Assembly: GCF_008728635.1 (NCBI RefSeq)
Contig: NZ_CP044285.1
Coordinates: 3,658,001-3,722,000 of the forward strand
DNA length: 64,000 nucleotides
Direction: 5' to 3'
DNA from: Hymenobacter baengnokdamensis
Lineage (GTDB): Bacteria > Bacteroidota > Bacteroidia > Cytophagales > Hymenobacteraceae
Each line of letters opens with the position of its first letter. The first letter of the stretch is position 1. A model generated the notes under the pieces. That model was not told where the DNA came from and searched no databases. It worked only from the letters and a program-made list of their open reading frames with translations. A program made the translations under genes and the position numbers. This document shows, piece after piece, positions 1 through 64,000 of the stretch.

Positions 1-3000
1 TGTTCTTCTCGTCGTAGGCGCCCGTTTCCAGCGCGTACGCATCCTGGGGCCGGCTGCGGGCCGCGTAGGTGGCATCGGTGAGGCGGCCCAGCCCATCGTA
101 GCCGAAGCGGTAGCGGCGCTCGCGCTCGGGCTGGTTTTGCTGGGCGGCGTTGTGGGCCGTCCAGCTCACGGCCGAGATGCCCCCGTCGTAGCGGGGCGCA
201 TTGCCCGTGGCGTTGGCCTGCTCGCGCACCAGCTCCAGGCCGAACAGGTCATTTTCGGGATTGGTCGTCAGGTCGCTGTGATTGATGCTACTCAGCTGCC
301 CATGCAGGTTGTAGGCAAAATCCTCGGTTTGCAGAAACGTCGCTCCCGCGTTCGTACTGTGCAGCCTCTTCTGAGTCAGTTCTCCCAGGCCGGTATACGT
401 GCTGCTGCTGACCAGTACTTCCGGCTCCAGATTGCCCTGCGTCTGGTTTTGCTGCCAGGTTTGCAGTAAATGGCCAACCGCGTCATAGGTAAACCGGTTG
501 CGGATGACGACGGGCGTAGCGCCGCCATACTCCTGCTTTTTAATCGTTTTCAGCACCTGCGGTACGAAGCCCTGCTCGCGGTAAACCAGGGTGGTGACGT
601 CGAGCAGGCTGGCACTGGGCTGCAACAGGTTATTGCCCTGCTTCTGAATGAGGTTACCGTACTGGTCGTAAAACAGGGCGGTGGTTAGCCAGTCGCCGTA
701 CTGGCCATCGGGGGCCACGAGCCGGCGGCGCGTGACGGTGGCCAGGCCCCGCGTCTGGGTAGTGGCTGTAGGCTGCTCGGCCGTGCTCAATTCCGGTGCC
801 GAGCGATAAGTGTAGTCCGGCTGCCCATCCGCGTTCAGGTCGTAGTCGTCGAAGAAGGAGAGCGCGAGCAGCGTGCCCGACGCGCCGTCCTGCACCACCG
901 GAAACGTGTTGCTGGTAGTGTAGCTGCCTCCACTGCGGGTCTCATAGTCCAGGGACGGTGCAAACTGGTCGGCCGCGGCCTGCACATCCGAGCGCTGGCG
1001 GCTGTCGGACCAGAGGCCTTCCACCACGGCCCGGTTCTGGGCGTCGAACTTGGTAAACAGCCACTGATTGCTGGCCCGATGCGTGCCATCTTGCACGAGA
1101 ACAGGCCGGTCGAAGGAATCATACACCAGGTACACGGCCGCCGCGCCCGGAAACTTGCGCTCTACGACCCTGCCCCGGTCATCGTAGGTATACTGGTAGA
1201 GCCAGCGGTCTTTAAAGCCAGCATCCTGGATGTTCCACTGCCCCGAGCTGGTTAGTGCCTGGATGGCCGCGGGCGGGATGACCAGCTGCACGTAGCCGGC
1301 ATCGGTGTAGACAGTATAGGTATCGTAAGTACCCGCCCCCGCCCCGCTGGCCACAACTTTGCGCTGGAGCACTACCCGGCCCAGCTGGTCCTTGAAGACT
1401 TCCGTGCGGCGGTTGTCGGGGTCGAGCGAAATCTCTTTTGTTAGCTGCCCTTCCGGGTAAAACTGGGTGCCGTCGAAGCCCTGCCAGTGGCGCACCTCGG
1501 TAGCCGTATTACTGGCATAGCTCAGGCGGGTAGTGTGTCCCGTCCAGGCCTGGCCGCTTTGGGTTTGCTCCAGCGGCCGGCCCAGCGGTGAAGCCTCGGT
1601 CGTGGTCGTACTGAATGGCTGGCTGTCCTTCGGAGCATAATAGGCCGTTTGTTTAGCAGAAGCCGCGGGCTCATAATAACCGGGTGTCTTGGTGGCTGAA
1701 GGAACCGAAAAAGGCAGGAAGGATTGAGCTGCCGTGGGGCTGCCTTCATAGCTAAGGTGCTGCACTATGTCTTCCTGGGCCGGGCCGGCCTGTACGGTCA
1801 GCTGCTGGATAGGCTGTCCCAGGCTGTTGGCATACGTCACGGTTTGCTGCCGCTCAGTGGGACCCAGCTTGATAAGCTGCGTGGGGTCCGTCACGCCGGG
1901 CTTGAGAACGGTGAGGGTACTGGTATAGGTGAGCGGCTGTTGGTTAACCTGCTGTCCGGCCAGGGCATCCAGCACCTCTACCGGAGCGGACTCGTCCTCG
2001 GGGCTCGTGCCCCCGGCCAGGCGTACGGTGTAGCTGCCGGCCGTGTAAACCGTCAGTTGGGCGGAGGTCTCCCCTGCTACCGGCTGCCCGTTGAGTAGCC
2101 AGGTGTAAGGCCCGGCGTTGGCGGGGTTGGCCTGTAGGGTAAGGCCCGTGCCATACGCGAGGGCAACGGGCTGCGTAGGTACTACCCCGGCAATAAGCAG
2201 CTGTACCCGGCGCAACAGCACATGCACGGGTACCCGCGCATTCTGCTGGCAATCCGTCACGGCTAGGTAATAGTCGCGACTTTGCGTCAGCGACGGCGTG
2301 GTGAAGGTGGCCCCACTGGAGGAGCCCGAAGCTAGGGTAGCGCTGGTGGCGTCCTCATACCAGGTATAGGTATAAGCGGCGTTATAGTTACTGATTGTCA
2401 GGTTAACGCTACCGGGCCCGAAGCGCTCCGTCCCGCCTACGACCGCACTAGCCTGCGTACCTACAGTAACCGTAAAAGACAGCGAGTAGGTCTGCTGACA
2501 GGGGGACGAGGGCAACTGATAGGTCAGGACGTACACCTCGCTTTTAACACTGCGGTTATCGGGATAGTCGTAGGCGCCTACCTGGACTTGCCCATTGGAG
2601 AGCAGGGTCATGTCGCTTGCCCCACTAGCCGAGGTATAGCTACTACTCCAGCTACAGTTCGCGGCTCCGGCTGGTGGCACCAGAATGAGCGTTTCTCGCG
2701 GGCAAATAGTAGCGCTAGCTGCTGTCACGTTAACCGCATTACCCTGGACTGTTAGTACTTGGTTAGCGGGCGGCCCCACCACCGTTACGTCGTGGTAAGC
2801 AGTGGGGGGAGAAGTGGTGCCACCGCTCATCTCATCTGTACAGGTCGCCGTAAGGGCTACTTGATAGACTCCGGGGGTATTCCAGGTAACAGTGGCGGAC
2901 GTGAAGCCATCTCCGTCGGCGGGCGTAAGACTATCGCCTCCACTCCAGCTCCAGCTGCTGCAGAAATCTGCATTACAACTGAAAGTGGCCGGCTGGCCTA

Positions 3001-3154
3001 CGCATACCTGAGCAGGGCCGCTTATGTTAAGGGTGACTTGCTGAGTCGACGGGGAAAATTGCCCATGGGCAGTACCCTGACAAAATCCCACTAAGGCACC
3101 CAACAGCACGATGCCGCGCAGCAAACCCTGGAAACAAGTAGTAAATGGGAACAT
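1..3154 (-). CDS. Secreted RHS/YD-repeat protein with PKD-like N-terminus (partial, runs off left edge)
   Basis: The minus frame starting with ATG at 3154 stays open to base 2, about 1051 codons, with no stop inside the window. Residues 1-31 look like a signal peptide (MFPFTTCFQGLLRG, then a hydrophobic run, then AHGQ). PKD/Ig-like domains of the type Bacteroidota use on surface proteins follow (for example CVGQPATFSC and SWSWSGGD). Around residues 390-480 is a DUF6443-like block (VTYANSLGQPIQQLTVQAGP). From about residue 640 come YD/RHS repeats (YTYDDRGRVVERKFPG, RYRFGYDGLGRLTDATY). A calcium-loop-like DLNADGQPDY sits near residue 780. The toxin-like variable tail expected after the RHS core lies beyond the window. 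It starts 49 bp after the stop of the broken paralogue upstream, so the two were probably co-transcribed. Family is well supported; function (adhesion, surface or polymorphic toxin) is open. Confidence 0.85.
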   Translation of the reverse strand, partial: MFPFTTCFQGLLRGIVLLGALVGFCQGTAHGQFSPSTQQVTLNISGPAQVCVGQPATFSCNADFCSSWSWSGGDSLTPADGDGFTSATVTWNTPGVYQVALTATCTDEMSGGTTSPPTAYHDVTVVGPPANQVLTVQGNAVNVTAASATICPRETLILVPPAGAANCSWSSSYTSASGASDMTLLSNGQVQVGAYDYPDNRSVKSEVYVLTYQLPSSPCQQTYSLSFTVTVGTQASAVVGGTERFGPGSVNLTISNYNAAYTYTWYEDATSATLASGSSSGATFTTPSLTQSRDYYLAVTDCQQNARVPVHVLLRRVQLLIAGVVPTQPVALAYGTGLTLQANPANAGPYTWLLNGQPVAGETSAQLTVYTAGSYTVRLAGGTSPEDESAPVEVLDALAGQQVNQQPLTYTSTLTVLKPGVTDPTQLIKLGPTERQQTVTYANSLGQPIQQLTVQAGPAQEDIVQHLSYEGSPTAAQSFLPFSVPSATKTPGYYEPAASAKQTAYYAPKDSQPFSTTTTEASPLGRPLEQTQSGQAWTGHTTRLSYASNTATEVRHWQGFDGTQFYPEGQLTKEISLDPDNRRTEVFKDQLGRVVLQRKVVASGAGAGTYDTYTVYTDAGYVQLVIPPAAIQALTSSGQWNIQDAGFKDRWLYQYTYDDRGRVVERKFPGAAAVYLVYDSFDRPVLVQDGTHRASNQWLFTKFDAQNRAVVEGLWSDSRQRSDVQAAADQFAPSLDYETRSGGSYTTSNTFPVVQDGASGTLLALSFFDDYDLNADGQPDYTYRSAPELSTAEQPTATTQTRGLATVTRRRLVAPDGQYGDWLTTALFYDQYGNLIQKQGNNLLQPSASLLDVTTLVYREQGFVPQVLKTIKKQEYGGATPVVIRNRFTYDAVGHLLQTWQQNQTQGNLEPEVLVSSSTYTGLGELTQKRLHSTNAGATFLQTEDFAYNLHGQLSSINHSDLTTNPENDLFGLELVREQANATGNAPRYDGGISAVSWTAHNAAQQNQPERERRYRFGYDGLGRLTDATYAARSRPQDAYALETGAYDEKN

Positions 3155-3203
3155 AGACACAGCAGCGTTTTTCGAAAGAAGGAATGGGCGCACTACTGCT
3201 GCC

Positions 3204-6200
3204 CTATTGTATACCACAGGGGATTTGCTGCGTGCCGGAGCTACTGTAGTGTTCGATGGAAAAGACATCCGAAGTGCCCACTACATAGCCACTGGCGTTG
3301 GTAATAGTACACTGATACAGCTGTTTAGCCTGCGCCGACGAGCTAGCCGGTGATTGACCGCTTGCTAAGACTGTAATCGAGGAGCTAGTGAGCCCCGGCA
3401 TCTCTTGCCAAGTAGATGTACCTGGTGTGATAGACCTCCAGGTATAGGTGTAGCTACCTGGAATATCTATATGAACATTAAATGTTGTGCTCGAAGTATT
3501 GGTAGCCGAAGAACCACAAGTATTTTCGAGCCGGTTGGCCACCGCACCACAGTTATCAATGGCGACTACCCCATTAGTGCACGAGGTGATGGTGATAGGG
3601 GCAGGCCGAACAGTAATAAACTGATAACTAGTAGACGTCTTGCTTTGACCACTGATGCGCACCAGGAGCTTTACCTGATACACTTGTTCCTGAGTAGGGG
3701 CGCTGAAGCTATGCTGGGCACTGGGAGTCGATGAGAAAGCGGTCATGGTGTTATCGCCGAAGTCCCAGCTGTAGCTCAAGTCTGTTCCACACGCACTGTT
3801 TGCCGTAAACGTGAGCGGGCTGCCGTCCTGCTGGATTCCGCTAACCACGAAAGAGGGCGCAATAGCTGGCGTGCGCCCGGCAACTACCTGGTCCAGCTGC
3901 TTCACAATCGCGCCATTATGGTCGCGCACCCTGACCAGGCTACCTAGCACGTTATAGTCGTAGAAACTGGTACGCCCCCGCCCGTCGGTTTCGGAGGTTT
4001 TGCCCCTCGTTAAGTCATAGGTCGTGCTGGTTGCCACAGCAGTTGCCGGTAATAGGAGCACGTCATCCACCTGTAGAGCCGTCGAGCCGTTGTTGAGCAA
4101 TTGAAGCGCTAAGCCGGTAGGCGATGCAGCCCCCAGGTTGATAAGCAACTCGTACAGCTGCCATTGTCCGGTAGCCGAAGTGATAGCCAGGGGCTGGGTA
4201 GCTGGCAGGGTTCCGCCCGTACTGCTCGTAAAAGTCAGCAAGAGGGAGCCGGCGCTACTACTCGTGCGGCGAGCCCAAAAGCTTAGCCGATAAGCTGGCG
4301 CCGTAGACGTAGGCCACCGGCTGCTCAGAAACGCATTGACGGGAAGCTCCATGCCTGCCTGGCCGGTACGAGCGGCCGGCCCGGAAGCAGCAAGTGGTTG
4401 GTTCGCGCTGGTCGAGGCTGAAAAAGCATAGTCCTTTTCCGACTCGAAATCCGAAAAGACTACTTCGCTTGCTAAGGCATTGGCAAGCTGCAGCACAGGC
4501 AATGTATTGGCATACCCTAAGTGAATAGCCGTGACCTGGCGGCCGGCCTCGGTCCGGGTAGAAAGTGGCTGCAGGTGGCTGGTTGTCTCTAGTAGAGTAG
4601 AGGTCCGCTTATAGCCGTCTGGCACATGTAACTCCGAGCTGCCGGCCGCATTTACAATGACCTGAATGGAGTCATTCGAGCCGCTTATGCCTCTGACTAG
4701 TGGGGTAGCCGGTTGGTAGCGGAAGGTTTGGTAAGGACGAGTAGGCCCAGGCTGGCTGGTAGTTGTAAACGTATTGAGCGTACCCCCAAGAAAGCTCACC
4801 TGACTGGTCGGACTGACTACTTCCGAAATGGTTTCTACTACGTCCCCACTGCTTTGCCAGTCCCCTGAAGCTATCCGCTGCTGCATTGCAAGCAGCCGGG
4901 CCTCACTCGTTTGAGCGGTGAGCGGATAGTCCGTTAGGTACTTGTAGCGGGTGCGGTAATAGCTGCCCTCACTCGTGCGCGTTGCCTGGGCCGCGAGCCA
5001 GCCGCGACTGTTGTAGTTGTACTGGGTAAGGCTTTGATTCGCAGTGCCCGACGCATTAGGCGTGAGGGAGGTTTGCTGCCGCACCGCGTACAGAAAATCG
5101 GTTAGAATCGGATACTTGGCATAGGCATACACATTATCAGGCCCGCTCAGTAGCTGCTCATATACTAAGCCGGTGACGGGGGGCAAAGTCGGGGCTAAGT
5201 TGCGGTATTGGTAAGTAAAGGTTTCCTGACGCACCGTAGCTCCCGCGGCATTGCCGACCGGTTCGGCCAGGTAGAGAATACTTTGTGGCAGCCCGCGCCG
5301 AAAATCGTAGTTGGTAGCCGGGGCAAAGGGATAGAGGTCAGTACTTGCCTGCAGGGGAGCGACCGACGGGCAGGTGGTCGTGCCATGGGGTGCTACGGTA
5401 CGACTTTGGCGGGCTACGCCCATCGCAGCCCGGGCCCAGCTGATACCGGCTGCGGCCCCATCTGCTGCCGTAGTTTCGTCGGCACTGCCGGGCACCAGAT
5501 AAGTAGTTATTACCTGGCCCTTGCCGGGTAGCTGCTCACTCACCTGCTGATACCCAATGGCACGGGTCTCGAAGGGGTCGGTCGTTAAGTCATCTCCGCA
5601 GCGGGCCGTGGCATTAGTCCATTGCTGCTGCGCGGTCGCTTCACTGGCGGGCAGGGCAAGCGCGAAATGTGGTGCCCGTAGTAATAGGCCGCTGGCCGAG
5701 CCATTAGCCAGCTGGTAGCCATACTCCCGGCGGGTTTCCAGCCCCGTAATCCCGTCCTGGACCCGAATGGCCCGGATGCGGACGCCCCCTGCCGGATAGG
5801 ACTCCTGAGCTACCGGGTCGTAAAAGCGGGGAGCTTCGTACTCTAACAGGGCTTTACCACCACCCGGTAGGCTTACGCCGGTAAGGGTGCCCGCTAGAGC
5901 CGTTTTGAAATTGGGGGCTGGTCGACGGTCAGCCCCCGGTAGGGTAAAGCCACCGCCGGCATACGTAGGCGATTCGTAGAGGCGGTAAGGTGCCGCGGGA
6001 ACGACAGTAGCTTGCCCTAGTAATTGCGGATAAACATACAGCTGGGGAATCAGCGTACTACTGCCATTGGCGTTGTAAAAACCCCAGTAGTCCCGGTCAT
6101 TTGCTCCAAAGGGCGGCAAGGCAACCGTTGTAGCGGTTGTCTGGTCATAGGTAAAGGTGTAAAGAGGTTGCGTGGCACAGCCATTACTGACGCGAATACT

Positions 6201-8085
6201 CGTTAGAAACCGACGCGGATTGTAGAAGTCTACTAATGGACCTCCCTTTTTATCATACCAGAGTCCCCCGAGGGGAACTGGGTTAATATAATCAAATAAA
6301 TATTGTTTTACTAATTGTCTCGTAAGGGAGGAAGTTATCGTCGCCGCTGTAGCGAAATAATCGGTTTGGCCGGTTAAGGTTAGGTCAAAGGTGATGGTCG
6401 TTGCGGCAGAGCTGACGGACTGAAGCCAGTACTGCGTACTAGTCGTTTCCAGTTTGTAATCCTCGGTACCAGCGCCACTGTCTGCGCCGCGCGCCATACG
6501 CCGCGAGGTCTTATCCGATTGACCATCGGGCGTAGCAGTGGCTAGATAGGTGAAGTTTATCTGGTCGCCCGCGCTAGTGCTGTGTCAGGGAAATTTATTA
6601 CCTAAAGAATCGACTGGCTCCCCCTCTCCTTTTCGGAGAGGGGGCCGGGGGGTGAGGCGCCCACCAGAACGATTAGGTAAGGAACTTGCCTGACGCAGCA
6701 CTAGTCGTTATAGTAGAAGCCTGCCAGGAAGAAATATAGGTTAGCGCCGTGTTAGTATCCGAAAACTTATACAAGCTATAGTCCCGCAGGAAATAGCTGG
6801 GACTGGCCGTAACATCGGTTGCTTTTTTTGTTATCGTCTCAGGTTTGTTAAACACGTAGCTTGTCCCATCGGTCGTCTGAATAGTAAAGGCCGAAATGCC
6901 TGCACCTATGTCAATAGAGCCCACCGTAATCGTAATAGGGTCGTAGGGGATGGTGCGCGCCCGGCCTTGCCCATCAAAGACAAACTTGCCCGTATGCCCC
7001 GGCAGAGAATACGAGAAGACGTCGGGCTCTGAGTCATACAGGTTCAGGGGAGAAGCGCCGGCAAGCGCCTGCGGAATATTGCCTATCTGCGTGAGTAGCT
7101 GATAGGCGGTTTGTTCCCCCGCCGTACAGCCGGCAGCATCCAGCGCAGCCGGCGGATTGGGAACCGCATCGATAGTCGCTTGGACAGCAGTGCTAGTCGA
7201 TGGGTACAACAGCCAGCCATACCGATTTTGATTTGGGCCAAGTACTTGCCGGTCATCTGGTAAGTCGCGTACTTCTCGATGGATGCTCACTTGCCCGGTC
7301 AACGCCCAGTTCATACCCACTTTCCCCCCTTGGTCATCAACCTGTACCCCGGCAGCCGCATAGGCCAGGCCCAGTGGCACGGTAACGTTACCGGCCTGTA
7401 CCGTATGGAGCGGTACATATAGCTGGGCCGTCCCCGTGAATTTATCAACCGTTATTTCCTGAGGAAACCAGCCGGCAGTCGAAGCAGCTCCTGTTTTAAA
7501 TCCAGCGCTGGCTGGGTCAGGCTTAACCTGTATGTAGTCCAGGTTAATCCAACCCGTGTCGTCCGCATCATAGCGAACCATAATGGTGTTGCTACCAGCC
7601 CGCAGGTTTAAGACCAGGGTGGTTGTCGCCCAAGCAGACCAGGAATTAGTCGAGGGAAAGAGCGCCTGAGTTACATCGACGTTATTGACGTAGACGCTCA
7701 GGCTCGACACCCAGGGGCGAGCAGCAGTGTAGCGAAAATCAACGGCATACGTCCTGGTTTCCGGAACCGAAACGGCTGTAAACGTTACGGCTGAAGCGCC
7801 ACGCTGCGTAATGTATTCGGCGTAGCCAATGCCGGCTGCCGAAGCTGTGCTCGCGCTCGTTAGCACAGCTACCTGCGGGTCCTCTGCCTGATAAATTCCC
7901 TGCCCCCAACTGGAAGTTGCGGCGCCGAGCAGCCAGAGCAGCGTACACATCACGAGCAAGCCAACACGGGGGTTGCCAGCATTAGACCCCGGTCTAGTGG
8001 CAAAGCGCTTGCGAAGACTAATTGCCCGCCAGGTCAGCGCTTCCTTGTAAGTAACAGCATGGAAAAAAGAGGAAACGTTGACCAT
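3204..8085 (-). pseudogene. Giant secreted CBM/PKD RHS-type protein, split by a 123-bp MITE
   Basis: Two minus-strand pieces, 8085-6673 (470 aa) and 6497-3204 (1097 aa), are halves of one gene. Removing the insertion at 6578-6700 plus one CTAG copy (127 bp) joins them in frame: ...ASTITTSAGDQINFTYLA..., giving about 1584 aa. The N-terminus has a long basic leader and hydrophobic signal (about residues 40-61). A CBM6/CBM35-like sugar-binding domain follows (YQAEDPQVAV to WINLDYIQVKP, about 64-190), then the entry segment typical of Bacteroidota RHS proteins (GWFPQEITVDKFTGTAQLYV). The second half has RHS-like repeats (YDYNVLGSLVRVRDHNGAIV), a jelly-roll-like domain, and a PKD domain (SYSWDFGDNTM). 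The last residues SGKFLT and the TAA of the 470-aa piece come from the insertion itself. The short form could still be exported, but it lacks the repeats. Confidence 0.88.
6578..6700. mobile_element. MITE-like element, 123 bp, 28-bp terminal inverted repeats, CTAG target duplication
   Basis: Termini are 28-bp inverted repeats (6578-6605 and 6673-6700) matching at 23 of 28 positions: outer ends TGCTGTGTCAGG and CCTGACGCAGCA, inner ends TTACCTAA and TTAGGTAA. The element is flanked on both sides by CTAG (6574-6577 and 6701-6704), a direct 4-bp target duplication. The interior has no room for a transposase and carries a GC-rich hairpin (CCCCCTCTCC...GGAGAGGGGG, about 6620-6644). A 4-bp YTAR-type duplication is known for IS5-group transposases, so mobilisation in trans by such an element is a reasonable inference. 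No transposase gene occurs in this window. Confidence 0.85.
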
Positions 8086-8964
8086 AGGATGAGTAGCTAT
8101 TCAACTAGGCTTCAACTGGGCAGAAAGCGCTACTGAATAATCTCTCAAAAGTCTGGGCCAGCTGACTATTTAAAAGGACAAAGTTCCTATTTTTACAACA
8201 TGCTATATAGAATAAAATTTAAAATAAAAACATATTATTTATATAATTTATTATAAATAAAAGTCAAATATGCTTTAGATAGCTTATAAATTAGCTTTCA
8301 TTTATCCTGAATTATAAGTAAATTGTGACATAGAGGACCCATAATCAACCAAAAAAAGTGGCTTTAACAATACCGCGGACCCATAGCGAGTAGCAAGCTC
8401 AAGTTGTGGTAGAGACAACATAAAAAGGTCTGTTCGGCGAGAAGCAGGCTGAGTTTGAAGTATTCGCCACTTCGGGCAGTTGGCTACCCGTTTTGCCGAG
8501 CTGATAGATACGGAAACAGCGTAGAGATTCGTCCTGGCAATGGCCTCGTTCATGTTTATGCCCGCAGTCAGGCCGTGCACGAACTAATACGCAAGTCATA
8601 TGGCATAAATCCAATTTATGCAAGGATATCCCCAATAGGGCACAACTATTGCAGAAACCCTTGAATTAGAGTTGAGGAAGATAATTTTGTAACTTTCTCA
8701 GTATTCAATCTAAAATAACAGCGCTAAGCTAAGTAGCCTTTACCTTTGTAAGTACAATTATTTTTTACTATTTACAGTAGAGTCAGCTTATCCTTCTAAC
8801 GCTGCAATTAGTGTGGCTTTTATATAAGGCAGCTGTGAGTACTGTACGCGCTACTCGATGCCTGAGCAATATACCCTTTCCACTATTTATGTGTTTGCTC
8901 TCTGCCAGTGGCCCGCTATCGGGCCGCTGGCAGATTTTTATTTTACTCCCTACGCGGCCGCCTG
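8086..8964. other. Long intergenic region, AT-rich part plus no convincing gene
   Basis: This stretch separates the start of the split RHS gene (minus) from the heparinase-like gene (plus). Bases 8190-8300 are very AT-rich and probably include the promoter region of the minus gene. From 8300 to 8660 short overlapping reading frames exist on both strands (best is 8302-8580 minus, 92 codons). None shows a recognisable domain, signal peptide or start context, so I do not call a gene; it may be the remnant of a decayed one. A TACCTTTG box at about 8741-8748 on the plus strand fits a Bacteroidota promoter for the downstream gene. Confidence 0.55.
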
Positions 8965-11930
8965 ATGCAGTGGCTCCGCTTGTTGTTGCTGTTGGGCTGC
9001 TGGATGGCAGCCGGCAACTCCTGTGCCCAGACTGGCAGCTGGCTGCCGGCCGGGGCCGACCTCTCCTACCCCCGCACGTTGCTTAAAGCCAGCGAGCTGG
9101 CATCAGTGCGGGCCAGCCTGGCTGCCGGCAGTGCCCAGGCGCTATACACGGGCCTGTACGGCGATGTGCAGGGCAGCCCCACGAGCGACAACACCTCGAC
9201 GAGCGGGCGGCGCAGCCGGGCCACTTTTGCCAAAAATGCCGCTTTTGTGGTGCTGATGGGCCGCCAGCCCGCCGGCGATACCCTGGCCCCGGCCCAGCGC
9301 ACCGCCCTGGCTGCTACCACGCAGGGCCTGCTCGAAAGTATCAATACCAACGTGGAAGTATTCGCCACCTGGTCGGGCACCACCCCTTATACGGAATGGC
9401 AGTGGCGCTCTAAAGAGCTGATTGACTACCTCATAGCTTATGACCTGTTGCGCGGGGCCGGCATAGCTGCCCAAACGCTGTCGGCTAGCCAGGCGCAGCT
9501 TCAGGCGTTTGCCGGTAATCTGTACAAGCAGTCGACCACCCCGCTCGGGCCCTACAGCTTTTATGGACAGGTAAAAAACAACCATACGCTCATGACTGCC
9601 GCGGCCCTGGGCATGGCCGCCATCGTGCTGAACCAGGCCAGCAGCTCCGACCCTACTCAGCAACCCGTCAATTGGGCAGGAGCCGGACTATATAACATCG
9701 ACAATGTATTGTGGCGCGATGCGCAGCGGCAATCCGACTCGACGCAGGTGGCCGGCTACGCCGAGGGACCTTATTATTGTAAGTATGCGCTGCTCAACTG
9801 CCTGCCTCTATTCCGGGCAATGGGGCACTTTCTGCCCGATGGGCGGCAGCCCTACACGTTCGGCACGAGCACGCACGCCATTCGCAACCCCTATTTCGAC
9901 CCCAAATATGCCCTGCTTTACGAGTGGCTGACGGCTATTATGCTCCCCGACGGCCGACTGCCGGCCCTTGAAGACTCGTACGTAGATATGGCCATGCCCG
10001 AGCTGGCCCTTACCGGCCAGGCCCGGTACGTGCAGCCCCTGGCACTTAGCAAGCTCACGGGCAGCCCGCTGAACTCGCTTACTGCCCAGCTGCGCGATAT
10101 AACGGTGGATATGCGAGCGGCTTACCTGGCCGCGGCGCTGGTGCCGGCGCCACCTGCGCATTCTACCCTCACCTCCCTGCCGGCCAGCGGCAACCTGCTG
10201 TTCCGGTCGGGCAACGACTCGCTGGCTTCCTACCTGCACCTGTACGGGCGCGGGGGCCTGGCCCAGGCCAACAGCGGCGGCCATAGCCAGGGCGACGCCA
10301 GCAGCTTTCTGCTATATGCCTACGGCCAGGAGCTGGCCCTCGACCCCGGCTACCTGAGCTACGACCGCCGGGCTGAAGTTGGTCAGGCTGGCAATCATAA
10401 TCTGGTGCTCGTAGACGGGGCCGGGCCGGCCATTGGCACACCCGGAGCCGGTAGTCCTACCATGAGCACCGTGCAGCATCCGCTGCAAACCGCGCAGCTG
10501 GCCTACGGCGAAGTGCAAACGACCTACCAGGGAGCAAGTATCGTGCGCAAGGCGCTGTTTGTGCGCAATTCGTACTATCTGCTGGCCGATGCCGTGAGCG
10601 CCACCGCGCCGCATACCTACACCTGGCAGCTGCATGGCGCCGGCCTGGCCGGGGGCTCGGCCGCCACTGGCACGTTTGCCGACAGCCTGGCCACCCATGA
10701 GGGCACCTGGCAGAAAAACGGCGCGAGTCTGCTGGCTCATGTTACGGCTACGGGGGGGCCAGCTCGTACACCACCGCTACTAACATTCACGAAACCACGT
10801 ATAATACCACTGAAAACCACACTACGCTACTGGTGCAGAAGAGCGGCAGTGCCCAAACCCAGTTTTTGGCGGCGCTCTACCCCTACACCAGCCGCGGGCT
10901 CCGCTTCACTACTACGAGTGGCGGGGCCACGGCCGCCCTGGCCGGCACCGGCGCGGCGTTTACTGATATTGCCTTCGCCCAGGCCGATACGGTGCTGCAA
11001 GCCGACAACAGCGGGCTGCTGCCCCAGGCCGTGCGGGCCGACGGGCAGCTTACTTTTTATTCGGCTACTCCCGCCGGCGATTTCGCCCAGCTCTTCCTGC
11101 AACAAGGCACGGCGCTGTACACCGGCAATTTGCTAGTGGTGCAGGCCGCCAATCGGGCTACGCTGAGCTGGCAAAAGACGACCGGCACTCGCTACGATGG
11201 CACCGTGAGCCGCGCTACGACGCTTACGCTGGCGCTCACTAGCCCGCCCCTCAGCGTAACGGGCGCTGGCCTGGCCAGTTGGAGCTACGACGGCGCCCGC
11301 CAACAGCTCCAGCTCTTCTTTACGCAGGCCTCCGACTTTGCCGTGCAGCTTTTTCCTCAGCAGGTAGCTAATGCTGCGCCGCTACCCGTAGTGCTCCGCA
11401 GCCTGACGGCCCAACGCCAGGCCCTCACCAGCGTGCGCCTGAGTTGGCAGACGGCTACTGAAACCAGCAACCGGGGCTTTGCAGTACAGCGCCAGCTGCT
11501 GCCAGCGCAGGCGTTCGAGACAATAGCTTTTGTGCCCAGCCCCGCCAACGCTACGCAGCCGGGCAGCTATGCCTACGTGGATGCTACGGCGCCGGGCACC
11601 AGCGTTTACTATCGCCTGCAGCAGATTGCTATCGACGGAGCTGTTACCTATTCGCCCGTTATAGCCGTAGCCGGCAGCCTGGCTGCTGCCGCACTCAGCG
11701 CCTGGCCGCTGCCAGCGCAGCACACGCTGCACGTCCGGTTTTCTGACCCGCAGGCAGAGGTATACCTGCGCCTGCTCGATGCCACGGGGCGGCCGGTTCG
11801 GCAGCTACGCTTCCGGCAGTACACGCAGCTTGATACCAGCAGCCTGGCGCCGGGCCTGTACTTTCTGCAGGCGCAGGATGCCAATGGCCAGGCGCTGGCA
11901 GCAAGCCAAAAAGTAGTAGTAAGCCTCTAG
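8965..11930 (+). pseudogene. Heparinase II/III-like secreted polysaccharide lyase with T9SS sorting domain, frameshifted at G7
   Basis: Starting at ATG 8965, the protein has a signal peptide (MQWLRLLLLLGCWMAAG). A helical lyase domain follows (NNHTLMTAAALGMAAIVL; GYAEGPYYCKYALL), then the heparinase II/III C-terminal fold (SGGHSQGDASSFLLYAYG, DPGYLSYDRR, HNLVLVDGAG). At 10752-10758 a run of seven G shifts the frame. The rest of the protein continues in the frame of 10833-11930 (ASSYTTATNIHETTYNTTENH...LLVQKSGSAQTQF) to the end. The distal part ends in a type A T9SS sorting domain (LSAWPLPAQ...GLYFLQAQDANG...KVVVSL). One more G, or two fewer, restores about 988 aa. As read, translation would stop at 11136 without the sorting domain, so the enzyme would not be anchored or exported by T9SS. 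This may be a real mutation, phase variation, or a homopolymer sequencing error. Confidence 0.85.
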
Positions 11931-12035
11931 CGCAGTACCCAAGTGGGTGTAAGGGGCAGGCTGCCGGCTTTTGGCCGGCTGTCCGCTCTTTGCCAGAACG
12001 CCATCCGACAGTCAATTTTAAATATAGAAAAAATA

Positions 12036-12767
12036 CTATTTATCAATCGCTACCTTACTCGCCTGCTTGCTCACCAGCTTTTTATCTTCTTTCCAGAAGA
12101 GTCGGATACCCGTTCGCAGCAGCACCAGCCAGGCGGCACCTCCGGCGAAGCCGGCCACTACGTCGGTGGGGTAATGCACGTGTAAGTACACGCGGGTGAG
12201 GCCGATAAGCAGGCTCCAGCCAATCAGCAGCACCGCCCAGCCCCAGCGCCCGCCGTGCTGCACTGCCAGCCAGGCCAGGCAGCCGTAATAGGCCATGCTC
12301 ATCATGGCATGGCCGCTCGGAAAGCTGAGGCCATACTGGTAGATGAGGGCCGTAGTAGGCCGGTCGCGGTGAAACCAGGCCTTCAGCAATTCATTCAGCA
12401 CCAGCCCGCCCCCCATCGATAGCAGCAGCTCGACGGCGTAGCGGCCGTAGCCGCGCCGGTACAGCACCAGCGGAACCAGCAGGCTGGCCGGCACAAAAAA
12501 CAGCACCGAGCCAAAAAACGTAAGCTTAAACACCCACCACGTCAGCCACGGCGCGGCGGCGCGCAGCGCATCCATTTGGGCAAACCCCCAATTGTCGAAC
12601 ACCTGCGAATGCTCGCGAAATACTACCCGCGTGAGGTAAAAAAACAGCCCAAAGGCCAGCACAAACAACACAGCGCCAAAAACGGCCTCGGCGGTGAGCA
12701 GCCCGGCCCGCCGGGCAGGCGTTGAAGCAGCGGCAGAAAAATCAGGTGGGGCACCAGGAGCAGGCAT
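12036..12767 (-). CDS. PAP2-family membrane phosphatase
   Basis: A 243-aa membrane protein of the type 2 phosphatidic acid phosphatase family. These enzymes dephosphorylate lipid phosphates such as undecaprenyl pyrophosphate or phosphatidylglycerol phosphate on the outer face of the membrane. All three signature motifs are visible: KAWFHRDRP (C1), SFPSGHAMMSM (C2) and LTRVYLHVHYPTDV (C3, catalytic histidine). About six hydrophobic segments surround them. The ATG at 12767 is preferred over an upstream in-frame TTG. It is convergent with the heparinase-like gene. The exact lipid substrate cannot be told from the sequence. Confidence 0.9.
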   Translation of the reverse strand: MPAPGAPPDFSAAASTPARRAGLLTAEAVFGAVLFVLAFGLFFYLTRVVFREHSQVFDNWGFAQMDALRAAAPWLTWWVFKLTFFGSVLFFVPASLLVPLVLYRRGYGRYAVELLLSMGGGLVLNELLKAWFHRDRPTTALIYQYGLSFPSGHAMMSMAYYGCLAWLAVQHGGRWGWAVLLIGWSLLIGLTRVYLHVHYPTDVVAGFAGGAAWLVLLRTGIRLFWKEDKKLVSKQASKVAIDK

Positions 12768-12856
12768 GGCGAGCAATTAACAGAAAGCTGTCTTGAACGA
12801 AATCCAAGCCGAATTGGCTGACGGCCCCGCGATAAGGGGCAGCATTACGAGGCAAC

Positions 12857-12888
12857 AAAAAAGCCAGCCCATTGCGGGGCTGGCTTTT
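12857..12888 (-). terminator. Rho-independent terminator of tRNA-Leu
   Basis: On the minus strand, AGCCAGCCC and GGGCTGGCT form a stem around CGCAAT, followed by TTTTTT. It lies 15 bp after the tRNA 3' end. Confidence 0.8.
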
Positions 12889-12902
12889 CATCGAAAAAAC
12901 TG

Positions 12903-12984
12903 TGCGCTCGGAGAGACTCGAACTCTCACACCTTGCGGAACTGCCGCCTGAAGACAGCGCGTCTACCAATTTCGCCACAAGCGC
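12903..12984 (-). tRNA. tRNA-Leu (anticodon CAG)
   Basis: An 82-nt cloverleaf on the minus strand. The acceptor stem GCGCTTG pairs with CGAGCGC (one G-U), with discriminator A. The D-arm has TGGTAGACGC. The anticodon stem CTGTC/GGCAG encloses loop TTCAGGC, giving anticodon CAG. A short variable arm and the T-arm GAGAGTTCGAGTCTCTC follow. CCA is not encoded, so the CCA-adding enzyme at 56550-57998 is needed to mature it. A terminator follows. Confidence 0.95.
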
Positions 12985-13224
12985 ATTTCGAAGCTCAAAA
13001 GCTGACCCGCCCTATCAGCGGAGGCTTTTGATAGTGCAAAGATAGCCCGCTCCGCTGGCTTGGTGCAAGCCTGACTCCATTTTTTTAGTGCTGCGCCAGC
13101 TTGGGAGCCCGCCCAAAAATTGTTTCTCAGCTACTTGCGCGCCTAATTTTTTTATGTAAAAATCCTTTGAGCCGGCAGCCACGCAGATTCGTACCTAGTT
13201 TGCCCACTTCTAACCCGCGCCCCG

Positions 13225-13922
13225 ATGCCCGATTTGCCTTCCTCTTCCCTACCGGCCGACGGCCACCCCGACGCCGACTTCGGGCCGGTGGCCGGCTTTT
13301 ACGATTGGCTGGCGGGCCTGGTATTCGGCGGCGCGCAGCGCCGGGCACAGCGCGCCGCTCTGGTAGCGGGCCTGCCGCCGGGGTCCGCTCCGCGCCTGTT
13401 GGTGCTGGGGGGCGGCTCGGGCTGGGTACTGGGCGAAATATGGCGGCTCCGTCCGCAGGCGCAGGTACTGTATCTGGAAGTATCGGCGGCCATGCTGGCC
13501 CGCACCGGAGCTCGCCTGCGGCAGTGGCCGCCCCCCCCGGCGCAACCGTAGAGCTGCGCCAGGGCACCGAGACAGCTTTGCTTCCCGGCGAGCAGTTTGA
13601 TGGTATTCTGACTTTTTTTGTGCTCGACTGCTTTACCGAGGACGCGCTGCCCGGCGCGCTGGCTCGCCTGCAAGCGGCCCGCCGGCCAGCAGCCCCCTGG
13701 CTGGTTACTGATTTCCCGCCCGCCCGGCGCGGCTGGCACCATTGGCTGATTCAAGCCATGTACTGGTTTTTCAGATTGACCATCGGCCTGCGGGCCCGCC
13801 GTATGCCGCCCTGGCCCGCGGCCCTGGCGGCGCTGGGCCTGCGCCCGACCTGGGAGGAGCGCTTTTACGGGGGCGCAATAGCCAGCCTCGTTCTACAGGC
13901 CAGCCCTGGACCAGCCCAGTAG
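13225..13922 (+). pseudogene. Class I SAM-dependent methyltransferase, frameshifted at C8
   Basis: The first frame (13225-13551) encodes the N-terminal half of a small methyltransferase: FYDWLAGLVFGGAQRRAQ, then the SAM-binding glycine motif LLVLGGGSGWVLG, then the acidic post-motif YLEVSAAML. At 13531-13538 eight C residues precede a premature TAG. The rest of the fold continues in another frame (ATVELRQGTETALLPGEQFDGILTFF to GGAIASLVLQASPGPAQ, ending 13922). One extra C, or two fewer, would restore about 230 aa. The substrate is unknown. The interruption may be real or a homopolymer error; it has the same direction as the one in the heparinase-like gene. Confidence 0.75.
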
Positions 13923-14030
13923 GCTAACTCGGAAACCGATTGCTAGAGCTTGTTTCCTACTTACTTTGCATTGCCTTAAACTGCGTTTTAGGCATTAGGA
14001 ATACACTTTAGCATTATTCAACTGGTTTTT

Positions 14031-15914
14031 ATGAAAAAACTTCTTCGCAGGGAGGTATTACCCGGTTTGGCATTGGCCTTACTGCCTGGGCTGGCCCTGG
14101 CACAAGGGGCGGCTACCGGCCCGGCGGTGCGTTATGCCGTATCTTTTCCGAATGCCGTGCACCACGAGGCGCGCGTGGCAGCCACGTTTGCGGGCCTTAC
14201 GCCCGGCCAGAAGCTGCTGGTGCGCATGGCCCGCTCATCGCCGGGCCGCTACGCGCTGCACGACTTTGTGAAGAACGTTTATTATACTGTGGCTACCGAT
14301 GGCACGGGCAAGCTGCTCACTATCAGCCGGCCCGACCCGTACTCCTGGGAAGTGAAAGCCGGAGCCGACGGCACGGTGCAATTTAATTATACCCTCTACG
14401 GCGACCGCACCGATGGCACGTTTGCGGGCATCGACCAGCAGCACGCGCACCTGAATATGCCTGCGGTTTTCTGCTATGCGCAAGGGTTCGAAAACCGGCC
14501 GGCCGAAGTGAAGTTTGAGCTGCCTGCCAACTGGAAAGTGGCGACCCAGCTGCGCCCCGGCGGGGAGGACAAAGCAACCTTTACCGCGCCCAACCTCCAG
14601 TATTTTATGGACAGCCCCACGGTGCTGGGCTCGCCGCAGTTTCTGCACGCCTGGCAGGATGGCGGGCGCAACTTTGAGATGGCAACCTACTACAACGGCA
14701 CCGCCACCGAGGTGGATGCCTTCGTAAAAAAAGCGCAAAAGGTGGTCCGTGAGGCCGCCGGCGTCTATGGTGGCGAGTACCCGCAGTTCGACTTCGGCCG
14801 CTATACCTTCCTGGCCGACTACCTGCCGCAGGCCAGCAGCGATGGCATGGAGCACCGCAACTCCACCTCACTCACCTCGCCGCTGCCGCTGCGCGAAGAA
14901 GGGGCACTGCATAATCTGGGTACCTTGTCGCACGAGTTTTTTCACTCCTACAACACCGAGCGCATCCGCTCGCAGGGCCTGGAGCCTTTTGACTTTCAGC
15001 GCGTAAACATGAGCGACGCGCTGTGGTTTGGCGAGGGTTTCACCCAATACTACGGCGAGCTGGTACTGCGCCGGGCTGGTTTCTACGACGACGAGCAATT
15101 TTTTGACAAAGTCAGCTCCTGGGTAAATGCCCGGCTGAATTCGCCGGGCGCGCGCTACGCCTCGGCCGTGGAAATGAGCCGGCAGGCAGCGTTTACCGAC
15201 GCGGCCGTGTCGCTGGACCCCACCAACCGCAACAATACTTACCTCTCGTACTACGTGCAGGGTGCGGGCCTGGCCCTGTGCCTCGACTTGCAGCTGCGCC
15301 AGCGCTACCACACCTCGCTCGACAAGTACATGCAGGCCATGTGGCAGGAGTTTGGCAAGCCCCAGACGCCCGCGCTGGCGCCGGTGAAGGCTTATACGGT
15401 GGCCGATTTGCAGCGCGTGCTGGGCACCGTGGCCAAGGATACGGCCTTCGCGGGCTCGTTCTTCCGGCGCTACATCTACGGCCGCGAGGCCCCGCGCTTT
15501 GGCGAAAACCTGGCCACGATGGGGCTGGCCGTGGTGCCGGTGAAGGCGCTGGCCGCCGCCCTGCCCCGGCAGGTCGAGTTTGATGAGGAAGGCCGCTGCA
15601 TTCTGAGCCGCAACACCACCATCGGCTCGGGCCTCTACAAAGCGGGCATTGACCGCGGCGACCAGATTGTAATGCTCGACAACGAGAAAATCTCCGATAT
15701 GGCGACCCTCGAAGGCATTATGCGCCGCCACACGCCCGCCGACCTAGTGCCGGTGCGGGTGCGCAACCGCGCTGGCGTGGAGCGCAATGTGCAGGTAGTG
15801 CTCACCGAGGATACCAACGTGCAGGTGCAGCCCATGGAAAGCGTCGATAAAATGACGGCTACCCCGGCGCAGAAAGAGAACCGGGCCGCCTGGCTGGCCA
15901 GCGCCGCCAAATAG
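14031..15914 (+). CDS. M61 family peptidase (glycyl aminopeptidase type) with PDZ domain
   Basis: A 627-aa exported peptidase. The N-terminal signal peptide is MKKLLRREVLPGLALALLPGLALAQ. A beta-sandwich N domain follows, then the catalytic zinc motif HEFFH (H301, E302, H305) with the downstream glutamate in WFGEGFTQYY (about E335), as in M61 enzymes. A PDZ domain near residues 500-600 (GLYKAGIDRGDQIVMLDNEKI) is usual for the family. The role is periplasmic peptide or protein turnover. It stands alone on the plus strand and ends at a strong bidirectional terminator shared with the BI-1 gene. Confidence 0.93.
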   Translation: MKKLLRREVLPGLALALLPGLALAQGAATGPAVRYAVSFPNAVHHEARVAATFAGLTPGQKLLVRMARSSPGRYALHDFVKNVYYTVATDGTGKLLTISRPDPYSWEVKAGADGTVQFNYTLYGDRTDGTFAGIDQQHAHLNMPAVFCYAQGFENRPAEVKFELPANWKVATQLRPGGEDKATFTAPNLQYFMDSPTVLGSPQFLHAWQDGGRNFEMATYYNGTATEVDAFVKKAQKVVREAAGVYGGEYPQFDFGRYTFLADYLPQASSDGMEHRNSTSLTSPLPLREEGALHNLGTLSHEFFHSYNTERIRSQGLEPFDFQRVNMSDALWFGEGFTQYYGELVLRRAGFYDDEQFFDKVSSWVNARLNSPGARYASAVEMSRQAAFTDAAVSLDPTNRNNTYLSYYVQGAGLALCLDLQLRQRYHTSLDKYMQAMWQEFGKPQTPALAPVKAYTVADLQRVLGTVAKDTAFAGSFFRRYIYGREAPRFGENLATMGLAVVPVKALAAALPRQVEFDEEGRCILSRNTTIGSGLYKAGIDRGDQIVMLDNEKISDMATLEGIMRRHTPADLVPVRVRNRAGVERNVQVVLTEDTNVQVQPMESVDKMTATPAQKENRAAWLASAAK

Positions 15915-15938
15915 CGGCGGGTAGCTTATTGACGCGCG

Positions 15939-15976
15939 AAAAAAGTCCTGGCTGAATATTCAGCCAGGACTTTTTT
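15939..15976. terminator. Bidirectional terminator between M61 peptidase and BI-1 gene
   Basis: A perfect hairpin, AAAAAAGTCCTGGCTGA then TCAGCCAGGACTTTTTT, has A runs before and T runs after it, so it can stop transcription from either convergent gene. Confidence 0.85.
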
Positions 15977-15998
15977 CGTTAGCTTGCCTTGCAAGAGC

Positions 15999-16733
15999 CT
16001 AGCGGCGACGACCGAAGAAGCGCAGCAGGAACAAAAACAGATTTACAAAGTCGAGGTACAGCGTGAGCGCGCCCAGAATGGATGCTTTATCGTGCGTTTC
16101 CTCGCCTTCGGTTACGCCCAGGAAGGCCAGCTGCTTTAGCTTTTGGGTGTCGTAGGCGGCCAGGGCCGTGAAGAGGATGACGCCAATGAACGAGGTCAGC
16201 AGGTTCAGCGTCGAATTACCCCAGAACATGTTGACCACCATTGCGATTACCAGACCGATAACAGCCATGCTCAGCAGCTTGCCCCAGCCCGACAAATCGG
16301 ACTTGGTGAAGTAGCCGAAGGCGCTCATTACCCCAAACATAAGGGCGGTGGTAAAGAAGGTAGAGGCAATGGAGCTGGCGGTGTAGGCCAGAAATATGAC
16401 ACTCAGCGTCAGACCATTCAGCAAAGCGTAGCCGATAAAGGCGGCCTGGGCCTGGCTGCGGCTCCACTGGAAGATGCGGGCCGACAGGAAGCCTACCAGC
16501 ACCAGCTCGGCGATGATGAGGCCAAAGAACACGAAGCGGGTACCAAAGATGATGTTCAGCAGCGCGGGCGAGCCCGCGGCAAACAGCGCCACCCCGCCCG
16601 TGAGGGCCAGGCCGGCAGCCATCCAGCCATACACCTGAGCAAAAAACTGCGCCTGAATGCGGGCCGCCTCTTCGGCCGAGAGCTGGTAAGAGGATGACCG
16701 GTTACGGTCCGGCAAAAACTGATTGTCGCTCAT
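15999..16733 (-). CDS. Bax inhibitor-1/YccA family integral membrane protein
   Basis: A 244-aa protein with about seven transmembrane segments. The N-terminus is short and polar (MSDNQFLPDRNRSSSYQLS), then FFAQVYGWMAAGLALTGGVALFA begins the TMBIM/BI-1 fold. The conserved late segment LFTALAAYDTQKLKQL and the end ALTLYLDFVNLFLFLLRFFG are characteristic. Members act as calcium/proton leak channels or modulators of membrane protease FtsH; which applies here is unknown. It is monocistronic and convergent with the M61 peptidase. Confidence 0.93.
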   Translation of the reverse strand: MSDNQFLPDRNRSSSYQLSAEEAARIQAQFFAQVYGWMAAGLALTGGVALFAAGSPALLNIIFGTRFVFFGLIIAELVLVGFLSARIFQWSRSQAQAAFIGYALLNGLTLSVIFLAYTASSIASTFFTTALMFGVMSAFGYFTKSDLSGWGKLLSMAVIGLVIAMVVNMFWGNSTLNLLTSFIGVILFTALAAYDTQKLKQLAFLGVTEGEETHDKASILGALTLYLDFVNLFLFLLRFFGRRR

Positions 16734-16854
16734 GAAAAAAGGGTATTAGGCAACTGAAAGAACATTGCAGCGGCCAACTTACGAACTTTGGCCGGTACGG
16801 ACAGTACACTAACAACTTTGCGGCCGATTCGTGCCGCCCGCTTTCTCTGCCTTT

Positions 16855-17868
16855 ATGTCTGCTCCCATCCAGTACCGCCGCAACGAGGCGCTGCGTACCA
16901 TTCGCCCCGGCTACGCCGGCAATAAGCTCATCGGCCGGGAGTTTTGCAATGGCGAGGCCTTGTTTGAGCCTAAGCTCAGCACCGTGCTGCGCTGGCAGCT
17001 AACGGCCAACCCGCAGAAGGAGGAGAAAATGCGCGACACCTGGGCTCCCAGCGTCGTGCCCTGCGCCGAGGCATTTTTCTCGACCGAGGATATGCTGGTC
17101 TGGCTGGGGCACGCCTGCTTTCTGCTGCGCATCGGGGGCGTGAGCCTGCTCTTCGACCCGGTGCTGTTTTCGTCGCTGGGCCTGCGCCACCGCCACGCGC
17201 TGCCCTGCCGGCCCGAGGACGTGCGGAATATAGATTATTTACTACTTTCGCACGGGCACCGCGACCACCTCGACGAGCAATCCGTTCGGCTGGTGGCCAG
17301 GCAAAACCCGCAGCTGAGCGTGCTCTCCTCGCTGGGCATGGCGAAGCTGGTGCATAGCATGGCCCCCGCGCTGCCGGTGCAGGAAGCCGGCTGGTGGCAG
17401 CAATACGACCTCGGCCCCGACGCGCCTTTCGAAATTTATTACCTGCCCGCCAGCCACTGGCACCGGCGGGGTCTGTTCGATTTGAACCAGGTGCTGTGGG
17501 GCAGCTTCCTGATTAAAACAGAAGACCAGCTCATCTACTGTGCGGGCGACACGAGCTATGCCGACCACTTCGAAGAGATTGAGAGAATATTCGGGCCGCT
17601 CGATATTGTACTTATGCCCATCGGCGCCTACAAGCCGCCTTTTATGATGCACCAGAGCCACGTAAACCCGCACGAGGCGGCCAAGGCCACCAACGTGCTG
17701 CGCGCCGGCCACGTCGTGCCCATGCACTACGGCACCTTCGACCTGAGCGACGAGCCGGCCTCCGAGCCCCTGCGCCTGCTCTCGGAAGTGGCGGCCGGTG
17801 GTATGCTGCGCGCCGCGCTGCACGCGCCCGCCGTGGGCGAGGTGCTGCGCTGGCGCGAGTGGGAATAA
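16855..17868 (+). CDS. Metallo-beta-lactamase-fold hydrolase (NAPE-PLD/UlaG-like)
   Basis: A 337-aa cytoplasmic hydrolase. The metal-binding signature SHGHRDHLD is present, with further ligands in ASHWHRRG, CAGDTSYADHF and VPMHYGTF, the pattern of the N-acyl-phosphatidylethanolamine phospholipase D-like and UlaG-like branch. The ATG at 16855 (MSAPIQYRRNEAL) is preferred over the in-frame ATG 24 bp upstream, since the family starts near the basic RYRNE-type segment. A CAACTTTG promoter-like box sits about 40 bp upstream. The sodium symporter follows on the same strand. The physiological substrate is unknown. Confidence 0.88.
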   Translation: MSAPIQYRRNEALRTIRPGYAGNKLIGREFCNGEALFEPKLSTVLRWQLTANPQKEEKMRDTWAPSVVPCAEAFFSTEDMLVWLGHACFLLRIGGVSLLFDPVLFSSLGLRHRHALPCRPEDVRNIDYLLLSHGHRDHLDEQSVRLVARQNPQLSVLSSLGMAKLVHSMAPALPVQEAGWWQQYDLGPDAPFEIYYLPASHWHRRGLFDLNQVLWGSFLIKTEDQLIYCAGDTSYADHFEEIERIFGPLDIVLMPIGAYKPPFMMHQSHVNPHEAAKATNVLRAGHVVPMHYGTFDLSDEPASEPLRLLSEVAAGGMLRAALHAPAVGEVLRWREWE

Positions 17869-17893
17869 AGCGTGTGCAGGTGAGCAGGTGAAG

Positions 17894-17901
17894 TACCTTT
17901 G
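17894..17901 (+). promoter_or_regulatory. TACCTTTG promoter box 6 nt before the symporter ATG
   Basis: It matches the Bacteroidota -7 consensus TAnnTTTG. Only CGGGGT separates it from the ATG at 17908, so the mRNA is probably leaderless. Confidence 0.6.
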
Positions 17902-17907
17902 CGGGGT

Positions 17908-19410
17908 ATGTCGCCTACCCTTATTTTAAGCCTGATTGCCGGCTATTTCGCCGTGCTGATTATCATCGCAGTACTCACGTCGCGCAAGGCTACCAGCGAA
18001 AGCTTTTTTATCGCTAATCGCAACGCGCCCTGGTACATGGTGGCCTTCGCCATGATTGGCACCTCGCTCTCGGGCGTCACGTTTATCTCGGTGCCGGGCA
18101 ATGTGTATGGCAAAAGCTGGAGCTACCTGGCCGTGGCGCTGGGGTTTGTGGCGGGCTACGTGGTCATTGGCACTGTGCTGCTGCCGCTCTACTACCGCTT
18201 GCAGCTGGTGAGCATCTACTCCTACCTGGAGCAGCGCTTTGGCTACTGGAGCTACAAAACCGGCGCGCTGTTTTTCCTGATTTCGCGCTCGCTGGGCTCG
18301 GCGCTGCGGCTCTACCTGGTGGCGGGCGTGCTGCAGCTGGCCGTGTTCGATTCAATGGGCGTCCCGTTCAGCATTACGGTGGTAGTAAGTATATTATTTA
18401 TTTATTTATATACTTTTAAAGGTGGGTTAAAAACCATTCTCTGGACCGACACCTTCCAGACGATGGCCATGCTGAGCTGCGTGGGGCTGAGCATCTACTT
18501 TATGTCGGATGCGCTGAATTACTCCTTCAAGCAGCTCCTGCACTCAGTGCGCGAAAGCCCGATGTCGCAGGTCTATTTTTCCGATTTTCGGGACGATAAG
18601 TTTTTCTGGAAGCAGTTTGCCTCGGGCATGTTCATCACCATTGTGATGACCGGCCTCGACCAGGACCTGATGCAGAAAAACCTGAGCTGCCGCAGCCTCG
18701 GCGAGGCCCAGAAAAATCTGTTCTGGTTTACGCCGGTCATCGTCAGCGTCAACGTGCTGTTTCTCACGCTGGGGGTGCTGCTCTACCAATACGCCGCCGC
18801 GCGCGGCCTCGACCTGGCCCACCTGCCGCAGCTGCTCAATGCCAAAGGCACGCTCGATACCGACAAGGTTTTCCCGTTTCTGGCCACCACGCAGTTTTCG
18901 CTGGCGGCGGGCATCATCTTTATTCTGGGCATCATCGCGGTTACCTACGCCTCGGCCGACTCGGCCCTGACGGCCCTGACGACCTCGTTCTGCGTCGATT
19001 TTCTGGATATTAAAAAATACCCCGAGGCGCGGCAGACGCGGCTGCGGCAGCTCACCCACCTGGGCTGGTCGGGGGTGCTGATTGTCATTATTCTCATCTT
19101 TCGCGCCCTCAACGAGCAAAGCCTGATTGATGCGGTGTACAAGGCCGCTGGCTTCACCTATGGGCCGCTGCTGGGGCTGTTTGCCTTTGGTATCTTCACC
19201 AGCCGGCGCCTGCGCGACGGCCTGGTGCTGCCTACCTGCGTGGCCGGCGTGGGCCTCACGCTGCTCATCGTTACGCACTCGGTAGAGTGGCTGAATGGCT
19301 ACAAGTTCGGCTTTGAAATCCTGCTGCTCAACGGGGCGCTTATTTACCTGGGTTTACTCCTGATTTCGCGGCCCGCCGCCCGAACCGAAGCGGTAGTTGG
19401 TTTGTCCTAG
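17908..19410 (+). CDS. Sodium:solute symporter (SSS family)
   Basis: A 500-aa transporter with about 13 hydrophobic helices. The N-terminal segments match the SSS family: LILSLIAGYFAVLIIIAVLTSRK, then FFIANRNAPWYMVAFAMIGTSLSGVTFISVPG, the sodium-site region. The substrate could be a sugar, proline or organic acid; the sequence does not decide. The ATG at 17908 is chosen because a promoter box lies directly before it. It lies 39 bp after the metallo-hydrolase gene with its own promoter box. Helix 5-6 contains a short AT-rich patch (18390-18420), odd against the GC-rich neighbourhood but in frame. Confidence 0.92.
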   Translation: MSPTLILSLIAGYFAVLIIIAVLTSRKATSESFFIANRNAPWYMVAFAMIGTSLSGVTFISVPGNVYGKSWSYLAVALGFVAGYVVIGTVLLPLYYRLQLVSIYSYLEQRFGYWSYKTGALFFLISRSLGSALRLYLVAGVLQLAVFDSMGVPFSITVVVSILFIYLYTFKGGLKTILWTDTFQTMAMLSCVGLSIYFMSDALNYSFKQLLHSVRESPMSQVYFSDFRDDKFFWKQFASGMFITIVMTGLDQDLMQKNLSCRSLGEAQKNLFWFTPVIVSVNVLFLTLGVLLYQYAAARGLDLAHLPQLLNAKGTLDTDKVFPFLATTQFSLAAGIIFILGIIAVTYASADSALTALTTSFCVDFLDIKKYPEARQTRLRQLTHLGWSGVLIVIILIFRALNEQSLIDAVYKAAGFTYGPLLGLFAFGIFTSRRLRDGLVLPTCVAGVGLTLLIVTHSVEWLNGYKFGFEILLLNGALIYLGLLLISRPAARTEAVVGLS

Positions 19411-19475
19411 CGGGGGCCGGGCCACCTGGTATCTTTACGGGTAACCGGCCTCTGCTATTTCGTTTTATCGTTGCA

Positions 19476-19982
19476 ATGCGCGTCTATCTTTTCGCCTTCC
19501 TACTCGCTGCGCCCGGCGTGGCGCTGGCCCAAACCAAGCCGGCTCCGGGCAAAGCCCCCATCGTGCTTTCGCCCGGCAACATGCAGCTGCAAGCCGGGGG
19601 CGGCGCCGAAAACCGGCCCGACCACCCGCCCACCTTCCCCGGCGGCGAGGAGGCCATGGGCGAGTTTTTCACGCAGAATGTGCAGATACCCAACAAGGCC
19701 AAGGCCGCGCGCGTCACCGGCGACGTCATCGTGACGGCCACCGTGGGTACCGACGGCAAGCTCATCAACCCTAAAATCGCCAAAGGACTCACGCCCGAGT
19801 GCAACGCCGAGGCGCTGCGCGTGGTGCAAACCCTGCCCGCCTGGCAGCCCGCCACCCGGCGCGGCGTACCGGTGCCGGTGCTGGTGCAGGTACCCGTACC
19901 GTTCGACAACGCGGGCGTCGTGAAGTTCGAGCAGAACCACAAAGTGCCCCACTCGGCCAAGGACGCGCCGGGGCTGAATTAA
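19476..19982 (+). CDS. Secreted TonB C-terminal-domain protein
   Basis: A 168-aa protein with signal peptide MRVYLFAFLLAAPGVALAQ. Residues 58-145 form a TonB C-terminal domain: FPGGEEAMGEFFTQN, VTGDVIVTATVGTDGKLINPKI, then CNAEALRVVQTLPAWQPATRRGVPVPVLVQVPVPF. In Bacteroidota such stand-alone domains are common in the periplasm; a full TonB would have an N-terminal membrane anchor and proline spacer, both absent here. It may bind TonB boxes or be an accessory domain. A TATCTTTA box at 19428 is a plausible promoter. It ends just before the inverted-repeat element at 20008. Confidence 0.85.
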   Translation: MRVYLFAFLLAAPGVALAQTKPAPGKAPIVLSPGNMQLQAGGGAENRPDHPPTFPGGEEAMGEFFTQNVQIPNKAKAARVTGDVIVTATVGTDGKLINPKIAKGLTPECNAEALRVVQTLPAWQPATRRGVPVPVLVQVPVPFDNAGVVKFEQNHKVPHSAKDAPGLN

Positions 19983-20007
19983 CACACTGACCCCGTTAAC
20001 CGATTAA

Positions 20008-20113
20008 AAAAGAACGTCAGGCTGAACGCAGTGAAGCAGCTCTACCGCTTCGTCTGCCCATGCGCAAGGAAGCAAGTAGAGCTGCTTCACCGCGTTCAGC
20101 CTGACGTTCTTTT
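20008..20113. repeat. 106-bp near-perfect inverted-repeat element
   Basis: Arms 20008-20045 and 20076-20113 (38 bp each, beginning AAAAGAACGTCAGGCTGAAC) are complementary with a single mismatch, around a 30-bp loop. It sits between the TonB-like gene and the ABC exporter. It can fold into a long hairpin ending in TTTT, so it may also stop transcription of the upstream gene. It has the form of a dispersed palindromic element; no second copy occurs in this window. Confidence 0.8.
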
Positions 20114-20206
20114 AGTGAAAGTTTAAGCGAGTAACTCAAAGCAATTTTGACTTGTTCGCGTCTAAGTAAATACGCAAGCCGGCTCCTGGCCGGCCCCGAT
20201 TGAATT

Positions 20207-22051
20207 ATGGCCCGTAGTGGAATGAATACCAGCGGCAGCGATGCCACCGCCGACCTGCCCAAACCGAAAGTAAATAAAGAGTCGCTTAAGCGCAGCCTAC
20301 GGATTTTCAAGTTCGTGCTGCCCTACCGGGCCAAGTTTATCGTGGGCCTGCTGATGCTGGTGCTCAGCAGTAGCACGTTTATGGCGTTTCCGTGGGTGGC
20401 GGGCAAGCTGGTAGATGCGGCCAACCACAAGGCCGTATCGCTGCCAGGCGGCTTCACGCTCGATATTGACCGTATTGCGCTGCTGCTATTTCTGGTTATT
20501 GTGTGCCAGGGATTTTTCTCGTTCGGACGCATCTGGTTTTTCACGCAGGTAAGCGAGTTTACGGTGCGCGATATCCGGCAGGCGCTCTACGCCAAGTTTG
20601 TGCAGCTGCCCATCCCCTTTTTCGAGCAAAACCGCGTGGGGGCCATTACGTCGCGGATTACCTCGGACGTGGCCCAGATTCAGGATACGTTTTCGCTGAC
20701 GCTGGCGGAGCTGTTCCGGCAGGTATTTACGCTGCTGGGCGGTATTACCTTCATTATGCTGGTGTCGGTAAAGCTATCGCTGTTTATGCTGGTTACGTTT
20801 CCGCCCATTGTGCTGGCGGCCGGGCTGTTCGGGCGAAAAATCCGGACCTTGGCCAAGACGACCCAGCAGGAGCTGGCCCACACCAACACCATTGTGGAAG
20901 AGACTTTGCAGGCCATCAATTCGGTAAAGGCGTTTACCAACGAGCGGTTTGAGACCGCCCGCTACCAGGTGTCGCTGAACAAGGTGGTGCGGGCCGCCCT
21001 ACAAAGCAATCTGTACCGCGGCGGCTTCGTGTCCTTCGTCATAATCGGCTTGTTTGGCGGCATCATTCTGGTGTTGTGGCGCGGCGCTACGCTGGTCTAT
21101 ACGGCCGGCCCCGGTCACCTCGAAATCGGCCAGCTCGTGTCGTTTATCATTTACACGGCCTTCATCGGCGCGTCGGTGGCGGGCCTGGGCGAACTATACG
21201 GCAAGGTGCAGAGCACGCTGGGCGCGAGCGAGCGCATCCTCGAAATTCTGGACGAAACGCCCGAGCCAACGCTGCGCGAGCCGGCCACCGGCCTCGTGCC
21301 GACCCAGATTCAGGGCGACATCCGCTACGAGCACGTAGCCTTCCGCTACCCTACCCGGCCCGACATTGCGGTGCTGCAAGATATCGACTTTCACATTGCG
21401 GCAGGCGAGAAAATCGCGCTCGTCGGGCCCAGCGGCGCGGGCAAAAGCACCATTGCCGGCCTGCTCATGCAGTTTTACCCGCTTAGCGGCGGCCGCATCC
21501 TGGTCGATGGCCACGACGTGGCGGCTTACGACCTCACCAGCCTGCGCCGCCACATCGGCATTGTGCCGCAGGAAACGCTGCTTTTCGGCGGCTCCATCCG
21601 CGAGAATATTGCCTACGGCAAGCCCAACGCCAGCGACGAGGAGATTATTGAAGCCGCCCGCCGGGCCAATGCCTGGCAGTTTATCAGCGCCTTCCCCGAG
21701 GCCCTGGATACGGTGGTCGGCGACCGGGGCATCAAGCTCTCGGGCGGGCAGCGCCAGCGCGTGGCCATCGCCCGCGCCATCCTCAAAAACCCGGCGGTCC
21801 TCATCCTCGACGAGGCCACGTCGTCGCTCGACAGCGAGAGCGAGAAGCTGGTGCAGGGCGCCCTCGATGAGCTGATGCAGAACCGCACCAGCCTCATTAT
21901 CGCCCACCGCCTTTCTACCATTCGGAAAGTCGATAAAATCCTGGTTATCGACGGCGGCCGCATCGTGGAAGCCGGCACCCACGAGGAACTGAGCGACCGC
22001 GTGGGCGGCCTGTATGCGAATTTGCTGCGGTTGCAGTTTGAGCTGGCGTAA
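20207..22051 (+). CDS. ABC exporter, fused permease-ATPase (MsbA/multidrug type)
   Basis: A 614-aa half-transporter. Residues 40-330 form the six-helix ABC type I exporter domain, beginning FKFVLPYRAKFIVGLLMLVL and including the conserved FFEQNRVGAITSRITSDV coupling region. The ATPase domain has Walker A GPSGAGKST, Q-loop GIVPQETLLFGG, signature LSGGQRQRVAIARAI, Walker B VLILDEATSSLD and H-loop IIAHRLST. It acts as a dimer in the inner membrane, exporting lipids or drugs. A second in-frame ATG lies at 20222. It is monocistronic; a degenerate repeat follows. Confidence 0.94.
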   Translation: MARSGMNTSGSDATADLPKPKVNKESLKRSLRIFKFVLPYRAKFIVGLLMLVLSSSTFMAFPWVAGKLVDAANHKAVSLPGGFTLDIDRIALLLFLVIVCQGFFSFGRIWFFTQVSEFTVRDIRQALYAKFVQLPIPFFEQNRVGAITSRITSDVAQIQDTFSLTLAELFRQVFTLLGGITFIMLVSVKLSLFMLVTFPPIVLAAGLFGRKIRTLAKTTQQELAHTNTIVEETLQAINSVKAFTNERFETARYQVSLNKVVRAALQSNLYRGGFVSFVIIGLFGGIILVLWRGATLVYTAGPGHLEIGQLVSFIIYTAFIGASVAGLGELYGKVQSTLGASERILEILDETPEPTLREPATGLVPTQIQGDIRYEHVAFRYPTRPDIAVLQDIDFHIAAGEKIALVGPSGAGKSTIAGLLMQFYPLSGGRILVDGHDVAAYDLTSLRRHIGIVPQETLLFGGSIRENIAYGKPNASDEEIIEAARRANAWQFISAFPEALDTVVGDRGIKLSGGQRQRVAIARAILKNPAVLILDEATSSLDSESEKLVQGALDELMQNRTSLIIAHRLSTIRKVDKILVIDGGRIVEAGTHEELSDRVGGLYANLLRLQFELA

Positions 22052-22133
22052 GTAAACCTTTAGCGTACTGCCTAAACCACCCGCAACTCGTGTGCTACCT
22101 TAAGCTGCTATAGCACGAAAAATAACCTTTAAC

Positions 22134-22192
22134 CTGGCGCGAGCTTAGCGGAACTTGTGCCACGCTGTTACCCCAGCGCTTGAGGTACAACC
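22134..22192 (+). repeat. Decayed copy of the GCGAGTTTAG repeat family
   Basis: CTGGCGCGAGCTTAGCG and GAACTTGTGCC correspond to the left arm of the copy at 36544-36726, and GAGGTACAACC matches its interior. The intervening sequence is diverged and the right arm is missing. Confidence 0.5.
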
Positions 22193-22195
22193 GCT

Positions 22196-22798
22196 CTATC
22201 TCGCTTCCTCAAAAATATCCTTCCAGTCAACCGCTAGCTCTGGTAGCGTATGTGATTGCATAAGCCCCGGCTCGGCGTAGGTACCAAGAGGCTCATACTG
22301 GCCTTCGGCGGAGAGCGCATACGCCACAATGGTTTGCTCACCGGGAAAGGCAATCCAATATTCGCCCACCCCATTTTCGGCATAGATGTCAAACTTGGTG
22401 CGCGTATCGAGTACCAGCGAGCTAGGCGACACAATTTCGATTATCCAGTCGGGAGCACCCAGACAGCCGCGCTTATCAATTTTAGTGCGGTCGCAGATGA
22501 CGCTGATATCCGGTTGCACCACCGTTTGAATCTGGGCATCGCCGTTACCAGTGCTGCGCAGCAGCCGCACATCGAAGGGCGCGGAAAATACCTGGCAGGG
22601 CCGGTGTTTCAAAAATCCATATAATTCTCCGTGAAGATTAGACGCGATTTGTTGATGCTCCGATGTGGGAGCAGACATTTTGCGGAGTATCTTACCCTTT
22701 ATGAGTTCGACATACTCCGTAAAGCGCCAGCTCAGGTAGTCGGCGTAGGTGTAAGACTGCGTAGGGTCGAGTTGCGAAAGGTCAGTAATGAGAGGCAT
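22196..22798 (-). CDS. Uma2 family (DUF820) putative restriction-endonuclease-fold protein
   Basis: A 200-aa protein of the Uma2/DUF820 family, which has a PD-(D/E)XK nuclease fold. Visible family features are the opening YTYADYLSWRFTEYVELIKGKI, the metal-site strand QPDISVIC, APDWIIEIVSPSS, and KFDIYAENGVGEYWIAFP. These proteins are abundant in Bacteroidota and Cyanobacteria and their cellular role is not established. The ATG start is 22798. It is a single gene between two repeat elements (22134-22192 and 22861-22938), a setting consistent with mobility. Confidence 0.88.
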   Translation of the reverse strand: MPLITDLSQLDPTQSYTYADYLSWRFTEYVELIKGKILRKMSAPTSEHQQIASNLHGELYGFLKHRPCQVFSAPFDVRLLRSTGNGDAQIQTVVQPDISVICDRTKIDKRGCLGAPDWIIEIVSPSSLVLDTRTKFDIYAENGVGEYWIAFPGEQTIVAYALSAEGQYEPLGTYAEPGLMQSHTLPELAVDWKDIFEEAR

Positions 22799-22860
22799 GA
22801 TGCTGAAATATACGTCCGTCTTAGCCGTCAGGCTACAGCCTCGGGCACCGGGCCCCTAAG

Positions 22861-22923
22861 CCGGGGCGGGTTTAGCGCAGCGTAGCTCGTGCCTTCGAAA
22901 AGTCGGCACGAGTTACGCTTCGC

Positions 22924-22938
<15 letters not shown>
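22861..22938. repeat. Inverted-repeat element, GCGAGTTTAG family, compact copy
   Basis: The left arm 22861-22893 (GGGGCGGGTTTAGCGCAGCG, then TAGCTCGTGCC) and the right arm 22905-22938 are inverted copies with few mismatches, separated by 11 bp. The right arm overlaps the end of the NCS1 gene and supplies its last codons and stop. It is related to the longer element at 36544-36726. Confidence 0.75.
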
Positions 22939-24417
<1,479 letters not shown>

Positions 24418-24529
24418 GCGCTGGGCAGCCGCCGGCAATTACTTGGGCCGGGCGGCCTCCGCAAGCTACTCGCAAAGCGACACTTAGCCAAGAAAAGTGG
24501 CCGCCGCTGCCGCGGAGCGGGCACTTCAT

Positions 24530-24564
24530 AAAAAAGGCGATTACCACTGCTGGTAATCGCCTTT
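24530..24564 (-). terminator. Rho-independent terminator after the 102-aa secreted protein
   Basis: On the minus strand, AAAGGCGATTACCA and TGGTAATCGCCTTT form a stem around a 4-nt loop, followed by TTTTTT, 35 bp after the stop at 24600. Confidence 0.85.
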
Positions 24565-24599
24565 GCGGGGAGCGCCTGGCCTCAAGGGCAAAGCACCGG

Positions 24600-24908
24600 C
24601 TACATTTTGGTTTTCACCTTCGTTTTGCCGTCCGACATAGACCCTTTGTCTTTGTGCATTTTACGGCTATGGGCGCTTTTCTGACCGCTCAGATTGGCGC
24701 TGTTGCCCATAGTGCCATCTACGGCGATGCTTTCGGGGTTATTAACGTTGGAGCCCGACTGATTAAGCGGCCGGGGGATGGTTACAGTACCGTTTTCCAT
24801 CACGGAGCCGGTCGAGGATGTTCCGGTTTTGGGCGTAGTTTGGGCAAACGCAGCGTTGCTCAGGCAAATAGCGCAGGCAGCAAGCAGCAGAGATTGGGTA
24901 GCTTTCAT
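24600..24908 (-). CDS. Small secreted hypothetical protein
   Basis: A 102-aa protein starting at ATG 24908. It has a clear signal peptide (MKATQSLLLAACAICLSNAAFAQ). The mature part is low-complexity and polar: Thr/Ser/Gly/Asn-rich at first (TTPKTGTSSTGSVMENG; PRPLNQSGSNVNNPES), then Lys/His-rich (KSAHSRKMHKDKGSMSDGK). I recognise no domain. It is likely periplasmic or secreted. It is monocistronic, with its own terminator. Confidence 0.72.
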   Translation of the reverse strand: MKATQSLLLAACAICLSNAAFAQTTPKTGTSSTGSVMENGTVTIPRPLNQSGSNVNNPESIAVDGTMGNSANLSGQKSAHSRKMHKDKGSMSDGKTKVKTKM

Positions 24909-25049
24909 ACTAAATGGAATGTTTAACGTGGAAAAGACAGTGCGGCAGTTGCACACTATCAGCACGCTATACGGTTCCTTAGCAGGTGGTGTTGCCCGCC
25001 AGAGTTATTTTAATTTCCATTTTATATTAAAAATATTATATATAATATA

Positions 25050-26543
25050 TTACATCCGTAACAGGCCCTCGGCCAGCTCCCGGTCGTTGCCCAGCCGGGG
25101 CACCTTATTCTGGCCACCCAGCTTACCTACGCTTTTCATATAGCGCTGAAATGCCCCGGCCGGCAGTGCGCGCAGCACCAGCGGCACCAGGATGCTACCC
25201 TGGCGCAGGTCGTCGTAGTAGGCATTGCGCTGGCGCAGACTGGCATCCAGGGCCGCCCCAAAGCTGGCCAGGTCGTACGGGGCCTGCGCAAACTCGATAA
25301 GCCACTCGTGGCGTGAGGGCTGCGACTTATCCTCGCTCACGAGCGGGGCCACGGTAAACTCGGTTACTTCCGCTTCGGGGTACTGGCGCACCGCTTCCCG
25401 CAAGGCGGCCTCTACTTCTTCGCCGATAACGTGCTCGCCGAAGGCGGACAGAAAGTGCTTGATGCGGCCCGTCACCACCACCCGATGCGGCTGCAGGTCG
25501 ACAAAGCGGACGGTATCGCCGAGCGAATACCCCCATAGCCCGGCATTGGAAGTTAACACCACGGCGTACTGCCTGCCAAGCTCGACCTCCGCGATAGTGA
25601 GGCGGGGCGGATTTTCTTCAAAAAAGCGCTCCGCTGGTATAAACTCGAAGAAAATACCGCTGTCCAGGCGCAGCAGCAGGCCGGGGTTGCCGGGCTGGTC
25701 CTGAAACGCCATAAAGCCCTCAGAGGCTGGAAACAGCTCGATGCTATCGACCGGGCGGCCAATACTTTCGAGCAGCCGGGCGCGGTACGGCTCCATGCTC
25801 ACGCCACCCGAGACAAAGAGGTCGAACGCCGGAAAAATCTCACCCACCAGCCGCCCGGTGCGGGCAGTGAGGTGGTCGAAATACATCTGTACCCAGGGTG
25901 GAATGCCGGAGATGAGCGTCATTTTTTGCCCCAGCGTTTCGCTCACAATCGCGTCGAGCTTGGTTTCCCAGTCCTCGATGCAGTTGGTGGCGTAGCCGGG
26001 CAGCTGACTGCGGCGCAGGTAGGCCGGCACATGGTGGTTGACAATGCCTGAAAGCCGGCCGGTCGGAATACCGCCTACCCTTTCCAGCTCGGGCGAGCCG
26101 GAAAGAAAAATGAGCCGGCCATCGAGAAAGCGTGCTTTGCCGGTGGCGGCCACGTAGTGCAGCAGCGCATCCTTTGCCCCGTTGATGTGGTTGCCGATGC
26201 TGGCCCTGGTAATCGGGATATACTTGGCGCCGCTGGTAGTACCGCTGGTTTTGGCCAGGTACAGCGGCCGGCCCGGCCAGAGCACGTTGGGCTCCCCGGC
26301 TTTTACGCGGTCGAAATACGGCTTAAGGGCCTCGTAGTCGCGAACGGGCACGCGGGCAGCAAAGTCGGCGGGCGTTTGGATAGTCCCGAAATCGTGCGCC
26401 CGGCCGAAGGCCGTGCCGGCGGCGGTACGTGTCAGCTCGCGCAGCAGGTGCAGCTGCGTGGCGGCCGGGTGGCGCTGCCACTGCCGGTAGCGGTGCACAG
26501 TGTAGGCCGCCAGCGGGCGGCTCAAGGCGGCTTTTAGTCCCAT
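25050..26543 (-). CDS. GH3 auxin-responsive-promoter family acyl-adenylating enzyme
   Basis: A 497-aa member of the GH3 family, in the acyl-adenylate/ANL superfamily. The ATP-binding motif LAKTSGTTSGAKYIPIT is present. FVSGGVSMEPYRARL, LFPASEGFMAFQ, and the C-terminal hinge region VVVTGRIKHFLSAFGEHV follow as in family members. In plants these enzymes conjugate amino acids to hormones; bacterial members, common in Bacteroidota, have no settled substrate. ATG 26543 is selected over an upstream TTG because a promoter box ends six bases before it. The downstream flank (25010-25050) is extremely AT-rich. Confidence 0.9.
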   Translation of the reverse strand: MGLKAALSRPLAAYTVHRYRQWQRHPAATQLHLLRELTRTAAGTAFGRAHDFGTIQTPADFAARVPVRDYEALKPYFDRVKAGEPNVLWPGRPLYLAKTSGTTSGAKYIPITRASIGNHINGAKDALLHYVAATGKARFLDGRLIFLSGSPELERVGGIPTGRLSGIVNHHVPAYLRRSQLPGYATNCIEDWETKLDAIVSETLGQKMTLISGIPPWVQMYFDHLTARTGRLVGEIFPAFDLFVSGGVSMEPYRARLLESIGRPVDSIELFPASEGFMAFQDQPGNPGLLLRLDSGIFFEFIPAERFFEENPPRLTIAEVELGRQYAVVLTSNAGLWGYSLGDTVRFVDLQPHRVVVTGRIKHFLSAFGEHVIGEEVEAALREAVRQYPEAEVTEFTVAPLVSEDKSQPSRHEWLIEFAQAPYDLASFGAALDASLRQRNAYYDDLRQGSILVPLVLRALPAGAFQRYMKSVGKLGGQNKVPRLGNDRELAEGLLRM

Positions 26544-26549
26544 TAAGGA

Positions 26550-26557
26550 CAAAAGTA
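26550..26557 (-). promoter_or_regulatory. TACTTTTG promoter box 6 nt before the GH3-family ATG
   Basis: It matches TAnnTTTG on the minus strand, with TCCTTA separating it from the ATG at 26543; a leaderless transcript is likely. Confidence 0.58.
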
Positions 26558-26767
26558 GGTCACCCGCAGCAAGGTGGCTTTTGCGCCGAATCAGGGTTGC
26601 GGGGTAAGCTTTAGCGGCACCAGACGAGTAAACGGCGGGCCGGCTTAGTTATTTTGTCTAGTTTTACACTTGCAAAAGCTGCACAAATCTTTGTAGTCTT
26701 GCGCCCGTATCACTGCTGCCAGCTTGAGTGTCGGCAGTTATTTTTTCCTCATTTTCTTACTCTCCTC

Positions 26768-27199
26768 ATGATTAATCAATTTGGCAAAGCGCAATGGCAG
26801 GGCGATGGCAAGGGCCACGGCACCATCAGCACTAAAAGCGGCGTAGTCGAAGCCCCCTACTCGGTGGGCTCGCGCTTCGAAGGCCAGAAAGGCACCAACC
26901 CGGAAGAGCTTATCGGCGCAGCGCACGCGGGCTGCTACACTATGTTTCTATCGATTGTGCTCGCGCAGCACGGCCACACGGTAGAAGACTTGACCACCAC
27001 CTCAACCGTGACCCTGGACCCTTCCCAGAACCCGCCGGTTATCACCAAGATTCACGTGAGCACCGAGGGAAAAGTAACCGGCGGCAACATCACGCCCGAA
27101 GACTTTCAGAAGCACGCCGAGTTTGCCAAGGCCAACTGCCCGGTATCGAAAGTACTGAGCGCCGTACCCGAAATGACCCTGGCAGCTAAATTGAGCTAA
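26768..27199 (+). CDS. OsmC family peroxiredoxin
   Basis: A 143-aa OsmC/OhrA-like protein that reduces organic hydroperoxides with paired cysteines. Both are present: AHAGCYTMFLS (peroxidatic) and KANCPVSKVLS (resolving). The conserved start GKAQWQGDGKGHGTISTKSG and NPEELIGAAHAG match the OsmC branch. ATG 26768 fits the family start; upstream in-frame codons would add an unrelated 38 residues. It is monocistronic, followed by an inverted-arm intergenic sequence at 27202-27285. Confidence 0.93.
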   Translation: MINQFGKAQWQGDGKGHGTISTKSGVVEAPYSVGSRFEGQKGTNPEELIGAAHAGCYTMFLSIVLAQHGHTVEDLTTTSTVTLDPSQNPPVITKIHVSTEGKVTGGNITPEDFQKHAEFAKANCPVSKVLSAVPEMTLAAKLS

Positions 27200-27201
27200 G
27201 C

Positions 27202-27285
27202 GTTAAAAGCTATGAGTTAGGAGTTGATAGGTTGGCACTTAGCCAGCCCACCCGCCAGCTCTTAACTCATACCTTTTAACTCTTA
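27202..27285. repeat. Intergenic inverted arms with GAGTTA-type motif
   Basis: Left GTTAAAAGCTATGAGTTAGG (27202 onward) and right arm (up to 27285), read as its complement GTTAAAAGGTATGAGTTAAG, are inverted copies with two mismatches in 22 bp, spaced by about 35 bp. It may act as a terminator after the OsmC gene, though there is no T-run. Confidence 0.5.
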
Positions 27286-27287
27286 CC

Positions 27288-27295
27288 TACTTTTG
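27288..27295 (+). promoter_or_regulatory. TACTTTTG promoter box 4 nt before the ATG of the 163-aa protein
   Basis: It matches TAnnTTTG; only CCCC lies between it and the ATG at 27300. Confidence 0.6.
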
Positions 27296-27299
27296 CCCC

Positions 27300-27791
27300 A
27301 TGCCCACTGGTACTACCCGCATTCGCTTACGCCCGGCCAACTCCTCCCGCCTCTCGTTTGGGGTGCAGGTTTCACTGGCCCTTTTTGCCATACTCTATGC
27401 CGTACTGATGCTGCGCAACTCGCCCAGCAGCCAGGATTTTTACTGGTTGAGCTATGTTTTTCTGGCGGGGTGCGTGCTGTACCTGGGTTTTATTCTCGTA
27501 CATAATGCCCCGGTGTTTGGTACGCAGAGCTACTTCGAGTTTGCGCCCGGCTACCTGGTGCACAAGGCGGGCTTGTTTCGGCCCAAGCAGGTATTTGCCG
27601 CCGAGAACATGAGCCTGCTCGAGCTTATGCCCCGCCAGCTGCGGGTGCGCCTCAAAGACGGTGATATCCATGTGCTGAACATGCGCGAGGTGAAAGGAAC
27701 CCGCCGCCGCGCCGTGCTCCGGGGTCAGCTCGAAAGCTTCGCCAAGCGCTACGGCGTGGCCTTGCGCGAGGAAAACCCAGCGGCTGCGTAA
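27300..27791 (+). CDS. Small membrane protein with two TM helices, unknown function
   Basis: A 163-aa protein. A basic N-terminus precedes two hydrophobic segments, about residues 20-42 (FGVQVSLALFAILYAVLML) and 49-68 (WLSYVFLAGCVLYLGFILVH). A soluble C-terminal part of beta-rich look follows (YFEFAPGYLVHKAGLFRPKQV; LRVRLKDGDIHVLNMREVKG), resembling a PH-like/bPH2 membrane-associated domain, and then a basic helix. I do not recognise a named family. A promoter box sits directly before the ATG, and the phosphohexomutase gene follows 106 bp later. Confidence 0.75.
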   Translation: MPTGTTRIRLRPANSSRLSFGVQVSLALFAILYAVLMLRNSPSSQDFYWLSYVFLAGCVLYLGFILVHNAPVFGTQSYFEFAPGYLVHKAGLFRPKQVFAAENMSLLELMPRQLRVRLKDGDIHVLNMREVKGTRRRAVLRGQLESFAKRYGVALREENPAAA

Positions 27792-27897
27792 GCGCTGAAC
27801 TTCGCTGCCCCGGCCTCGTACGTAAACCAACCCCTTGTAAGGACGCCCGATGGCGTCTTTACTTTTGTGCGTCCCCGCCTCTTCAACTTTCTTTCCC

Positions 27898-29634
27898 ATG
27901 CCCCTTTCCTCCGACGTTCAGCAGCGCATCAACACCTGGCTTACGCCCGCTTACGATGCCGCTACTCAGGCCGAAATCAAACACCTCGTTGATACGCACC
28001 AGGACGACCAGCTCAACGACGCCTTTTACCGCACCCTGGAGTTTGGCACCGGTGGCCTGCGCGGTATTATGGGCGCGGGCTCGAACCGCATGAACCGCTA
28101 TACGCTGGGCATGGCTACCCAGGGCCTGTGCAACTACCTGAAGCAGAGCTTCCCTAACCAGGAAATTAAAGTAGCTATCGCCCACGATTCACGCAACAAC
28201 TCCCGGCTATTTGCCGAGACGGTAGCTGGCATTTTCTCGGGCAATGGCATTACGGCTTATCTTTTTGACAGCCTGCGGCCGACGCCCGAGCTGTCGTTTG
28301 CCATCCGGCACCTGGGCTGCCAGAGCGGCTGCGTTATCACAGCCTCGCACAATCCCAAGGAATATAACGGCTATAAAGTATACTGGAACGACGGCTCGCA
28401 GGTAGTAGCGCCGCATGATAAGAATATTATTATTGAGGTAAATAAAATCACCAGCCCCGAGGAAGTGAAGTTTACGGCCGACCCGAGCCGGATTCACCTC
28501 ATCGGGCCGGAAGTAGATGCTGCCTACCTGGCCGAAGTCAAGAAGCTGAGCATCAACCCGGCCGCTATTCAGCAGCAGCACGATTTAGGCATCGTGTACA
28601 CGCCCATCCACGGCTCGGGCATTAAGCTGGTGCCGCCGGCGCTGGCCGAGTTTGGCTTTACCAACGTAAGCATTGTGCAGGCCCAGGCCACGCCCGACGG
28701 TAACTTTCCCACCGTGCAGTCGCCCAACCCGGAGGAAAAAGCGGCCATGCAGATGGCCCTCGACCAGGCCAAGGCCCAGAACGCGGATATTGTGCTCGCC
28801 ACCGACCCCGACGCCGACCGCGTGGGCGTCGGAGTGAAAAACGAAAAGGGCGAGTGGGTGCTGCTCAACGGCAACCAGACGGCCGCGCTACTGACGCACT
28901 ACATCTTATCGGCTCGCAAGCAGGCCGGCAAGGCGCAACCCAACGATTTCATCGTGTACACCATCGTGACGAGCGAAATCCTGGGCGAAATTGCCCACTA
29001 CTATGGCGTGAAATATTACCGCACGCTCACTGGCTTCAAGTACATTGCCGGCCTTATCCGCGAGCTGGCGGGCAAGGAGCACTACATCTGCGGCGGCGAG
29101 GAAAGCTACGGCTTCCTCATCGGCGACTTCGTGCGCGACAAAGACGCCGTAACCGCCTGCGCCCTCGTAGCCGAGATGGCCGCCATAGCCAAGAGCCAGG
29201 GCCGCACGCTTTACCAGGAAATGCAGCAGATGTACGCCCAGTACGGCCTCTACGTCGAAGACCTGATTTCGCTGACCAAAAAAGGCCAGCGCGGCGCCGA
29301 GGAAATCCAGGAGATGATGGTGGAGCTGCGCAAAAACCCGCCCAAGTCCCTGGCCGGCGCGCCGGTAGTGGAGATTCGCGATTATCAGACCGGCAAAATC
29401 CACCACCTCACCTCGGGCCAGGAAGACAGCACCGGCGTGGAAAGCTCCAACGTGCTGCAATTCATTACCGCCGCCGGCGACAAAATTTCGGCCCGCCCCA
29501 GCGGCACCGAGCCGAAAATCAAGTTCTATTTCAGCGTGAAGGAGCCGCTGGCTTCCATTGCCGATTATGAGCAGACGCACAAAAAGGCGGAGGAGAAAAT
29601 CAAGCGCATTATCGAGGAAATGCAATTGAAGTAA
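27898..29634 (+). CDS. Phospho-sugar mutase (phosphoglucomutase/phosphomannomutase family)
   Basis: A 578-aa alpha-D-phosphohexomutase that interconverts sugar 1- and 6-phosphates. The catalytic phosphoserine loop is ITASHNPKEYNGYKVYW, the metal loop is ATDPDADRVGVGV, the sugar-specificity loop is CGGEESYGFLIGDFVRDKDA, and the phosphate-binding loop is RPSGTEPKIKFYFS. Length and the N-terminal EFGTGGLRGIMGAGSNRMN match the PGM2-like bacterial branch, which often handles phosphopentoses or glucose phosphates. ATG 27898 is preferred to one 48 bp upstream. A TACTTTTG box lies at about 27858. The next gene overlaps its stop codon. Confidence 0.94.
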   Translation: MPLSSDVQQRINTWLTPAYDAATQAEIKHLVDTHQDDQLNDAFYRTLEFGTGGLRGIMGAGSNRMNRYTLGMATQGLCNYLKQSFPNQEIKVAIAHDSRNNSRLFAETVAGIFSGNGITAYLFDSLRPTPELSFAIRHLGCQSGCVITASHNPKEYNGYKVYWNDGSQVVAPHDKNIIIEVNKITSPEEVKFTADPSRIHLIGPEVDAAYLAEVKKLSINPAAIQQQHDLGIVYTPIHGSGIKLVPPALAEFGFTNVSIVQAQATPDGNFPTVQSPNPEEKAAMQMALDQAKAQNADIVLATDPDADRVGVGVKNEKGEWVLLNGNQTAALLTHYILSARKQAGKAQPNDFIVYTIVTSEILGEIAHYYGVKYYRTLTGFKYIAGLIRELAGKEHYICGGEESYGFLIGDFVRDKDAVTACALVAEMAAIAKSQGRTLYQEMQQMYAQYGLYVEDLISLTKKGQRGAEEIQEMMVELRKNPPKSLAGAPVVEIRDYQTGKIHHLTSGQEDSTGVESSNVLQFITAAGDKISARPSGTEPKIKFYFSVKEPLASIADYEQTHKKAEEKIKRIIEEMQLK

Positions 29635-30230
29635 TGACTAGCCCACACGAAATGGTTGGCTCATCCGACCACTATGATGGCGTGCTGAGTCGACCATTTC
29701 TATTTGAACATTGGTATAAAGGATTTGTAGCTGCTGCGATTTCTTCCTTCTTAATTTGGCTGGCAGGAATTTCGCTTTTTATTAATTCAAACGATTGTTT
29801 AACTTGTTTTAATACGTTGAATGTTTTGATTATCGGAATTTCCGGTATGTCTGGTTTAGCTGTGCTTGCGGCTACAGTTTTACAGCACCAAAAATTCGAG
29901 CTTAATTCGACACTATCCAAGTACAGAATATATACTTGGGTTCTTGGTTTACGATTTGGACAATGGCAAACACTACCAGCCATAAGTCGCATCACCATAA
30001 GGCCTTATAGCAAAAACTATTTTTTATCCTTAGCGGATAGCTCTACTCCACCTGATTATAATGGCGGAATAGTGTCAACCGAGCACAAATGGCAAGTATT
30101 ATTACATAATGCACAGTCGCCGACAGGAATTATTGCGGCCTACGTTGGCTACCCAAGTGCATTGAAATCTGCTACATTATTAGGTCAAATACTAAACGTA
30201 CCCGTTACGGTTGAGAAGAATTCAGTTTAG
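29634..30230 (+). CDS. AT-rich hypothetical membrane protein
   Basis: A 198-aa protein whose ATG overlaps the TAA of the mutase gene by one base (TAATG), so translation is probably coupled. It has two transmembrane segments, about residues 31-50 (FVAAAISSFLIWLAGISLFI) and 63-84 (LNVLIIGISGMSGLAVLAATVL), followed by a soluble domain (FELNSTLSKYRIYTWVLGLRFGQW...). Base composition is clearly more AT-rich than its neighbours, suggesting later acquisition. No family recognised. It ends before a strong bidirectional hairpin. Confidence 0.7.
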   Translation: MTSPHEMVGSSDHYDGVLSRPFLFEHWYKGFVAAAISSFLIWLAGISLFINSNDCLTCFNTLNVLIIGISGMSGLAVLAATVLQHQKFELNSTLSKYRIYTWVLGLRFGQWQTLPAISRITIRPYSKNYFLSLADSSTPPDYNGGIVSTEHKWQVLLHNAQSPTGIIAAYVGYPSALKSATLLGQILNVPVTVEKNSV

Positions 30231-30266
30231 TAAGAAGAGTGAATTTTTATTTCACCTCTACCTGCC

Positions 30267-30324
30267 AGCTGATAAGTAAAAAGGGAGACTGCTTTTACGC
30301 AGTCTCCCTTTTTACTTATCAGCT
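30267..30324. terminator. Perfect 26-bp-stem bidirectional terminator
   Basis: Arms 30267-30292 and 30299-30324 are perfectly complementary (AGCTGATAAGTAAAAAGGGA continuing GACTGC) with a TTTTAC loop. It separates the plus-strand AT-rich gene from the minus-strand S24 regulator. The internal A5/T5 tracts give a terminator-like hairpin in both directions. Confidence 0.8.
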
Positions 30325-30327
30325 ATT

Positions 30328-31134
30328 TTACGCCCGCTGCAATTGCAGCTGCTTCACCTGCTGCGTAAGGTCCATGACCATGCTAGCCAGATGCTCCAGC
30401 GACACGCCGCCGATGGGAAAAGCGCTGCTGATGTAGCTCTTGGCTTCCCAGATTTCGAGCACGTCCTCGGCTTTTACATCGTAGGGCGAGTACAAAGGAT
30501 TATCCGACTGTAGGGCAAACATTGCGCTCTGCTTCAGCTTGTTATAGACCCGCTTAAATACGATACCATCCTTCTGGCTGACTACAATGCAGGGCGTACC
30601 GTCCTTGATGTTGCTCCAGTCGTCGACGTAGCGGCCCACGATGGTGGTGCCGCTGGCCAGCGGCAGCATTGAGTCGCCGGCAATCTCAAAGGCGCGGTAG
30701 GTGCCGGTGCTGGCCAGCATGGGCAGCCGAAAGCGCGGCAGCTCCTCGATAAACTCGCGGTCGGCGTAGCCGTTGAGGTAGCCGGCGGCAGCTTTCAGGG
30801 GCACCAGCTCGATATTTTCCTTGTCGTCGGGACCAACGGTGAAGGCCAGTACCCGCAGCGGCTTTTCTTCGGGCAGGGTATCGACCAACGGGCCAGCTTC
30901 GCGCAGGGCGGCGGCCGTTTTGGCGTTTTTGCGCTTGGTAAAGTCGGTGGTCGCCAGCGAGTCGAGCGGAATATTGAAGAGCCGGGCCATGTTGACGAGC
31001 GTGGCCAGGCGCGGCTCGGCGCGACCTTCTTCGTAGGCGCCCACCAGCGAGCGCTTGATGCTCAGCTTATCAGCTAATTGTGCTTGCGTAAGCCCCAGCT
31101 CGCGGCGCCAGAACTTGAGGTTGGTATTAATCAT
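30328..31134 (-). CDS. XRE-HTH / S24 peptidase-like transcriptional regulator
   Basis: A 268-aa LexA/CI-like regulator. ATG 31134 (MINTNLKFWRRELGLTQAQLADKL) begins directly with the helix-turn-helix (residues 8-60); longer in-frame starts add unrelated sequence. The C-terminal S24 fold has EIAGDSMLP (Ser nucleophile) and GIVFKRVY (catalytic Lys), the pair used for self-cleavage or retained for dimerisation in CI-type repressors. In phage it controls lysogeny; here no phage genes are near. It probably autoregulates through sites in the 31135-31260 leader. A short coiled-coil-like tail (MVMDLTQQVKQLQLQR) ends it. Confidence 0.9.
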   Translation of the reverse strand: MINTNLKFWRRELGLTQAQLADKLSIKRSLVGAYEEGRAEPRLATLVNMARLFNIPLDSLATTDFTKRKNAKTAAALREAGPLVDTLPEEKPLRVLAFTVGPDDKENIELVPLKAAAGYLNGYADREFIEELPRFRLPMLASTGTYRAFEIAGDSMLPLASGTTIVGRYVDDWSNIKDGTPCIVVSQKDGIVFKRVYNKLKQSAMFALQSDNPLYSPYDVKAEDVLEIWEAKSYISSAFPIGGVSLEHLASMVMDLTQQVKQLQLQRA

Positions 31135-31501
31135 AACGGATAGGAAAGACGAGGGAGGAAAAACCCAACGCGGAGGGCACGCGACGCACAAAACCGGCAA
31201 CACCGGTCGCAAGTTACTAATTCCATTAGACTTGTCAACGCTAATGAGGTGGGAATTGTTGAGAGCAATGAATTTTTGGGTCACGGATATTTAAAAACAG
31301 CCGCCTCGACTGAGGCGGCTGCGACGAAGTGTGCGTAAACGAGGGCTTATACAGTCAGGGTGGGCTTGGAAGAGTTGACTCCCTATTTGTTATTAAAAAA
31401 ATTATTTATGTAATAATATATAATATAAATTTCCGCTACCACATCAGGCAATATGATAGGGTTACAAGATAGTATGCTTAGCCTGCCGCAAGGGCTATAA
31501 T
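31135..31501. other. Intergenic region with possible operators, a hairpin and an AT-rich patch
   Basis: Upstream of the S24 regulator lie ACCGG-5-CCGGT (about 31194-31208) and nested inverted repeats ATTCC/GGGAAT with ATTAG/CTAAT between 31219 and 31257, both plausible operator shapes. A GC-rich hairpin follows at 31293-31321, then an AT-rich patch at 31390-31435. In-frame codons before 31502 encode VCLACRKGYN, discussed with the zinc-ribbon ORF. Confidence 0.45.
31293..31321 (-). terminator. Hairpin with T-run on the minus strand
   Basis: CAGCCGCCTC and GAGGCGGCTG form a perfect 10-bp stem around GACT. Read on the minus strand it is followed by TTTTT. It could end transcription from recQ, whose stop is about 450 bp upstream on that strand. 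Confidence 0.6.
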
Positions 31502-31951
31502 ATGGGAGTTGACTATGATGATTCACAGTCAACTACATGTCCCGACTGCGGGAAGCCAGCCGTGCGATTTTCACATCGTTTCCGACCGCCTCGTCAAAAT
31601 GCTAGCAGGCAGTGGAAGGTAGTTCAGTTTTTACACCAACATGGTTTCGATTACCAACACCTCTCTGCTGGCACCACCTACGCTGCGTATCCAACAACAA
31701 TGCTGGAAGCTCGTGAATTTGTGGTGACCGATGCACCAAAGTCTTCCAAGCCTGGTAGTCAACAAGTTATTAGCGTCGCCGCTGCTGCTTTATCCCCGCC
31801 AGCCGCAGCTGAAAGTAATCATACTTCTCGCGCAGGTGGTCGAAGAGGTCGCGCAGGGCGGGCGCGCCGCCGAGCTGGGCGCGGGCGGTGGCAATTTCGG
31901 CGAGCTGCGAATCGGAGAGGAAATCCTGCATGCGCAGGTCGAGGCCTTTAG
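31502..31951 (+). CDS. Putative small zinc-ribbon protein, start and end uncertain
   Basis: The frame from ATG 31502 reads MGVDYDDSQSTTCPDCGKPAVRFSHRFRPPRQ, then a charged helix (ASRQWKVVQFLHQHGFDYQHL), which looks like a real protein for about 85 residues. Directly upstream in the same frame are VCLACRKGYN codons, giving a second CxxC and so a full four-cysteine ribbon, but a TAG at 31457 and lack of an ATG block it. Dropping one T at about 31462 would connect ATG 31453 to that frame. After about residue 90 the frame runs into the antisense of recQ (stop 31770) and becomes low complexity (GRRGRAGRARRRAGRG), so the true C-terminus may also be damaged. Function unknown. Confidence 0.5.
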   Translation: MGVDYDDSQSTTCPDCGKPAVRFSHRFRPPRQNASRQWKVVQFLHQHGFDYQHLSAGTTYAAYPTTMLEAREFVVTDAPKSSKPGSQQVISVAAAALSPPAAAESNHTSRAGGRRGRAGRARRRAGRGRWQFRRAANRRGNPACAGRGL

Positions 31952-34028
31952 TATAGGCGCGCTCCAGGTGGCTTTTAATGGTACTCACGGCCAGGCCGCG
32001 CTGCTCGGCAATCTGCTCGGGGCTGAGGCCCTGGCGATGGAGCAGGAAGGTTGTCTCTTCGGTGCCATTTACGTCGCGGTCGGCGGCTTTGGCGGTGGCC
32101 GAGCGGGGGGCGGGCGCGTAGTCATCCTCGCTGAAGGGCGGCACGTTCAGCGACGTATCAGTGGCATCGGGCACGGGGCGGGGCGGACTATGCTGCAAAA
32201 TGGCTTCGATAAACGCCTCGCCGTAGGTTTCAAACTTCTTCATACCCACGCCCGATACCGAGAGCATGGCAATGCGGCTGGTAGGCTGCTCGCGGGCCAT
32301 TTCCTGCAAGGTGGTGTCGGTAAAAACCACGTAGGGCGGCACGCCCTGCTCGTCGGCGATACGCTTGCGCAGCTGGCGCAGACGCTCAAACAAGCGCGCC
32401 TCGGGCGTGCCGGCCCCGGCCACGGCAGCTTCGGCCGCGGCTTTTTTGGTGGCGCGGGTTTGCTTTTCGGCCTTCTCGGCCACCTGGAATTTCTTGAGCG
32501 AAACCGGCAGCTGGCCTTTCAGCACCTGCTGGCCGCGCTCGGTAATTTTGAGCGCGTAGCCTTCCTCGTAGGCGATGTAAAACAGGCCATCGTTCAGCAT
32601 CTGGTGGATGTAGCTGTACCAGTCGAGGTAGGGCAGGTCCTGGCCCGCGCCGTAGGTTTTAAGCTGGTCGTAGCCGCCTTGCAGTACGGCTTGATTACGC
32701 ATTCCACGCAATAGATCTATTAATAGATTTATTGCAACCCGCTGCTGGGCGCGGGCGCTGGCCGAGAGGGCCTTCTGGGCCAATAGCGTGCCGTCGAAGG
32801 TAGTGGGCGGGTTGCGGCAGATATCGCAGTTGCCGCAGTCGCGGCCCAGGTCTTCGGAGAAATAGTGCAGCAGGATGCGGCGGCGGCAGCTGGCCGCTTC
32901 GGCAAACTGCTGCATACGCTCGAGCTTGGCGGTGTTGAGCTGGGCCTGGCGGGCGGGCACGTCCTTGGTCACCATCTCGCGCATCGACAGCACGTCGGCG
33001 AAGCTGTAGAAGAGTAGCGCCGTGGCAGGCGAGCCGTCGCGGCCGGCGCGACCGATTTCCTGGTAGTAGCCCTCGATGTTTTTGGGCAGGTTGTAGTGCA
33101 TCACCCAGCGCACGTTACTCTTGTCGATGCCCATGCCGAAGGCAATGGTGGCCACGATAACCTGCAGGTCGTCCTGCAAAAAAGCCTCCTGCACGCTGCC
33201 GCGCTGGTTGGGCGTCATGCCGGCGTGGTAGAAGCCCGCTTTAATGCCTTTTTGCTGAAGCTTCTGGGCAATAGTTTCGCAGCTCTTGCGCGAGAGGCAG
33301 TAGATGATGCCCGCGTCCTGGGGATGGCGGCCGATGAAGTCGAGAATCTGCCCGATGCGGTCCTGGCCGGGCCGCACCACGAGGTTAATATTGGGCCGGT
33401 CGAAGCTCGACAAAAACACCTGGGGCTCGTGCAGGCTGAGCTGGGTGATAATGTCGCGCTTGGTAAGGCGGTCGGCCGTGGCCGTGAGAGCGATAATGGG
33501 CGTGCCTGGAAAATGCCGGCGCAGCGTCCCGAGCTGGGTGTATTCGGGCCGGAAATCGTGGCCCCAGCTCGAAATACAGTGGGCCTCGTCGATAGCAAAC
33601 ATGCTCACGTTGACCCGCGTGAGAAACTGCATAAAGCCATCGCTCAGCAGCTTTTCGGGGCTGACATAGAGCAGCTTCAGGTGCCCGCTTACGGCGGCGC
33701 GGGCAATGTCGTTGGCCTCGCTCTGGCCCACGCTGCTGTTGATGTAAGCCGCCACGATGCCGTTGGCTTTCAGGGCTTCGACCTGGTCTTTCATCAGCGC
33801 TATCAGCGGCGACACTACTACGCATACGCCTTCCGACACCACGGCCGGAATCTGGAAGCAGACTGACTTGCCGCCGCCGGTGGGCATGAGCACCACGGTA
33901 TCCTGGCCCGCGAGGATGCTCTGGATAATATCGCCCTGCATGGGGCGAAAATTATCGTAGCCGTAGTAGCGCTTGAGGGCCTGGCGGGCGGCGGTGAGCG
34001 AGGGAGCGGAGGCAATAACGGCGGACAT
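31770..34028 (-). CDS. recQ: ATP-dependent DNA helicase RecQ
   Basis: A 752-aa superfamily 2 helicase with 3'-5' polarity, used in recombination and repair. Motifs: YYGYDNFRPMQGDIIQ (motif 0), MPTGGGKSVCFQIPA (Walker A), DEAHCISSWGHDFRPEY (motif II and the aromatic-rich loop), IALTATAD (III), and VATIAFGMGIDKSNVRWVMHYNLPKNIEGYYQEIGRAGRDG (V-VI). A RecQ zinc-binding region follows (ILLHYFSEDLGRDCGNCDIC). A winged helix comes next, then an HRDC domain (ARLFERLRQLRKRIADEQGVPPYVVF) and an extra C-terminal helix-turn-helix-like region (GLSPEQIAEQRGLAVSTIKSHL), common in Bacteroidota RecQ. It lies 78 bp after the RNA methyltransferase gene on the same strand. Confidence 0.96.
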   Translation of the reverse strand: MSAVIASAPSLTAARQALKRYYGYDNFRPMQGDIIQSILAGQDTVVLMPTGGGKSVCFQIPAVVSEGVCVVVSPLIALMKDQVEALKANGIVAAYINSSVGQSEANDIARAAVSGHLKLLYVSPEKLLSDGFMQFLTRVNVSMFAIDEAHCISSWGHDFRPEYTQLGTLRRHFPGTPIIALTATADRLTKRDIITQLSLHEPQVFLSSFDRPNINLVVRPGQDRIGQILDFIGRHPQDAGIIYCLSRKSCETIAQKLQQKGIKAGFYHAGMTPNQRGSVQEAFLQDDLQVIVATIAFGMGIDKSNVRWVMHYNLPKNIEGYYQEIGRAGRDGSPATALLFYSFADVLSMREMVTKDVPARQAQLNTAKLERMQQFAEAASCRRRILLHYFSEDLGRDCGNCDICRNPPTTFDGTLLAQKALSASARAQQRVAINLLIDLLRGMRNQAVLQGGYDQLKTYGAGQDLPYLDWYSYIHQMLNDGLFYIAYEEGYALKITERGQQVLKGQLPVSLKKFQVAEKAEKQTRATKKAAAEAAVAGAGTPEARLFERLRQLRKRIADEQGVPPYVVFTDTTLQEMAREQPTSRIAMLSVSGVGMKKFETYGEAFIEAILQHSPPRPVPDATDTSLNVPPFSEDDYAPAPRSATAKAADRDVNGTEETTFLLHRQGLSPEQIAEQRGLAVSTIKSHLERAYTKGLDLRMQDFLSDSQLAEIATARAQLGGAPALRDLFDHLREKYDYFQLRLAGIKQQRRR

Positions 34029-34106
34029 AGAACACTGCGGTCGAAAGAATAAAATAACAATTGGCTAAGCGAAGTTCCAAAATTTTTAGCCAAGCTGGCC
34101 GGCACG

Positions 34107-35267
34107 CTAGCCAGCCACTGGTGGCCGCCGCGACCCCCGGTACAGCTCATATTTCAGCAGCCGGCAGTCAATCGGCCCATTAAACAGCGGGATGCGCCGC
34201 GACACCTTCAGGCCGATACTCTTGGCCGCTTCGAGATTACCCGTAAAAATGAACGCCTCGTAGCCCTGAAAATTCGTTTTCAGCGCGTCGCCAATGGTCT
34301 TGTAGAGGGCAGCCATCTGCGCCTCCTCCCCTATCCGCTCGCCGTAGGGCGGGTTGGTGATAACCAGGCCGGGCGCCTGCCCCTGGGGCGGCTGGGCGTC
34401 GCGCACATCGCGCACCGACAGGCGGATGCACTCGTCGAGGCCGGCAGCCTCAATATTTGCGGCGGCCTGGTCTATTACCCGCGGGTCGAGGTCGGAGCCG
34501 GCCAGGTAGGCCTGCGGCTCCTCCAGGCGCTGGGCTTCGGCTGCGGCGCGTACCTCCGCCCAGAGCCCGGCGTCGAAATCAGGCCAGTTTTCGAAGCCGA
34601 ATTTACCCTGGTGAAACAGACCCGGCGCGATGCGCTGGGCCAGCAGGCCCGCCTCGGTGAGAATGGTAGCCGAGCCGCACATAGGGTCGATGAGGGTACT
34701 CTTTCTGTCCCAGCCGCTGAGCAGGATGAGTCCTGCCGCCAGCACTTCATTGAGCGGGGCTTCGTTGGTGCCCCGGCGGTAGCCGCGGCGGTGCAGCGAG
34801 TCGCCGGCCGCGTCGAGGCTCAGGATAACGTCGTTTTCGAGCATGCGCAAGTGAATGCGGATGTCGGGATTTTTGGTGTCGATACTAGGGCGCTCCCCGG
34901 TGCGCTCGCGGAACTGGTCCACAATGGCGTCTTTGGTGAGCTGAGCCACGTACAGCGAGTGCTCGAAGCTCGACTTATTAACCACGGCCGTGATGGCGAA
35001 CGTTTGGCCGGCGGCTATATAGCGGCTCCAGTCTATTCGATACACCTCGTCGTAAAGGGCGCGCTCGTCGCGGGCGTAGAAATCGGCGAAGGGGCGCAGC
35101 AGGCGCATGGCGGTGCGGCTCCAGAGAATAGTGTTGTAGAGCAGCTTTTTGTCGCCCGTGAATTCGACGGCGCGGCTGCCGACGTGGTCGATGGTAGCGC
35201 CGAGCTGGCTCAATTCTTCAGCTAAGACTTCTTCGAGGCCAAACTGGGTGGTGGCGGTAAGGTACAT
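34107..35267 (-). CDS. THUMP-domain class I rRNA methyltransferase (RlmL N-domain-like)
   Basis: A 386-aa RNA base methyltransferase, similar to the N2-guanine methyltransferase part of RlmL. Residues 1-60 start with the ferredoxin-like/THUMP region (MYLTATTQFGLEEVLAEELSQLGA; GSRAVEFTGDKKLLY). The catalytic Rossmann domain has LIDPMCGSATILTEAGLLA (SAM motif I), GSDLDPRVIDQAAANIE (motif II), and the N6/N2-type catalytic motif VITNPPYGERIGEE (NPPY). ATG 35267 is preferred because a CTTTG promoter box lies four bases before it. The target is probably 23S rRNA. The recQ gene follows. Confidence 0.92.
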   Translation of the reverse strand: MYLTATTQFGLEEVLAEELSQLGATIDHVGSRAVEFTGDKKLLYNTILWSRTAMRLLRPFADFYARDERALYDEVYRIDWSRYIAAGQTFAITAVVNKSSFEHSLYVAQLTKDAIVDQFRERTGERPSIDTKNPDIRIHLRMLENDVILSLDAAGDSLHRRGYRRGTNEAPLNEVLAAGLILLSGWDRKSTLIDPMCGSATILTEAGLLAQRIAPGLFHQGKFGFENWPDFDAGLWAEVRAAAEAQRLEEPQAYLAGSDLDPRVIDQAAANIEAAGLDECIRLSVRDVRDAQPPQGQAPGLVITNPPYGERIGEEAQMAALYKTIGDALKTNFQGYEAFIFTGNLEAAKSIGLKVSRRIPLFNGPIDCRLLKYELYRGSRRPPVAG

Positions 35268-35271
35268 GGGG

Positions 35272-35279
35272 CAAAGGTC
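35272..35279 (-). promoter_or_regulatory. GACCTTTG promoter box 4 nt before the rRNA methyltransferase ATG
   Basis: One mismatch to TAnnTTTG; CCCC separates it from the ATG at 35267. Nearly the same arrangement occurs before murB. Confidence 0.5.
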
Positions 35280-35331
35280 GGGACTGGCGGTGGCGCTATC
35301 TTGCAAGTAATTAAAAAACCTAGCATTCCCT

Positions 35332-35556
35332 ATGACGATGTACCAGGTAAATATCTTGAACCCTAAGGCCACTAAGCTTCTGCAAGACCTTGCTGACCTG
35401 GAACTTATCACACTGGCCGAGATTCCAGCCGACCCTTTTCAGGCAGCCATTGATGGCTTGCGCCAGCGGGCCGCCGCTGCGCCGCCTATCCTAACCGATA
35501 TTTCCAAAGAAATAGAAACCGTAAGAGCGAAGCGCTATGCCCGCCGAAAAGCATAG
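35332..35556 (+). CDS. Putative antitoxin of a PIN-domain toxin pair
   Basis: A 74-aa protein (MTMYQVNILNPKATKLLQDL...) encoded immediately upstream of, and overlapping by 20 bp, a PIN-domain toxin. The first 30 residues (QVNILNPKATKLLQDLADLELITL) resemble the short N-terminal strand-helix of small Bacteroidota antitoxins paired with PIN proteins. The tail is basic (TVRAKRYARRKA). ATG 35338 is an alternative start. It would bind and inhibit the toxin and probably autoregulate; this is inferred from position and size. Confidence 0.72.
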   Translation: MTMYQVNILNPKATKLLQDLADLELITLAEIPADPFQAAIDGLRQRAAAAPPILTDISKEIETVRAKRYARRKA

Positions 35557-35950
35557 GCTTATTCTCGATACCAATCTCTGGATTAGCTTTTTGCTAACCA
35601 GCAACTACGCCCGGCTCGACCGGCTGCTTGCCGATGCCCACGCCTCGCTACTATTCAGCCAGGAACTGTTCAGCGAGTTTATCACCGTAGCAAACCGGCC
35701 CAAATTCAAGAAGTATTTTTCGCCCGCCGACCTGCAAGCCCTTTTATTCGCGGTGCGGCCGAAGGCGGAAATCATTGAAGTTACCTCCTTGGTAAGCTTG
35801 TGCCGCGACCCAAAAGACAATTTTTTACTCGCTTTGGCTCTTGATGGCAACGCTACGCACTTACTAACCGGCGACCAGGACTTGTTGGTTTTGGAAAAAG
35901 TAGGGGTTACACAAATTATAACATTGACCGAATATATTACTGCCTTGTAA
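35537..35950 (+). CDS. PIN-domain toxin (putative TA system RNase)
   Basis: A 137-aa PIN-fold ribonuclease of the 'putative toxin component, PIN family' type. Acidic active-site residues appear in order: LILDTNLWISFLL (first Asp), SQELFSEFITVANRPKF (Glu), CRDPKDNFLLALALDGNATHLLTGDQDLL (Asp cluster). The family cleaves RNA to halt growth unless bound by the antitoxin. It overlaps the upstream antitoxin gene and is followed by a small AT-richer ORF and an immunity-like gene. Confidence 0.88.
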   Translation: MPAEKHRLILDTNLWISFLLTSNYARLDRLLADAHASLLFSQELFSEFITVANRPKFKKYFSPADLQALLFAVRPKAEIIEVTSLVSLCRDPKDNFLLALALDGNATHLLTGDQDLLVLEKVGVTQIITLTEYITAL

Positions 35951-35970
35951 GCTACAAACAATTAATTACT

Positions 35971-36129
35971 ATGAATCAGGAAAAGCAGCCTGAGTTACGG
36001 GATAAAATCCTAACCGGCTTAGAAATAGCCTACGAACGCATGTTGGAATTTAAGCGGCAGAAAAATAGCGAGGTAGTGGTAACACAGAAGGGGGGAAATT
36101 TTGAGACTAAATTCTTAGTTTTTACATAA
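35971..36129 (+). CDS. Small hypothetical protein, 52 aa
   Basis: ATG 35971 to TAA 36129. The sequence MNQEKQPELRDKILTGLEIA then YERMLEFKRQKNSEVVVTQ is an amphipathic helix followed by a strand. The layout resembles short helper proteins often found beside TA modules in Bacteroidota. The tail after a G6 run (about 36090-36095) is odd (GGNFETKFLVFT); one extra G would end the protein soon after GGKF. It starts 20 bp after the PIN toxin stop and may be part of the same operon. Confidence 0.5.
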   Translation: MNQEKQPELRDKILTGLEIAYERMLEFKRQKNSEVVVTQKGGNFETKFLVFT

Positions 36130-36163
36130 TTATCGATAAATTTAACAGTAAATTAAAATACTC

Positions 36164-36529
36164 ATGAAAACTTACATCACTAAATTCGCAGACGCTGATT
36201 CAGACACTATTTCTATTTACTTTTCCTGTGAGCAGGATAATATTATGGCTATTGGCGATAAGATGAATGGGCTTAATGAAATGGCGTACATGAATGGATA
36301 CAATTGGGGTGCATTTTTTGCAGCCTATTTAAAAGTTCATGAGCCCGCTCTTCTAGTAGATTTAGAGTCTGACCCAGAAGCAGGTGGATATGTAGCATAT
36401 TACCCTCAAAACTCGGCTAACTCTGTCAAAGCAGATAAATTTATTGCTATTATTGAGCATCTGATAGAAAATCAGGATGAGCTATATGAATTTCTCACTG
36501 AAAATTCAAATGAGATAGAATGGGATTAG
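36164..36529 (+). CDS. Imm51-like immunity protein (orphan)
   Basis: A 121-aa acidic, AT-rich gene product. The pattern NGYNWGAFFAAYLKVHEPALLVDLESDPEAGGYVAYY, then ADKFIAIIEHLIENQDELYEFL and a terminal EIEWD, fits the Imm51 family of immunity proteins for contact-dependent or polymorphic toxins. No cognate toxin gene is adjacent; the nearest polymorphic-toxin-like genes are the RHS genes at the left edge, 28 kb away. Low GC compared with flanks suggests horizontal transfer. Assigned from memory of the family pattern. Confidence 0.7.
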   Translation: MKTYITKFADADSDTISIYFSCEQDNIMAIGDKMNGLNEMAYMNGYNWGAFFAAYLKVHEPALLVDLESDPEAGGYVAYYPQNSANSVKADKFIAIIEHLIENQDELYEFLTENSNEIEWD

Positions 36530-36543
36530 GTAGCCAACCTCAA

Positions 36544-36726
36544 CTGGCGCGAGTTTAGCGCAGCGTAACTCGTGCCGATTTTTCGGGGGTGGCTGTGCCT
36601 CCCATAGAATATGCTGCTGGAACGACCCTGGCGGCGCGGTTCTGCCTTGCCGCTGGTGCGGCAGTGGAGGTACAACCTCCACGTTATAAAAGGCACGAGT
36701 TACGGCTTCGCCTAAACTCGCGCCAG
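36544..36726. repeat. 183-bp inverted-repeat element, GCGAGTTTAG family
   Basis: Left arm 36544-36576 (CTGGCGCGAGTTTAGCGCAG, then CGTAACTCGTGCC) and right arm 36692-36726 are inverted copies with a few differences. The 115-bp interior contains the small palindrome GGAGGTACAACCTCC (36666-36680) and no gene. It is related to 22861-22938 and 22134-22192, and sits between the immunity gene and the MFS transporter. Confidence 0.8.
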
Positions 36727-36784
36727 CGTTGTCGCTTCTTCGGCCGGCCCTGGTGGCCGGCTTTTTTTGTACCTTCCGGCCCGT

Positions 36785-38182
36785 ATGGCTACTACTGTTA
36801 CTACCGCGCGCGGCGCTGCTACCGATACCATTACCCGCTCCTACGCCGGGCCGATGGTGCTCATGACCCTGCTGTTTCTGCTGTTCGGAGCCGTGACCAA
36901 TTTCAACGACGTGCTCATGCCCTACCTCAAGGACGTGTGCCAGCTCACGGATTTGCAGTCGTCGGCGGTGCAGTCGGCGTTTTTTGGGGCGTATTTTCTG
37001 ATGTCACTGCCGGCGGGCCGGCTGCTCGAAAAGCTGGGCTACCAGCGCGGCATCGTGGTGGGGCTGCTCGTGATGGCGGGCGGGGCACTGCTGTTTGTGC
37101 CGGCGGCCAATACGCGGGCGTTTCCGCTGTTTCTGACGGCGCTGGCGGTGCTGGGGGCGGGCATTACGCTGCTGCAGGTGGCGGCTAATCCCTACGTGAG
37201 CGTGCTGGGGCCGGCGCGGCGGGCGGCCTCGCGGGTGAGCATCGTGGGCGTAGCCAATAACTTTGGCGGGGCCATCTCGCCGCTGGTGGGCGGGCTGCTG
37301 CTCTTTGGCGGCTCGGTGGCCCTGAAGGCGCAGCTGGCGGCGCTGCCCACGGCGCAGCGCCTCAGCCAGGAAGCGCAGCTGGTGAAGGCGCCCTACCTGG
37401 GCCTGGCAGGATTTCTGGCGGTGCTGGCGGGCATATTCTTTATGCTGCGCCTGCCCGACATCGATGCCCTGCCCGAAGAAGAACTACTGGAGCACCAGTC
37501 GGTAGCGGCCGGCCGCCGCTCGGCGCTCGACTACCGCCACCTGGTGCTGGGCATCGGGGCCATTTTCGTGTACGTGGGCGTGGAAGTGGGGCTAGGGTCG
37601 TTTCTCATTCGCTACGGCGAGAGCCAGGGTATTCGGGCACTCTCGCCCTTCACCCAACGCCTGGTGCAGGGGCTGAACGTGGTGACCAACTTCGCGGGCG
37701 AATTATTCGGCCAGCGCCCCTCACCCATTGACACTACGGCCGGCTTTACCATGGCCGTGGGCGCAGTGCTGGTGGCCTCGTACTGGTTTGGCTCGCTGGT
37801 GGGGCGCGTGGTGGGTATTCCGCTGCTGCTGCGCTTCCACAACCGGGTGTTGCTGGTGGCGGTGTGCGCGGCCGGCGTAGCGCTAGTAGGCGCCTCCGTC
37901 ATGAGCCAGGGCGAAACCGCGCTGTGGCTCATCGTGCTCTGCGGGCTGATGAACTCGATTATGTGGCCGGTTATCTTCCCGCTGGCTATCACCGGACTGG
38001 GGCCATTCACCAAGCAAGGCTCGTCGTACCTGATAATGGCCATCGTGGGCGGGGCGCTCATTCCGCCGCTCATGGGCTTTATCTCAACGCACGGCGGCGG
38101 CCTGCGGGTGGCCTTTGCCATCCCCGCGCTCTGCTACGCCTATCTGCTCTACTACGCCCTGAGCGGCTACCGGGTAAGGTAG
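36785..38182 (+). CDS. MFS sugar transporter, FucP-like
   Basis: A 465-aa major facilitator protein resembling fucose/glucose-galactose permeases. Family features: LLFLLFGAVTNFNDVLMPYLKD (helix 1), QSAFFGAYFLMSLPAGRLLEKLGYQRGIVVGLLVMAGGALLF, LQVAANPYVSVLGP (the FucP-type ANPY motif), and SIVGVANNFGGAISPLVGG. Start ATG 36785 (MATTVTTARGAATDT). It is convergent with the trehalase gene, so a role in sugar uptake is plausible; the exact sugar is unknown. Confidence 0.9.
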   Translation: MATTVTTARGAATDTITRSYAGPMVLMTLLFLLFGAVTNFNDVLMPYLKDVCQLTDLQSSAVQSAFFGAYFLMSLPAGRLLEKLGYQRGIVVGLLVMAGGALLFVPAANTRAFPLFLTALAVLGAGITLLQVAANPYVSVLGPARRAASRVSIVGVANNFGGAISPLVGGLLLFGGSVALKAQLAALPTAQRLSQEAQLVKAPYLGLAGFLAVLAGIFFMLRLPDIDALPEEELLEHQSVAAGRRSALDYRHLVLGIGAIFVYVGVEVGLGSFLIRYGESQGIRALSPFTQRLVQGLNVVTNFAGELFGQRPSPIDTTAGFTMAVGAVLVASYWFGSLVGRVVGIPLLLRFHNRVLLVAVCAAGVALVGASVMSQGETALWLIVLCGLMNSIMWPVIFPLAITGLGPFTKQGSSYLIMAIVGGALIPPLMGFISTHGGGLRVAFAIPALCYAYLLYYALSGYRVR

Positions 38183-38191
38183 CTTGATTAG

Positions 38192-38321
38192 GAATGTGGG
38201 AAATGTGGGGAATGTGAAGATGTGGAAGATGTGTGAAATATTAAATATTTAATAATGTTAGAATTATTCCGAGACTAAATTCTTATCTCCCCATTCCCAC
38301 ATTTTCACATTTCCCACATTC
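38192..38321. repeat. Inverted arms of GAATGTGG-type motif between convergent genes
   Basis: Left GAATGTGGGAAATGTG (38192-38207) is perfectly inverted at 38306-38321. Further imperfect GGAATGTG/AGATGTGG copies extend the arms, with an AT-rich centre. It lies between the MFS and trehalase stops and may terminate both transcripts. Confidence 0.6.
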
Positions 38322-39875
38322 TTACTTCTCATTCATCAAGGTGAGGAGTACGCCGTTGGTCCAGCCGAAGCCGTCCTGGAGTGGGTATTCGCCGCCGCCG
38401 GCCAGCGCCTGCGGGTTTTCCACGTTGTATTTCTCCAGCAGCTTACCAGTTTGGGTGAAGACGCGCGCGTTGAGGCGCACCCAGCGGTGGGCCACGGTAT
38501 CGGCCAGGGTCGTTTGCTGATAGCGGCGCAACCCTTTGATGGCCAGGTATTCGAGCGGAGCCCAGGCGTTGGGCGCATCCCACTGCTGGCCGCTGTGCAC
38601 GGTCGTCGTGAGCAGGCCGCCGGGGCGCAGAAACTCGCTTTGCAGGCGCTGGGCCGCCTGCCGGGCCTGCGGGGCCGTGGCCACGCCAAAGGCCAGCGGG
38701 AAAACGCCGGCCAGCGTGCGCGGGGCGGCCGGGCGGCGCGCCGTCAGGTCGTAATCGACGTAAAAGCCGGCCGTCGCATCCCAGCAGTAGCGCCGGATGG
38801 CCGCCGCGCGGGCCAGCGCGGCGCGGCGCAGCTTCGGCGCCTGGGCCGAATCGCCGGCCTGGGCGGCGCTTTTGGCCAGGGTCTGCTCCAGGGTCAGCAG
38901 CAGGCAGTTCAAATCGACAGGCACGAGGCTGGTAGTGCGAATACTGGCCAACCCCTGGCCCGGCTCAAACCAGCGGGTGCTGAAATCCCAGCCCGAAGCA
39001 GCGGCGGCGCGCACGTTGCGATAAAACTCCGGGGCAGACTGCTTGCTGAGTTTAGCGGCCGCCACGTCTTCGCGGTACGACTCTTCGCGGGGCTGGTCGC
39101 TGTCGTCCCAGTAGCGGCTCAGGGTTTCGCCGCCGGGCAGGCGCACCACGCGGCCGGCCGCGTGGCCGGGCTTTAGGGTGGGGGTCCCGGCCGTCCAGTA
39201 GGCGTATTCTTTCAGCAGCTGGGGCCGGAACTCGGTGTAGGCGCGGCTGCGGGGGCCTTCAGCCTGGGCCAGCAGCTGCACCATCAGGGCAAAAAACGGC
39301 GGCTGCGAGCGCGTGAGGTAGTACGTGCGCGTGCCATTCGGAATGTGGCCGTAGTGGTCGAGCAGGTAGGCAAAGTTGGCGACCATGTCGCGCAGCAGCG
39401 CGGTGCGGCCGGCCTCGCGCAGGCCCAGCATCGTGAAGTAGGAGTCCCAGTAATACAGCTCGCGGAAGCGGCCGCCCGGCACTACGTAGGGGCGCGGCAG
39501 CGGCAGCAGCGACGAGTAGGGCACGGCCGCCGGCTGGGCGGGGCGGCGCAGTACCGTCCAGAGCGTATCGAGGTGAGCCCGCAGGCCGGCGCTTACGTTG
39601 CTGTGATACGCCGAAACGGGCTCGGCAGGCGGCAGAAAATAGTCTTTTATGAATATACGCAGGTCGAATCCCGGCTGGCGGCGCTGCTGCGCGTAGGCTG
39701 CCAGCACCTCGGTGGGCGGCACCGTGGGCAGCGCATCGACGAACGTCTTGCTATCGGCATACACGCCGCTTAGCTGCACGGCCTCAAACAAGCCAGGGTA
39801 AAGCTGGCGCGGCGTGGGCTGGGCCTGGCCGGCAAGCGCCAGCAGCAGGCAGCCGCTCAGAAACACGTTTTTCAT
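38322..39875 (-). CDS. treA: Secreted trehalase (GH37)
   Basis: A 517-aa enzyme splitting trehalose into two glucoses, probably periplasmic. Signal peptide: MKNVFLSGCLLLALAGQAQ. GH37 signatures are clear: PGGRFRELYYWDSYFTMLGL (signature 1), QWDAPNAWAPLEYLAIKGL (signature 2), and the catalytic-acid region GWDFSTRWF, plus QDGFGWTNGVLL near the end. ATG 39875 is chosen because it begins the signal peptide; an upstream extension would be non-hydrophobic. It is convergent with the FucP-like transporter, suggesting released sugar could be imported nearby. Confidence 0.94.
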   Translation of the reverse strand: MKNVFLSGCLLLALAGQAQPTPRQLYPGLFEAVQLSGVYADSKTFVDALPTVPPTEVLAAYAQQRRQPGFDLRIFIKDYFLPPAEPVSAYHSNVSAGLRAHLDTLWTVLRRPAQPAAVPYSSLLPLPRPYVVPGGRFRELYYWDSYFTMLGLREAGRTALLRDMVANFAYLLDHYGHIPNGTRTYYLTRSQPPFFALMVQLLAQAEGPRSRAYTEFRPQLLKEYAYWTAGTPTLKPGHAAGRVVRLPGGETLSRYWDDSDQPREESYREDVAAAKLSKQSAPEFYRNVRAAAASGWDFSTRWFEPGQGLASIRTTSLVPVDLNCLLLTLEQTLAKSAAQAGDSAQAPKLRRAALARAAAIRRYCWDATAGFYVDYDLTARRPAAPRTLAGVFPLAFGVATAPQARQAAQRLQSEFLRPGGLLTTTVHSGQQWDAPNAWAPLEYLAIKGLRRYQQTTLADTVAHRWVRLNARVFTQTGKLLEKYNVENPQALAGGGEYPLQDGFGWTNGVLLTLMNEK

Positions 39876-40031
39876 AGGCTGGCTCCTACGTACGAAAAGT
39901 ACCGGGCCGTAGCCCAACGCCAGAACTAACTTTGTGTAGCAGGCACACGTTATGCCCCAGCAAGGCGCTACCAGCCACCCGGCTTGCCTTTGCCCTTTTT
40001 GCCAACACTTGGCTGCTAATCAGACTTTCTC

Positions 40032-40586
40032 ATGAAAAATATAGCGCTCAAAAAGACCTGGCTTTTAGCTCTTTTAGCCGGGCTGCTCATCGCCGGCGGG
40101 AGCTGCCAGAAAATTGCCGACCTGCTCAATTTTACTATCAGCGACTCAACTAACTTCACTATTCCGGCTACTGGTATCCTGACCGGCACGGCGCTCAATC
40201 TGCCCGGCATCCCGGTCAGCTCCAATTCGTCGAGTACCTACGCGGGCAATAACACCACCGCCAGCCTGGTGCAGAACGTCACCCTCGACAAGCTCTCGCT
40301 GACTACCGTAGACCCGGCCAGCCAGAACTTCGACTTCCTCAAAAGCATCAGCCTCTACATTGCTTCCGACGCTTCGGGCAGCGACAAAGTGCTGCTGGCC
40401 TCGCTCGACCCCGTGCCCACGGGCCAGACGACCATCAATCTCACACCCGGCGGCACCAAGCTCGATAAGTACCTGAGCACCGGCAACTACACCCTCTTTA
40501 CCAGCGCCGTGCTGGCCAAGGCCCTGCCCCAGGATACCAAGGTGCGCGCCGACTCGCAGTTCAACGTGCAGGCCAACGTGAAGTAG
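40032..40586 (+). CDS. Hypothetical lipoprotein
   Basis: A 184-aa protein with a lipoprotein signal: a basic start, a hydrophobic core (LLALLAGLLIAGGSC) and lipobox AGGSC with Cys at about residue 25. The mature part is Thr/Ser/Asn-rich and beta-like (TLDKLSLTTVDPASQNFDFLKSISLYIASDA; DKVLLASLDPVPTGQTTINL), similar in look to small outer-membrane lipoproteins of Bacteroidota, but I recognise no named domain. A TAACTTTG box at about 39927 is a candidate promoter. A terminator follows. Confidence 0.78.
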   Translation: MKNIALKKTWLLALLAGLLIAGGSCQKIADLLNFTISDSTNFTIPATGILTGTALNLPGIPVSSNSSSTYAGNNTTASLVQNVTLDKLSLTTVDPASQNFDFLKSISLYIASDASGSDKVLLASLDPVPTGQTTINLTPGGTKLDKYLSTGNYTLFTSAVLAKALPQDTKVRADSQFNVQANVK

Positions 40587-40611
40587 GAAAACATATTATT
40601 TTACGTATGTA

Positions 40612-40638
40612 TAAAGCCGGCGCCACGCCGGCTTTTTT
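40612..40638 (+). terminator. Rho-independent terminator after the lipoprotein gene
   Basis: AAGCCGGCG and CGCCGGCTT form a stem around CCA, followed by TTTTTT. Confidence 0.85.
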
Positions 40639-40695
40639 GTGGGTGCGCGGCGCGGCGGTTGGCCTCACAGGCGCGCAGAGTCAGCGCGGCGTTCC

Positions 40696-40703
40696 GACCT
40701 TTG
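40696..40703 (+). promoter_or_regulatory. GACCTTTG promoter box 5 nt before the murB ATG
   Basis: One mismatch to TAnnTTTG; CGGCC separates it from the ATG at 40709. Confidence 0.5.
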
Positions 40704-40708
40704 CGGCC

Positions 40709-41752
40709 ATGCAGCTTGAAGAAAACGTTTCGCTTCGCCCGTATAACACCTTCGGCCTCGACGTGCAGGCCCGCTACTTCGCCCGCTTCTCGTCGGTAGA
40801 CGAGCTGCGCCAGCTGCTGGCCCGGCCCGAGGTTCAGGCCGGCCCGCTGCTGATTCTGGGCGGCGGCTCCAACCTGCTGCTGACGCAGAATTTTGGCGGC
40901 GTGGTGCTAAAAAACGAGATTAAGGGCCTCGAAATACTTGGTGAAGAGGCCGATACGCACACCGCCCTGCTGCGCGCCGGCGCCGGCGAAAGCTGGCACG
41001 GGCTGGTCGGCTACGCGCTCGACCAGGAGCTGAGCGGCATCGAGAACCTGTCGCTGATTCCGGGCACGGTGGGCGCGGCTCCGCTCCAGAATATCGGCGC
41101 CTACGGCGTGGAGCTGCAAGACACCTTCGAGCGCCTCGAAGCCGTGGCCGTCGGCACCGGGCAGCTGCGCGTGTTTGGCAAGGAAGAATGCGGCTTCGGC
41201 TACCGCGAAAGCGTATTTAAAGGGCCGCTGAAAGGCCAGTTTGTGGTAACGGCGGTGGTGCTGCGGCTGCACCGCGCCAGCGCCCGGCGGCCGGTCAATG
41301 TCAACTACGGCGCCATTCGCGAAACGCTGGCCGAGCTGGGCATCGAGGCCGAGCCCACCCCGCGCGACGTGAGCGAGGCCGTGGTGCACATCCGTCGCAC
41401 CAAGCTGCCCGACCCCGCCGAAATCGGCAATGCGGGCTCCTTTTTCAAAAACCCCGAGGTATCGCAGGCCCGGTTCGACGAGCTGCGGGCGCGCTACCCC
41501 GCCTTGCCCGGCTACCCGGTGCCGGGCGGCGTGAAGGTACCCGCCGGCTGGCTTATCGAGCAAGCGGGCTTCAAGGGCCTGCGGCGCGGGCCGGGCGCGG
41601 GGACCCACGGCGTGCACGACCGCCAGGCGCTGGTGCTCGTCAACCACGGCGGGGCCACCGGCCAGGAGCTGCGCGAGCTGGCCGAGGAAGTTATCCGGGC
41701 CGTGCGCACGCAGTTCGGCATCGAATTACAGCCCGAAGTTAATATACTGTGA
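40709..41752 (+). CDS. murB: UDP-N-acetylenolpyruvoylglucosamine reductase MurB
   Basis: A 347-aa FAD enzyme making UDP-N-acetylmuramic acid, the second committed step of peptidoglycan synthesis. Features: NTFGLDVQARYFARF at the start, FAD-binding PLLILGGGSNLLLT, LSLIPGTVGAAPLQNIGAYGVE, catalytic Ser in CGFGYRESVFK, and the late GNAGSFFKNPEV with catalytic Glu toward the C-terminus (type I MurB, as in E. coli, including the Tyr-loop region). ATG 40709 (MQLEENVSLRPYNTFG) fits the family and follows a promoter box; an in-frame ATG at 40607 falls inside the previous gene's terminator region. Confidence 0.95.
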   Translation: MQLEENVSLRPYNTFGLDVQARYFARFSSVDELRQLLARPEVQAGPLLILGGGSNLLLTQNFGGVVLKNEIKGLEILGEEADTHTALLRAGAGESWHGLVGYALDQELSGIENLSLIPGTVGAAPLQNIGAYGVELQDTFERLEAVAVGTGQLRVFGKEECGFGYRESVFKGPLKGQFVVTAVVLRLHRASARRPVNVNYGAIRETLAELGIEAEPTPRDVSEAVVHIRRTKLPDPAEIGNAGSFFKNPEVSQARFDELRARYPALPGYPVPGGVKVPAGWLIEQAGFKGLRRGPGAGTHGVHDRQALVLVNHGGATGQELRELAEEVIRAVRTQFGIELQPEVNIL

Positions 41753-41875
41753 CACAATATATTAATTATTTTCTTGCTGACCTTTACGCAGACTTAACCC
41801 GGCGCTAAGGCAAGCCAACTGGTTTTGGTCGTTATTTTGGGGCGCCTACTGCCCCGCTCACGTCCTTTTCTGCCT

Positions 41876-42916
41876 ATGCTCCTTTATACTACGCTGCTGG
41901 CCGCCAGCCTGGTGGGCCCGCTCCAGACCGGCCCCGGCCCGAAATCGAAGTCCAAGCCCAAGCCCGCAACGACCCCGGCGGCCGCGCCGGCCCCGACCAC
42001 CCCGACTCCGGGCGTGCAGTCGGTGAAGGCCGCGAAGGCGCTGGGCGCGGGCGCCACCGTGACGGTGCGCGGCGTGGTGAGCAACGGCCCCGAGCTGGGG
42101 GCGCTGCGCTTTGTGCAGGACGGGGAAACCGGCCTGGCGCTGTACGCCCTGCCGACCCGCGTGCCGGGCTACGACGAGCTGAGGGCCGGCGATAGCGTGC
42201 AGGTAACCGGGCAGCTTAAAAACTACAACGGGCTGCTGGAGATGGACCCCATCACGACGGTGCACAAAATCAGCAGTGGCCGGCCGCTGCATCCGCTCAA
42301 GGTGCCGGTGAAGCAGGCCGGCAGCGCGTTTGTAGAAGCCAACGAAGGCCGCCTGCTGGAGATAACGGGCGTAACCAAAATCACCAATGCCGGCGGCGCG
42401 CCGGTCGAAACCCTGGCGGCCAACTCCAACTTTCTGCTCGATGGCGACAAGAGCGCGCCGTTGCGCGTCACCAACTCCAGCACCGGCCCCACCGGCGTTA
42501 TCGATGCGGCCGTACCCAAGGGCGAAACCTTCGACGTGCGCGGCGTGCTAAGCCAGTACTCGCCCACCGGCACGGGCGGCTACCAGCTGCTGCCGCGCCT
42601 GGCGAGCGACTTCGTGCGCGGCGGCAACCTGCCGCGCATCACGGCCGAGCCGGTGCCGGTAGGCACTACCAACCAGAGCTTTACCCTCGAATACACTACC
42701 CTCTACCCCGGCGATACCCGCGTGAAGTACGGCCCTTCGGCCACGGAGCTGACCGAGCAGCGCGTGGAGGAAGACTTCAGTACCAAGCACCGCATTACCA
42801 TCGATGGCCTGCAGCCCGGCACTACCTACTACGTGCAGGTGAGCTCGCGCAACGCGGCCGGCACGGCTACCGCCGCTCCCGTACCCATCATTACGGGCGG
42901 CCGTAAAAAGCGCTAG
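41876..42916 (+). CDS. Secreted OB-fold plus FN3 domain protein
   Basis: A 346-aa exported protein. A short signal (MLLYTTLLAASLVGP) is followed by a Pro/Lys/Ala-rich linker (residues 20-45). An OB-fold of the nuclease-associated bacterial type follows (VTVRGVVSNGPELGALRFVQDGETGLALYA; SVQVTGQLKNYNGLLEMDPI; residues about 55-140). A second beta domain comes next, then a fibronectin type III domain (TLEYTTLYPGDTRVKYGPSA; GLQPGTTYYVQVSSRNAAG; about 260-340). The tail is GRKKR. Such proteins are often extracellular and may bind polymers or DNA; no catalytic domain is seen. ATG 41876 is preferred over an upstream in-frame start because it opens the signal peptide. Confidence 0.78.
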   Translation: MLLYTTLLAASLVGPLQTGPGPKSKSKPKPATTPAAAPAPTTPTPGVQSVKAAKALGAGATVTVRGVVSNGPELGALRFVQDGETGLALYALPTRVPGYDELRAGDSVQVTGQLKNYNGLLEMDPITTVHKISSGRPLHPLKVPVKQAGSAFVEANEGRLLEITGVTKITNAGGAPVETLAANSNFLLDGDKSAPLRVTNSSTGPTGVIDAAVPKGETFDVRGVLSQYSPTGTGGYQLLPRLASDFVRGGNLPRITAEPVPVGTTNQSFTLEYTTLYPGDTRVKYGPSATELTEQRVEEDFSTKHRITIDGLQPGTTYYVQVSSRNAAGTATAAPVPIITGGRKKR

Positions 42917-42947
42917 CTCGGGTGCCGCCATCCGCCCACCTTGTTGC

Positions 42948-42979
42948 CCCTGCTCATCGGCCGATGAGCAGGGTTTTTA
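42948..42979 (+). terminator. Rho-independent terminator
   Basis: CCCTGCTCATCGG is followed directly by CCGATGAGCAGGG, a perfect palindrome, then TTTTT. It isolates the light-sensing operon that starts about 90 bp downstream. Confidence 0.85.
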
Positions 42980-43067
42980 GTTTTTTGACTAGCCAGCACT
43001 CCGGCCAGGCTGCTCCTACTCTGCCGTTTCTTAACTAATTTGCAGCTTCTGGCCTACCTTTTTTGTA

Positions 43068-43640
43068 TTGGTTATTCCGTTAGCTCCCCCAACAATTCTG
43101 GCCCGCCTGCGCGCCGAAACCCGCCCCTACCACGACGCGATTGAACAGAATGAGTTCAACCAGGCGGTGGCGGCCGGCTCGCCCAGCGTAGCGGCCACTG
43201 CCCGGTTTCTGGCTAAGATGTACGGCTTTCTGGTGCCCTACGAAGCGCAGCTGCGCCAGCACGCCGCCGCGCTGGGACCGGCCTGGGAAATACCAGCGCG
43301 CCAGCGGGCCCACCTTATCCTGGCTGACCTGCACGTAGCCGCTGCTGAGCTGCCGCTGTGCCCGGCCATGCCGCCGCTGGCCACGCTGCCTCAATTGCTG
43401 GGAGCTATGTACGTGGTGGAAGGCTCGACGCTGGGCGGCCAGGTACTGGCCCGGCAGCTGGCCAAGTCAAATATAGATTATACCACATATTTTACCGGCT
43501 ACGGCGACCAAACCGGCCCGCGCTGGAAAACGTTCTGCCAGCTGCTGGAGGCGGCCGCTACGCCGGCCACGGCGGCGGCCATCGTGCAGTCGGCCAGTGA
43601 AACTTTTCAACACTTAGCCAGCTGGCTAACCCGCCCGTGA
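43068..43640 (+). CDS. bphO: Heme oxygenase (biliverdin-producing, BphO type)
   Basis: A 190-aa heme oxygenase that opens heme to biliverdin, iron and CO; biliverdin is the chromophore of bacteriophytochromes. The proximal heme-ligand His lies in AETRPYHDAIEQNEFN (about residue 20). The distal helix region LLGAMYVVEGSTLGGQVLARQL carries the conserved EGSxxGG motif. The start is probably TTG 43068 (TTG GTT ATT CCG), as no ATG lies near the family start. Its TGA overlaps the GTG of the phytochrome gene (GTGA), so the two are translationally coupled. Confidence 0.93.
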   Translation: MVIPLAPPTILARLRAETRPYHDAIEQNEFNQAVAAGSPSVAATARFLAKMYGFLVPYEAQLRQHAAALGPAWEIPARQRAHLILADLHVAAAELPLCPAMPPLATLPQLLGAMYVVEGSTLGGQVLARQLAKSNIDYTTYFTGYGDQTGPRWKTFCQLLEAAATPATAAAIVQSASETFQHLASWLTRP

Positions 43641-45940
43641 GCCTACCCGACGAAAGCCTGCTCGACAGCCCGATTACGCTGACCAACTGCGACCGCGAGC
43701 CTATTCACATTCCGGGGGCCATTCAGCCCTACGGCTTTATGCTGTGCCTCGACGAGGTGACGCACCGCGTGGCCTACGCCAGCGAAAATACCCAGGCCCT
43801 GCTCGGCATCGCGCCCGAAGACCTGCTGGGCGCGGGCCTGACCAGGCTGCTGGCCCCCGAGCCGCTCGCCGGGCTCACCCAGCGCTTCGGCACGCTGACC
43901 GAAACCAGGCAGCTGGTTGGCATTCGCCTCGACGAGGTGGCCGGGAAGCCGTTTTTTAAGCTCATCCTGCACCGCTACGACCACCTGCTGTGGCTGGAAT
44001 TTGAGCCCGTGGTGGAAACGACTTCTGTTCCGCTCGACCTGGCATTTTTGAATAATGCCATGAGCCAGATGCTGGCGGCAGGCTCGGTAGCGGAGTTTTG
44101 CCAGCATACCGTGACGCAGGTGCGCGCCCTTACGGGCTTCGACCGGGTTGCCATCTACCGCTTTGAGCCCGACGAGAGCGGCCAGATAATTGCCGAAGAC
44201 CGGCACCCCGACCTCGCCCCGTGGCTCGGGCTGCACTACCCGGCTTCCGACATTCCGCAGCAGGCACGGGCCATGTACCTCAAAAACTGGCTGCGCTTTA
44301 TTCCGGATGCCGCGTATGTGCCCGCGCGGCTGGTGCCACTGCGCCCGCCCCGCACCAGCCGCCCGCCCGACATGACCTACGCCGTGCTGCGGAGCGTGTC
44401 GCCGATTCATCTCCAGTACCTGCACAACCTGGGCTCGGCGGCCACCATGACGATTTCGCTCATCCAGAACGGGCACCTTTGGGGCATGATAACCTGCCAC
44501 CACCGCACCCCCTGGCTGGTGAGCTACGAGCTGCGCGACCTGTGCGAGTTTATTGCCAAAACGTTTTCGGCTTTACTCAGCGCCAAGCAGCAGCAGGACG
44601 ACTACGCCTACCAGCTGCGCATCCGGGAGCGGCAGGTACGCTTGTTTGAGCACGTGTCGAACACGGCCAATTTCGTGGAAGGCCTTTATCGGCAAGCCAC
44701 TACGCTGCTGGATGTATTTGACTGCGGCGGGGCCGCCGTGTGCTTCGATGGCGAAATAGTTACCGTTGGCACTACGCCCACCCGGCCGCAGATTCAGGGA
44801 TTACTGGCCTGGCTGCAAGCCAACGTGACGGACGATGTGTTTCAGACCAGCTCGTACGCGGCGCTTAACCCGGACGGGCGGGCGTTTCGGGCAACGGCCA
44901 GCGGCTTCATTGCGGCCTCGCTGGCCGAGGCGCCCGGCAATTACCTGCTCTGGTTTCGGCCCGAAGTGGTGCAGACGGTAACCTGGGCCGGCCAGCACGA
45001 AAAGCCCCAGACCCTGGCCGATGGCCAGATTTTTTTGTCGCCGCGCCAGTCGTTCGAAGCCTGGAAGCAGCTGGTCGAAAACACGGCTGCGCCCTGGCAG
45101 CCCATCGAAATTCAGGCGGCCCAGGAAATCCGGCTGCATATCTCCGACGTGCGCCTGAAGGTTTTCAACGAGCTGCACGACCGCGCCCTGGCCCTGAGCC
45201 AGCTCAATACCGAGCTAGAACGCAGCAACGACGAACTCGATTCGTTTGCTTATGTGGCTTCCCACGACCTGAAGGAGCCCCTGCGCGGCATTCACAACTA
45301 CTCGCTGTTCCTGCTCGAAGACTATGCCGATAAGCTCGACGCCGAAGGCACCGGTAAGCTGCAGACGCTCGTGCGCCTGAGCCAGCGCATGGAAGGCCTG
45401 ATTGAGGGCTTGCTGCAGCTCTCGCGAGCGGGCCGCCAGGAGCTGGTTATGACGGAAGTGGACATGAATGAGCTGGTGGCCGAAGTACTCGACCTGCTGC
45501 AAATTCGCTTCGAGCAGACCCATACGCACGTAACGGTAGAAGGGCCCCTGCCCCCGGTAATGGGCGATGGGGTGCGCTTACAGGAGCTGCTCAACAACTT
45601 ACTCACCAATGCGATGAAGTATAGCGAACAGCCTATAAAGTCCGTCATTATCGGGGTGGCTGCGGCTGACGCCATCGGGCCTGAGCGGCAGGTTGATTCA
45701 GCCAGCTTCCATGTCTTCTACGTACAAGACTTTGGCATTGGAATTGACCCCCGGCATCACGACAAAATATTTAAGCTATTCAAGCGCCTGCATGCGCAGG
45801 ACAAGTATGGCGGGGGCACCGGGGCGGGCCTGGCCATCGCCAAAAAGATGGTTGAGAAGCATGGAGGCAGCCTTTGGCTTGAATCGGTGCCCGGCCAGGG
45901 GTCTACCTTCTACTTCTCGCTTCCCAAGCTCATGTCTTAA
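43637..45940 (+). CDS. bphP: Bacteriophytochrome histidine kinase
   Basis: A 767-aa red/far-red photoreceptor. PAS: the biliverdin-attaching Cys18 in LTNCDREPIHIPGAIQPYGF. GAF (about 135-310): PASDIP at 202-207, His258 in SPIHLQYLHNLG, and CHHR at 287-290. PHY (about 320-500): the tongue motif PRQSF at 469-473. Histidine kinase: coiled linker, phospho-acceptor His543 in ASHDLKEPLRG, N-box LTNAMKYSEQ, G1 DFGIGID, G2 GTGAGLAIA. Start GTG 43637 overlaps the heme oxygenase stop. The partner response regulator follows. Light-driven autophosphorylation and transfer to that regulator is the established mechanism for the family. Confidence 0.96.
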   Translation: MSLPDESLLDSPITLTNCDREPIHIPGAIQPYGFMLCLDEVTHRVAYASENTQALLGIAPEDLLGAGLTRLLAPEPLAGLTQRFGTLTETRQLVGIRLDEVAGKPFFKLILHRYDHLLWLEFEPVVETTSVPLDLAFLNNAMSQMLAAGSVAEFCQHTVTQVRALTGFDRVAIYRFEPDESGQIIAEDRHPDLAPWLGLHYPASDIPQQARAMYLKNWLRFIPDAAYVPARLVPLRPPRTSRPPDMTYAVLRSVSPIHLQYLHNLGSAATMTISLIQNGHLWGMITCHHRTPWLVSYELRDLCEFIAKTFSALLSAKQQQDDYAYQLRIRERQVRLFEHVSNTANFVEGLYRQATTLLDVFDCGGAAVCFDGEIVTVGTTPTRPQIQGLLAWLQANVTDDVFQTSSYAALNPDGRAFRATASGFIAASLAEAPGNYLLWFRPEVVQTVTWAGQHEKPQTLADGQIFLSPRQSFEAWKQLVENTAAPWQPIEIQAAQEIRLHISDVRLKVFNELHDRALALSQLNTELERSNDELDSFAYVASHDLKEPLRGIHNYSLFLLEDYADKLDAEGTGKLQTLVRLSQRMEGLIEGLLQLSRAGRQELVMTEVDMNELVAEVLDLLQIRFEQTHTHVTVEGPLPPVMGDGVRLQELLNNLLTNAMKYSEQPIKSVIIGVAAADAIGPERQVDSASFHVFYVQDFGIGIDPRHHDKIFKLFKRLHAQDKYGGGTGAGLAIAKKMVEKHGGSLWLESVPGQGSTFYFSLPKLMS

Positions 45941-45952
45941 CTGCAACCAGTC

Positions 45953-46399
45953 GTGAAAACTACCCTCCTAAAGCCCGTTCTTGTAGTAGAAGACAGTGCC
46001 GAAGATTTTACGGCCCTCGGCCGCGCATTTCGGAAAAGCTCGCTGCGAAACCCGGTGCTACGCTGCGAAGACGGCGACCAGGCGCTGCAGTACCTGCTGG
46101 GCTATGGCAAAGCCACGGGCTGGCCCGCTACCCTGCCGGCCATTGTGCTGCTCGACCTGAACCTGCCGGGCACCGATGGCCGGGCCGTGCTGGCGGCGCT
46201 GAAGCGCGATTCGCGCCTGCAGTCGATTCCGGTTATCATCCTTAGCACGTCGTCCAGCACGCGTGATATTGAGGATTGCTACCTGCTCGGGGCCAACAGC
46301 TACCTCACCAAGCCCATTGAGTATACAGCACTGGAAGAGAAAATTCGGTTGATGATTAACTACTGGCTGGGTACTTCCGAATTGCCCCGCTTAAATTAG
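45953..46399 (+). CDS. Rcp1-like single-domain response regulator
   Basis: A 148-aa stand-alone receiver domain. Acidic pocket E13/D14 (VVEDSAED), phospho-acceptor Asp68 in VLLDLNLPGTDG, Thr/Ser98-99 in ILSTSSS, and conserved Lys120 in YLTKPIEY. The form matches cyanobacterial Rcp1, the usual partner of phytochrome kinases. Start GTG 45953, 12 bp after the phytochrome stop. There is no DNA-binding domain, so the signal must pass to another protein, possibly the next kinase. Confidence 0.93.
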   Translation: MKTTLLKPVLVVEDSAEDFTALGRAFRKSSLRNPVLRCEDGDQALQYLLGYGKATGWPATLPAIVLLDLNLPGTDGRAVLAALKRDSRLQSIPVIILSTSSSTRDIEDCYLLGANSYLTKPIEYTALEEKIRLMINYWLGTSELPRLN

Positions 46400-46411
46400 G
46401 CATGCGGTTCG

Positions 46412-47617
46412 GTGAAGAAGATTCTCTTAATTGATGACAACGAGCACGACCGCCTGATGTACAGGCGGTATCTGGGCAAGCAGCTGGGACACGAGCGGGT
46501 AGAAATCGGCGAAGCAGCTTCCGGAGAGGAAGCAGTGGCTGTGTTTAAGCAGCTGAATCCGGACTGCGTGCTGCTGGACTACAACCTGCCCGACACCGAT
46601 GGCCTCGACTTATTGCGGGAGCTGCAAAAGCTCGCGGCCGCTAACACACTGTGCGTGGTGATGATAACGGGTGGCGGCAACGAGCAGCTGGCCGTGAGCG
46701 CCCTCATGGCCGGGGCCCTCGACTACCTCGTGAAGCAGCAGTTTGACGCCGAGCTGCTGGGTAAAACCGTGCGCCACGCCATCGAAAAGAACGAGTGGCG
46801 GCAGTACCAGAGCCGCTACCACCACGAGCTACAGGGAGTCAATCAGCAGCTGCGCGAGTCGCTGGATGCGCTGGAAGAAACGCGCCGCGAAATCAGCGCA
46901 AAAAATGCGCTGCTTACGGCTGCCAATCAGCAGCTGGCCCGCACCAACGCCGACCTCGACAACTTCGTGTACGCGGCCTCCCACGACCTCAAGCAACCAG
47001 TTAACAACCTGTACGGCTTGTTTGAGGAGCTGCGGCGCTCAGCCGATTTTCACGACCCGGCCGCCGCCAAGATGTGGCAGCTGGTCGATGATTCGCTCAG
47101 CGTGCTGGCTACCACTATTACCGACCTGGCTACCGTGGTGCAGGTAGAGCGCCAGCCGGCCGAGCTGCCCAAGGAGCTCGTGGCCCTGGCCGACGTAGCG
47201 GCCGAAGTGCAGCAAACGCTGCACATTCAACTCCTGAATACTCACGGCGTTATTCAAACCGACTTTGCTGAGCTACCGCTGGTACAGTACGTGCACAGCA
47301 ACCTGCGCACGATACTGCTCAACCTGGTTGGCAATGCGTTGAAGTACCGCCACCCTGCGCGCGTGCCGCTGGTGCAGATACGCACCCGCTCGCTGGCAGG
47401 CGGCCCGGTGCTGGAAGTGCAGGACAATGGCCTGGGCATCGACCTTGAGCAGCACGGTGCGGAGCTGTTTCAGCTTTTCCGGCGGTTTCACCCCGAGGCG
47501 GCCGCTGGCACCGGCGTAGGGCTGTTTCTGGTAAACCGCCTGGTTGTTATCCACGGTGGGCACATCGAAGTAGCCAGCGAGCCAGGTTGCGGCACTACCT
47601 TCAGCGTGTTTTTATAG
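46412..47617 (+). CDS. Hybrid receiver-histidine kinase
   Basis: A 401-aa protein with an N-terminal receiver (D8/D9, phospho-acceptor D56 in CVLLDYNLPDTDG, T86 in MITGG, K108 in DYLVKQQ). A coiled coil follows at about 125-185 (ELQGVNQQLRESLDALEETR). A HisKA domain has His191 in AASHDLKQPVNNLYG, then HATPase boxes NLVGNALKYRHP, EVQDNGLGID and GTGVGLFLVNRLV. Start GTG 46412, 12 bp after the upstream regulator. The order REC-coil-kinase suggests a kinase gated by phosphorylation of its own receiver, placing it downstream of the phytochrome. Confidence 0.92.
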   Translation: MKKILLIDDNEHDRLMYRRYLGKQLGHERVEIGEAASGEEAVAVFKQLNPDCVLLDYNLPDTDGLDLLRELQKLAAANTLCVVMITGGGNEQLAVSALMAGALDYLVKQQFDAELLGKTVRHAIEKNEWRQYQSRYHHELQGVNQQLRESLDALEETRREISAKNALLTAANQQLARTNADLDNFVYAASHDLKQPVNNLYGLFEELRRSADFHDPAAAKMWQLVDDSLSVLATTITDLATVVQVERQPAELPKELVALADVAAEVQQTLHIQLLNTHGVIQTDFAELPLVQYVHSNLRTILLNLVGNALKYRHPARVPLVQIRTRSLAGGPVLEVQDNGLGIDLEQHGAELFQLFRRFHPEAAAGTGVGLFLVNRLVVIHGGHIEVASEPGCGTTFSVFL

Positions 47618-47667
47618 GAGTCGCCGTTTCCCAAAGCTGCCGGGATGCATCGGCCACGCTCATCCTC

Positions 47668-48810
47668 ATGCTTTCTGAACCTACTTATCTAGCGGCCCGC
47701 ATAGTTGCTCCGGCCCTGGCGGTGCATTTTGCCCAGCACTGGGCCGAGGTCGCCCGCCTGGGTTCCGGCATTCAGCCGGCTCCGCCAACGGCATCCCTGC
47801 TCGAAGCCCTTATCGACGTGGCTTTTTGGGCCAGCCTACGGCGCGAGGAAGGGCGCCCGCCGCGCATTTCGCTGGCGCTGCTCGACCCCACTGCCGCCAG
47901 CCAGCCTCTACTGTTCAGCCACCGGCTACGCCTTACCCCGCAGGTACTTAGCAAGCTGGCGCCGGCAGTAGAGCACCCCGGCATTCACCTCGGAGTCGGC
48001 TGCGACGAGGAGGGGCTCTACATCTGGGGCACGGCCAGCCAGGTGCCGCCGGTTTGCTTTGTGCTGGAGGTGGTTGAGCCTGGGCTGCTGGTAGCAAAGC
48101 ACCGCCGGGCCGACGGCTTCGGCAAGTTTAGCAACGTGGCAGTGTTGCGCGGCGACCAGATACGGATAGTTGACGAAGAAACCCAGGGGCTTGCCGATTA
48201 TCCGGCGTTGCGGGCCTCGCTGCCGGCCATACCGTGCCGGGCCAGCGAGCCCGGCCGCGCTACGGTAGACGTACTACTGGAGCTGGCCCGCGCCATGCGG
48301 GCGCACGGGCGGGGCGGCCTGCTGCTGCTCGTGCCGCCTGGCTCCGCTACCTGGCGCACCTCCGTCGTAGCCCCGCTGGGCTACCCGCTAGCCCCAGCCT
48401 ACAACTCTATCGCGGCCCTGCTGGCCAGCCCCGACCGCACACCCCGCGACTGGCAACAAAACCTATTGGATGCCATTGAGATAGTGGGCGGCTTTACGGC
48501 CGTGGATGGCGCCACCGTACTCACGCGACACTACGAGCTGCTGGCTTTCGGCGCCAAAGTAACGCGCCGCGCCGACAGCACGCCCGTTGAGCAGCTGGTA
48601 GTAACCGAGCCCGTGATAGGCCGGAGCGCAGCGCTTGTGCACCCGGCCAAAAACGGGGGCACCCGTCACCTGGCCGCCGCCCAGTTTGTGCACGACCAAC
48701 ACGAAGCCGTGGCGCTGGTAGCCTCGCAGGATGGCAATTTTACCGTTTTTTCGTGGTCAGAAAACATGCAGCTGGTTCATGCGCACCGCATCGACGTGCT
48801 CCTCCTCTGA
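47668..48810 (+). CDS. DAC-like (diadenylate-cyclase-fold) sensor domain protein
   Basis: A 380-aa protein closing the phytochrome operon, 50 bp after the hybrid kinase. The N-terminal 230 residues have no domain I can name (MLSEPTYLAARIVAPALAVHFAQHW; SLALLDPTAASQPLLFSHRLRLTPQ). The C-terminal part resembles the DisA/CdaA diadenylate cyclase fold: GRGGLLLLVPPG (first strand), IVGGFTAVDGATVLT with the DGA motif, and GGTRHLAAAQF with the ATP-handling TRH motif (RHL where active enzymes have RHR), then AVALVASQDGNFTVFSW. It fits the 'DACNV' type of predicted sensor or signalling domain. Whether it makes, binds or degrades a nucleotide is unknown. Confidence 0.8.
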   Translation: MLSEPTYLAARIVAPALAVHFAQHWAEVARLGSGIQPAPPTASLLEALIDVAFWASLRREEGRPPRISLALLDPTAASQPLLFSHRLRLTPQVLSKLAPAVEHPGIHLGVGCDEEGLYIWGTASQVPPVCFVLEVVEPGLLVAKHRRADGFGKFSNVAVLRGDQIRIVDEETQGLADYPALRASLPAIPCRASEPGRATVDVLLELARAMRAHGRGGLLLLVPPGSATWRTSVVAPLGYPLAPAYNSIAALLASPDRTPRDWQQNLLDAIEIVGGFTAVDGATVLTRHYELLAFGAKVTRRADSTPVEQLVVTEPVIGRSAALVHPAKNGGTRHLAAAQFVHDQHEAVALVASQDGNFTVFSWSENMQLVHAHRIDVLLL

Positions 48811-48914
48811 TTCTTGGATTTTTACTTAAGCGCGAATAACTCAATCGCCCTGAGCTGCCACCCGTCAGCTTCTTATAAGCGGCTAACGACCAGTTTACTT
48901 ACTGCGCAGCTGCG

Positions 48915-49334
48915 CTAGCTAGACTGCATCAGCAGCCAGCTGATGGCCGTTTCCTCCCTGTCGAACGAGCGGTAGCGCAGGGGCAGCTCCGGCGTACTGG
49001 TGGTAATATAGGACGTAGCCAGCCGGGTCAGCAGGTTGCTGGCCACTACCACTGCGCCAAAGCGATAGTGGCTCTCCTTCACGGCATTGGGTAGCCACAC
49101 CGTGCTTATCCACTGCTGCTCCTGAGGCGTGAAAGGCCGCATAGACAACTGATTCACTAATATCCGCTCCCAGCCGTAACGCTGCAATGCGGCGGCGGCG
49201 GTTGTAAACATTGCGCAGGTGTCGTCAAACGCCCGAGGATGCTTGCTCCAGCTAAGACGCAAAAAGCCAGCCGGGTCGGCAATAACCTGCCCGGCCATAT
49301 TATGAAGCAGCAGCGCTGAAGTAGAAGTTGACAC
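48915..49334 (-). CDS. Hypothetical STAS/SpoIIAA-like small protein
   Basis: A 139-aa protein, possibly starting at GTG 49334 (ATG 49298 is an alternative). The order ADPAGFLRLSWSKHPRAFDD, then a helix with a conserved-looking Tyr-Gly-Trp (AALQRYGWERILVNQ), ISTVWLPNAVKESHYRFGAVVV, and the end YRSFDREETAISWLLMQS, resembles STAS/SpoIIAA-like folds common in Hymenobacter-type genomes. No catalytic residues are evident. It is convergent with the DAC-like gene. Function unknown. Confidence 0.68.
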   Translation of the reverse strand: MSTSTSALLLHNMAGQVIADPAGFLRLSWSKHPRAFDDTCAMFTTAAAALQRYGWERILVNQLSMRPFTPQEQQWISTVWLPNAVKESHYRFGAVVVASNLLTRLATSYITTSTPELPLRYRSFDREETAISWLLMQSS

Positions 49335-49575
49335 GCAAGGCAGTAATATGTCAGAACAAAATAATCAATCCGTTAGCAAGAAATACAAGTAAAAGCTGCT
49401 GCTTTATCAAGAATCTTTTTAGCAGGCCGGCAGAGGAGGACAACCTGCCACAAACCTACCACGCAGCTTTACTTCTTGGTTAGCTGTACCTCGATAGCAA
49501 GTTATAAAATATATTTATAATATATAATAATTTTACAATAATACAAGCCTGATTCCGCCTGCTCATCAGCAGCTA

Positions 49576-52014
49576 CTACTTGAGCACGGCCAGCGTTACG
49601 CCATCGCCGCCGCGGTCGGCGTGCTCATCGCCCACGCTGGCCACGGCGCGGGTTTGGCGCAGGTAGTCGCGGGCTACCTGGCGCAGCACGCCGTTGCCAC
49701 GCCCGTGCAGAATTTTTATTTCCGGAATGCCAAACATCACCGCATCATCCACAAACGACATGAGCTTGGTGAGCGCGTCTTCGGCCCGCTCGCCGCGCAG
49801 GTCGAGCGTGGGGCTGAAGCCGGCCATGCGGCCCGTGAGGTCGAGGCTTTGGCCGCTGTAGTTGGCGGCCGCCGTCTTGCGGGCGGCGGCTTCGCGCTCG
49901 CGCACTTCAGTACGGCTCAGCTTTTCGAGCTGCGCCACTTTCACCAGCGTTTTCAGGCCGCCAAAGAGCACTTCGGCAGTTTTGCCCTTCACGCTTACGA
50001 CCTCGCCGTGGCCGTCCTGACCCAGAATGGCCACGCGGTCGCCGGCTTGCAGCCCGCTAGTCTCGGCCAGCTCGCGGGTGGGCCGGGCTTTGGGCGGCTC
50101 TATTTGCAGCTCCTTGCGCACGAAGGTGTCGAGCTTCTCGCGGGCCTGCTTGGTGGTTTCCTTGTCGGCCTGCGAGCGGCGGATTTCGCCAATGGTGGCC
50201 TCAATCTGCTGATTGGTATCCTTGAGCAGCTTCTTGGCCTGCTGCTTGGCGTCGCGCAGGGTTTCGTTGCGGGTTTCTTCGAGGTGCTGCTTCAGCTCCT
50301 GGTATTCCTGGGCGGCGCGCTTGAGGCGGCCTTGCTGCTTTTCAGTGTCGCGCAGCTTAGTTTCGAGCTCGGTCTTATCCTTTTCGAGGCCTTCGAGCAG
50401 GCGGTCGTAGCGGATTTTGTCTTTCCCCACCAGCTGCGAGGCGCGCTCGACGAGCTGCCGGGGCAGGCCAATCTTGCGGGCAATCTCGATGGCAAACGAT
50501 GAGCCCGGCTTGCCGATTTCGAGGCGATAGAGCGGCTGCAGGCGCTCGGGGTCGTAGCGCATGGCCCCGTTCACGAGGCCTGGCGTGCGCTCGGCGAAGT
50601 TCTTGAGGTTGGTGTAGTGCGTCGTGATTACCCCAAAAGCGCGGGCCTGGTTGAGCTGCTCCAGCACGGCTTCGGCAATGGCGCCGCCCAGGCTGGGCTC
50701 GGTGCCGGTGCCAAACTCGTCAATCAGCACCAGACTTTTTTTGTTGGCCACGGTCACGAACTGCTTCATGGCCAGCAGGTGCGACGAGTAAGTCGAAAGG
50801 TCATTTTCGAGGCTTTGCTCATCGCCGATATCCAGCAGAATATCCTCAAACATGCCGGCTTCGGAATAGTCATCGCACGGAATAAGCAACCCGCACTGCA
50901 GCATGTACTGCACCAGCCCCACCGTTTTGAGCGACACCGACTTGCCGCCCGCGTTGGGGCCCGAGATAACGAGAATCCGCTTTTCGGGCGTCAGCTCAAT
51001 GTCGAGCGGCACCACTTCGCGCTGCTCGGCGTCTTTGCCGGCCGCTTTGTTTTGCTCTTTAAAGGTGAGGGCCAGCACCGGGTGGCGCACGCCGCGCCAG
51101 CGCAGCAGCGGCCGGCTGCTCAGTTCGGGCAGCTGGGCGTCCAGCTCGCGGGCCAGCCGGGCTTTGGCCCGAATAAAATCGAGCAGCCCGAGGTAGCCAT
51201 AGGCCTTGCGCAGGTCGGGCAGGTGGGGCCGCAGCTGGTCGGTGAGGCTGGTGAGAATGCGAATCAGCTCGCGCTGATAGGCATTTTCCAGGTCCTTGAT
51301 ATCGTTGTTCAGCTCAAATACTTCGGAAGGCTCAATAAACACGGTCTGCCCCGATGCGCTTTCATCGTGAATCAGGCCGCGCACCCGGCGCTTGTGCTCG
51401 GCAATGACGGGCAGCACCAGGCGCCCACCCCGAATGGTGGGCTCGGCATCGCCCGGAATCCAGCCTTCGCTTTTGGCGTGGCGCAGCACGCTGGCAATCT
51501 GCTTGCGCAGCTGGCCCTGGCGCTGAATCAGCTCCTGGCGCACCTGGCGCAGCAGCGGCGAGGCATCGTCGCGCACCTGGCCTTCGTCATCTACTACTTT
51601 ATCCATGGCGGCCAGCAGGTTGCGGTCGGCCTGAATGCCAATGCCCAGCAGGCGCAGGTTGGGGTACAGGTTTTCGGGGGCGTGGGTAAAGAAAGTAAGC
51701 GCGGCCCGAATGGTGCGCAGGCTCATCTTCACCTCAAAAAACGCCGCTACGTCGAGGTAAGCGCCCGGCAGCGAGGCCCGCTTGAGGTGCACCGTCACGT
51801 CGTGGTAGTGCGCCCCCGGAAACTCTGAGCCGCCGGCCAGCAGCTGCCGAAACTCGTCGGTCTGGGCCAGCAGCTTGCTCAGCTGCTCGTGGTTGGTATT
51901 AAACTGCATCTTGGCCACGTACTGCCGGCCCAGGGCCGAAAGGCAGAGCTGCTCCAGCAGCTCGCGCAGGGTGGCGAAGCCGATTTTGGCTTCAAAGTTC
52001 TGGGGTACTAACAA
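49576..52014 (-). CDS. mutS2: Endonuclease MutS2
   Basis: An 812-aa MutS-family protein that suppresses homologous recombination and/or splits stalled ribosomes. The N-terminal MLVPQNFEAKIGFATLRELLEQLCLS matches the family start. Core and clamp follow, then the ATPase with Walker A GPNAGGKSVSLK, Walker B SLVLIDEFGTGTEPSLGG and signature segments. A long coiled coil comes next (about 520-640). The C-terminal Smr nuclease domain has LDLRGERAEDAL and the HGRGNGVLR motif. No ATG occurs in frame at the start; TTG 52014 is used, and an in-frame TAG lies 24 bp upstream. A TACCTTTG box at 52050-52057 (minus) is a likely promoter. Confidence 0.95.
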   Translation of the reverse strand: MLVPQNFEAKIGFATLRELLEQLCLSALGRQYVAKMQFNTNHEQLSKLLAQTDEFRQLLAGGSEFPGAHYHDVTVHLKRASLPGAYLDVAAFFEVKMSLRTIRAALTFFTHAPENLYPNLRLLGIGIQADRNLLAAMDKVVDDEGQVRDDASPLLRQVRQELIQRQGQLRKQIASVLRHAKSEGWIPGDAEPTIRGGRLVLPVIAEHKRRVRGLIHDESASGQTVFIEPSEVFELNNDIKDLENAYQRELIRILTSLTDQLRPHLPDLRKAYGYLGLLDFIRAKARLARELDAQLPELSSRPLLRWRGVRHPVLALTFKEQNKAAGKDAEQREVVPLDIELTPEKRILVISGPNAGGKSVSLKTVGLVQYMLQCGLLIPCDDYSEAGMFEDILLDIGDEQSLENDLSTYSSHLLAMKQFVTVANKKSLVLIDEFGTGTEPSLGGAIAEAVLEQLNQARAFGVITTHYTNLKNFAERTPGLVNGAMRYDPERLQPLYRLEIGKPGSSFAIEIARKIGLPRQLVERASQLVGKDKIRYDRLLEGLEKDKTELETKLRDTEKQQGRLKRAAQEYQELKQHLEETRNETLRDAKQQAKKLLKDTNQQIEATIGEIRRSQADKETTKQAREKLDTFVRKELQIEPPKARPTRELAETSGLQAGDRVAILGQDGHGEVVSVKGKTAEVLFGGLKTLVKVAQLEKLSRTEVREREAAARKTAAANYSGQSLDLTGRMAGFSPTLDLRGERAEDALTKLMSFVDDAVMFGIPEIKILHGRGNGVLRQVARDYLRQTRAVASVGDEHADRGGDGVTLAVLK

Positions 52015-52103
52015 ATCGACTACGGGCGGGGAATCTGACTAACTGGCCGCAAAGGTAAAACAGCAATGAGGGCGGGAAGATTCGGCTTAATCGTGCCTGT
52101 TTC

Positions 52104-52802
52104 CTAAGAAGTTATTTTGCGCCGAGCGCTAGCTGCAAGCCACGCTCCCAAATAAATCAAATAATTACTATACACCATTAACAAACTACCTGGTCGCTTA
52201 GTATGGGTACCGGTAAGCAAATCAAAGGTGACCATGCCTATCAGCACAGTCATTGCCACGAGTAGCCAAGTAGAAATACTTTTCTCAAAAAAGCTTTTTT
52301 CCCGTGTAACCACCGGTATCACACCTTCTTCCTGCTGTTGAGTAAGCTTGGTTGCGAATGCGGCTACCATACCAGCAAAATCGCCAACTTTAGTCAGCTT
52401 GCTATTCGACCGGATTTTCAGCCGCTCGTTGTTCGTCAAGGTTATACGCAGCTCTTCCGCATCATTAAAACTTTGGTAGCGATAAGCGCGGATAGTATCG
52501 TAAGGAATTACCAGTAATTCTCTATCTTGGTCAACCACCTGTACTGCTGTGTCTGATAGAAGTACCTTAGCCGATACAATAACCAGCTTTTTATAAGCTC
52601 GGTATCCTAGCCAGCCTCCGCCGCCAAGCACTGCAACCATGTAGGCTCCCGCCAACCAAGGGCCGGTTATCATTCCGGTTGCTATCCCCCCAAAGGCAAT
52701 TCCGAACAGGGCAAAGATGCCAAGCAATGGAATAACTACTAAACTGGCACCTCTGGCCGGGTCGAAAAGCTGTAGCTTGAATGCGGCTGGAGTGCTGCTC
52801 AT
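52104..52802 (-). CDS. Hypothetical membrane protein with PH-like soluble part
   Basis: A 232-aa protein. Hydrophobic segments lie at about 23-42 (LVVIPLLGIFALFGIAFGG), 47-66, 175-195 (WLLVAMTVLIGMVTFDLL) and 208-224. Between them is a soluble region that looks like a membrane-associated PH-like (bPH) fold (KVLLSDTAVQVVDQDRELLVIPYDTIRAYRYQSF; ELRITLTNNERLKIRS). No named family recognised. ATG 52802 follows a TATATTTG box by four bases. It lies between mutS2 and the TIGR02757 gene on the same strand, with its own promoter. Confidence 0.75.
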   Translation of the reverse strand: MSSTPAAFKLQLFDPARGASLVVIPLLGIFALFGIAFGGIATGMITGPWLAGAYMVAVLGGGGWLGYRAYKKLVIVSAKVLLSDTAVQVVDQDRELLVIPYDTIRAYRYQSFNDAEELRITLTNNERLKIRSNSKLTKVGDFAGMVAAFATKLTQQQEEGVIPVVTREKSFFEKSISTWLLVAMTVLIGMVTFDLLTGTHTKRPGSLLMVYSNYLIYLGAWLAASARRKITS

Positions 52803-52806
52803 CACA

Positions 52807-52814
52807 CAAATATA
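52807..52814 (-). promoter_or_regulatory. TATATTTG promoter box 4 nt before the ATG at 52802
   Basis: A full match to TAnnTTTG, separated from the ATG by TGTG only. Confidence 0.6.
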
Positions 52815-52820
52815 GATAAA

Positions 52821-53582
52821 CTACTCTCCTACCCCCTCCCCAAACAGCGCAAAATCGTACTTCACCGGGTCGTTGGGGTCGAGCAGGCGCAGGTTAGCGG
52901 TCAGCTCCTCGGCGGCTTGCCAGTCTACCTTATCGCGCTTTAGCAGGCCCAGCATTCGCGCCTGGCGCTCGACGTGCACGTCGATGGGGCAGATTAATTC
53001 GCTGGGTGAGAGGCGCGTCCAGCGGCCAAAATCGACGCCCTTCTCGTCGTGGCGCACGAGCCAGCGCAGGTACATATTGAGGCGCTTGCAGGCCGAGTTG
53101 CGGGCCGGCGTGGCCACGTGCTTGCGGGTGCGGGCCGGCGCATCGGGCAGGCTAAAAAACAGGTCGTGGAAGCTAATCAGCCGCTCGCGCATGGTGGTGC
53201 CGTGCAAAAAAGCATCTTCCAGCGAAGTGTGGCCTTCGTAAAACCAGCGCAGCCAGTGCACGAAGTACAGCAGGTCAGTATCGCAGAAGGTGCGGTGGCA
53301 GAAGCGGAGCAGCTTTTTCAGGTCTTCGTCGTGGTGCTGGGTAATGAACTGGTAGGGCGCATTGTCCATGCGCTGCAGCAGCTCCGCCGTCTTCTTCAGA
53401 ATAGTCGGGCGCTGGCCCCAGGCGAGCAGCGCGGCGAAAAGCCCGCTAATTTCAATATCCTGCAAGCGCGTGAAGCGGTGCGGAATACTGATGGGGTCTT
53501 TCAGCAGAAAGGCAGGCTGGTTGTAGCGGTCAGCCCGCTCGTCGAGCAAGGCGCGTAGCTCCTCCAGGTTTAGCGTAGGCAT
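52821..53582 (-). CDS. TIGR02757 family (DUF2400) protein
   Basis: A 253-aa conserved bacterial protein of the DUF2400/TIGR02757 family. Typical features: MPTLNLEELRALLDERADRYN at the start, DIEISGLFAALLAWGQRPTILKKTAELL, CDTDLLYFVHWLRWFY, and the C-terminal block NMYLRWLVRHDEKGVDFGRWTRLSPSELICPIDVHVERQARMLGLL. That block is reminiscent of HhH DNA glycosylases and carries the NMYLRWMVR-like core. A DNA-repair-like role has been proposed for the fold; no function is established. ATG 53582 is the family start. Confidence 0.92.
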   Translation of the reverse strand: MPTLNLEELRALLDERADRYNQPAFLLKDPISIPHRFTRLQDIEISGLFAALLAWGQRPTILKKTAELLQRMDNAPYQFITQHHDEDLKKLLRFCHRTFCDTDLLYFVHWLRWFYEGHTSLEDAFLHGTTMRERLISFHDLFFSLPDAPARTRKHVATPARNSACKRLNMYLRWLVRHDEKGVDFGRWTRLSPSELICPIDVHVERQARMLGLLKRDKVDWQAAEELTANLRLLDPNDPVKYDFALFGEGVGE

Positions 53583-53606
53583 TTTTCGTGCGGAAGAATG
53601 AAATAA

Positions 53607-53644
53607 AACGTCCTGCGAAACTTGCAAAAGCTCCGCAGGACGTT
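53607..53644 (-). terminator. Hairpin terminator after the LysM gene
   Basis: AACGTCCTGCG and CGCAGGACGTT arms enclose 16 nt. On the minus strand it is followed by TTTATTTC, 23 bp after the LysM gene's stop. Confidence 0.7.
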
Positions 53645-53666
53645 CTACATAAAAGGATATTCAGCC

Positions 53667-54581
53667 CTACGGCACGTAGCTGGTTTCGACCCGAAACTTG
53701 GCATCGGTGGTGCCGAGCTTCTGCACGGCGCGGGGCGAGAGGCGCACCAGGATGTTCTCGTTCTCGCCGGTATCGGGCAGCGGGCCAATAACGCGCACGT
53801 ACACCGACTGCCCGTTCATCTGGTTCTTCACCTGCATGATGGTGCCCACGGGGGCCGTTTTGTGCAGGGCCAGGTATTTGTCGGTACCGCTATTGCCAAT
53901 AACGGCGGCAATACCGACATCGGTTTTGCGGGCCACCAGCTCACTGGCGTGCGTGGGACCTTTGGCCTCGGCAGCTTCCTCCTTTTTTTCGGCGGGCGTG
54001 GCGGGCGTCACGGTGGCAATCTGGGCCTCCCTGGCGGGGTTAATCTTGGGGGCGGCCGACTCGGGCGCGGGCGCACGGGCTACTATCGGCGCAGTAGCCG
54101 GGACCGCCGCGCCATCTTCGGCGGCGCGCAATAGCAGCTCTTGCCCCACGCGCACCGTGGAGCCGGCGGGCAGGTGGTTGAGCTGCATCAGCTCGGTGGG
54201 CGACAGGCTAAAGCGACGGGCAATGCCAAACAGCGTTTCGCCCTTAGCCACGGTATAGCGGGCGGGTACAGCCGCTGGCCGGGCTGTCACAGCAGCCACT
54301 TTTGCGCTGGCCCCACCCGGCCGCGGAATAAGCACTACTTCACCAATGCCCAGGCCTGCCTTAAGCTGCGGATTGGCGGCCGTAATCTGGTCGACCGTTA
54401 CGTGGTAGCGGCGGCTCAGGGCAAACATGGTTTCGCCCTGCGTAATGCGGTGGCGCACGAAGCGCTGGCCGCCGCGCATTTCCTGGCCAATGGAGTCGGC
54501 CGGCAGCGCGTGGCCGGGCGGTAGGGTGGCCAGTGGGCCATGCAGCGAATTAAGTATCAGAAATGAAGCAAGCAGACTCAT
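53667..54581 (-). CDS. Secreted LysM protein with RlpA/DPBB-like C-terminal domain
   Basis: A 304-aa cell-envelope protein. The signal peptide is MSLLASFLILNSLHG. Two LysM peptidoglycan-binding domains follow (RHRITQGETMFALSRRYHV...LIPRPG; YTVAKGETLFGIARRFSLSP...ELLLRA). A Pro/Ala linker and a C-terminal domain with IGNSGTDKYLALHKTAPVGTIMQVKNQMNGQSVYVRVIGPLPD come next, like RlpA double-psi beta-barrel domains. Start ATG 54581 is chosen since TAGCTTTG lies nine bases upstream; a longer reading frame to 54713 runs through a palindrome. It probably acts in cell-wall binding or division-septum processing. Confidence 0.86.
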   Translation of the reverse strand: MSLLASFLILNSLHGPLATLPPGHALPADSIGQEMRGGQRFVRHRITQGETMFALSRRYHVTVDQITAANPQLKAGLGIGEVVLIPRPGGASAKVAAVTARPAAVPARYTVAKGETLFGIARRFSLSPTELMQLNHLPAGSTVRVGQELLLRAAEDGAAVPATAPIVARAPAPESAAPKINPAREAQIATVTPATPAEKKEEAAEAKGPTHASELVARKTDVGIAAVIGNSGTDKYLALHKTAPVGTIMQVKNQMNGQSVYVRVIGPLPDTGENENILVRLSPRAVQKLGTTDAKFRVETSYVP

Positions 54582-54590
54582 GCGCAGAAG

Positions 54591-54598
54591 CAAAGCTA
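54591..54598 (-). promoter_or_regulatory. TAGCTTTG promoter box 9 nt before the LysM-gene ATG
   Basis: A full TAnnTTTG match on the minus strand. It supports ATG 54581 over the in-frame ATG at 54713. Confidence 0.55.
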
Positions 54599-54612
54599 AA
54601 GGTGTACCAAAA

Positions 54613-54643
54613 CCGGCCTTGGGCCGGCCCCGGCCAAGGCCGG
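54613..54643. repeat. GC-rich palindrome upstream of the LysM promoter
   Basis: Arms CCGGCCTTGG (54613-54622) and CCAAGGCCGG (54634-54643) are perfectly inverted around an 11-bp centre. It lies where the -33 region of the LysM-gene promoter would be. Confidence 0.55.
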
Positions 54644-54771
54644 CGGTAAGCAAAGTAAACACCTGGCGGCCGGGCAGCACTAGCTTCGGGGCTGGAAGTG
54701 ATTTCCAATCCACGCTTTGCGGCGCTCCCGCCGGTATTTCCTGCTCATTATTTACCGCTCACTGTTAACGT

Positions 54772-55524
54772 ATGTCTGCTGCCCTCGGCATCATCCCGGC
54801 CCGCTACGCTTCTACGCGCCTGCCCGGCAAGCCCCTGCTAGACCTGGGGGGCCAAACTATGATTCAGCGGGTAGTAGCGCAGGCCCGGCTGGCGGGCCTG
54901 GCGCGGGTGGTAGTAGCCACCGACGATGCCCGCATTCTGGACCACGTGCGCAGCTTTGGGGGCGAGGCCGTGCTCACGCGCGCCGACCACCCGAGCGGTA
55001 CCGACCGGGTGTGGGAGGCCTTTGAGCAGCTAGGTAGTCCGGCTGAAATATCGTGCATTGTTAATATTCAGGGCGATGAGCCGTTTATTCACCCGGCCCA
55101 GATTCAGGCGCTGGTCGCGCTGTTTGGCCAAAGCCCCCCGCCGGCCATCGCCACGCTCATCAAGCCCGTGCTCACGGAGGAGGAATTATTCAGTCCTCAT
55201 TTACCCAAAGTAGTCACCGCCCAGCGCGGTAATGCGCTGTATTTCAGCCGACATCCCCTGCCCTACCAGCGCCAGCACGCGGCCGCCGAGTGGCTGGCCC
55301 ACCACCGCTACTACCGCCACCTGGGCCTGTATGCCTACCGGCCCGACGTGCTGCGCCAACTCACCCAGCTACCGCCCTCGCCCCTGGAGTTGGCCGAAAG
55401 CCTGGAACAGCTGCGCTGGCTCGAAGCCGGCTTTCAGATTCAAACTGCCGTCACGGAGCTGGACGCCTTCGGGATTGACACGCCCGAGGACGTGGCGCAG
55501 GCGCGGGCACGGCTGGCTCAGTAG
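54772..55524 (+). CDS. kdsB: 3-deoxy-manno-octulosonate cytidylyltransferase KdsB
   Basis: A 250-aa enzyme that activates Kdo as CMP-Kdo for lipopolysaccharide inner-core assembly. Features: GIIPARYASTRLPGKPLLDLGG (nucleotide-binding start), VVVATDDARI, TRADHPSGTDRVWEA, VNIQGDEPFIHP, KVVTAQRGNALYFSRHPLPY, and the late HLGLYAYRPDVLRQLTQLPPSPLELAESLEQLRWLEAGF. The presence of KdsB implies a Gram-negative outer membrane. It is divergent from the LysM gene; the shared upstream segment is about 190 bp. Confidence 0.96.
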   Translation: MSAALGIIPARYASTRLPGKPLLDLGGQTMIQRVVAQARLAGLARVVVATDDARILDHVRSFGGEAVLTRADHPSGTDRVWEAFEQLGSPAEISCIVNIQGDEPFIHPAQIQALVALFGQSPPPAIATLIKPVLTEEELFSPHLPKVVTAQRGNALYFSRHPLPYQRQHAAAEWLAHHRYYRHLGLYAYRPDVLRQLTQLPPSPLELAESLEQLRWLEAGFQIQTAVTELDAFGIDTPEDVAQARARLAQ

Positions 55525-55532
55525 CGCCTTTC

Positions 55533-55964
55533 TTACTGATTGCGGGCCGGCGTGTCGGGCCGCGAGCGCGTTACCACCGTTTGCTCGTCACTACTCTGCT
55601 TGCGCTCATCTTCCATTTCTTTTGAGAGAAAGAAGTTGAGCGCCGTGCGGATAACGGCGATAGCCCCGAGCTTGCCAATCTGCTCCCAGCTTGGGGCAAT
55701 GGCCGTGCTCAGGATGTCGGCCCCAAGCTGAAACTCCAGCGCCATGGCCAGGTAGCGGGCCAGCGTAAGCCGAATGGCCGTGAAGTCGGCCGTGCGGCGG
55801 GCCAGCAGGGCCCGCACCAGCAGCCCGCCCGCCGTAACGATGCCCAGCGCAATGATGAGCGCGCCTACCACCTCCACGCCCAGCTTGAGCCACTGCACCC
55901 CGGCAACCACGCCTTCTTCGGTGCGCGTAAACAACGTGGCGGGGGCTTCGATAAGGAGCAGCAT
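55533..55964 (-). CDS. DUF1622 family membrane protein
   Basis: A 143-aa protein with three hydrophobic segments (GVEVVGALIIALGIVTAGGLLV; YLAMALEFQLGADILSTAIA; IGKLGAIAVIRTALNFFLSKEMEDE). The last two are the DUF1622 core, found widely in bacterial membranes with no set function. It is the second gene of a two-gene minus unit, 11 bp after the HPP protein gene. It is convergent with kdsB (8 bp between stops). Confidence 0.9.
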   Translation of the reverse strand: MLLLIEAPATLFTRTEEGVVAGVQWLKLGVEVVGALIIALGIVTAGGLLVRALLARRTADFTAIRLTLARYLAMALEFQLGADILSTAIAPSWEQIGKLGAIAVIRTALNFFLSKEMEDERKQSSDEQTVVTRSRPDTPARNQ

Positions 55965-55975
55965 AGCAAGCGAAA

Positions 55976-56503
55976 TTAAGGGGCCATCGTGAAGCGCCGC
56001 ACCAGGTACGCCGAGCCGCGCTGCACGGCCAGCAGCACCAGTACCAGCCCCACAGCCAGCCCAAATAAAGCCAGGCTCCCCTCGCCCGCACCCGCCCGGA
56101 AGGCAAAGTTGAGGGCCGTGCCTACGGCCGGCGGGTGCATGGTGTTGGTCAGTAGCATTACGACGATAATGCCGACCAGCGCCAGCGCCGCGCTCAGGTA
56201 GCCCGGCCCCAGCCAGGCATGCAGCCCGTAGCCCAGCACTGCCGCACCTAGCTGGCTGATAACCAGGGTACGCGCACTATTAGCCGGGTGGCTGGGGTCG
56301 AGGTAAATCAGGAAGCAGCTACTGGCCAGTGAGGCAAAGAGCAGCTGCTGGTTGCTGAGCAGCCTGAGCAGCCACAGCAGCACCAGCACCGTGACGGTGG
56401 GCAGCAGGGCCACCAGCACCTCGCGCCGCCAGCCCAGGCGCGGACGGCCCAGCGGGGCGGCGGGAGTAGCGGTGGAAGCCGCAGGAGGCGAAGAAACGGA
56501 CAT
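55976..56503 (-). CDS. HPP family membrane protein
   Basis: A 175-aa protein with four to five transmembrane helices and the name-giving motif MHPPAVGTALNFAF near residue 120. FASLASSCFLIYLDPSHPANSARTLVISQLGAAVLGY is the conserved HPP start. Members include nitrite-transport-linked HPP proteins; the role here is unknown. Start ATG 56503. The DUF1622 gene follows within 11 bp, so the pair is probably one operon. Confidence 0.9.
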   Translation of the reverse strand: MSVSSPPAASTATPAAPLGRPRLGWRREVLVALLPTVTVLVLLWLLRLLSNQQLLFASLASSCFLIYLDPSHPANSARTLVISQLGAAVLGYGLHAWLGPGYLSAALALVGIIVVMLLTNTMHPPAVGTALNFAFRAGAGEGSLALFGLAVGLVLVLLAVQRGSAYLVRRFTMAP

Positions 56504-56549
56504 ATGCAGCTCCTATACGGCCCGACCCGGAGCCAGGATAGCAGGGTAG

Positions 56550-57998
56550 CTACTGGGCCGGGGTCGGTGCGGCGGCCAGCACGGTGGTCGCCGCCAAACC
56601 CAGCGCCGCGCCGCGCTTCAGCAGCAGCGCGTAGGCGGGTTCCCACTCGTTGGGCACTTCGCCTTCCAGAATGGCTTCGAGCACGGCTTCCTTCAGCTCA
56701 CCCACCTGGCGCGAGGGCTTGAGGCCGAAGGTTTCCATGATGACCTCGCCGGAGATAACGGGCTTGAAGTTGCGCAGGTGGTCTTTGGCCTCGATTTCGC
56801 GCAGCTTTTCCTCTACCGTGTCGAAGTTCTGGAGGTAGCGAGCCTTGCGCTGGTGGTCTTTGCTGGTGATGTCGGCCCGGCACAGCAGCATGAGGCGGTC
56901 GATGTCATCGCCGGCTTCAAAGAGCAAACGCCTTACGGCCGAGTCAGTTACGACAGCTTTGCTCAGCACGATAGGCCGCAGGTGCAGGCGCACCAGCTTC
57001 TGCACCTGGCGCATCTCCTCGCCCAGCGGCAGCTTGAGGTCGGTAAATATCTGCGGTACCCAGCGCGCGCCCTTGTCCTCGTGGCCGTGGAAAGTCCAGC
57101 CCACCTTGGGGTCGTAGCGCTTGGTGGCGGGCTTGGCGATGTCGTGCAGAATGGCGGCCCAGCGCAGCCACAGGTCGCCGCCGGCGGCGGCCACGTTGTC
57201 GAGCACCTGCAGGGTGTGGTAAAAATTGTCCTTATGGGCGTGGGCTCCCACTTTTTCCACGCCGTGCAGCAGAGCCATCTTCGGAAAGATGAGCTGCAAA
57301 AGCCCGGTCTGAAACAGCAGCTTAAAGCCGTAGCTCGGCACCGGCGACTCCACGATTTTATTCAGCTCTAGCGTAATGCGCTCCTGCGACACGATTTTAA
57401 TCCGCTCCTTATTGCGGGCAATGGCGTCGTAGGTATCGGGCTCAATATCGAAGTTGAGCTGCGAGGCGAAGCGAATGGCCCGCAGCATCCGCAGCGGGTC
57501 ATCGCTGAACGTAATATCCGGCCCCAGCGGCGTACGGATGGTTTTGGCCGCCAGGTCTTTCAGGCCGTCGTAGCGGTCCACGAGCGCGCCAAAATCATCG
57601 GCGTTCAGGCTCAAACCCAGCGCATTAATGGTAAAGTCGCGGCGGGCCAGGTCGTCTTCCAGGGTGCCGGCTTCCACTTCGGGCTTGCGGCTTTCGGCGC
57701 GGTAGCTTTCCTTGCGGGCACCCACAAACTCGATTTCGCCGGCTTCCTCGGTGGGCAGCATGGCCGTGCCGAAGTTCTTAAACACCGTGACGCGGCCCCG
57801 GCCCGGCAGCCGGCGCCCCACGGCCTGGGCCAGCCGGATGCCGTCGCCCACCGTCACCACGTCGATGTCCTTGCTACTGCGCCGCAAAGCCAAATCGCGC
57901 ACGTAGCCGCCAATAACGTAGGCGGGCTGGCCCAGCTCGTGGGCCGCGTCGGCAATGGTGCGGAAGATGGGCAGGTCGGGCAGCGTGGGCGTGGTCAT
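56550..57998 (-). CDS. cca: CCA-adding tRNA nucleotidyltransferase / poly(A)-polymerase family, HD domain
   Basis: A 482-aa class II nucleotidyltransferase that adds or repairs the 3' CCA of tRNA. Motif A: AYVIGGYVRDLALRRSSKDIDVV (GG and DxD metal site). Neck: EDDLARRDFTINALGLSLN and PLRMLRAIRFASQLNFDIEP. An HD domain follows: GVEKVGAHAHKDNFYHTLQVLDNV with WAAILHDIAKPATKRY. The C-terminal arm is VRRLLFEAGDDIDRLMLLCRADITSKD. ATG 57998 is used, five bases after a CTTTG box. It fits the tRNA-Leu here, which does not encode CCA. Confidence 0.94.
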   Translation of the reverse strand: MTTPTLPDLPIFRTIADAAHELGQPAYVIGGYVRDLALRRSSKDIDVVTVGDGIRLAQAVGRRLPGRGRVTVFKNFGTAMLPTEEAGEIEFVGARKESYRAESRKPEVEAGTLEDDLARRDFTINALGLSLNADDFGALVDRYDGLKDLAAKTIRTPLGPDITFSDDPLRMLRAIRFASQLNFDIEPDTYDAIARNKERIKIVSQERITLELNKIVESPVPSYGFKLLFQTGLLQLIFPKMALLHGVEKVGAHAHKDNFYHTLQVLDNVAAAGGDLWLRWAAILHDIAKPATKRYDPKVGWTFHGHEDKGARWVPQIFTDLKLPLGEEMRQVQKLVRLHLRPIVLSKAVVTDSAVRRLLFEAGDDIDRLMLLCRADITSKDHQRKARYLQNFDTVEEKLREIEAKDHLRNFKPVISGEVIMETFGLKPSRQVGELKEAVLEAILEGEVPNEWEPAYALLLKRGAALGLAATTVLAAAPTPAQ

Positions 57999-58003
57999 GG
58001 GCG

Positions 58004-58011
58004 CAAAGTTC
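58004..58011 (-). promoter_or_regulatory. GAACTTTG promoter-like box 5 nt before the cca ATG
   Basis: One mismatch to TAnnTTTG, separated by CGCCC from the ATG at 57998. Confidence 0.45.
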
Positions 58012-58225
58012 GGCGGCGGCGGCGGTTCGTACAGCAGCCCTACCAGCCTGGCACAGCAATCGGCAGCCTGGCAGGCGCAGCCATGCACTACCGAAAATAC
58101 TCAGCATCAGGCAAGAGATTTGCCAATACCCAGGCGGCCATTCCCTCACTTCTTCAACGAAACTGTTGCCGAATTTGCCCGAGCCTCTTCATGCAAAAGT
58201 CTTTTACTGCCAGTTAATTTCAACC

Positions 58226-59497
58226 ATGAATTACTCGCTTCCCCGTTCTCTTAGCTTGGCGCTGGTTCTGCTGCTTGGGCTAGCGGGCTGCGCCAAAAAG
58301 GACGCGACGCCTTCGCCTTCGGTGCCGCCAACCACTACGGTAACGCCGCCGGTTGACCCACACCTTACCTACCTCAAGCTGCTGGCCGATGGCACAACCA
58401 ATCAGGCCCTGCCTTTGCAAAAGGCTATCGACTCGTGCTCGGCGGCCGGCGGCGGCACGCTGGTGCTGCGCAAGGGCACGTATATGATTGGGCCGATATA
58501 CATGAAAAGCTCCGTTACGCTGCGGCTCGACACGCTGGCTACCCTGCTGGCCAGCCCCAACATGCCCGACTTTACGGTCAATGGCAAGGTGGTGAATCTC
58601 ATAAATGGGCCGGGTGGGGCGATTCACGATGTAACGCTTACCGGCGCGGGCACTATCGATGGCAACGGCGCCCCCTGGTGGGCGGCGTTTCAGGCCAACA
58701 GCGCGCTGGTCCGGCCGCGGCTTATTTACATTACCTCCTGCCAGAACCTGACTGTTTCCGGGCTGACGCTTACCAACTCGCCTTCCTTTCACCTGGTGCC
58801 CAGCCAGTGCCAGAACGTGGTTATCAGCAAGCTGAAGATTATTGCCCCGTCAAATTCGCCCAATACCGACGGTATTGACCCGGCCAACTGCAACCAGGTC
58901 AGTATTACCAACTGCACCATCGATACCGGCGACGACTGCATCGCCATCAAGAGCGGCCGCGTGAACGGGGCGCTGGTAGATGCCTGTCAGAACCTGACGG
59001 TTACGGGCTGCACTTTCCTGCACGGCCACGGCCTCTCGATTGGCAGCGAGACCTCGTCGGGGGTTAAAAACCTGACGGTTAGCAACTGTACGTTTACGGG
59101 CACTACCAACGGCATCCGCATCAAGTCGGAGCCCGGCCTGGGCGGCCTGATACAAAATGTAAACTATAGCAATATTAGCATGACGGGCGTTACGAATCCG
59201 CTCGTGATTAATATGGCTTACGCGCTAAATCCGAACAACAGCTACCCGGCCGATATTCCGAGCGTAAGCGGCATGACCATCGACCACCTGACCGTAACCG
59301 GCGCCAAAAATGCCGGTAGCCTGGTTGGCCTCACTACCCTGCCTATTCAGAACCTGACGCTATCCAACCTCACCATTTCGGCCCAGACCGGCCTGGTTAT
59401 GCAGAATGCTACCGGGGTGGTAATGAGTAACTGGGTTATCAACGTGACGAGTGGTAAGTCTATCATCACGCAGAACGTGCAGGGCACGGGCTTTTAG
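58226..59497 (+). CDS. GH28 polygalacturonase-like lipoprotein
   Basis: A 423-aa lipoprotein glycoside hydrolase. The lipoprotein signal is LVLLLGLAGCAKK (Cys at about residue 23), followed by a Pro/Thr linker. The right-handed beta-helix has GH28 catalytic motifs in order: SPNTDGID (Asp), TGDDCIAIKSG (Asp-Asp), GHGLSIGSE (His) and IRIKSE (substrate binding). It would hydrolyse pectin-like galacturonan at the outer membrane. Start ATG 58226 opens the signal. It is convergent with the threonylcarbamoyl synthase gene. Confidence 0.94.
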   Translation: MNYSLPRSLSLALVLLLGLAGCAKKDATPSPSVPPTTTVTPPVDPHLTYLKLLADGTTNQALPLQKAIDSCSAAGGGTLVLRKGTYMIGPIYMKSSVTLRLDTLATLLASPNMPDFTVNGKVVNLINGPGGAIHDVTLTGAGTIDGNGAPWWAAFQANSALVRPRLIYITSCQNLTVSGLTLTNSPSFHLVPSQCQNVVISKLKIIAPSNSPNTDGIDPANCNQVSITNCTIDTGDDCIAIKSGRVNGALVDACQNLTVTGCTFLHGHGLSIGSETSSGVKNLTVSNCTFTGTTNGIRIKSEPGLGGLIQNVNYSNISMTGVTNPLVINMAYALNPNNSYPADIPSVSGMTIDHLTVTGAKNAGSLVGLTTLPIQNLTLSNLTISAQTGLVMQNATGVVMSNWVINVTSGKSIITQNVQGTGF

Positions 59498-59551
59498 GCG
59501 GTCGCTAACGCGGAAGCGCTTTTCCCCGAAGGGCTTGGCTTTTTCAGCGCA

Positions 59552-60130
59552 CTACCCGCGCACCACTTCCAGCTGCCCGTCGGCCCCCAGGCGCACCACC
59601 CGCGAAGGCGCTACGCGGGTCTGGTCGTCTTGCCGCCAGCTCACCACATGGTCGACCCCGCGCACGATGGCCGGGTCGACTTCGCTGTAAACCGCCGGCG
59701 TCGGCTCGCCCGCTTTATTGGCCGAGGTCGATACCAGCCCGTGGCCCAGGCGGCGCACCACCTTGTGGCAAAACTCGTCCTGCACCACGCGCAGGCCCAC
59801 GGTGCCGTCGGGCGCTACCAGTCCCGGAGCCAGAGCGCGGCTGGCGGGCAGGATGTAGGTGGTGGGGCGGGCCTGGTCGGCCAATGCCGCTTCGAGCCCG
59901 GCGGGCACCTCCATCACGTAGCGGCGCAGCATGGCCAGGTCGGCCACTAGCACGATGCTGGGCTTGCCGGCTTCACGGCCTTTCAGCTTGTAGAGCTTTT
60001 CGACCGCGCGCGGCACCTCGGCGTCGCAGCCCAGGCCCCAGACCGTATCGGTCGGATACAGGATAACCTGCTGCGTGAGTAGTACATCAACGGCCGTATC
60101 TACTTCCTGGCGAAAGAAATTCGAATTCAT
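59552..60130 (-). CDS. L-threonylcarbamoyladenylate synthase (Sua5/YrdC family)
   Basis: A 192-aa enzyme making threonylcarbamoyl-AMP for t6A at position 37 of ANN-decoding tRNAs. Features: VILYPTDTVWGLGCDAE, KLYKLKGREAGKPSIVLVAD (the KxR motif), RPTTYILPAS, GTVGLRVVQDEFC and STSANKAGEPTP. The single-domain length is normal for TsaC/YwlC-like short forms. Start ATG 60130, with an AT-rich spacer upstream toward the epimerase gene. Confidence 0.93.
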   Translation of the reverse strand: MNSNFFRQEVDTAVDVLLTQQVILYPTDTVWGLGCDAEVPRAVEKLYKLKGREAGKPSIVLVADLAMLRRYVMEVPAGLEAALADQARPTTYILPASRALAPGLVAPDGTVGLRVVQDEFCHKVVRRLGHGLVSTSANKAGEPTPAVYSEVDPAIVRGVDHVVSWRQDDQTRVAPSRVVRLGADGQLEVVRG

Positions 60131-60150
60131 ATTATATAATAAATACTATA

Positions 60151-60558
60151 TTACTTTCTGTTTTCCTGACACAGCTCTACCAGCACCCCACCCGCGCTCT
60201 TGGGGTGTACGAAGCACACCAGCTTGTTGTCGGCTCCCAGCTTAGGGGTTTCAGTTAACAAGACAAATCCTTCGGCCCGCAGCCGGGCCATCTCGGCCTC
60301 AATGTCATCGACCTCGAAGGCCACGTGGTGAATGCCTTCGGGCTTTTTCTCCAGAAATTTGGTGATGGCGCTGTCGGGACTAGTGCCGGCCAGCAGCTCG
60401 ATTTTGGAACCGCCGATTTGAAAGAAAACCGTGTCTACGGCCTCGCTGGCCACGTGCTCGGTTTTGTAAGGCGGCTGGCCCAGCAGGCGCGTGTAGAGGT
60501 CGGTGGCGGCGGCCAGGTCGCGCACGGCCAGGCCCAGATGTTCGAGGTTGGTAAGCAT
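60151..60558 (-). CDS. mce: Methylmalonyl-CoA epimerase
   Basis: A 135-aa VOC-superfamily enzyme interconverting R- and S-methylmalonyl-CoA in propionate and branched-chain metabolism. Features: LEHLGLAVRDLAAATDLYTRLLGQPP (metal ligand His), DTVFFQIGGSKIELLAGTSPDSAI (Glu ligand), GIHHVAFEVDDIEAEMARL (His), and KSAGGVLVELCQE (Glu). ATG 60558 is used, matching the family start MLTNLEHLGLAV. Confidence 0.94.
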   Translation of the reverse strand: MLTNLEHLGLAVRDLAAATDLYTRLLGQPPYKTEHVASEAVDTVFFQIGGSKIELLAGTSPDSAITKFLEKKPEGIHHVAFEVDDIEAEMARLRAEGFVLLTETPKLGADNKLVCFVHPKSAGGVLVELCQENRK

Positions 60559-60749
60559 AACGGGGAGGCGGGCGGCAGGCCCGGCGCACAAAGCTACCCG
60601 GCCGGCGCGGCCGGGCGGAGCAGTTGCGCGGTTTTTAGACAGATTCCAGCTATTTTTGTGGATTCAAAAAACTGTTTAGGCCAAAATTCTGTTTCAAACG
60701 CAGTCAACGCCTAACTTTAGCCTTTACTAGCAACATCCAGCCCAGCGCC

Positions 60750-61964
60750 ATGCTTAAGCTACCTATCTATCTGGACAACAACGCCACTACGCCGCTCGAC
60801 CCGCGCGTGCTGGAGGCCATGATGCCCTACCTGACCGACGTATTCGGCAATGCGGCTTCGCGCAACCACCCCTTTGGTTGGGCCGCTGAGGAAGGCGTGG
60901 ACTATGCCCGCGAGCAAATCGCGCAGCTCATCAACTGCGACCCCAAGGAGATTATCTTCACCAGCGGCGCCACCGAGAGCGACAACCTGGGCATCAAGGG
61001 CGTGTTTGAGATGTATGCCCAGCGCGGCAATCACGTTATCACGACCACGACCGAGCACAAAGCCGTGCTCGATACCTGCAAGCACATCGAGAAGCTGGGC
61101 GGCAAGGTGACCTACCTGCCCGTGAATGAGCAGGGATTAATTAGCCTCGAAGAGCTGGAAGCTGCTATGACGCCCCAGACCATCCTGGTGACCATCATGT
61201 ACGGCAATAACGAGACCGGCACGGTGCAGCCTATCCGCGAGATTGCCGCCATCGCCCACAAGCACGGCGCGCTCTTTATGAGCGACGGCACCCAGGCCGT
61301 GGGCAAAATTCCGGTCGACGTGCAGGCCGACGGCATCGACCTGATGGCCTTCACGGCCCACAAGATGTACGGCCCCAAGGGCGTGGGTGCGCTCTACGTG
61401 CGCCGCAAAAACCCGCGCGTGAAAGTGACCGCCCAGATGGACGGCGGTGGCCACGAGCGCGGCATGCGCTCGGGTACGCTCAACGTGCCCGGCATCGTGG
61501 GCTTCGGCAAAGCCTGTGAGCTGGCCCGCCTCGAAATGGCGGCCGATGCGGAGCGCCTGAGCAAGCTGCGCGACCAGCTCGAAACCGAGCTGCTGACGCT
61601 GGAAGAAAGCTACGTAAACGGCAGCCGCGAGCATCGCCTGCCGCACGTGACCAACATCAGCTTCAAGTACGTGGAGGGCGAAGGCCTGATGATGGGCGTG
61701 AAAGACCTGGCGGTATCCTCTGGCTCGGCCTGCACCTCGGCCTCGCTGGAGCCCAGCTACGTGCTGAAGGCCCTGGGCCTGAGCGACGACCTGGCCCACA
61801 GCAGCCTGCGCTTCGGCCTGAGCCGCTTTACCACCCAGGAGCAAATCGACTACGCCATCAACCACGTAAAGGAGGCCGTAACCAAGCTCCGCGACATGTC
61901 GCCGCTCTGGGAGATGCACAAAGAAGGCGTTGACCTCAGCACCATTGAGTGGGCAGAACATTAA
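60750..61964 (+). CDS. iscS: Cysteine desulfurase IscS
   Basis: A 404-aa PLP enzyme that donates sulfur for Fe-S clusters and tRNA thiolation. Features: [52 protein letters not shown] (His over the PLP), [24 protein letters not shown] (PLP Lys), and [21 protein letters not shown] (active-site Cys loop, IscS type). The order iscS-iscU-iscA on the plus strand is a compact ISC cluster. A TAACTTTA box at 60711 is a promoter candidate. Confidence 0.97.
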
Positions 61965-62062
61965 TTCAATGAACAGTTAACAGTGAGCAATGAACAGTTT
62001 TCTTCTGCCAGCTCACCGACCAACTGCTCACGATGCACTGATAACTATTAACTGAAAAAATC
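61965..62062. other. Intergenic repeat-like spacer iscS-iscU
   Basis: It holds two AATGAACAGTT direct copies with AACAGTGAGCA between them, and a loosely inverted counterpart (CTGCTCACG...CACTGATAACTATTAACTG) before iscU. No gene is seen. Confidence 0.45.
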
Positions 62063-62479
62063 ATGGCTTACTCCGATAAGGTAATCGACCACTACAGCAA
62101 CCCGCGCAACGTGGGCACGCTGGACAAAAGCAAGAAATCGGTAGGTACCGGTCTGGTTGGCGCCCCCGAGTGCGGCGACGTAATGCGCCTGCAAATTGAG
62201 GTGGACGAAGCCACCAACACCATCACCGATGCCAAATTCAAAACCTTCGGTTGCGGCTCGGCCATCGCCTCGTCGAGCCTGGCTACGGAATGGCTGAAAG
62301 GCAAGACGGTTGACGAGGCCCTGGCCATCGACAACATGGAGATTGTGGAAGAGCTGGCGCTGCCGCCCGTAAAAATCCACTGCTCGGTACTGGCCGAAGA
62401 TGCCATTAAAATGGCCATCAACGACTACCGCGTGAAAAACGGTATGCCCGCCCTGGAGCTGGAAAAAGCCCACCACTAG
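62063..62479 (+). CDS. iscU: Iron-sulfur cluster scaffold IscU
   Basis: A 138-aa scaffold for 2Fe-2S/4Fe-4S assembly. Three conserved cysteines are present: GAPECGDVM (with Asp beside it), FGCGSAIASSSLATEW, and KIHCSVLAEDAIK (the LPPVKIHC chaperone-binding motif). The N-terminal VIDHYSNPRNVGTLD is the family signature. It lies 98 bp after iscS. Confidence 0.96.
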   Translation: MAYSDKVIDHYSNPRNVGTLDKSKKSVGTGLVGAPECGDVMRLQIEVDEATNTITDAKFKTFGCGSAIASSSLATEWLKGKTVDEALAIDNMEIVEELALPPVKIHCSVLAEDAIKMAINDYRVKNGMPALELEKAHH

Positions 62480-62503
62480 TCTGACGCGTACTAGTACAGC
62501 AAG

Positions 62504-62556
62504 AAGAGGGAAGAGTTTGGGAGCTAACCCTTCCAGGCTCCTCCCCTCTTTTTTTA
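62504..62556 (+). terminator. Probable terminator after iscU
   Basis: AAGAGGG/CCCTCTT and GGGAGC/GCTCCT form a two-part stem, followed by a run of T. It suggests iscA is transcribed partly on its own. Confidence 0.6.
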
Positions 62557-62590
62557 CCTCGCTGGCCTTCTATTTAGAATCTTTCCGGGT

Positions 62591-62598
62591 AGTATCTT
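62591..62598 (+). promoter_or_regulatory. TATCTTTG promoter box upstream of iscA
   Basis: A full TAnnTTTG match about 37 nt before the ATG at 62635, giving a short leader. Confidence 0.55.
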
Positions 62599-62634
62599 TG
62601 TTAAAGAACCAGCAACAAGCAATCAGAAACCGCC

Positions 62635-62961
62635 ATGATAACCGTTTCGGACAAAGCCAAGGAAAAAGTAGAGCATCTGATGCGCGACTCGCAGCTCGAT
62701 GCTACTTATCGCCTGCGGGCCTCGGTGGCCGGCGGCGGCTGCTCAGGCCTGAGCTACAAGCTGGATTTTGACAACGAAACCCGGCCCATGGACCAGGAGT
62801 TTGAAGACAAAGGCGTGCGTGTGGTAGTCGATATGAAGAGCTTTCTCTATTTGGCTGGCACCGAGCTGGACTTCTCGGATGGCCTGAACGGCAAGGGCTT
62901 CCAGTTTCATAACCCCAATGCCTCGCGCTCGTGTGGCTGCGGCGAAAGCTTCTCGGTATAA
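62635..62961 (+). CDS. iscA: A-type Fe-S carrier protein (IscA/HesB family)
   Basis: A 108-aa A-type carrier passing Fe-S clusters to target enzymes. The cluster ligands are Cys in GGGCSGLSYKLDF and the C-terminal pair SRSCGCGESF. ITVSDKAKEKVEHLM is the usual start. It follows iscU after a probable terminator and has its own promoter box; a hairpin terminator lies at 62996-63029. Confidence 0.95.
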   Translation: MITVSDKAKEKVEHLMRDSQLDATYRLRASVAGGGCSGLSYKLDFDNETRPMDQEFEDKGVRVVVDMKSFLYLAGTELDFSDGLNGKGFQFHNPNASRSCGCGESFSV

Positions 62962-62995
62962 AAAGCAGCAACAAGTAGTTTTTTTTCTTTTTCCC

Positions 62996-63029
62996 AAAGC
63001 CTTTGCCCAATATGGACAGAGGCTTTTTT
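62996..63029 (+). terminator. Rho-independent terminator after iscA
   Basis: AAAGCCT and AGGCTTT form a stem, followed by TTT. It sits about 35 bp after the iscA stop. Confidence 0.65.
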
Positions 63030-63222
63030 GTTGGTGAAGCGTCTTCGGAAGTCGGGACCAAAGCGGGCTGCCGGCGATACCGCCCAACTCGACTTCCTAA
63101 ATAGCTTCTCTATGTATCAGTTGCTAGTAGATAGTAGAAAAAGCCGGCGGCAGTATTTGCCGGCCGGAGTCAGCCTGGTGTAGGCTCCCCCTTCACGGTG
63201 TCGCTGCCTGGCTGAAAACCGG

Positions 63223-64000
63223 CTACTCCCACAGCGGATAATGCTCCAGCTGCACCTGCTGCCCGAAAAAGAGCCGGGTGCTTTCCTCAAACGAGCGCGT
63301 GAAATCGGACACGTAGAAATGATGCGCTGGCGCCGCCTCAACCGGCGCGGCGAGCAAGCTCCTGGATGCCAGCGCCTCGGCCACGGTGGCCGCTACCACG
63401 TCGGACGGGTCGAGCACGGCTACGCGGCCCTGGTAGTGGGCTTCCATCTGGGGCTTGATGAGCGGAAAGTGCGTACAGGCCAGCAGCAGCGCATCAATGC
63501 CCAGTAGCGTAGGATGGTCGAGGTAGGCGCTGATGATTTCTTCCGAGACCCGGCCGTTGAAAAAACCTTCCTCAATCATGGGCACGAGCAGCGGCGTGGC
63601 CAGCGCATGCAGGTCCACGGCCAGGTCGAGCTGGTCGATTTTCTTGCGGTAGATATTGGAGCCCACCGTTTGCTTGGTGCCGATAAGGCCCACCGGCCGG
63701 CCGGCGTAGTGCTGGCCCACGTACTCCACCACGGGGTCTATCATCCCCACTACCAGCGCTTTGGAGCCCACGTACTCGCGCACCAGCTCGTAGGCGGCCG
63801 CCGAGGCCGAGTTGCAGGCGATAAGAATGAGCTTGCACTGCTGGCGCAGCAGCACATCGCAGATTTTGACGGCGTAGGCCTGAATGGCAGCGGTGCTTTT
63901 TTCGCCGTAGGGCAAATGGGCCGTATCGCCAAAATAGATAAGGCGCTCGGCGGGCAGGCGCCGGGCCACGGCGCGGGCCACGGTGAGCCCGCCGATACCA
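63223..64000 (-). CDS. murI: Glutamate racemase MurI (N-terminus cut by window edge)
   Basis: A partial 259-codon protein converting L- to D-glutamate for peptidoglycan. The two active-site cysteines are present: LIACNSASAAAYE and LLACTHFPLIKP. The frame reads through the right edge with GIGGLTVARAV, the start of the SGIGGLTV motif, so only about the first dozen residues are missing. FGDTAHLPYGEKS and LIGTKQTVGSNIY are other family blocks. The 160 bp before its stop on the plus side contain no other gene. Confidence 0.95.
   Translation of the reverse strand, partial: GIGGLTVARAVARRLPAERLIYFGDTAHLPYGEKSTAAIQAYAVKICDVLLRQQCKLILIACNSASAAAYELVREYVGSKALVVGMIDPVVEYVGQHYAGRPVGLIGTKQTVGSNIYRKKIDQLDLAVDLHALATPLLVPMIEEGFFNGRVSEEIISAYLDHPTLLGIDALLLACTHFPLIKPQMEAHYQGRVAVLDPSDVVAATVAEALASRSLLAAPVEAAPAHHFYVSDFTRSFEESTRLFFGQQVQLEHYPLWE

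What the first reader, a model, noticed from the sequence alone, without database searches (positions are those of the whole stretch)
6574..6704. A 123-bp MITE with CTAG target duplication splits a giant RHS-family gene, and removal restores one reading frame exactly
Seen: 28-bp terminal inverted repeats (23 of 28 matching), CTAG on each side, and no coding capacity. Removing the element plus one CTAG (127 bp) joins the 470-aa and 1097-aa pieces in frame, giving ...ASTITTSAGDQINFTYLATA.... Inverted repeat, target duplication and frame restoration all agree. Inference: a recent non-autonomous insertion, mobilised by a transposase that duplicates CTAG (IS5-like).
Basis: partly seen in the sequence, partly recalled or inferred. 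Interest (0 to 1): 0.8.

Follow-up and report, generated by a model that had tools for sequence, protein, structure and literature searches.

The report
IS630-type MITE carrying DUF559-linked hairpin
A small parasitic DNA element, moved in all likelihood by a resident IS630-type transposase, has split a large gene in what appears to be a Hymenobacter bacterium; its middle part is a hairpin that elsewhere brackets genes for a Vsr-like nuclease (DUF559), which points to a possible second mobile system.

Summary
The window lies in a 4.43-Mb chromosome, taken to be Hymenobacter. The element has 28-bp inverted ends (23 of 28 matching), and four complete copies occur in the genome (three identical, one 98%). 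Relatives carry both halves of the split gene side by side in one protein (20 of 33 examined).

The interpretation needs two corrections. First, the partner is not IS5-like. Four identical 1,223-bp IS630-family elements in the same genome share similar ends and CTAG sites. An empty site in a BRD67-like genome rules out a 4-bp CTAG duplication for one copy and fits TA. Second, the inside is not filler. Its 62-bp centre is a hairpin unit; 57 bp are identical to the end of a DUF559 cassette in another Hymenobacter.

DUF559 (Vsr-like nuclease) genes are bracketed by inverted repeats, mostly such hairpin units, in 45 of 49 Hymenobacter loci, 10 of 24 other Bacteroidota loci and 8 of 15 plasmid loci; controls gave 0 of 196. 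I found no description of this link in the papers searched. The MITE is ordinary in kind; the DUF559 bracket is the interesting part.

The parts
6577..6701 (.).
6575..6576 (.). TA target duplication, left copy (inside CTAG 6574-6577)
6702..6703 (.). TA target duplication, right copy (inside CTAG 6701-6704)
6577..6605 (+). left terminal inverted repeat, GTGCTGTGTCAGGGAAATTTATTACCTAA
   Evidence: similar to both ends of the resident IS630 element (gapped score 22 and 21 of 29; best of 2000 shuffles of this end against one IS end 17)
6673..6701 (-). right terminal inverted repeat
6611..6672 (.). embedded hairpin unit; 6616-6672 (57 bp) identical to the downstream end of the DUF559 cassette in L130 (genome G080)
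   Evidence: unit also found outside the MITE in this genome and genus
6620..6644 (.). 10-bp-stem hairpin CCCCCTCTCC-TTTTC-GGAGAGGGGG
6673..8085 (-). N-terminal piece of the interrupted gene (470 aa, CBM35/CBM6)
3204..6497 (-). C-terminal piece (1097 aa from the first ATG; the frame is open up to 6572 beside the element; PKD domain)

Best explanation
The feature is a non-autonomous IS630/Tc1-mariner-type element. Its two 28-29-bp ends are recognised in trans by the transposase of a resident 1,223-bp IS630-family IS, and it inserted at a TA within CTAG in a large gene with carbohydrate-binding and PKD domains, splitting it (the split is shown by relatives; mobilisation in trans is inferred). 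The ends are wrapped around one complete hairpin unit of an independent repeat family. Paired, inverted copies of that family bracket DUF559 (Vsr-like nuclease) genes, and gene-less pairs also occur. The MITE is therefore a composite: an IS630-type shell around the end unit of a probable DUF559 cassette (composition shown; how the unit got in is inferred, perhaps by insertion at the centre of a palindrome).
For: Four complete copies in the genome, three identical. Four identical IS copies with similar ends, CTAG on both sides and the same A7 run where two reading frames overlap; the L001 MITE directly adjoins one of them. HTH and DDE_3 domains; NCBIfam IS630 at 136 bits against cut-off 100 for the second frame, 64 bits (below cut-off) for the first. 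ISY100, an IS630-family element, duplicates TA (abstract and passages of PMC2170065); a study of IS630 preference for TA within CTAG was seen only as a title in its reference list. Empty site for copy L004 in G005, a genome identical to BRD67 over the one 3,130-base locus compared. Gene whole in relatives. 57-bp exact identity of the core with a cassette end. DUF559 bracketing 45/49, 10/24 and 8/15 against 0/196 in controls.
Against: The IS and MITE ends are similar but not identical (10 to 12 of the first 13 bases), so another, unseen IS could be the mover. A 3-bp CTA duplication is not strictly excluded. No copy of the MITE without the hairpin unit was seen, so insertion of the unit into an older MITE is unproven. 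This genome's only DUF559 gene (L172) is not bracketed.
Confidence: 0.87

Rival explanations
1. An IS5-type transposase that duplicates the 4 bp CTAG moved the element.
For: CTAG on both sides of 5 of 6 MITE copies and all 4 IS copies measured.
Against: The only IS I found with such ends is IS630-family (the listing is capped); copy L004 has GTAG/CTAG flanks and its empty site in G005 does not fit a CTAG duplication.
Confidence: 0.04
2. The inner hairpin is an ordinary REP spread by a RAYT (Y1) transposase and its link with DUF559 is incidental.
For: Two Y1_Tnp genes exist in the genome; GTAG-type hairpin pairs, the kind tied to RAYTs in print, occur in the metH-metF gap of relatives (my reading of the sequence).
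Against: No hairpin with this 7-bp stem core lies within 1.5 kb of either Y1_Tnp gene, whereas DUF559 genes are bracketed in 45 of 49 Hymenobacter loci.
Confidence: 0.15
3. The hairpins beside DUF559 genes are transcription terminators or insertion hot spots, not ends of a mobile cassette.
For: REPs are predominantly downstream of coding regions (PMC3733652 abstract); the metH-metF gap holds several hairpin families and so looks like a hot spot; the left and right units of a locus are not private partners (own partner best in only 8 of 49).
Against: They sit on both sides, inverted (38 of 49 loci clearly better inverted than direct, 3 the reverse), mostly over 40-60 bp; gene-less inverted pairs with similar ends exist; a DUF559 gene is present in 6 of 30 metH-metF gaps and absent from the other 24.
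Confidence: 0.25

Closest known systems
IS630 / Tc1-mariner insertion sequences and their MITEs
   Same: Transposase family, inverted ends, TA within CTAG target, small non-autonomous copies; two overlapping frames with an A7 run (that such frames are common in IS630 elements is recalled)
   Different: The cargo between the ends is a DUF559-type hairpin unit rather than a deletion remnant of the IS
REP/REPIN repeats and RAYT transposases (GTAG super-family)
   Same: Short palindromic units, often in inverted pairs, bracketing a gene for a DNA-cutting enzyme
   Different: Here the bracketed gene is a Vsr-like DUF559 protein, not a Y1 HUH transposase; unit sequence differs
CGTC-tagged REPs (Di Nocera 2013, PMC3733652), said to lack a dedicated transposase
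   Same: 5-base loop; some units here carry CGTC near the stem on the gene side; pairs are inverted
DUF559 / Vsr-like endonucleases (e.g. Caulobacter VsrA, PMC12907096)
   Same: Same domain family
   Different: The Caulobacter study (passages read) treats it as a predicted mismatch-repair endonuclease, not as part of a repeat-bracketed cassette

Membership tests
IS630-type MITE | Terminal inverted repeats shared with an autonomous element | tested here: met
   Gapped score 19-22 of 29 against both IS ends; best of 2000 shuffles of the MITE left end against one IS end 17
IS630-type MITE | No transposase of its own, under about 300 bp, several copies | tested here: met
   125 bp; 4 complete copies in G000, 2 complete copies measured in BRD67
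IS630-type MITE | TA target duplication | tested here: met
   TA on both sides of the 6 MITE and 4 IS copies measured; empty site for L004 fits TA and not CTAG; CTA not strictly excluded
IS630-type MITE | Autonomous partner encodes an IS630/DDE_3 transposase | tested here: met
IS630-type MITE | Moved by that transposase | not testable with these tools
   needs a transposition assay
IS5-type MITE | Partner IS of the IS5 family and 4-bp CTAG duplication | tested here: not met
RAYT-associated REP | Units flank a Y1_Tnp gene | tested here: not met
   Two Y1_Tnp loci in G000, no such hairpin within 1.5 kb; other genomes not tested
CGTC-tagged REP | 8-9-bp stem with AT at its foot, CGTC tag, CCA tail | tested here: not met
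   Stem 10 bp, C/G-rich; loop 5 fits; CGTC only in some copies (definition from section 6 of PMC3733652)
DUF559 cassette end unit (proposed here) | Same unit found inverted on both sides of DUF559 genes | tested here: met
   57-bp identity to the downstream end and 50 bp to the upstream end of L130; 45 of 49 Hymenobacter loci bracketed by inverted repeats
DUF559 cassette end unit (proposed here) | Cassette is mobile | tested here: inconclusive
   Presence/absence at metH-metF (6 of 30) but no base-exact empty site

The most novel reading that the evidence does not exclude
DUF559 Vsr-like nucleases are the dedicated enzymes of a widespread class of C-rich, two-arm hairpin repeats (C-arm, spacer, C-stem, loop, G-stem), forming REP-like mobile cassettes in Bacteroidota, Alphaproteobacteria, Deinococcota and Cyanobacteriota. 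Such units can be captured inside other transposons, as in this MITE.
Probability: 0.5. Interest if true: 0.85.

Novelty: new variant of a known kind. Interest (0 to 1): 0.6.

Why it matters
The MITE alone is a routine case of gene disruption. Its core leads to a regular, testable association between a common orphan nuclease family (DUF559, found in 87 of 101 Hymenobacter genomes searched) and palindromic repeats. Some repeats of the REP kind have been reported to lack any dedicated enzyme (CGTC REPs, PMC3733652). If DUF559 cuts at these hairpins, it would be a second, non-HUH solution to REP spread, and it would change how 'Vsr-like repair' annotations are read.

Tried and rejected
IS5-like origin: rejected on the transposase family and on the L004 empty site. 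RAYT as mover of the hairpin: both Y1_Tnp loci of this genome lack it. Rfam found only the tRNA in the window. A precise empty site for a DUF559 cassette was sought in 30 metH-metF gaps (the 30 best of 61 genomes); the gap is a hot spot that also holds other hairpin pairs, so the ends could not be fixed to the base. The idea that the left and right units of a cassette are a private pair failed: only 8 of 49 loci had their own partner as best match (mean own score 81, cross 70). High copy number of the unit outside Hymenobacter is not shown: a Deinococcus unit had 4 places in 3 plasmid records and a 241-bp Pseudanabaena stretch only itself. The first, crude count of bracketed loci (20 of 30 both sides, 7 one side) is superseded.

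Limits: 1 of 30 Hymenobacter and 5 of 29 other Bacteroidota loci were dropped because the contig ended near by. The 30 are the best-scoring loci and the 20 were picked by me from the listed rows (a capped list), so loci are neither random nor all independent. Negatives: 4 of 49 Hymenobacter loci (L133, L139, L172, L176), 14 of 24 and 7 of 15 in the other groups. Of the 8 plasmid positives, the Neisseria (L224) and S. meliloti (L234) alignments are not clearly the unit. A separate two-arm pattern test gave 11 of 24 and 7 of 15 with the units read outer-to-inner on both sides (11 and 8 read the other way, since the stem is palindromic), controls 0 of 104 and 0 of 29; a unit on at least one side in either reading was seen in 21 of 24, 14 of 15, 6 of 104 and 13 of 29.

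Full report
WHAT IS THERE. The window is part of a single-contig 4,428,884-bp chromosome. An exact scan for the element's end in one genome per species returned three loci, all from Hymenobacter sp. BRD67 (the tool warns that the window's own record may be left out), so I take the host to be a Hymenobacter. Four complete copies occur in the genome, three identical and one 98%. BRD67 holds others, two of them complete with CTAG on both sides, of 121 and 135 bp; a third (L111) lacks a recognisable second end.

THE SPLIT GENE. The 470-aa and 1097-aa frames were kept apart throughout. Their phase differs by one base and 127 mod 3 = 1. Searched separately against about 5.8 billion proteins, both pieces hit the same proteins, among them Hymenobacter arizonensis and H. 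saemangeumensis records. In 20 of 33 relatives examined the two matches abut; in 7 they are 47-87 aa apart, mostly where the query is unaligned too; in 6 the N-terminal piece finds no match. Pfam assigns CBM35/CBM6 and PKD and no RHS model; 'YD repeat-containing' is one UniRef label. No toxin domain was seen in the Pfam and NCBIfam scans.

THE PARTNER IS. One MITE copy (L001) lies directly next to a 1,223-bp element with the same kind of ends. That element is present in four identical copies, all with CTAG on both sides and an A7 run where two transposase frames overlap. The frames carry HTH and DDE_3 domains and match NCBIfam's IS630 model (136 bits, cut-off 100, for the second frame; 64 bits, below cut-off, for the first). 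Elements of about 85% identity occur in other Hymenobacter genomes, G005 included; 45 of 101 genomes had some match, many of them short. The MITE and IS ends share 10 to 12 of their first 13 bases.

TARGET DUPLICATION. CTAG is palindromic, so most copies cannot tell a CTAG from a TA duplication. Copy L004 can. In G005, a genome identical to BRD67 over the one 3,130-base locus I could compare, the empty site reads AGCACTACTGAGCG; the filled site has AGCACTAG before the element's TGCTG and GCACTACTGAGCG after it, the GCA being the element's own end. A 4-bp CTAG duplication does not fit; TA does, with the adjoining G and C belonging to the element. Taken with the other copies, a 3-bp CTA duplication is not strictly excluded. 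IS630-family ISY100 duplicates TA (abstract and passages of PMC2170065); the same paper's reference list names a study of IS630 preference for TA within CTAG (title only).

THE INSIDE OF THE ELEMENT. Bases 6611-6672 form a complete unit with a 10-bp-stem hairpin. The unit also occurs in inverted pairs without a MITE shell in this genome, inside a second MITE-like family with other ends (L009, L010, L011, L013), and in a mosaic with one end of each (L007). Matches to it were found in 35 of 37 genomes of the genus, the window's own included, and in 2 of 22 others. One inverted pair in another genome (L096, G022) held a small open frame, which is one of the DUF559 matches.

DUF559. Searching PF04480 found it in 87 of 101 Hymenobacter genomes and 109 of 198 Bacteroidota genomes. 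Testing for inverted repeats between the 400-bp flanks, 45 of 49 Hymenobacter loci, 10 of 24 other Bacteroidota loci and 8 of 15 plasmid loci were positive; two of the plasmid positives are doubtful. Controls with the same test were negative: 0 of 105 window tiles, 0 of 33 BRD67 tiles, 0 of 29 metF loci, 0 of 29 other loci. A separate two-arm pattern gave 11 of 24, 7 of 15, and 0 of 104 and 0 of 29 in controls. The MITE's core shares 57 identical bases with the downstream end of the cassette in L130. The 94 DUF559 loci aligned have no stop within the match and an invariant D63 and E74 (94 of 94 each), with D76 in 92 of 94; a solved relative is PDB 3hrl. The metH-metF gap has a DUF559 gene in 6 of the 30 loci fetched. 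Gene-less pairs were seen in L148, L151 and L158 (the last partly by reading the sequence). Against: this genome's own DUF559 gene is not bracketed (L172), and the two units of a locus are not each other's best match in 41 of 49 loci.

READING. The MITE is IS630-type (high confidence). That it is a shell around a DUF559-cassette end is shown by sequence; the route is inferred. REPs sitting inside palindromes have been reported (section 7 of PMC3733652, passage), and the unit here lies at the centre of the palindrome formed by the MITE's ends, which would fit insertion at a hairpin tip. Whether DUF559 moves the units is the open and testable part.

PRINT. Searches for DUF559 (14 papers, titles and abstract starts seen; passages read of PMC12907096 only), for REP terms with Vsr or endonuclease terms, and for CGTC REPs showed no account of this link (two searches listed only 20 of 23 and 12 of 92 papers). 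Only open-licence PMC papers were covered. Of PMC3733652 I saw the abstract, passages and section 6.

Noticed in passing
L009, L010, L011, L013 (G000 3432870, 1152972, 1466358, 4321394): A second MITE-like family with ends like GCGGATTCTGGGTCAGTGTACG also carries the same hairpin unit near its centre.
   Followed up: partly
L007 (G000:C1:1122039-1122140): A mosaic element: left end of the second family, a variant hairpin core, right end of the first family.
   Followed up: partly
L142-L171, metH-metF intergenic region of Hymenobacter: A hot spot holding DUF559 cassettes, gene-less hairpin pairs or GTAG-type hairpin pairs, depending on the genome; in four genomes (L142, L144, L152, L160) the DUF559 match lies in one long open frame (1,050-1,533 aa), so the upstream metH frame seems to run on into the cassette.
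   Followed up: partly
L229:480-1215 (Pseudanabaena plasmid): A DUF559 gene bracketed by paired CCCCCTAAATCCCCC-type hairpins.
   Followed up: partly
L221 (Sphingomonas parapaucimobilis plasmid): A DUF559 gene with inverted hairpins on both sides sits between sufB and sufC.
   Followed up: no
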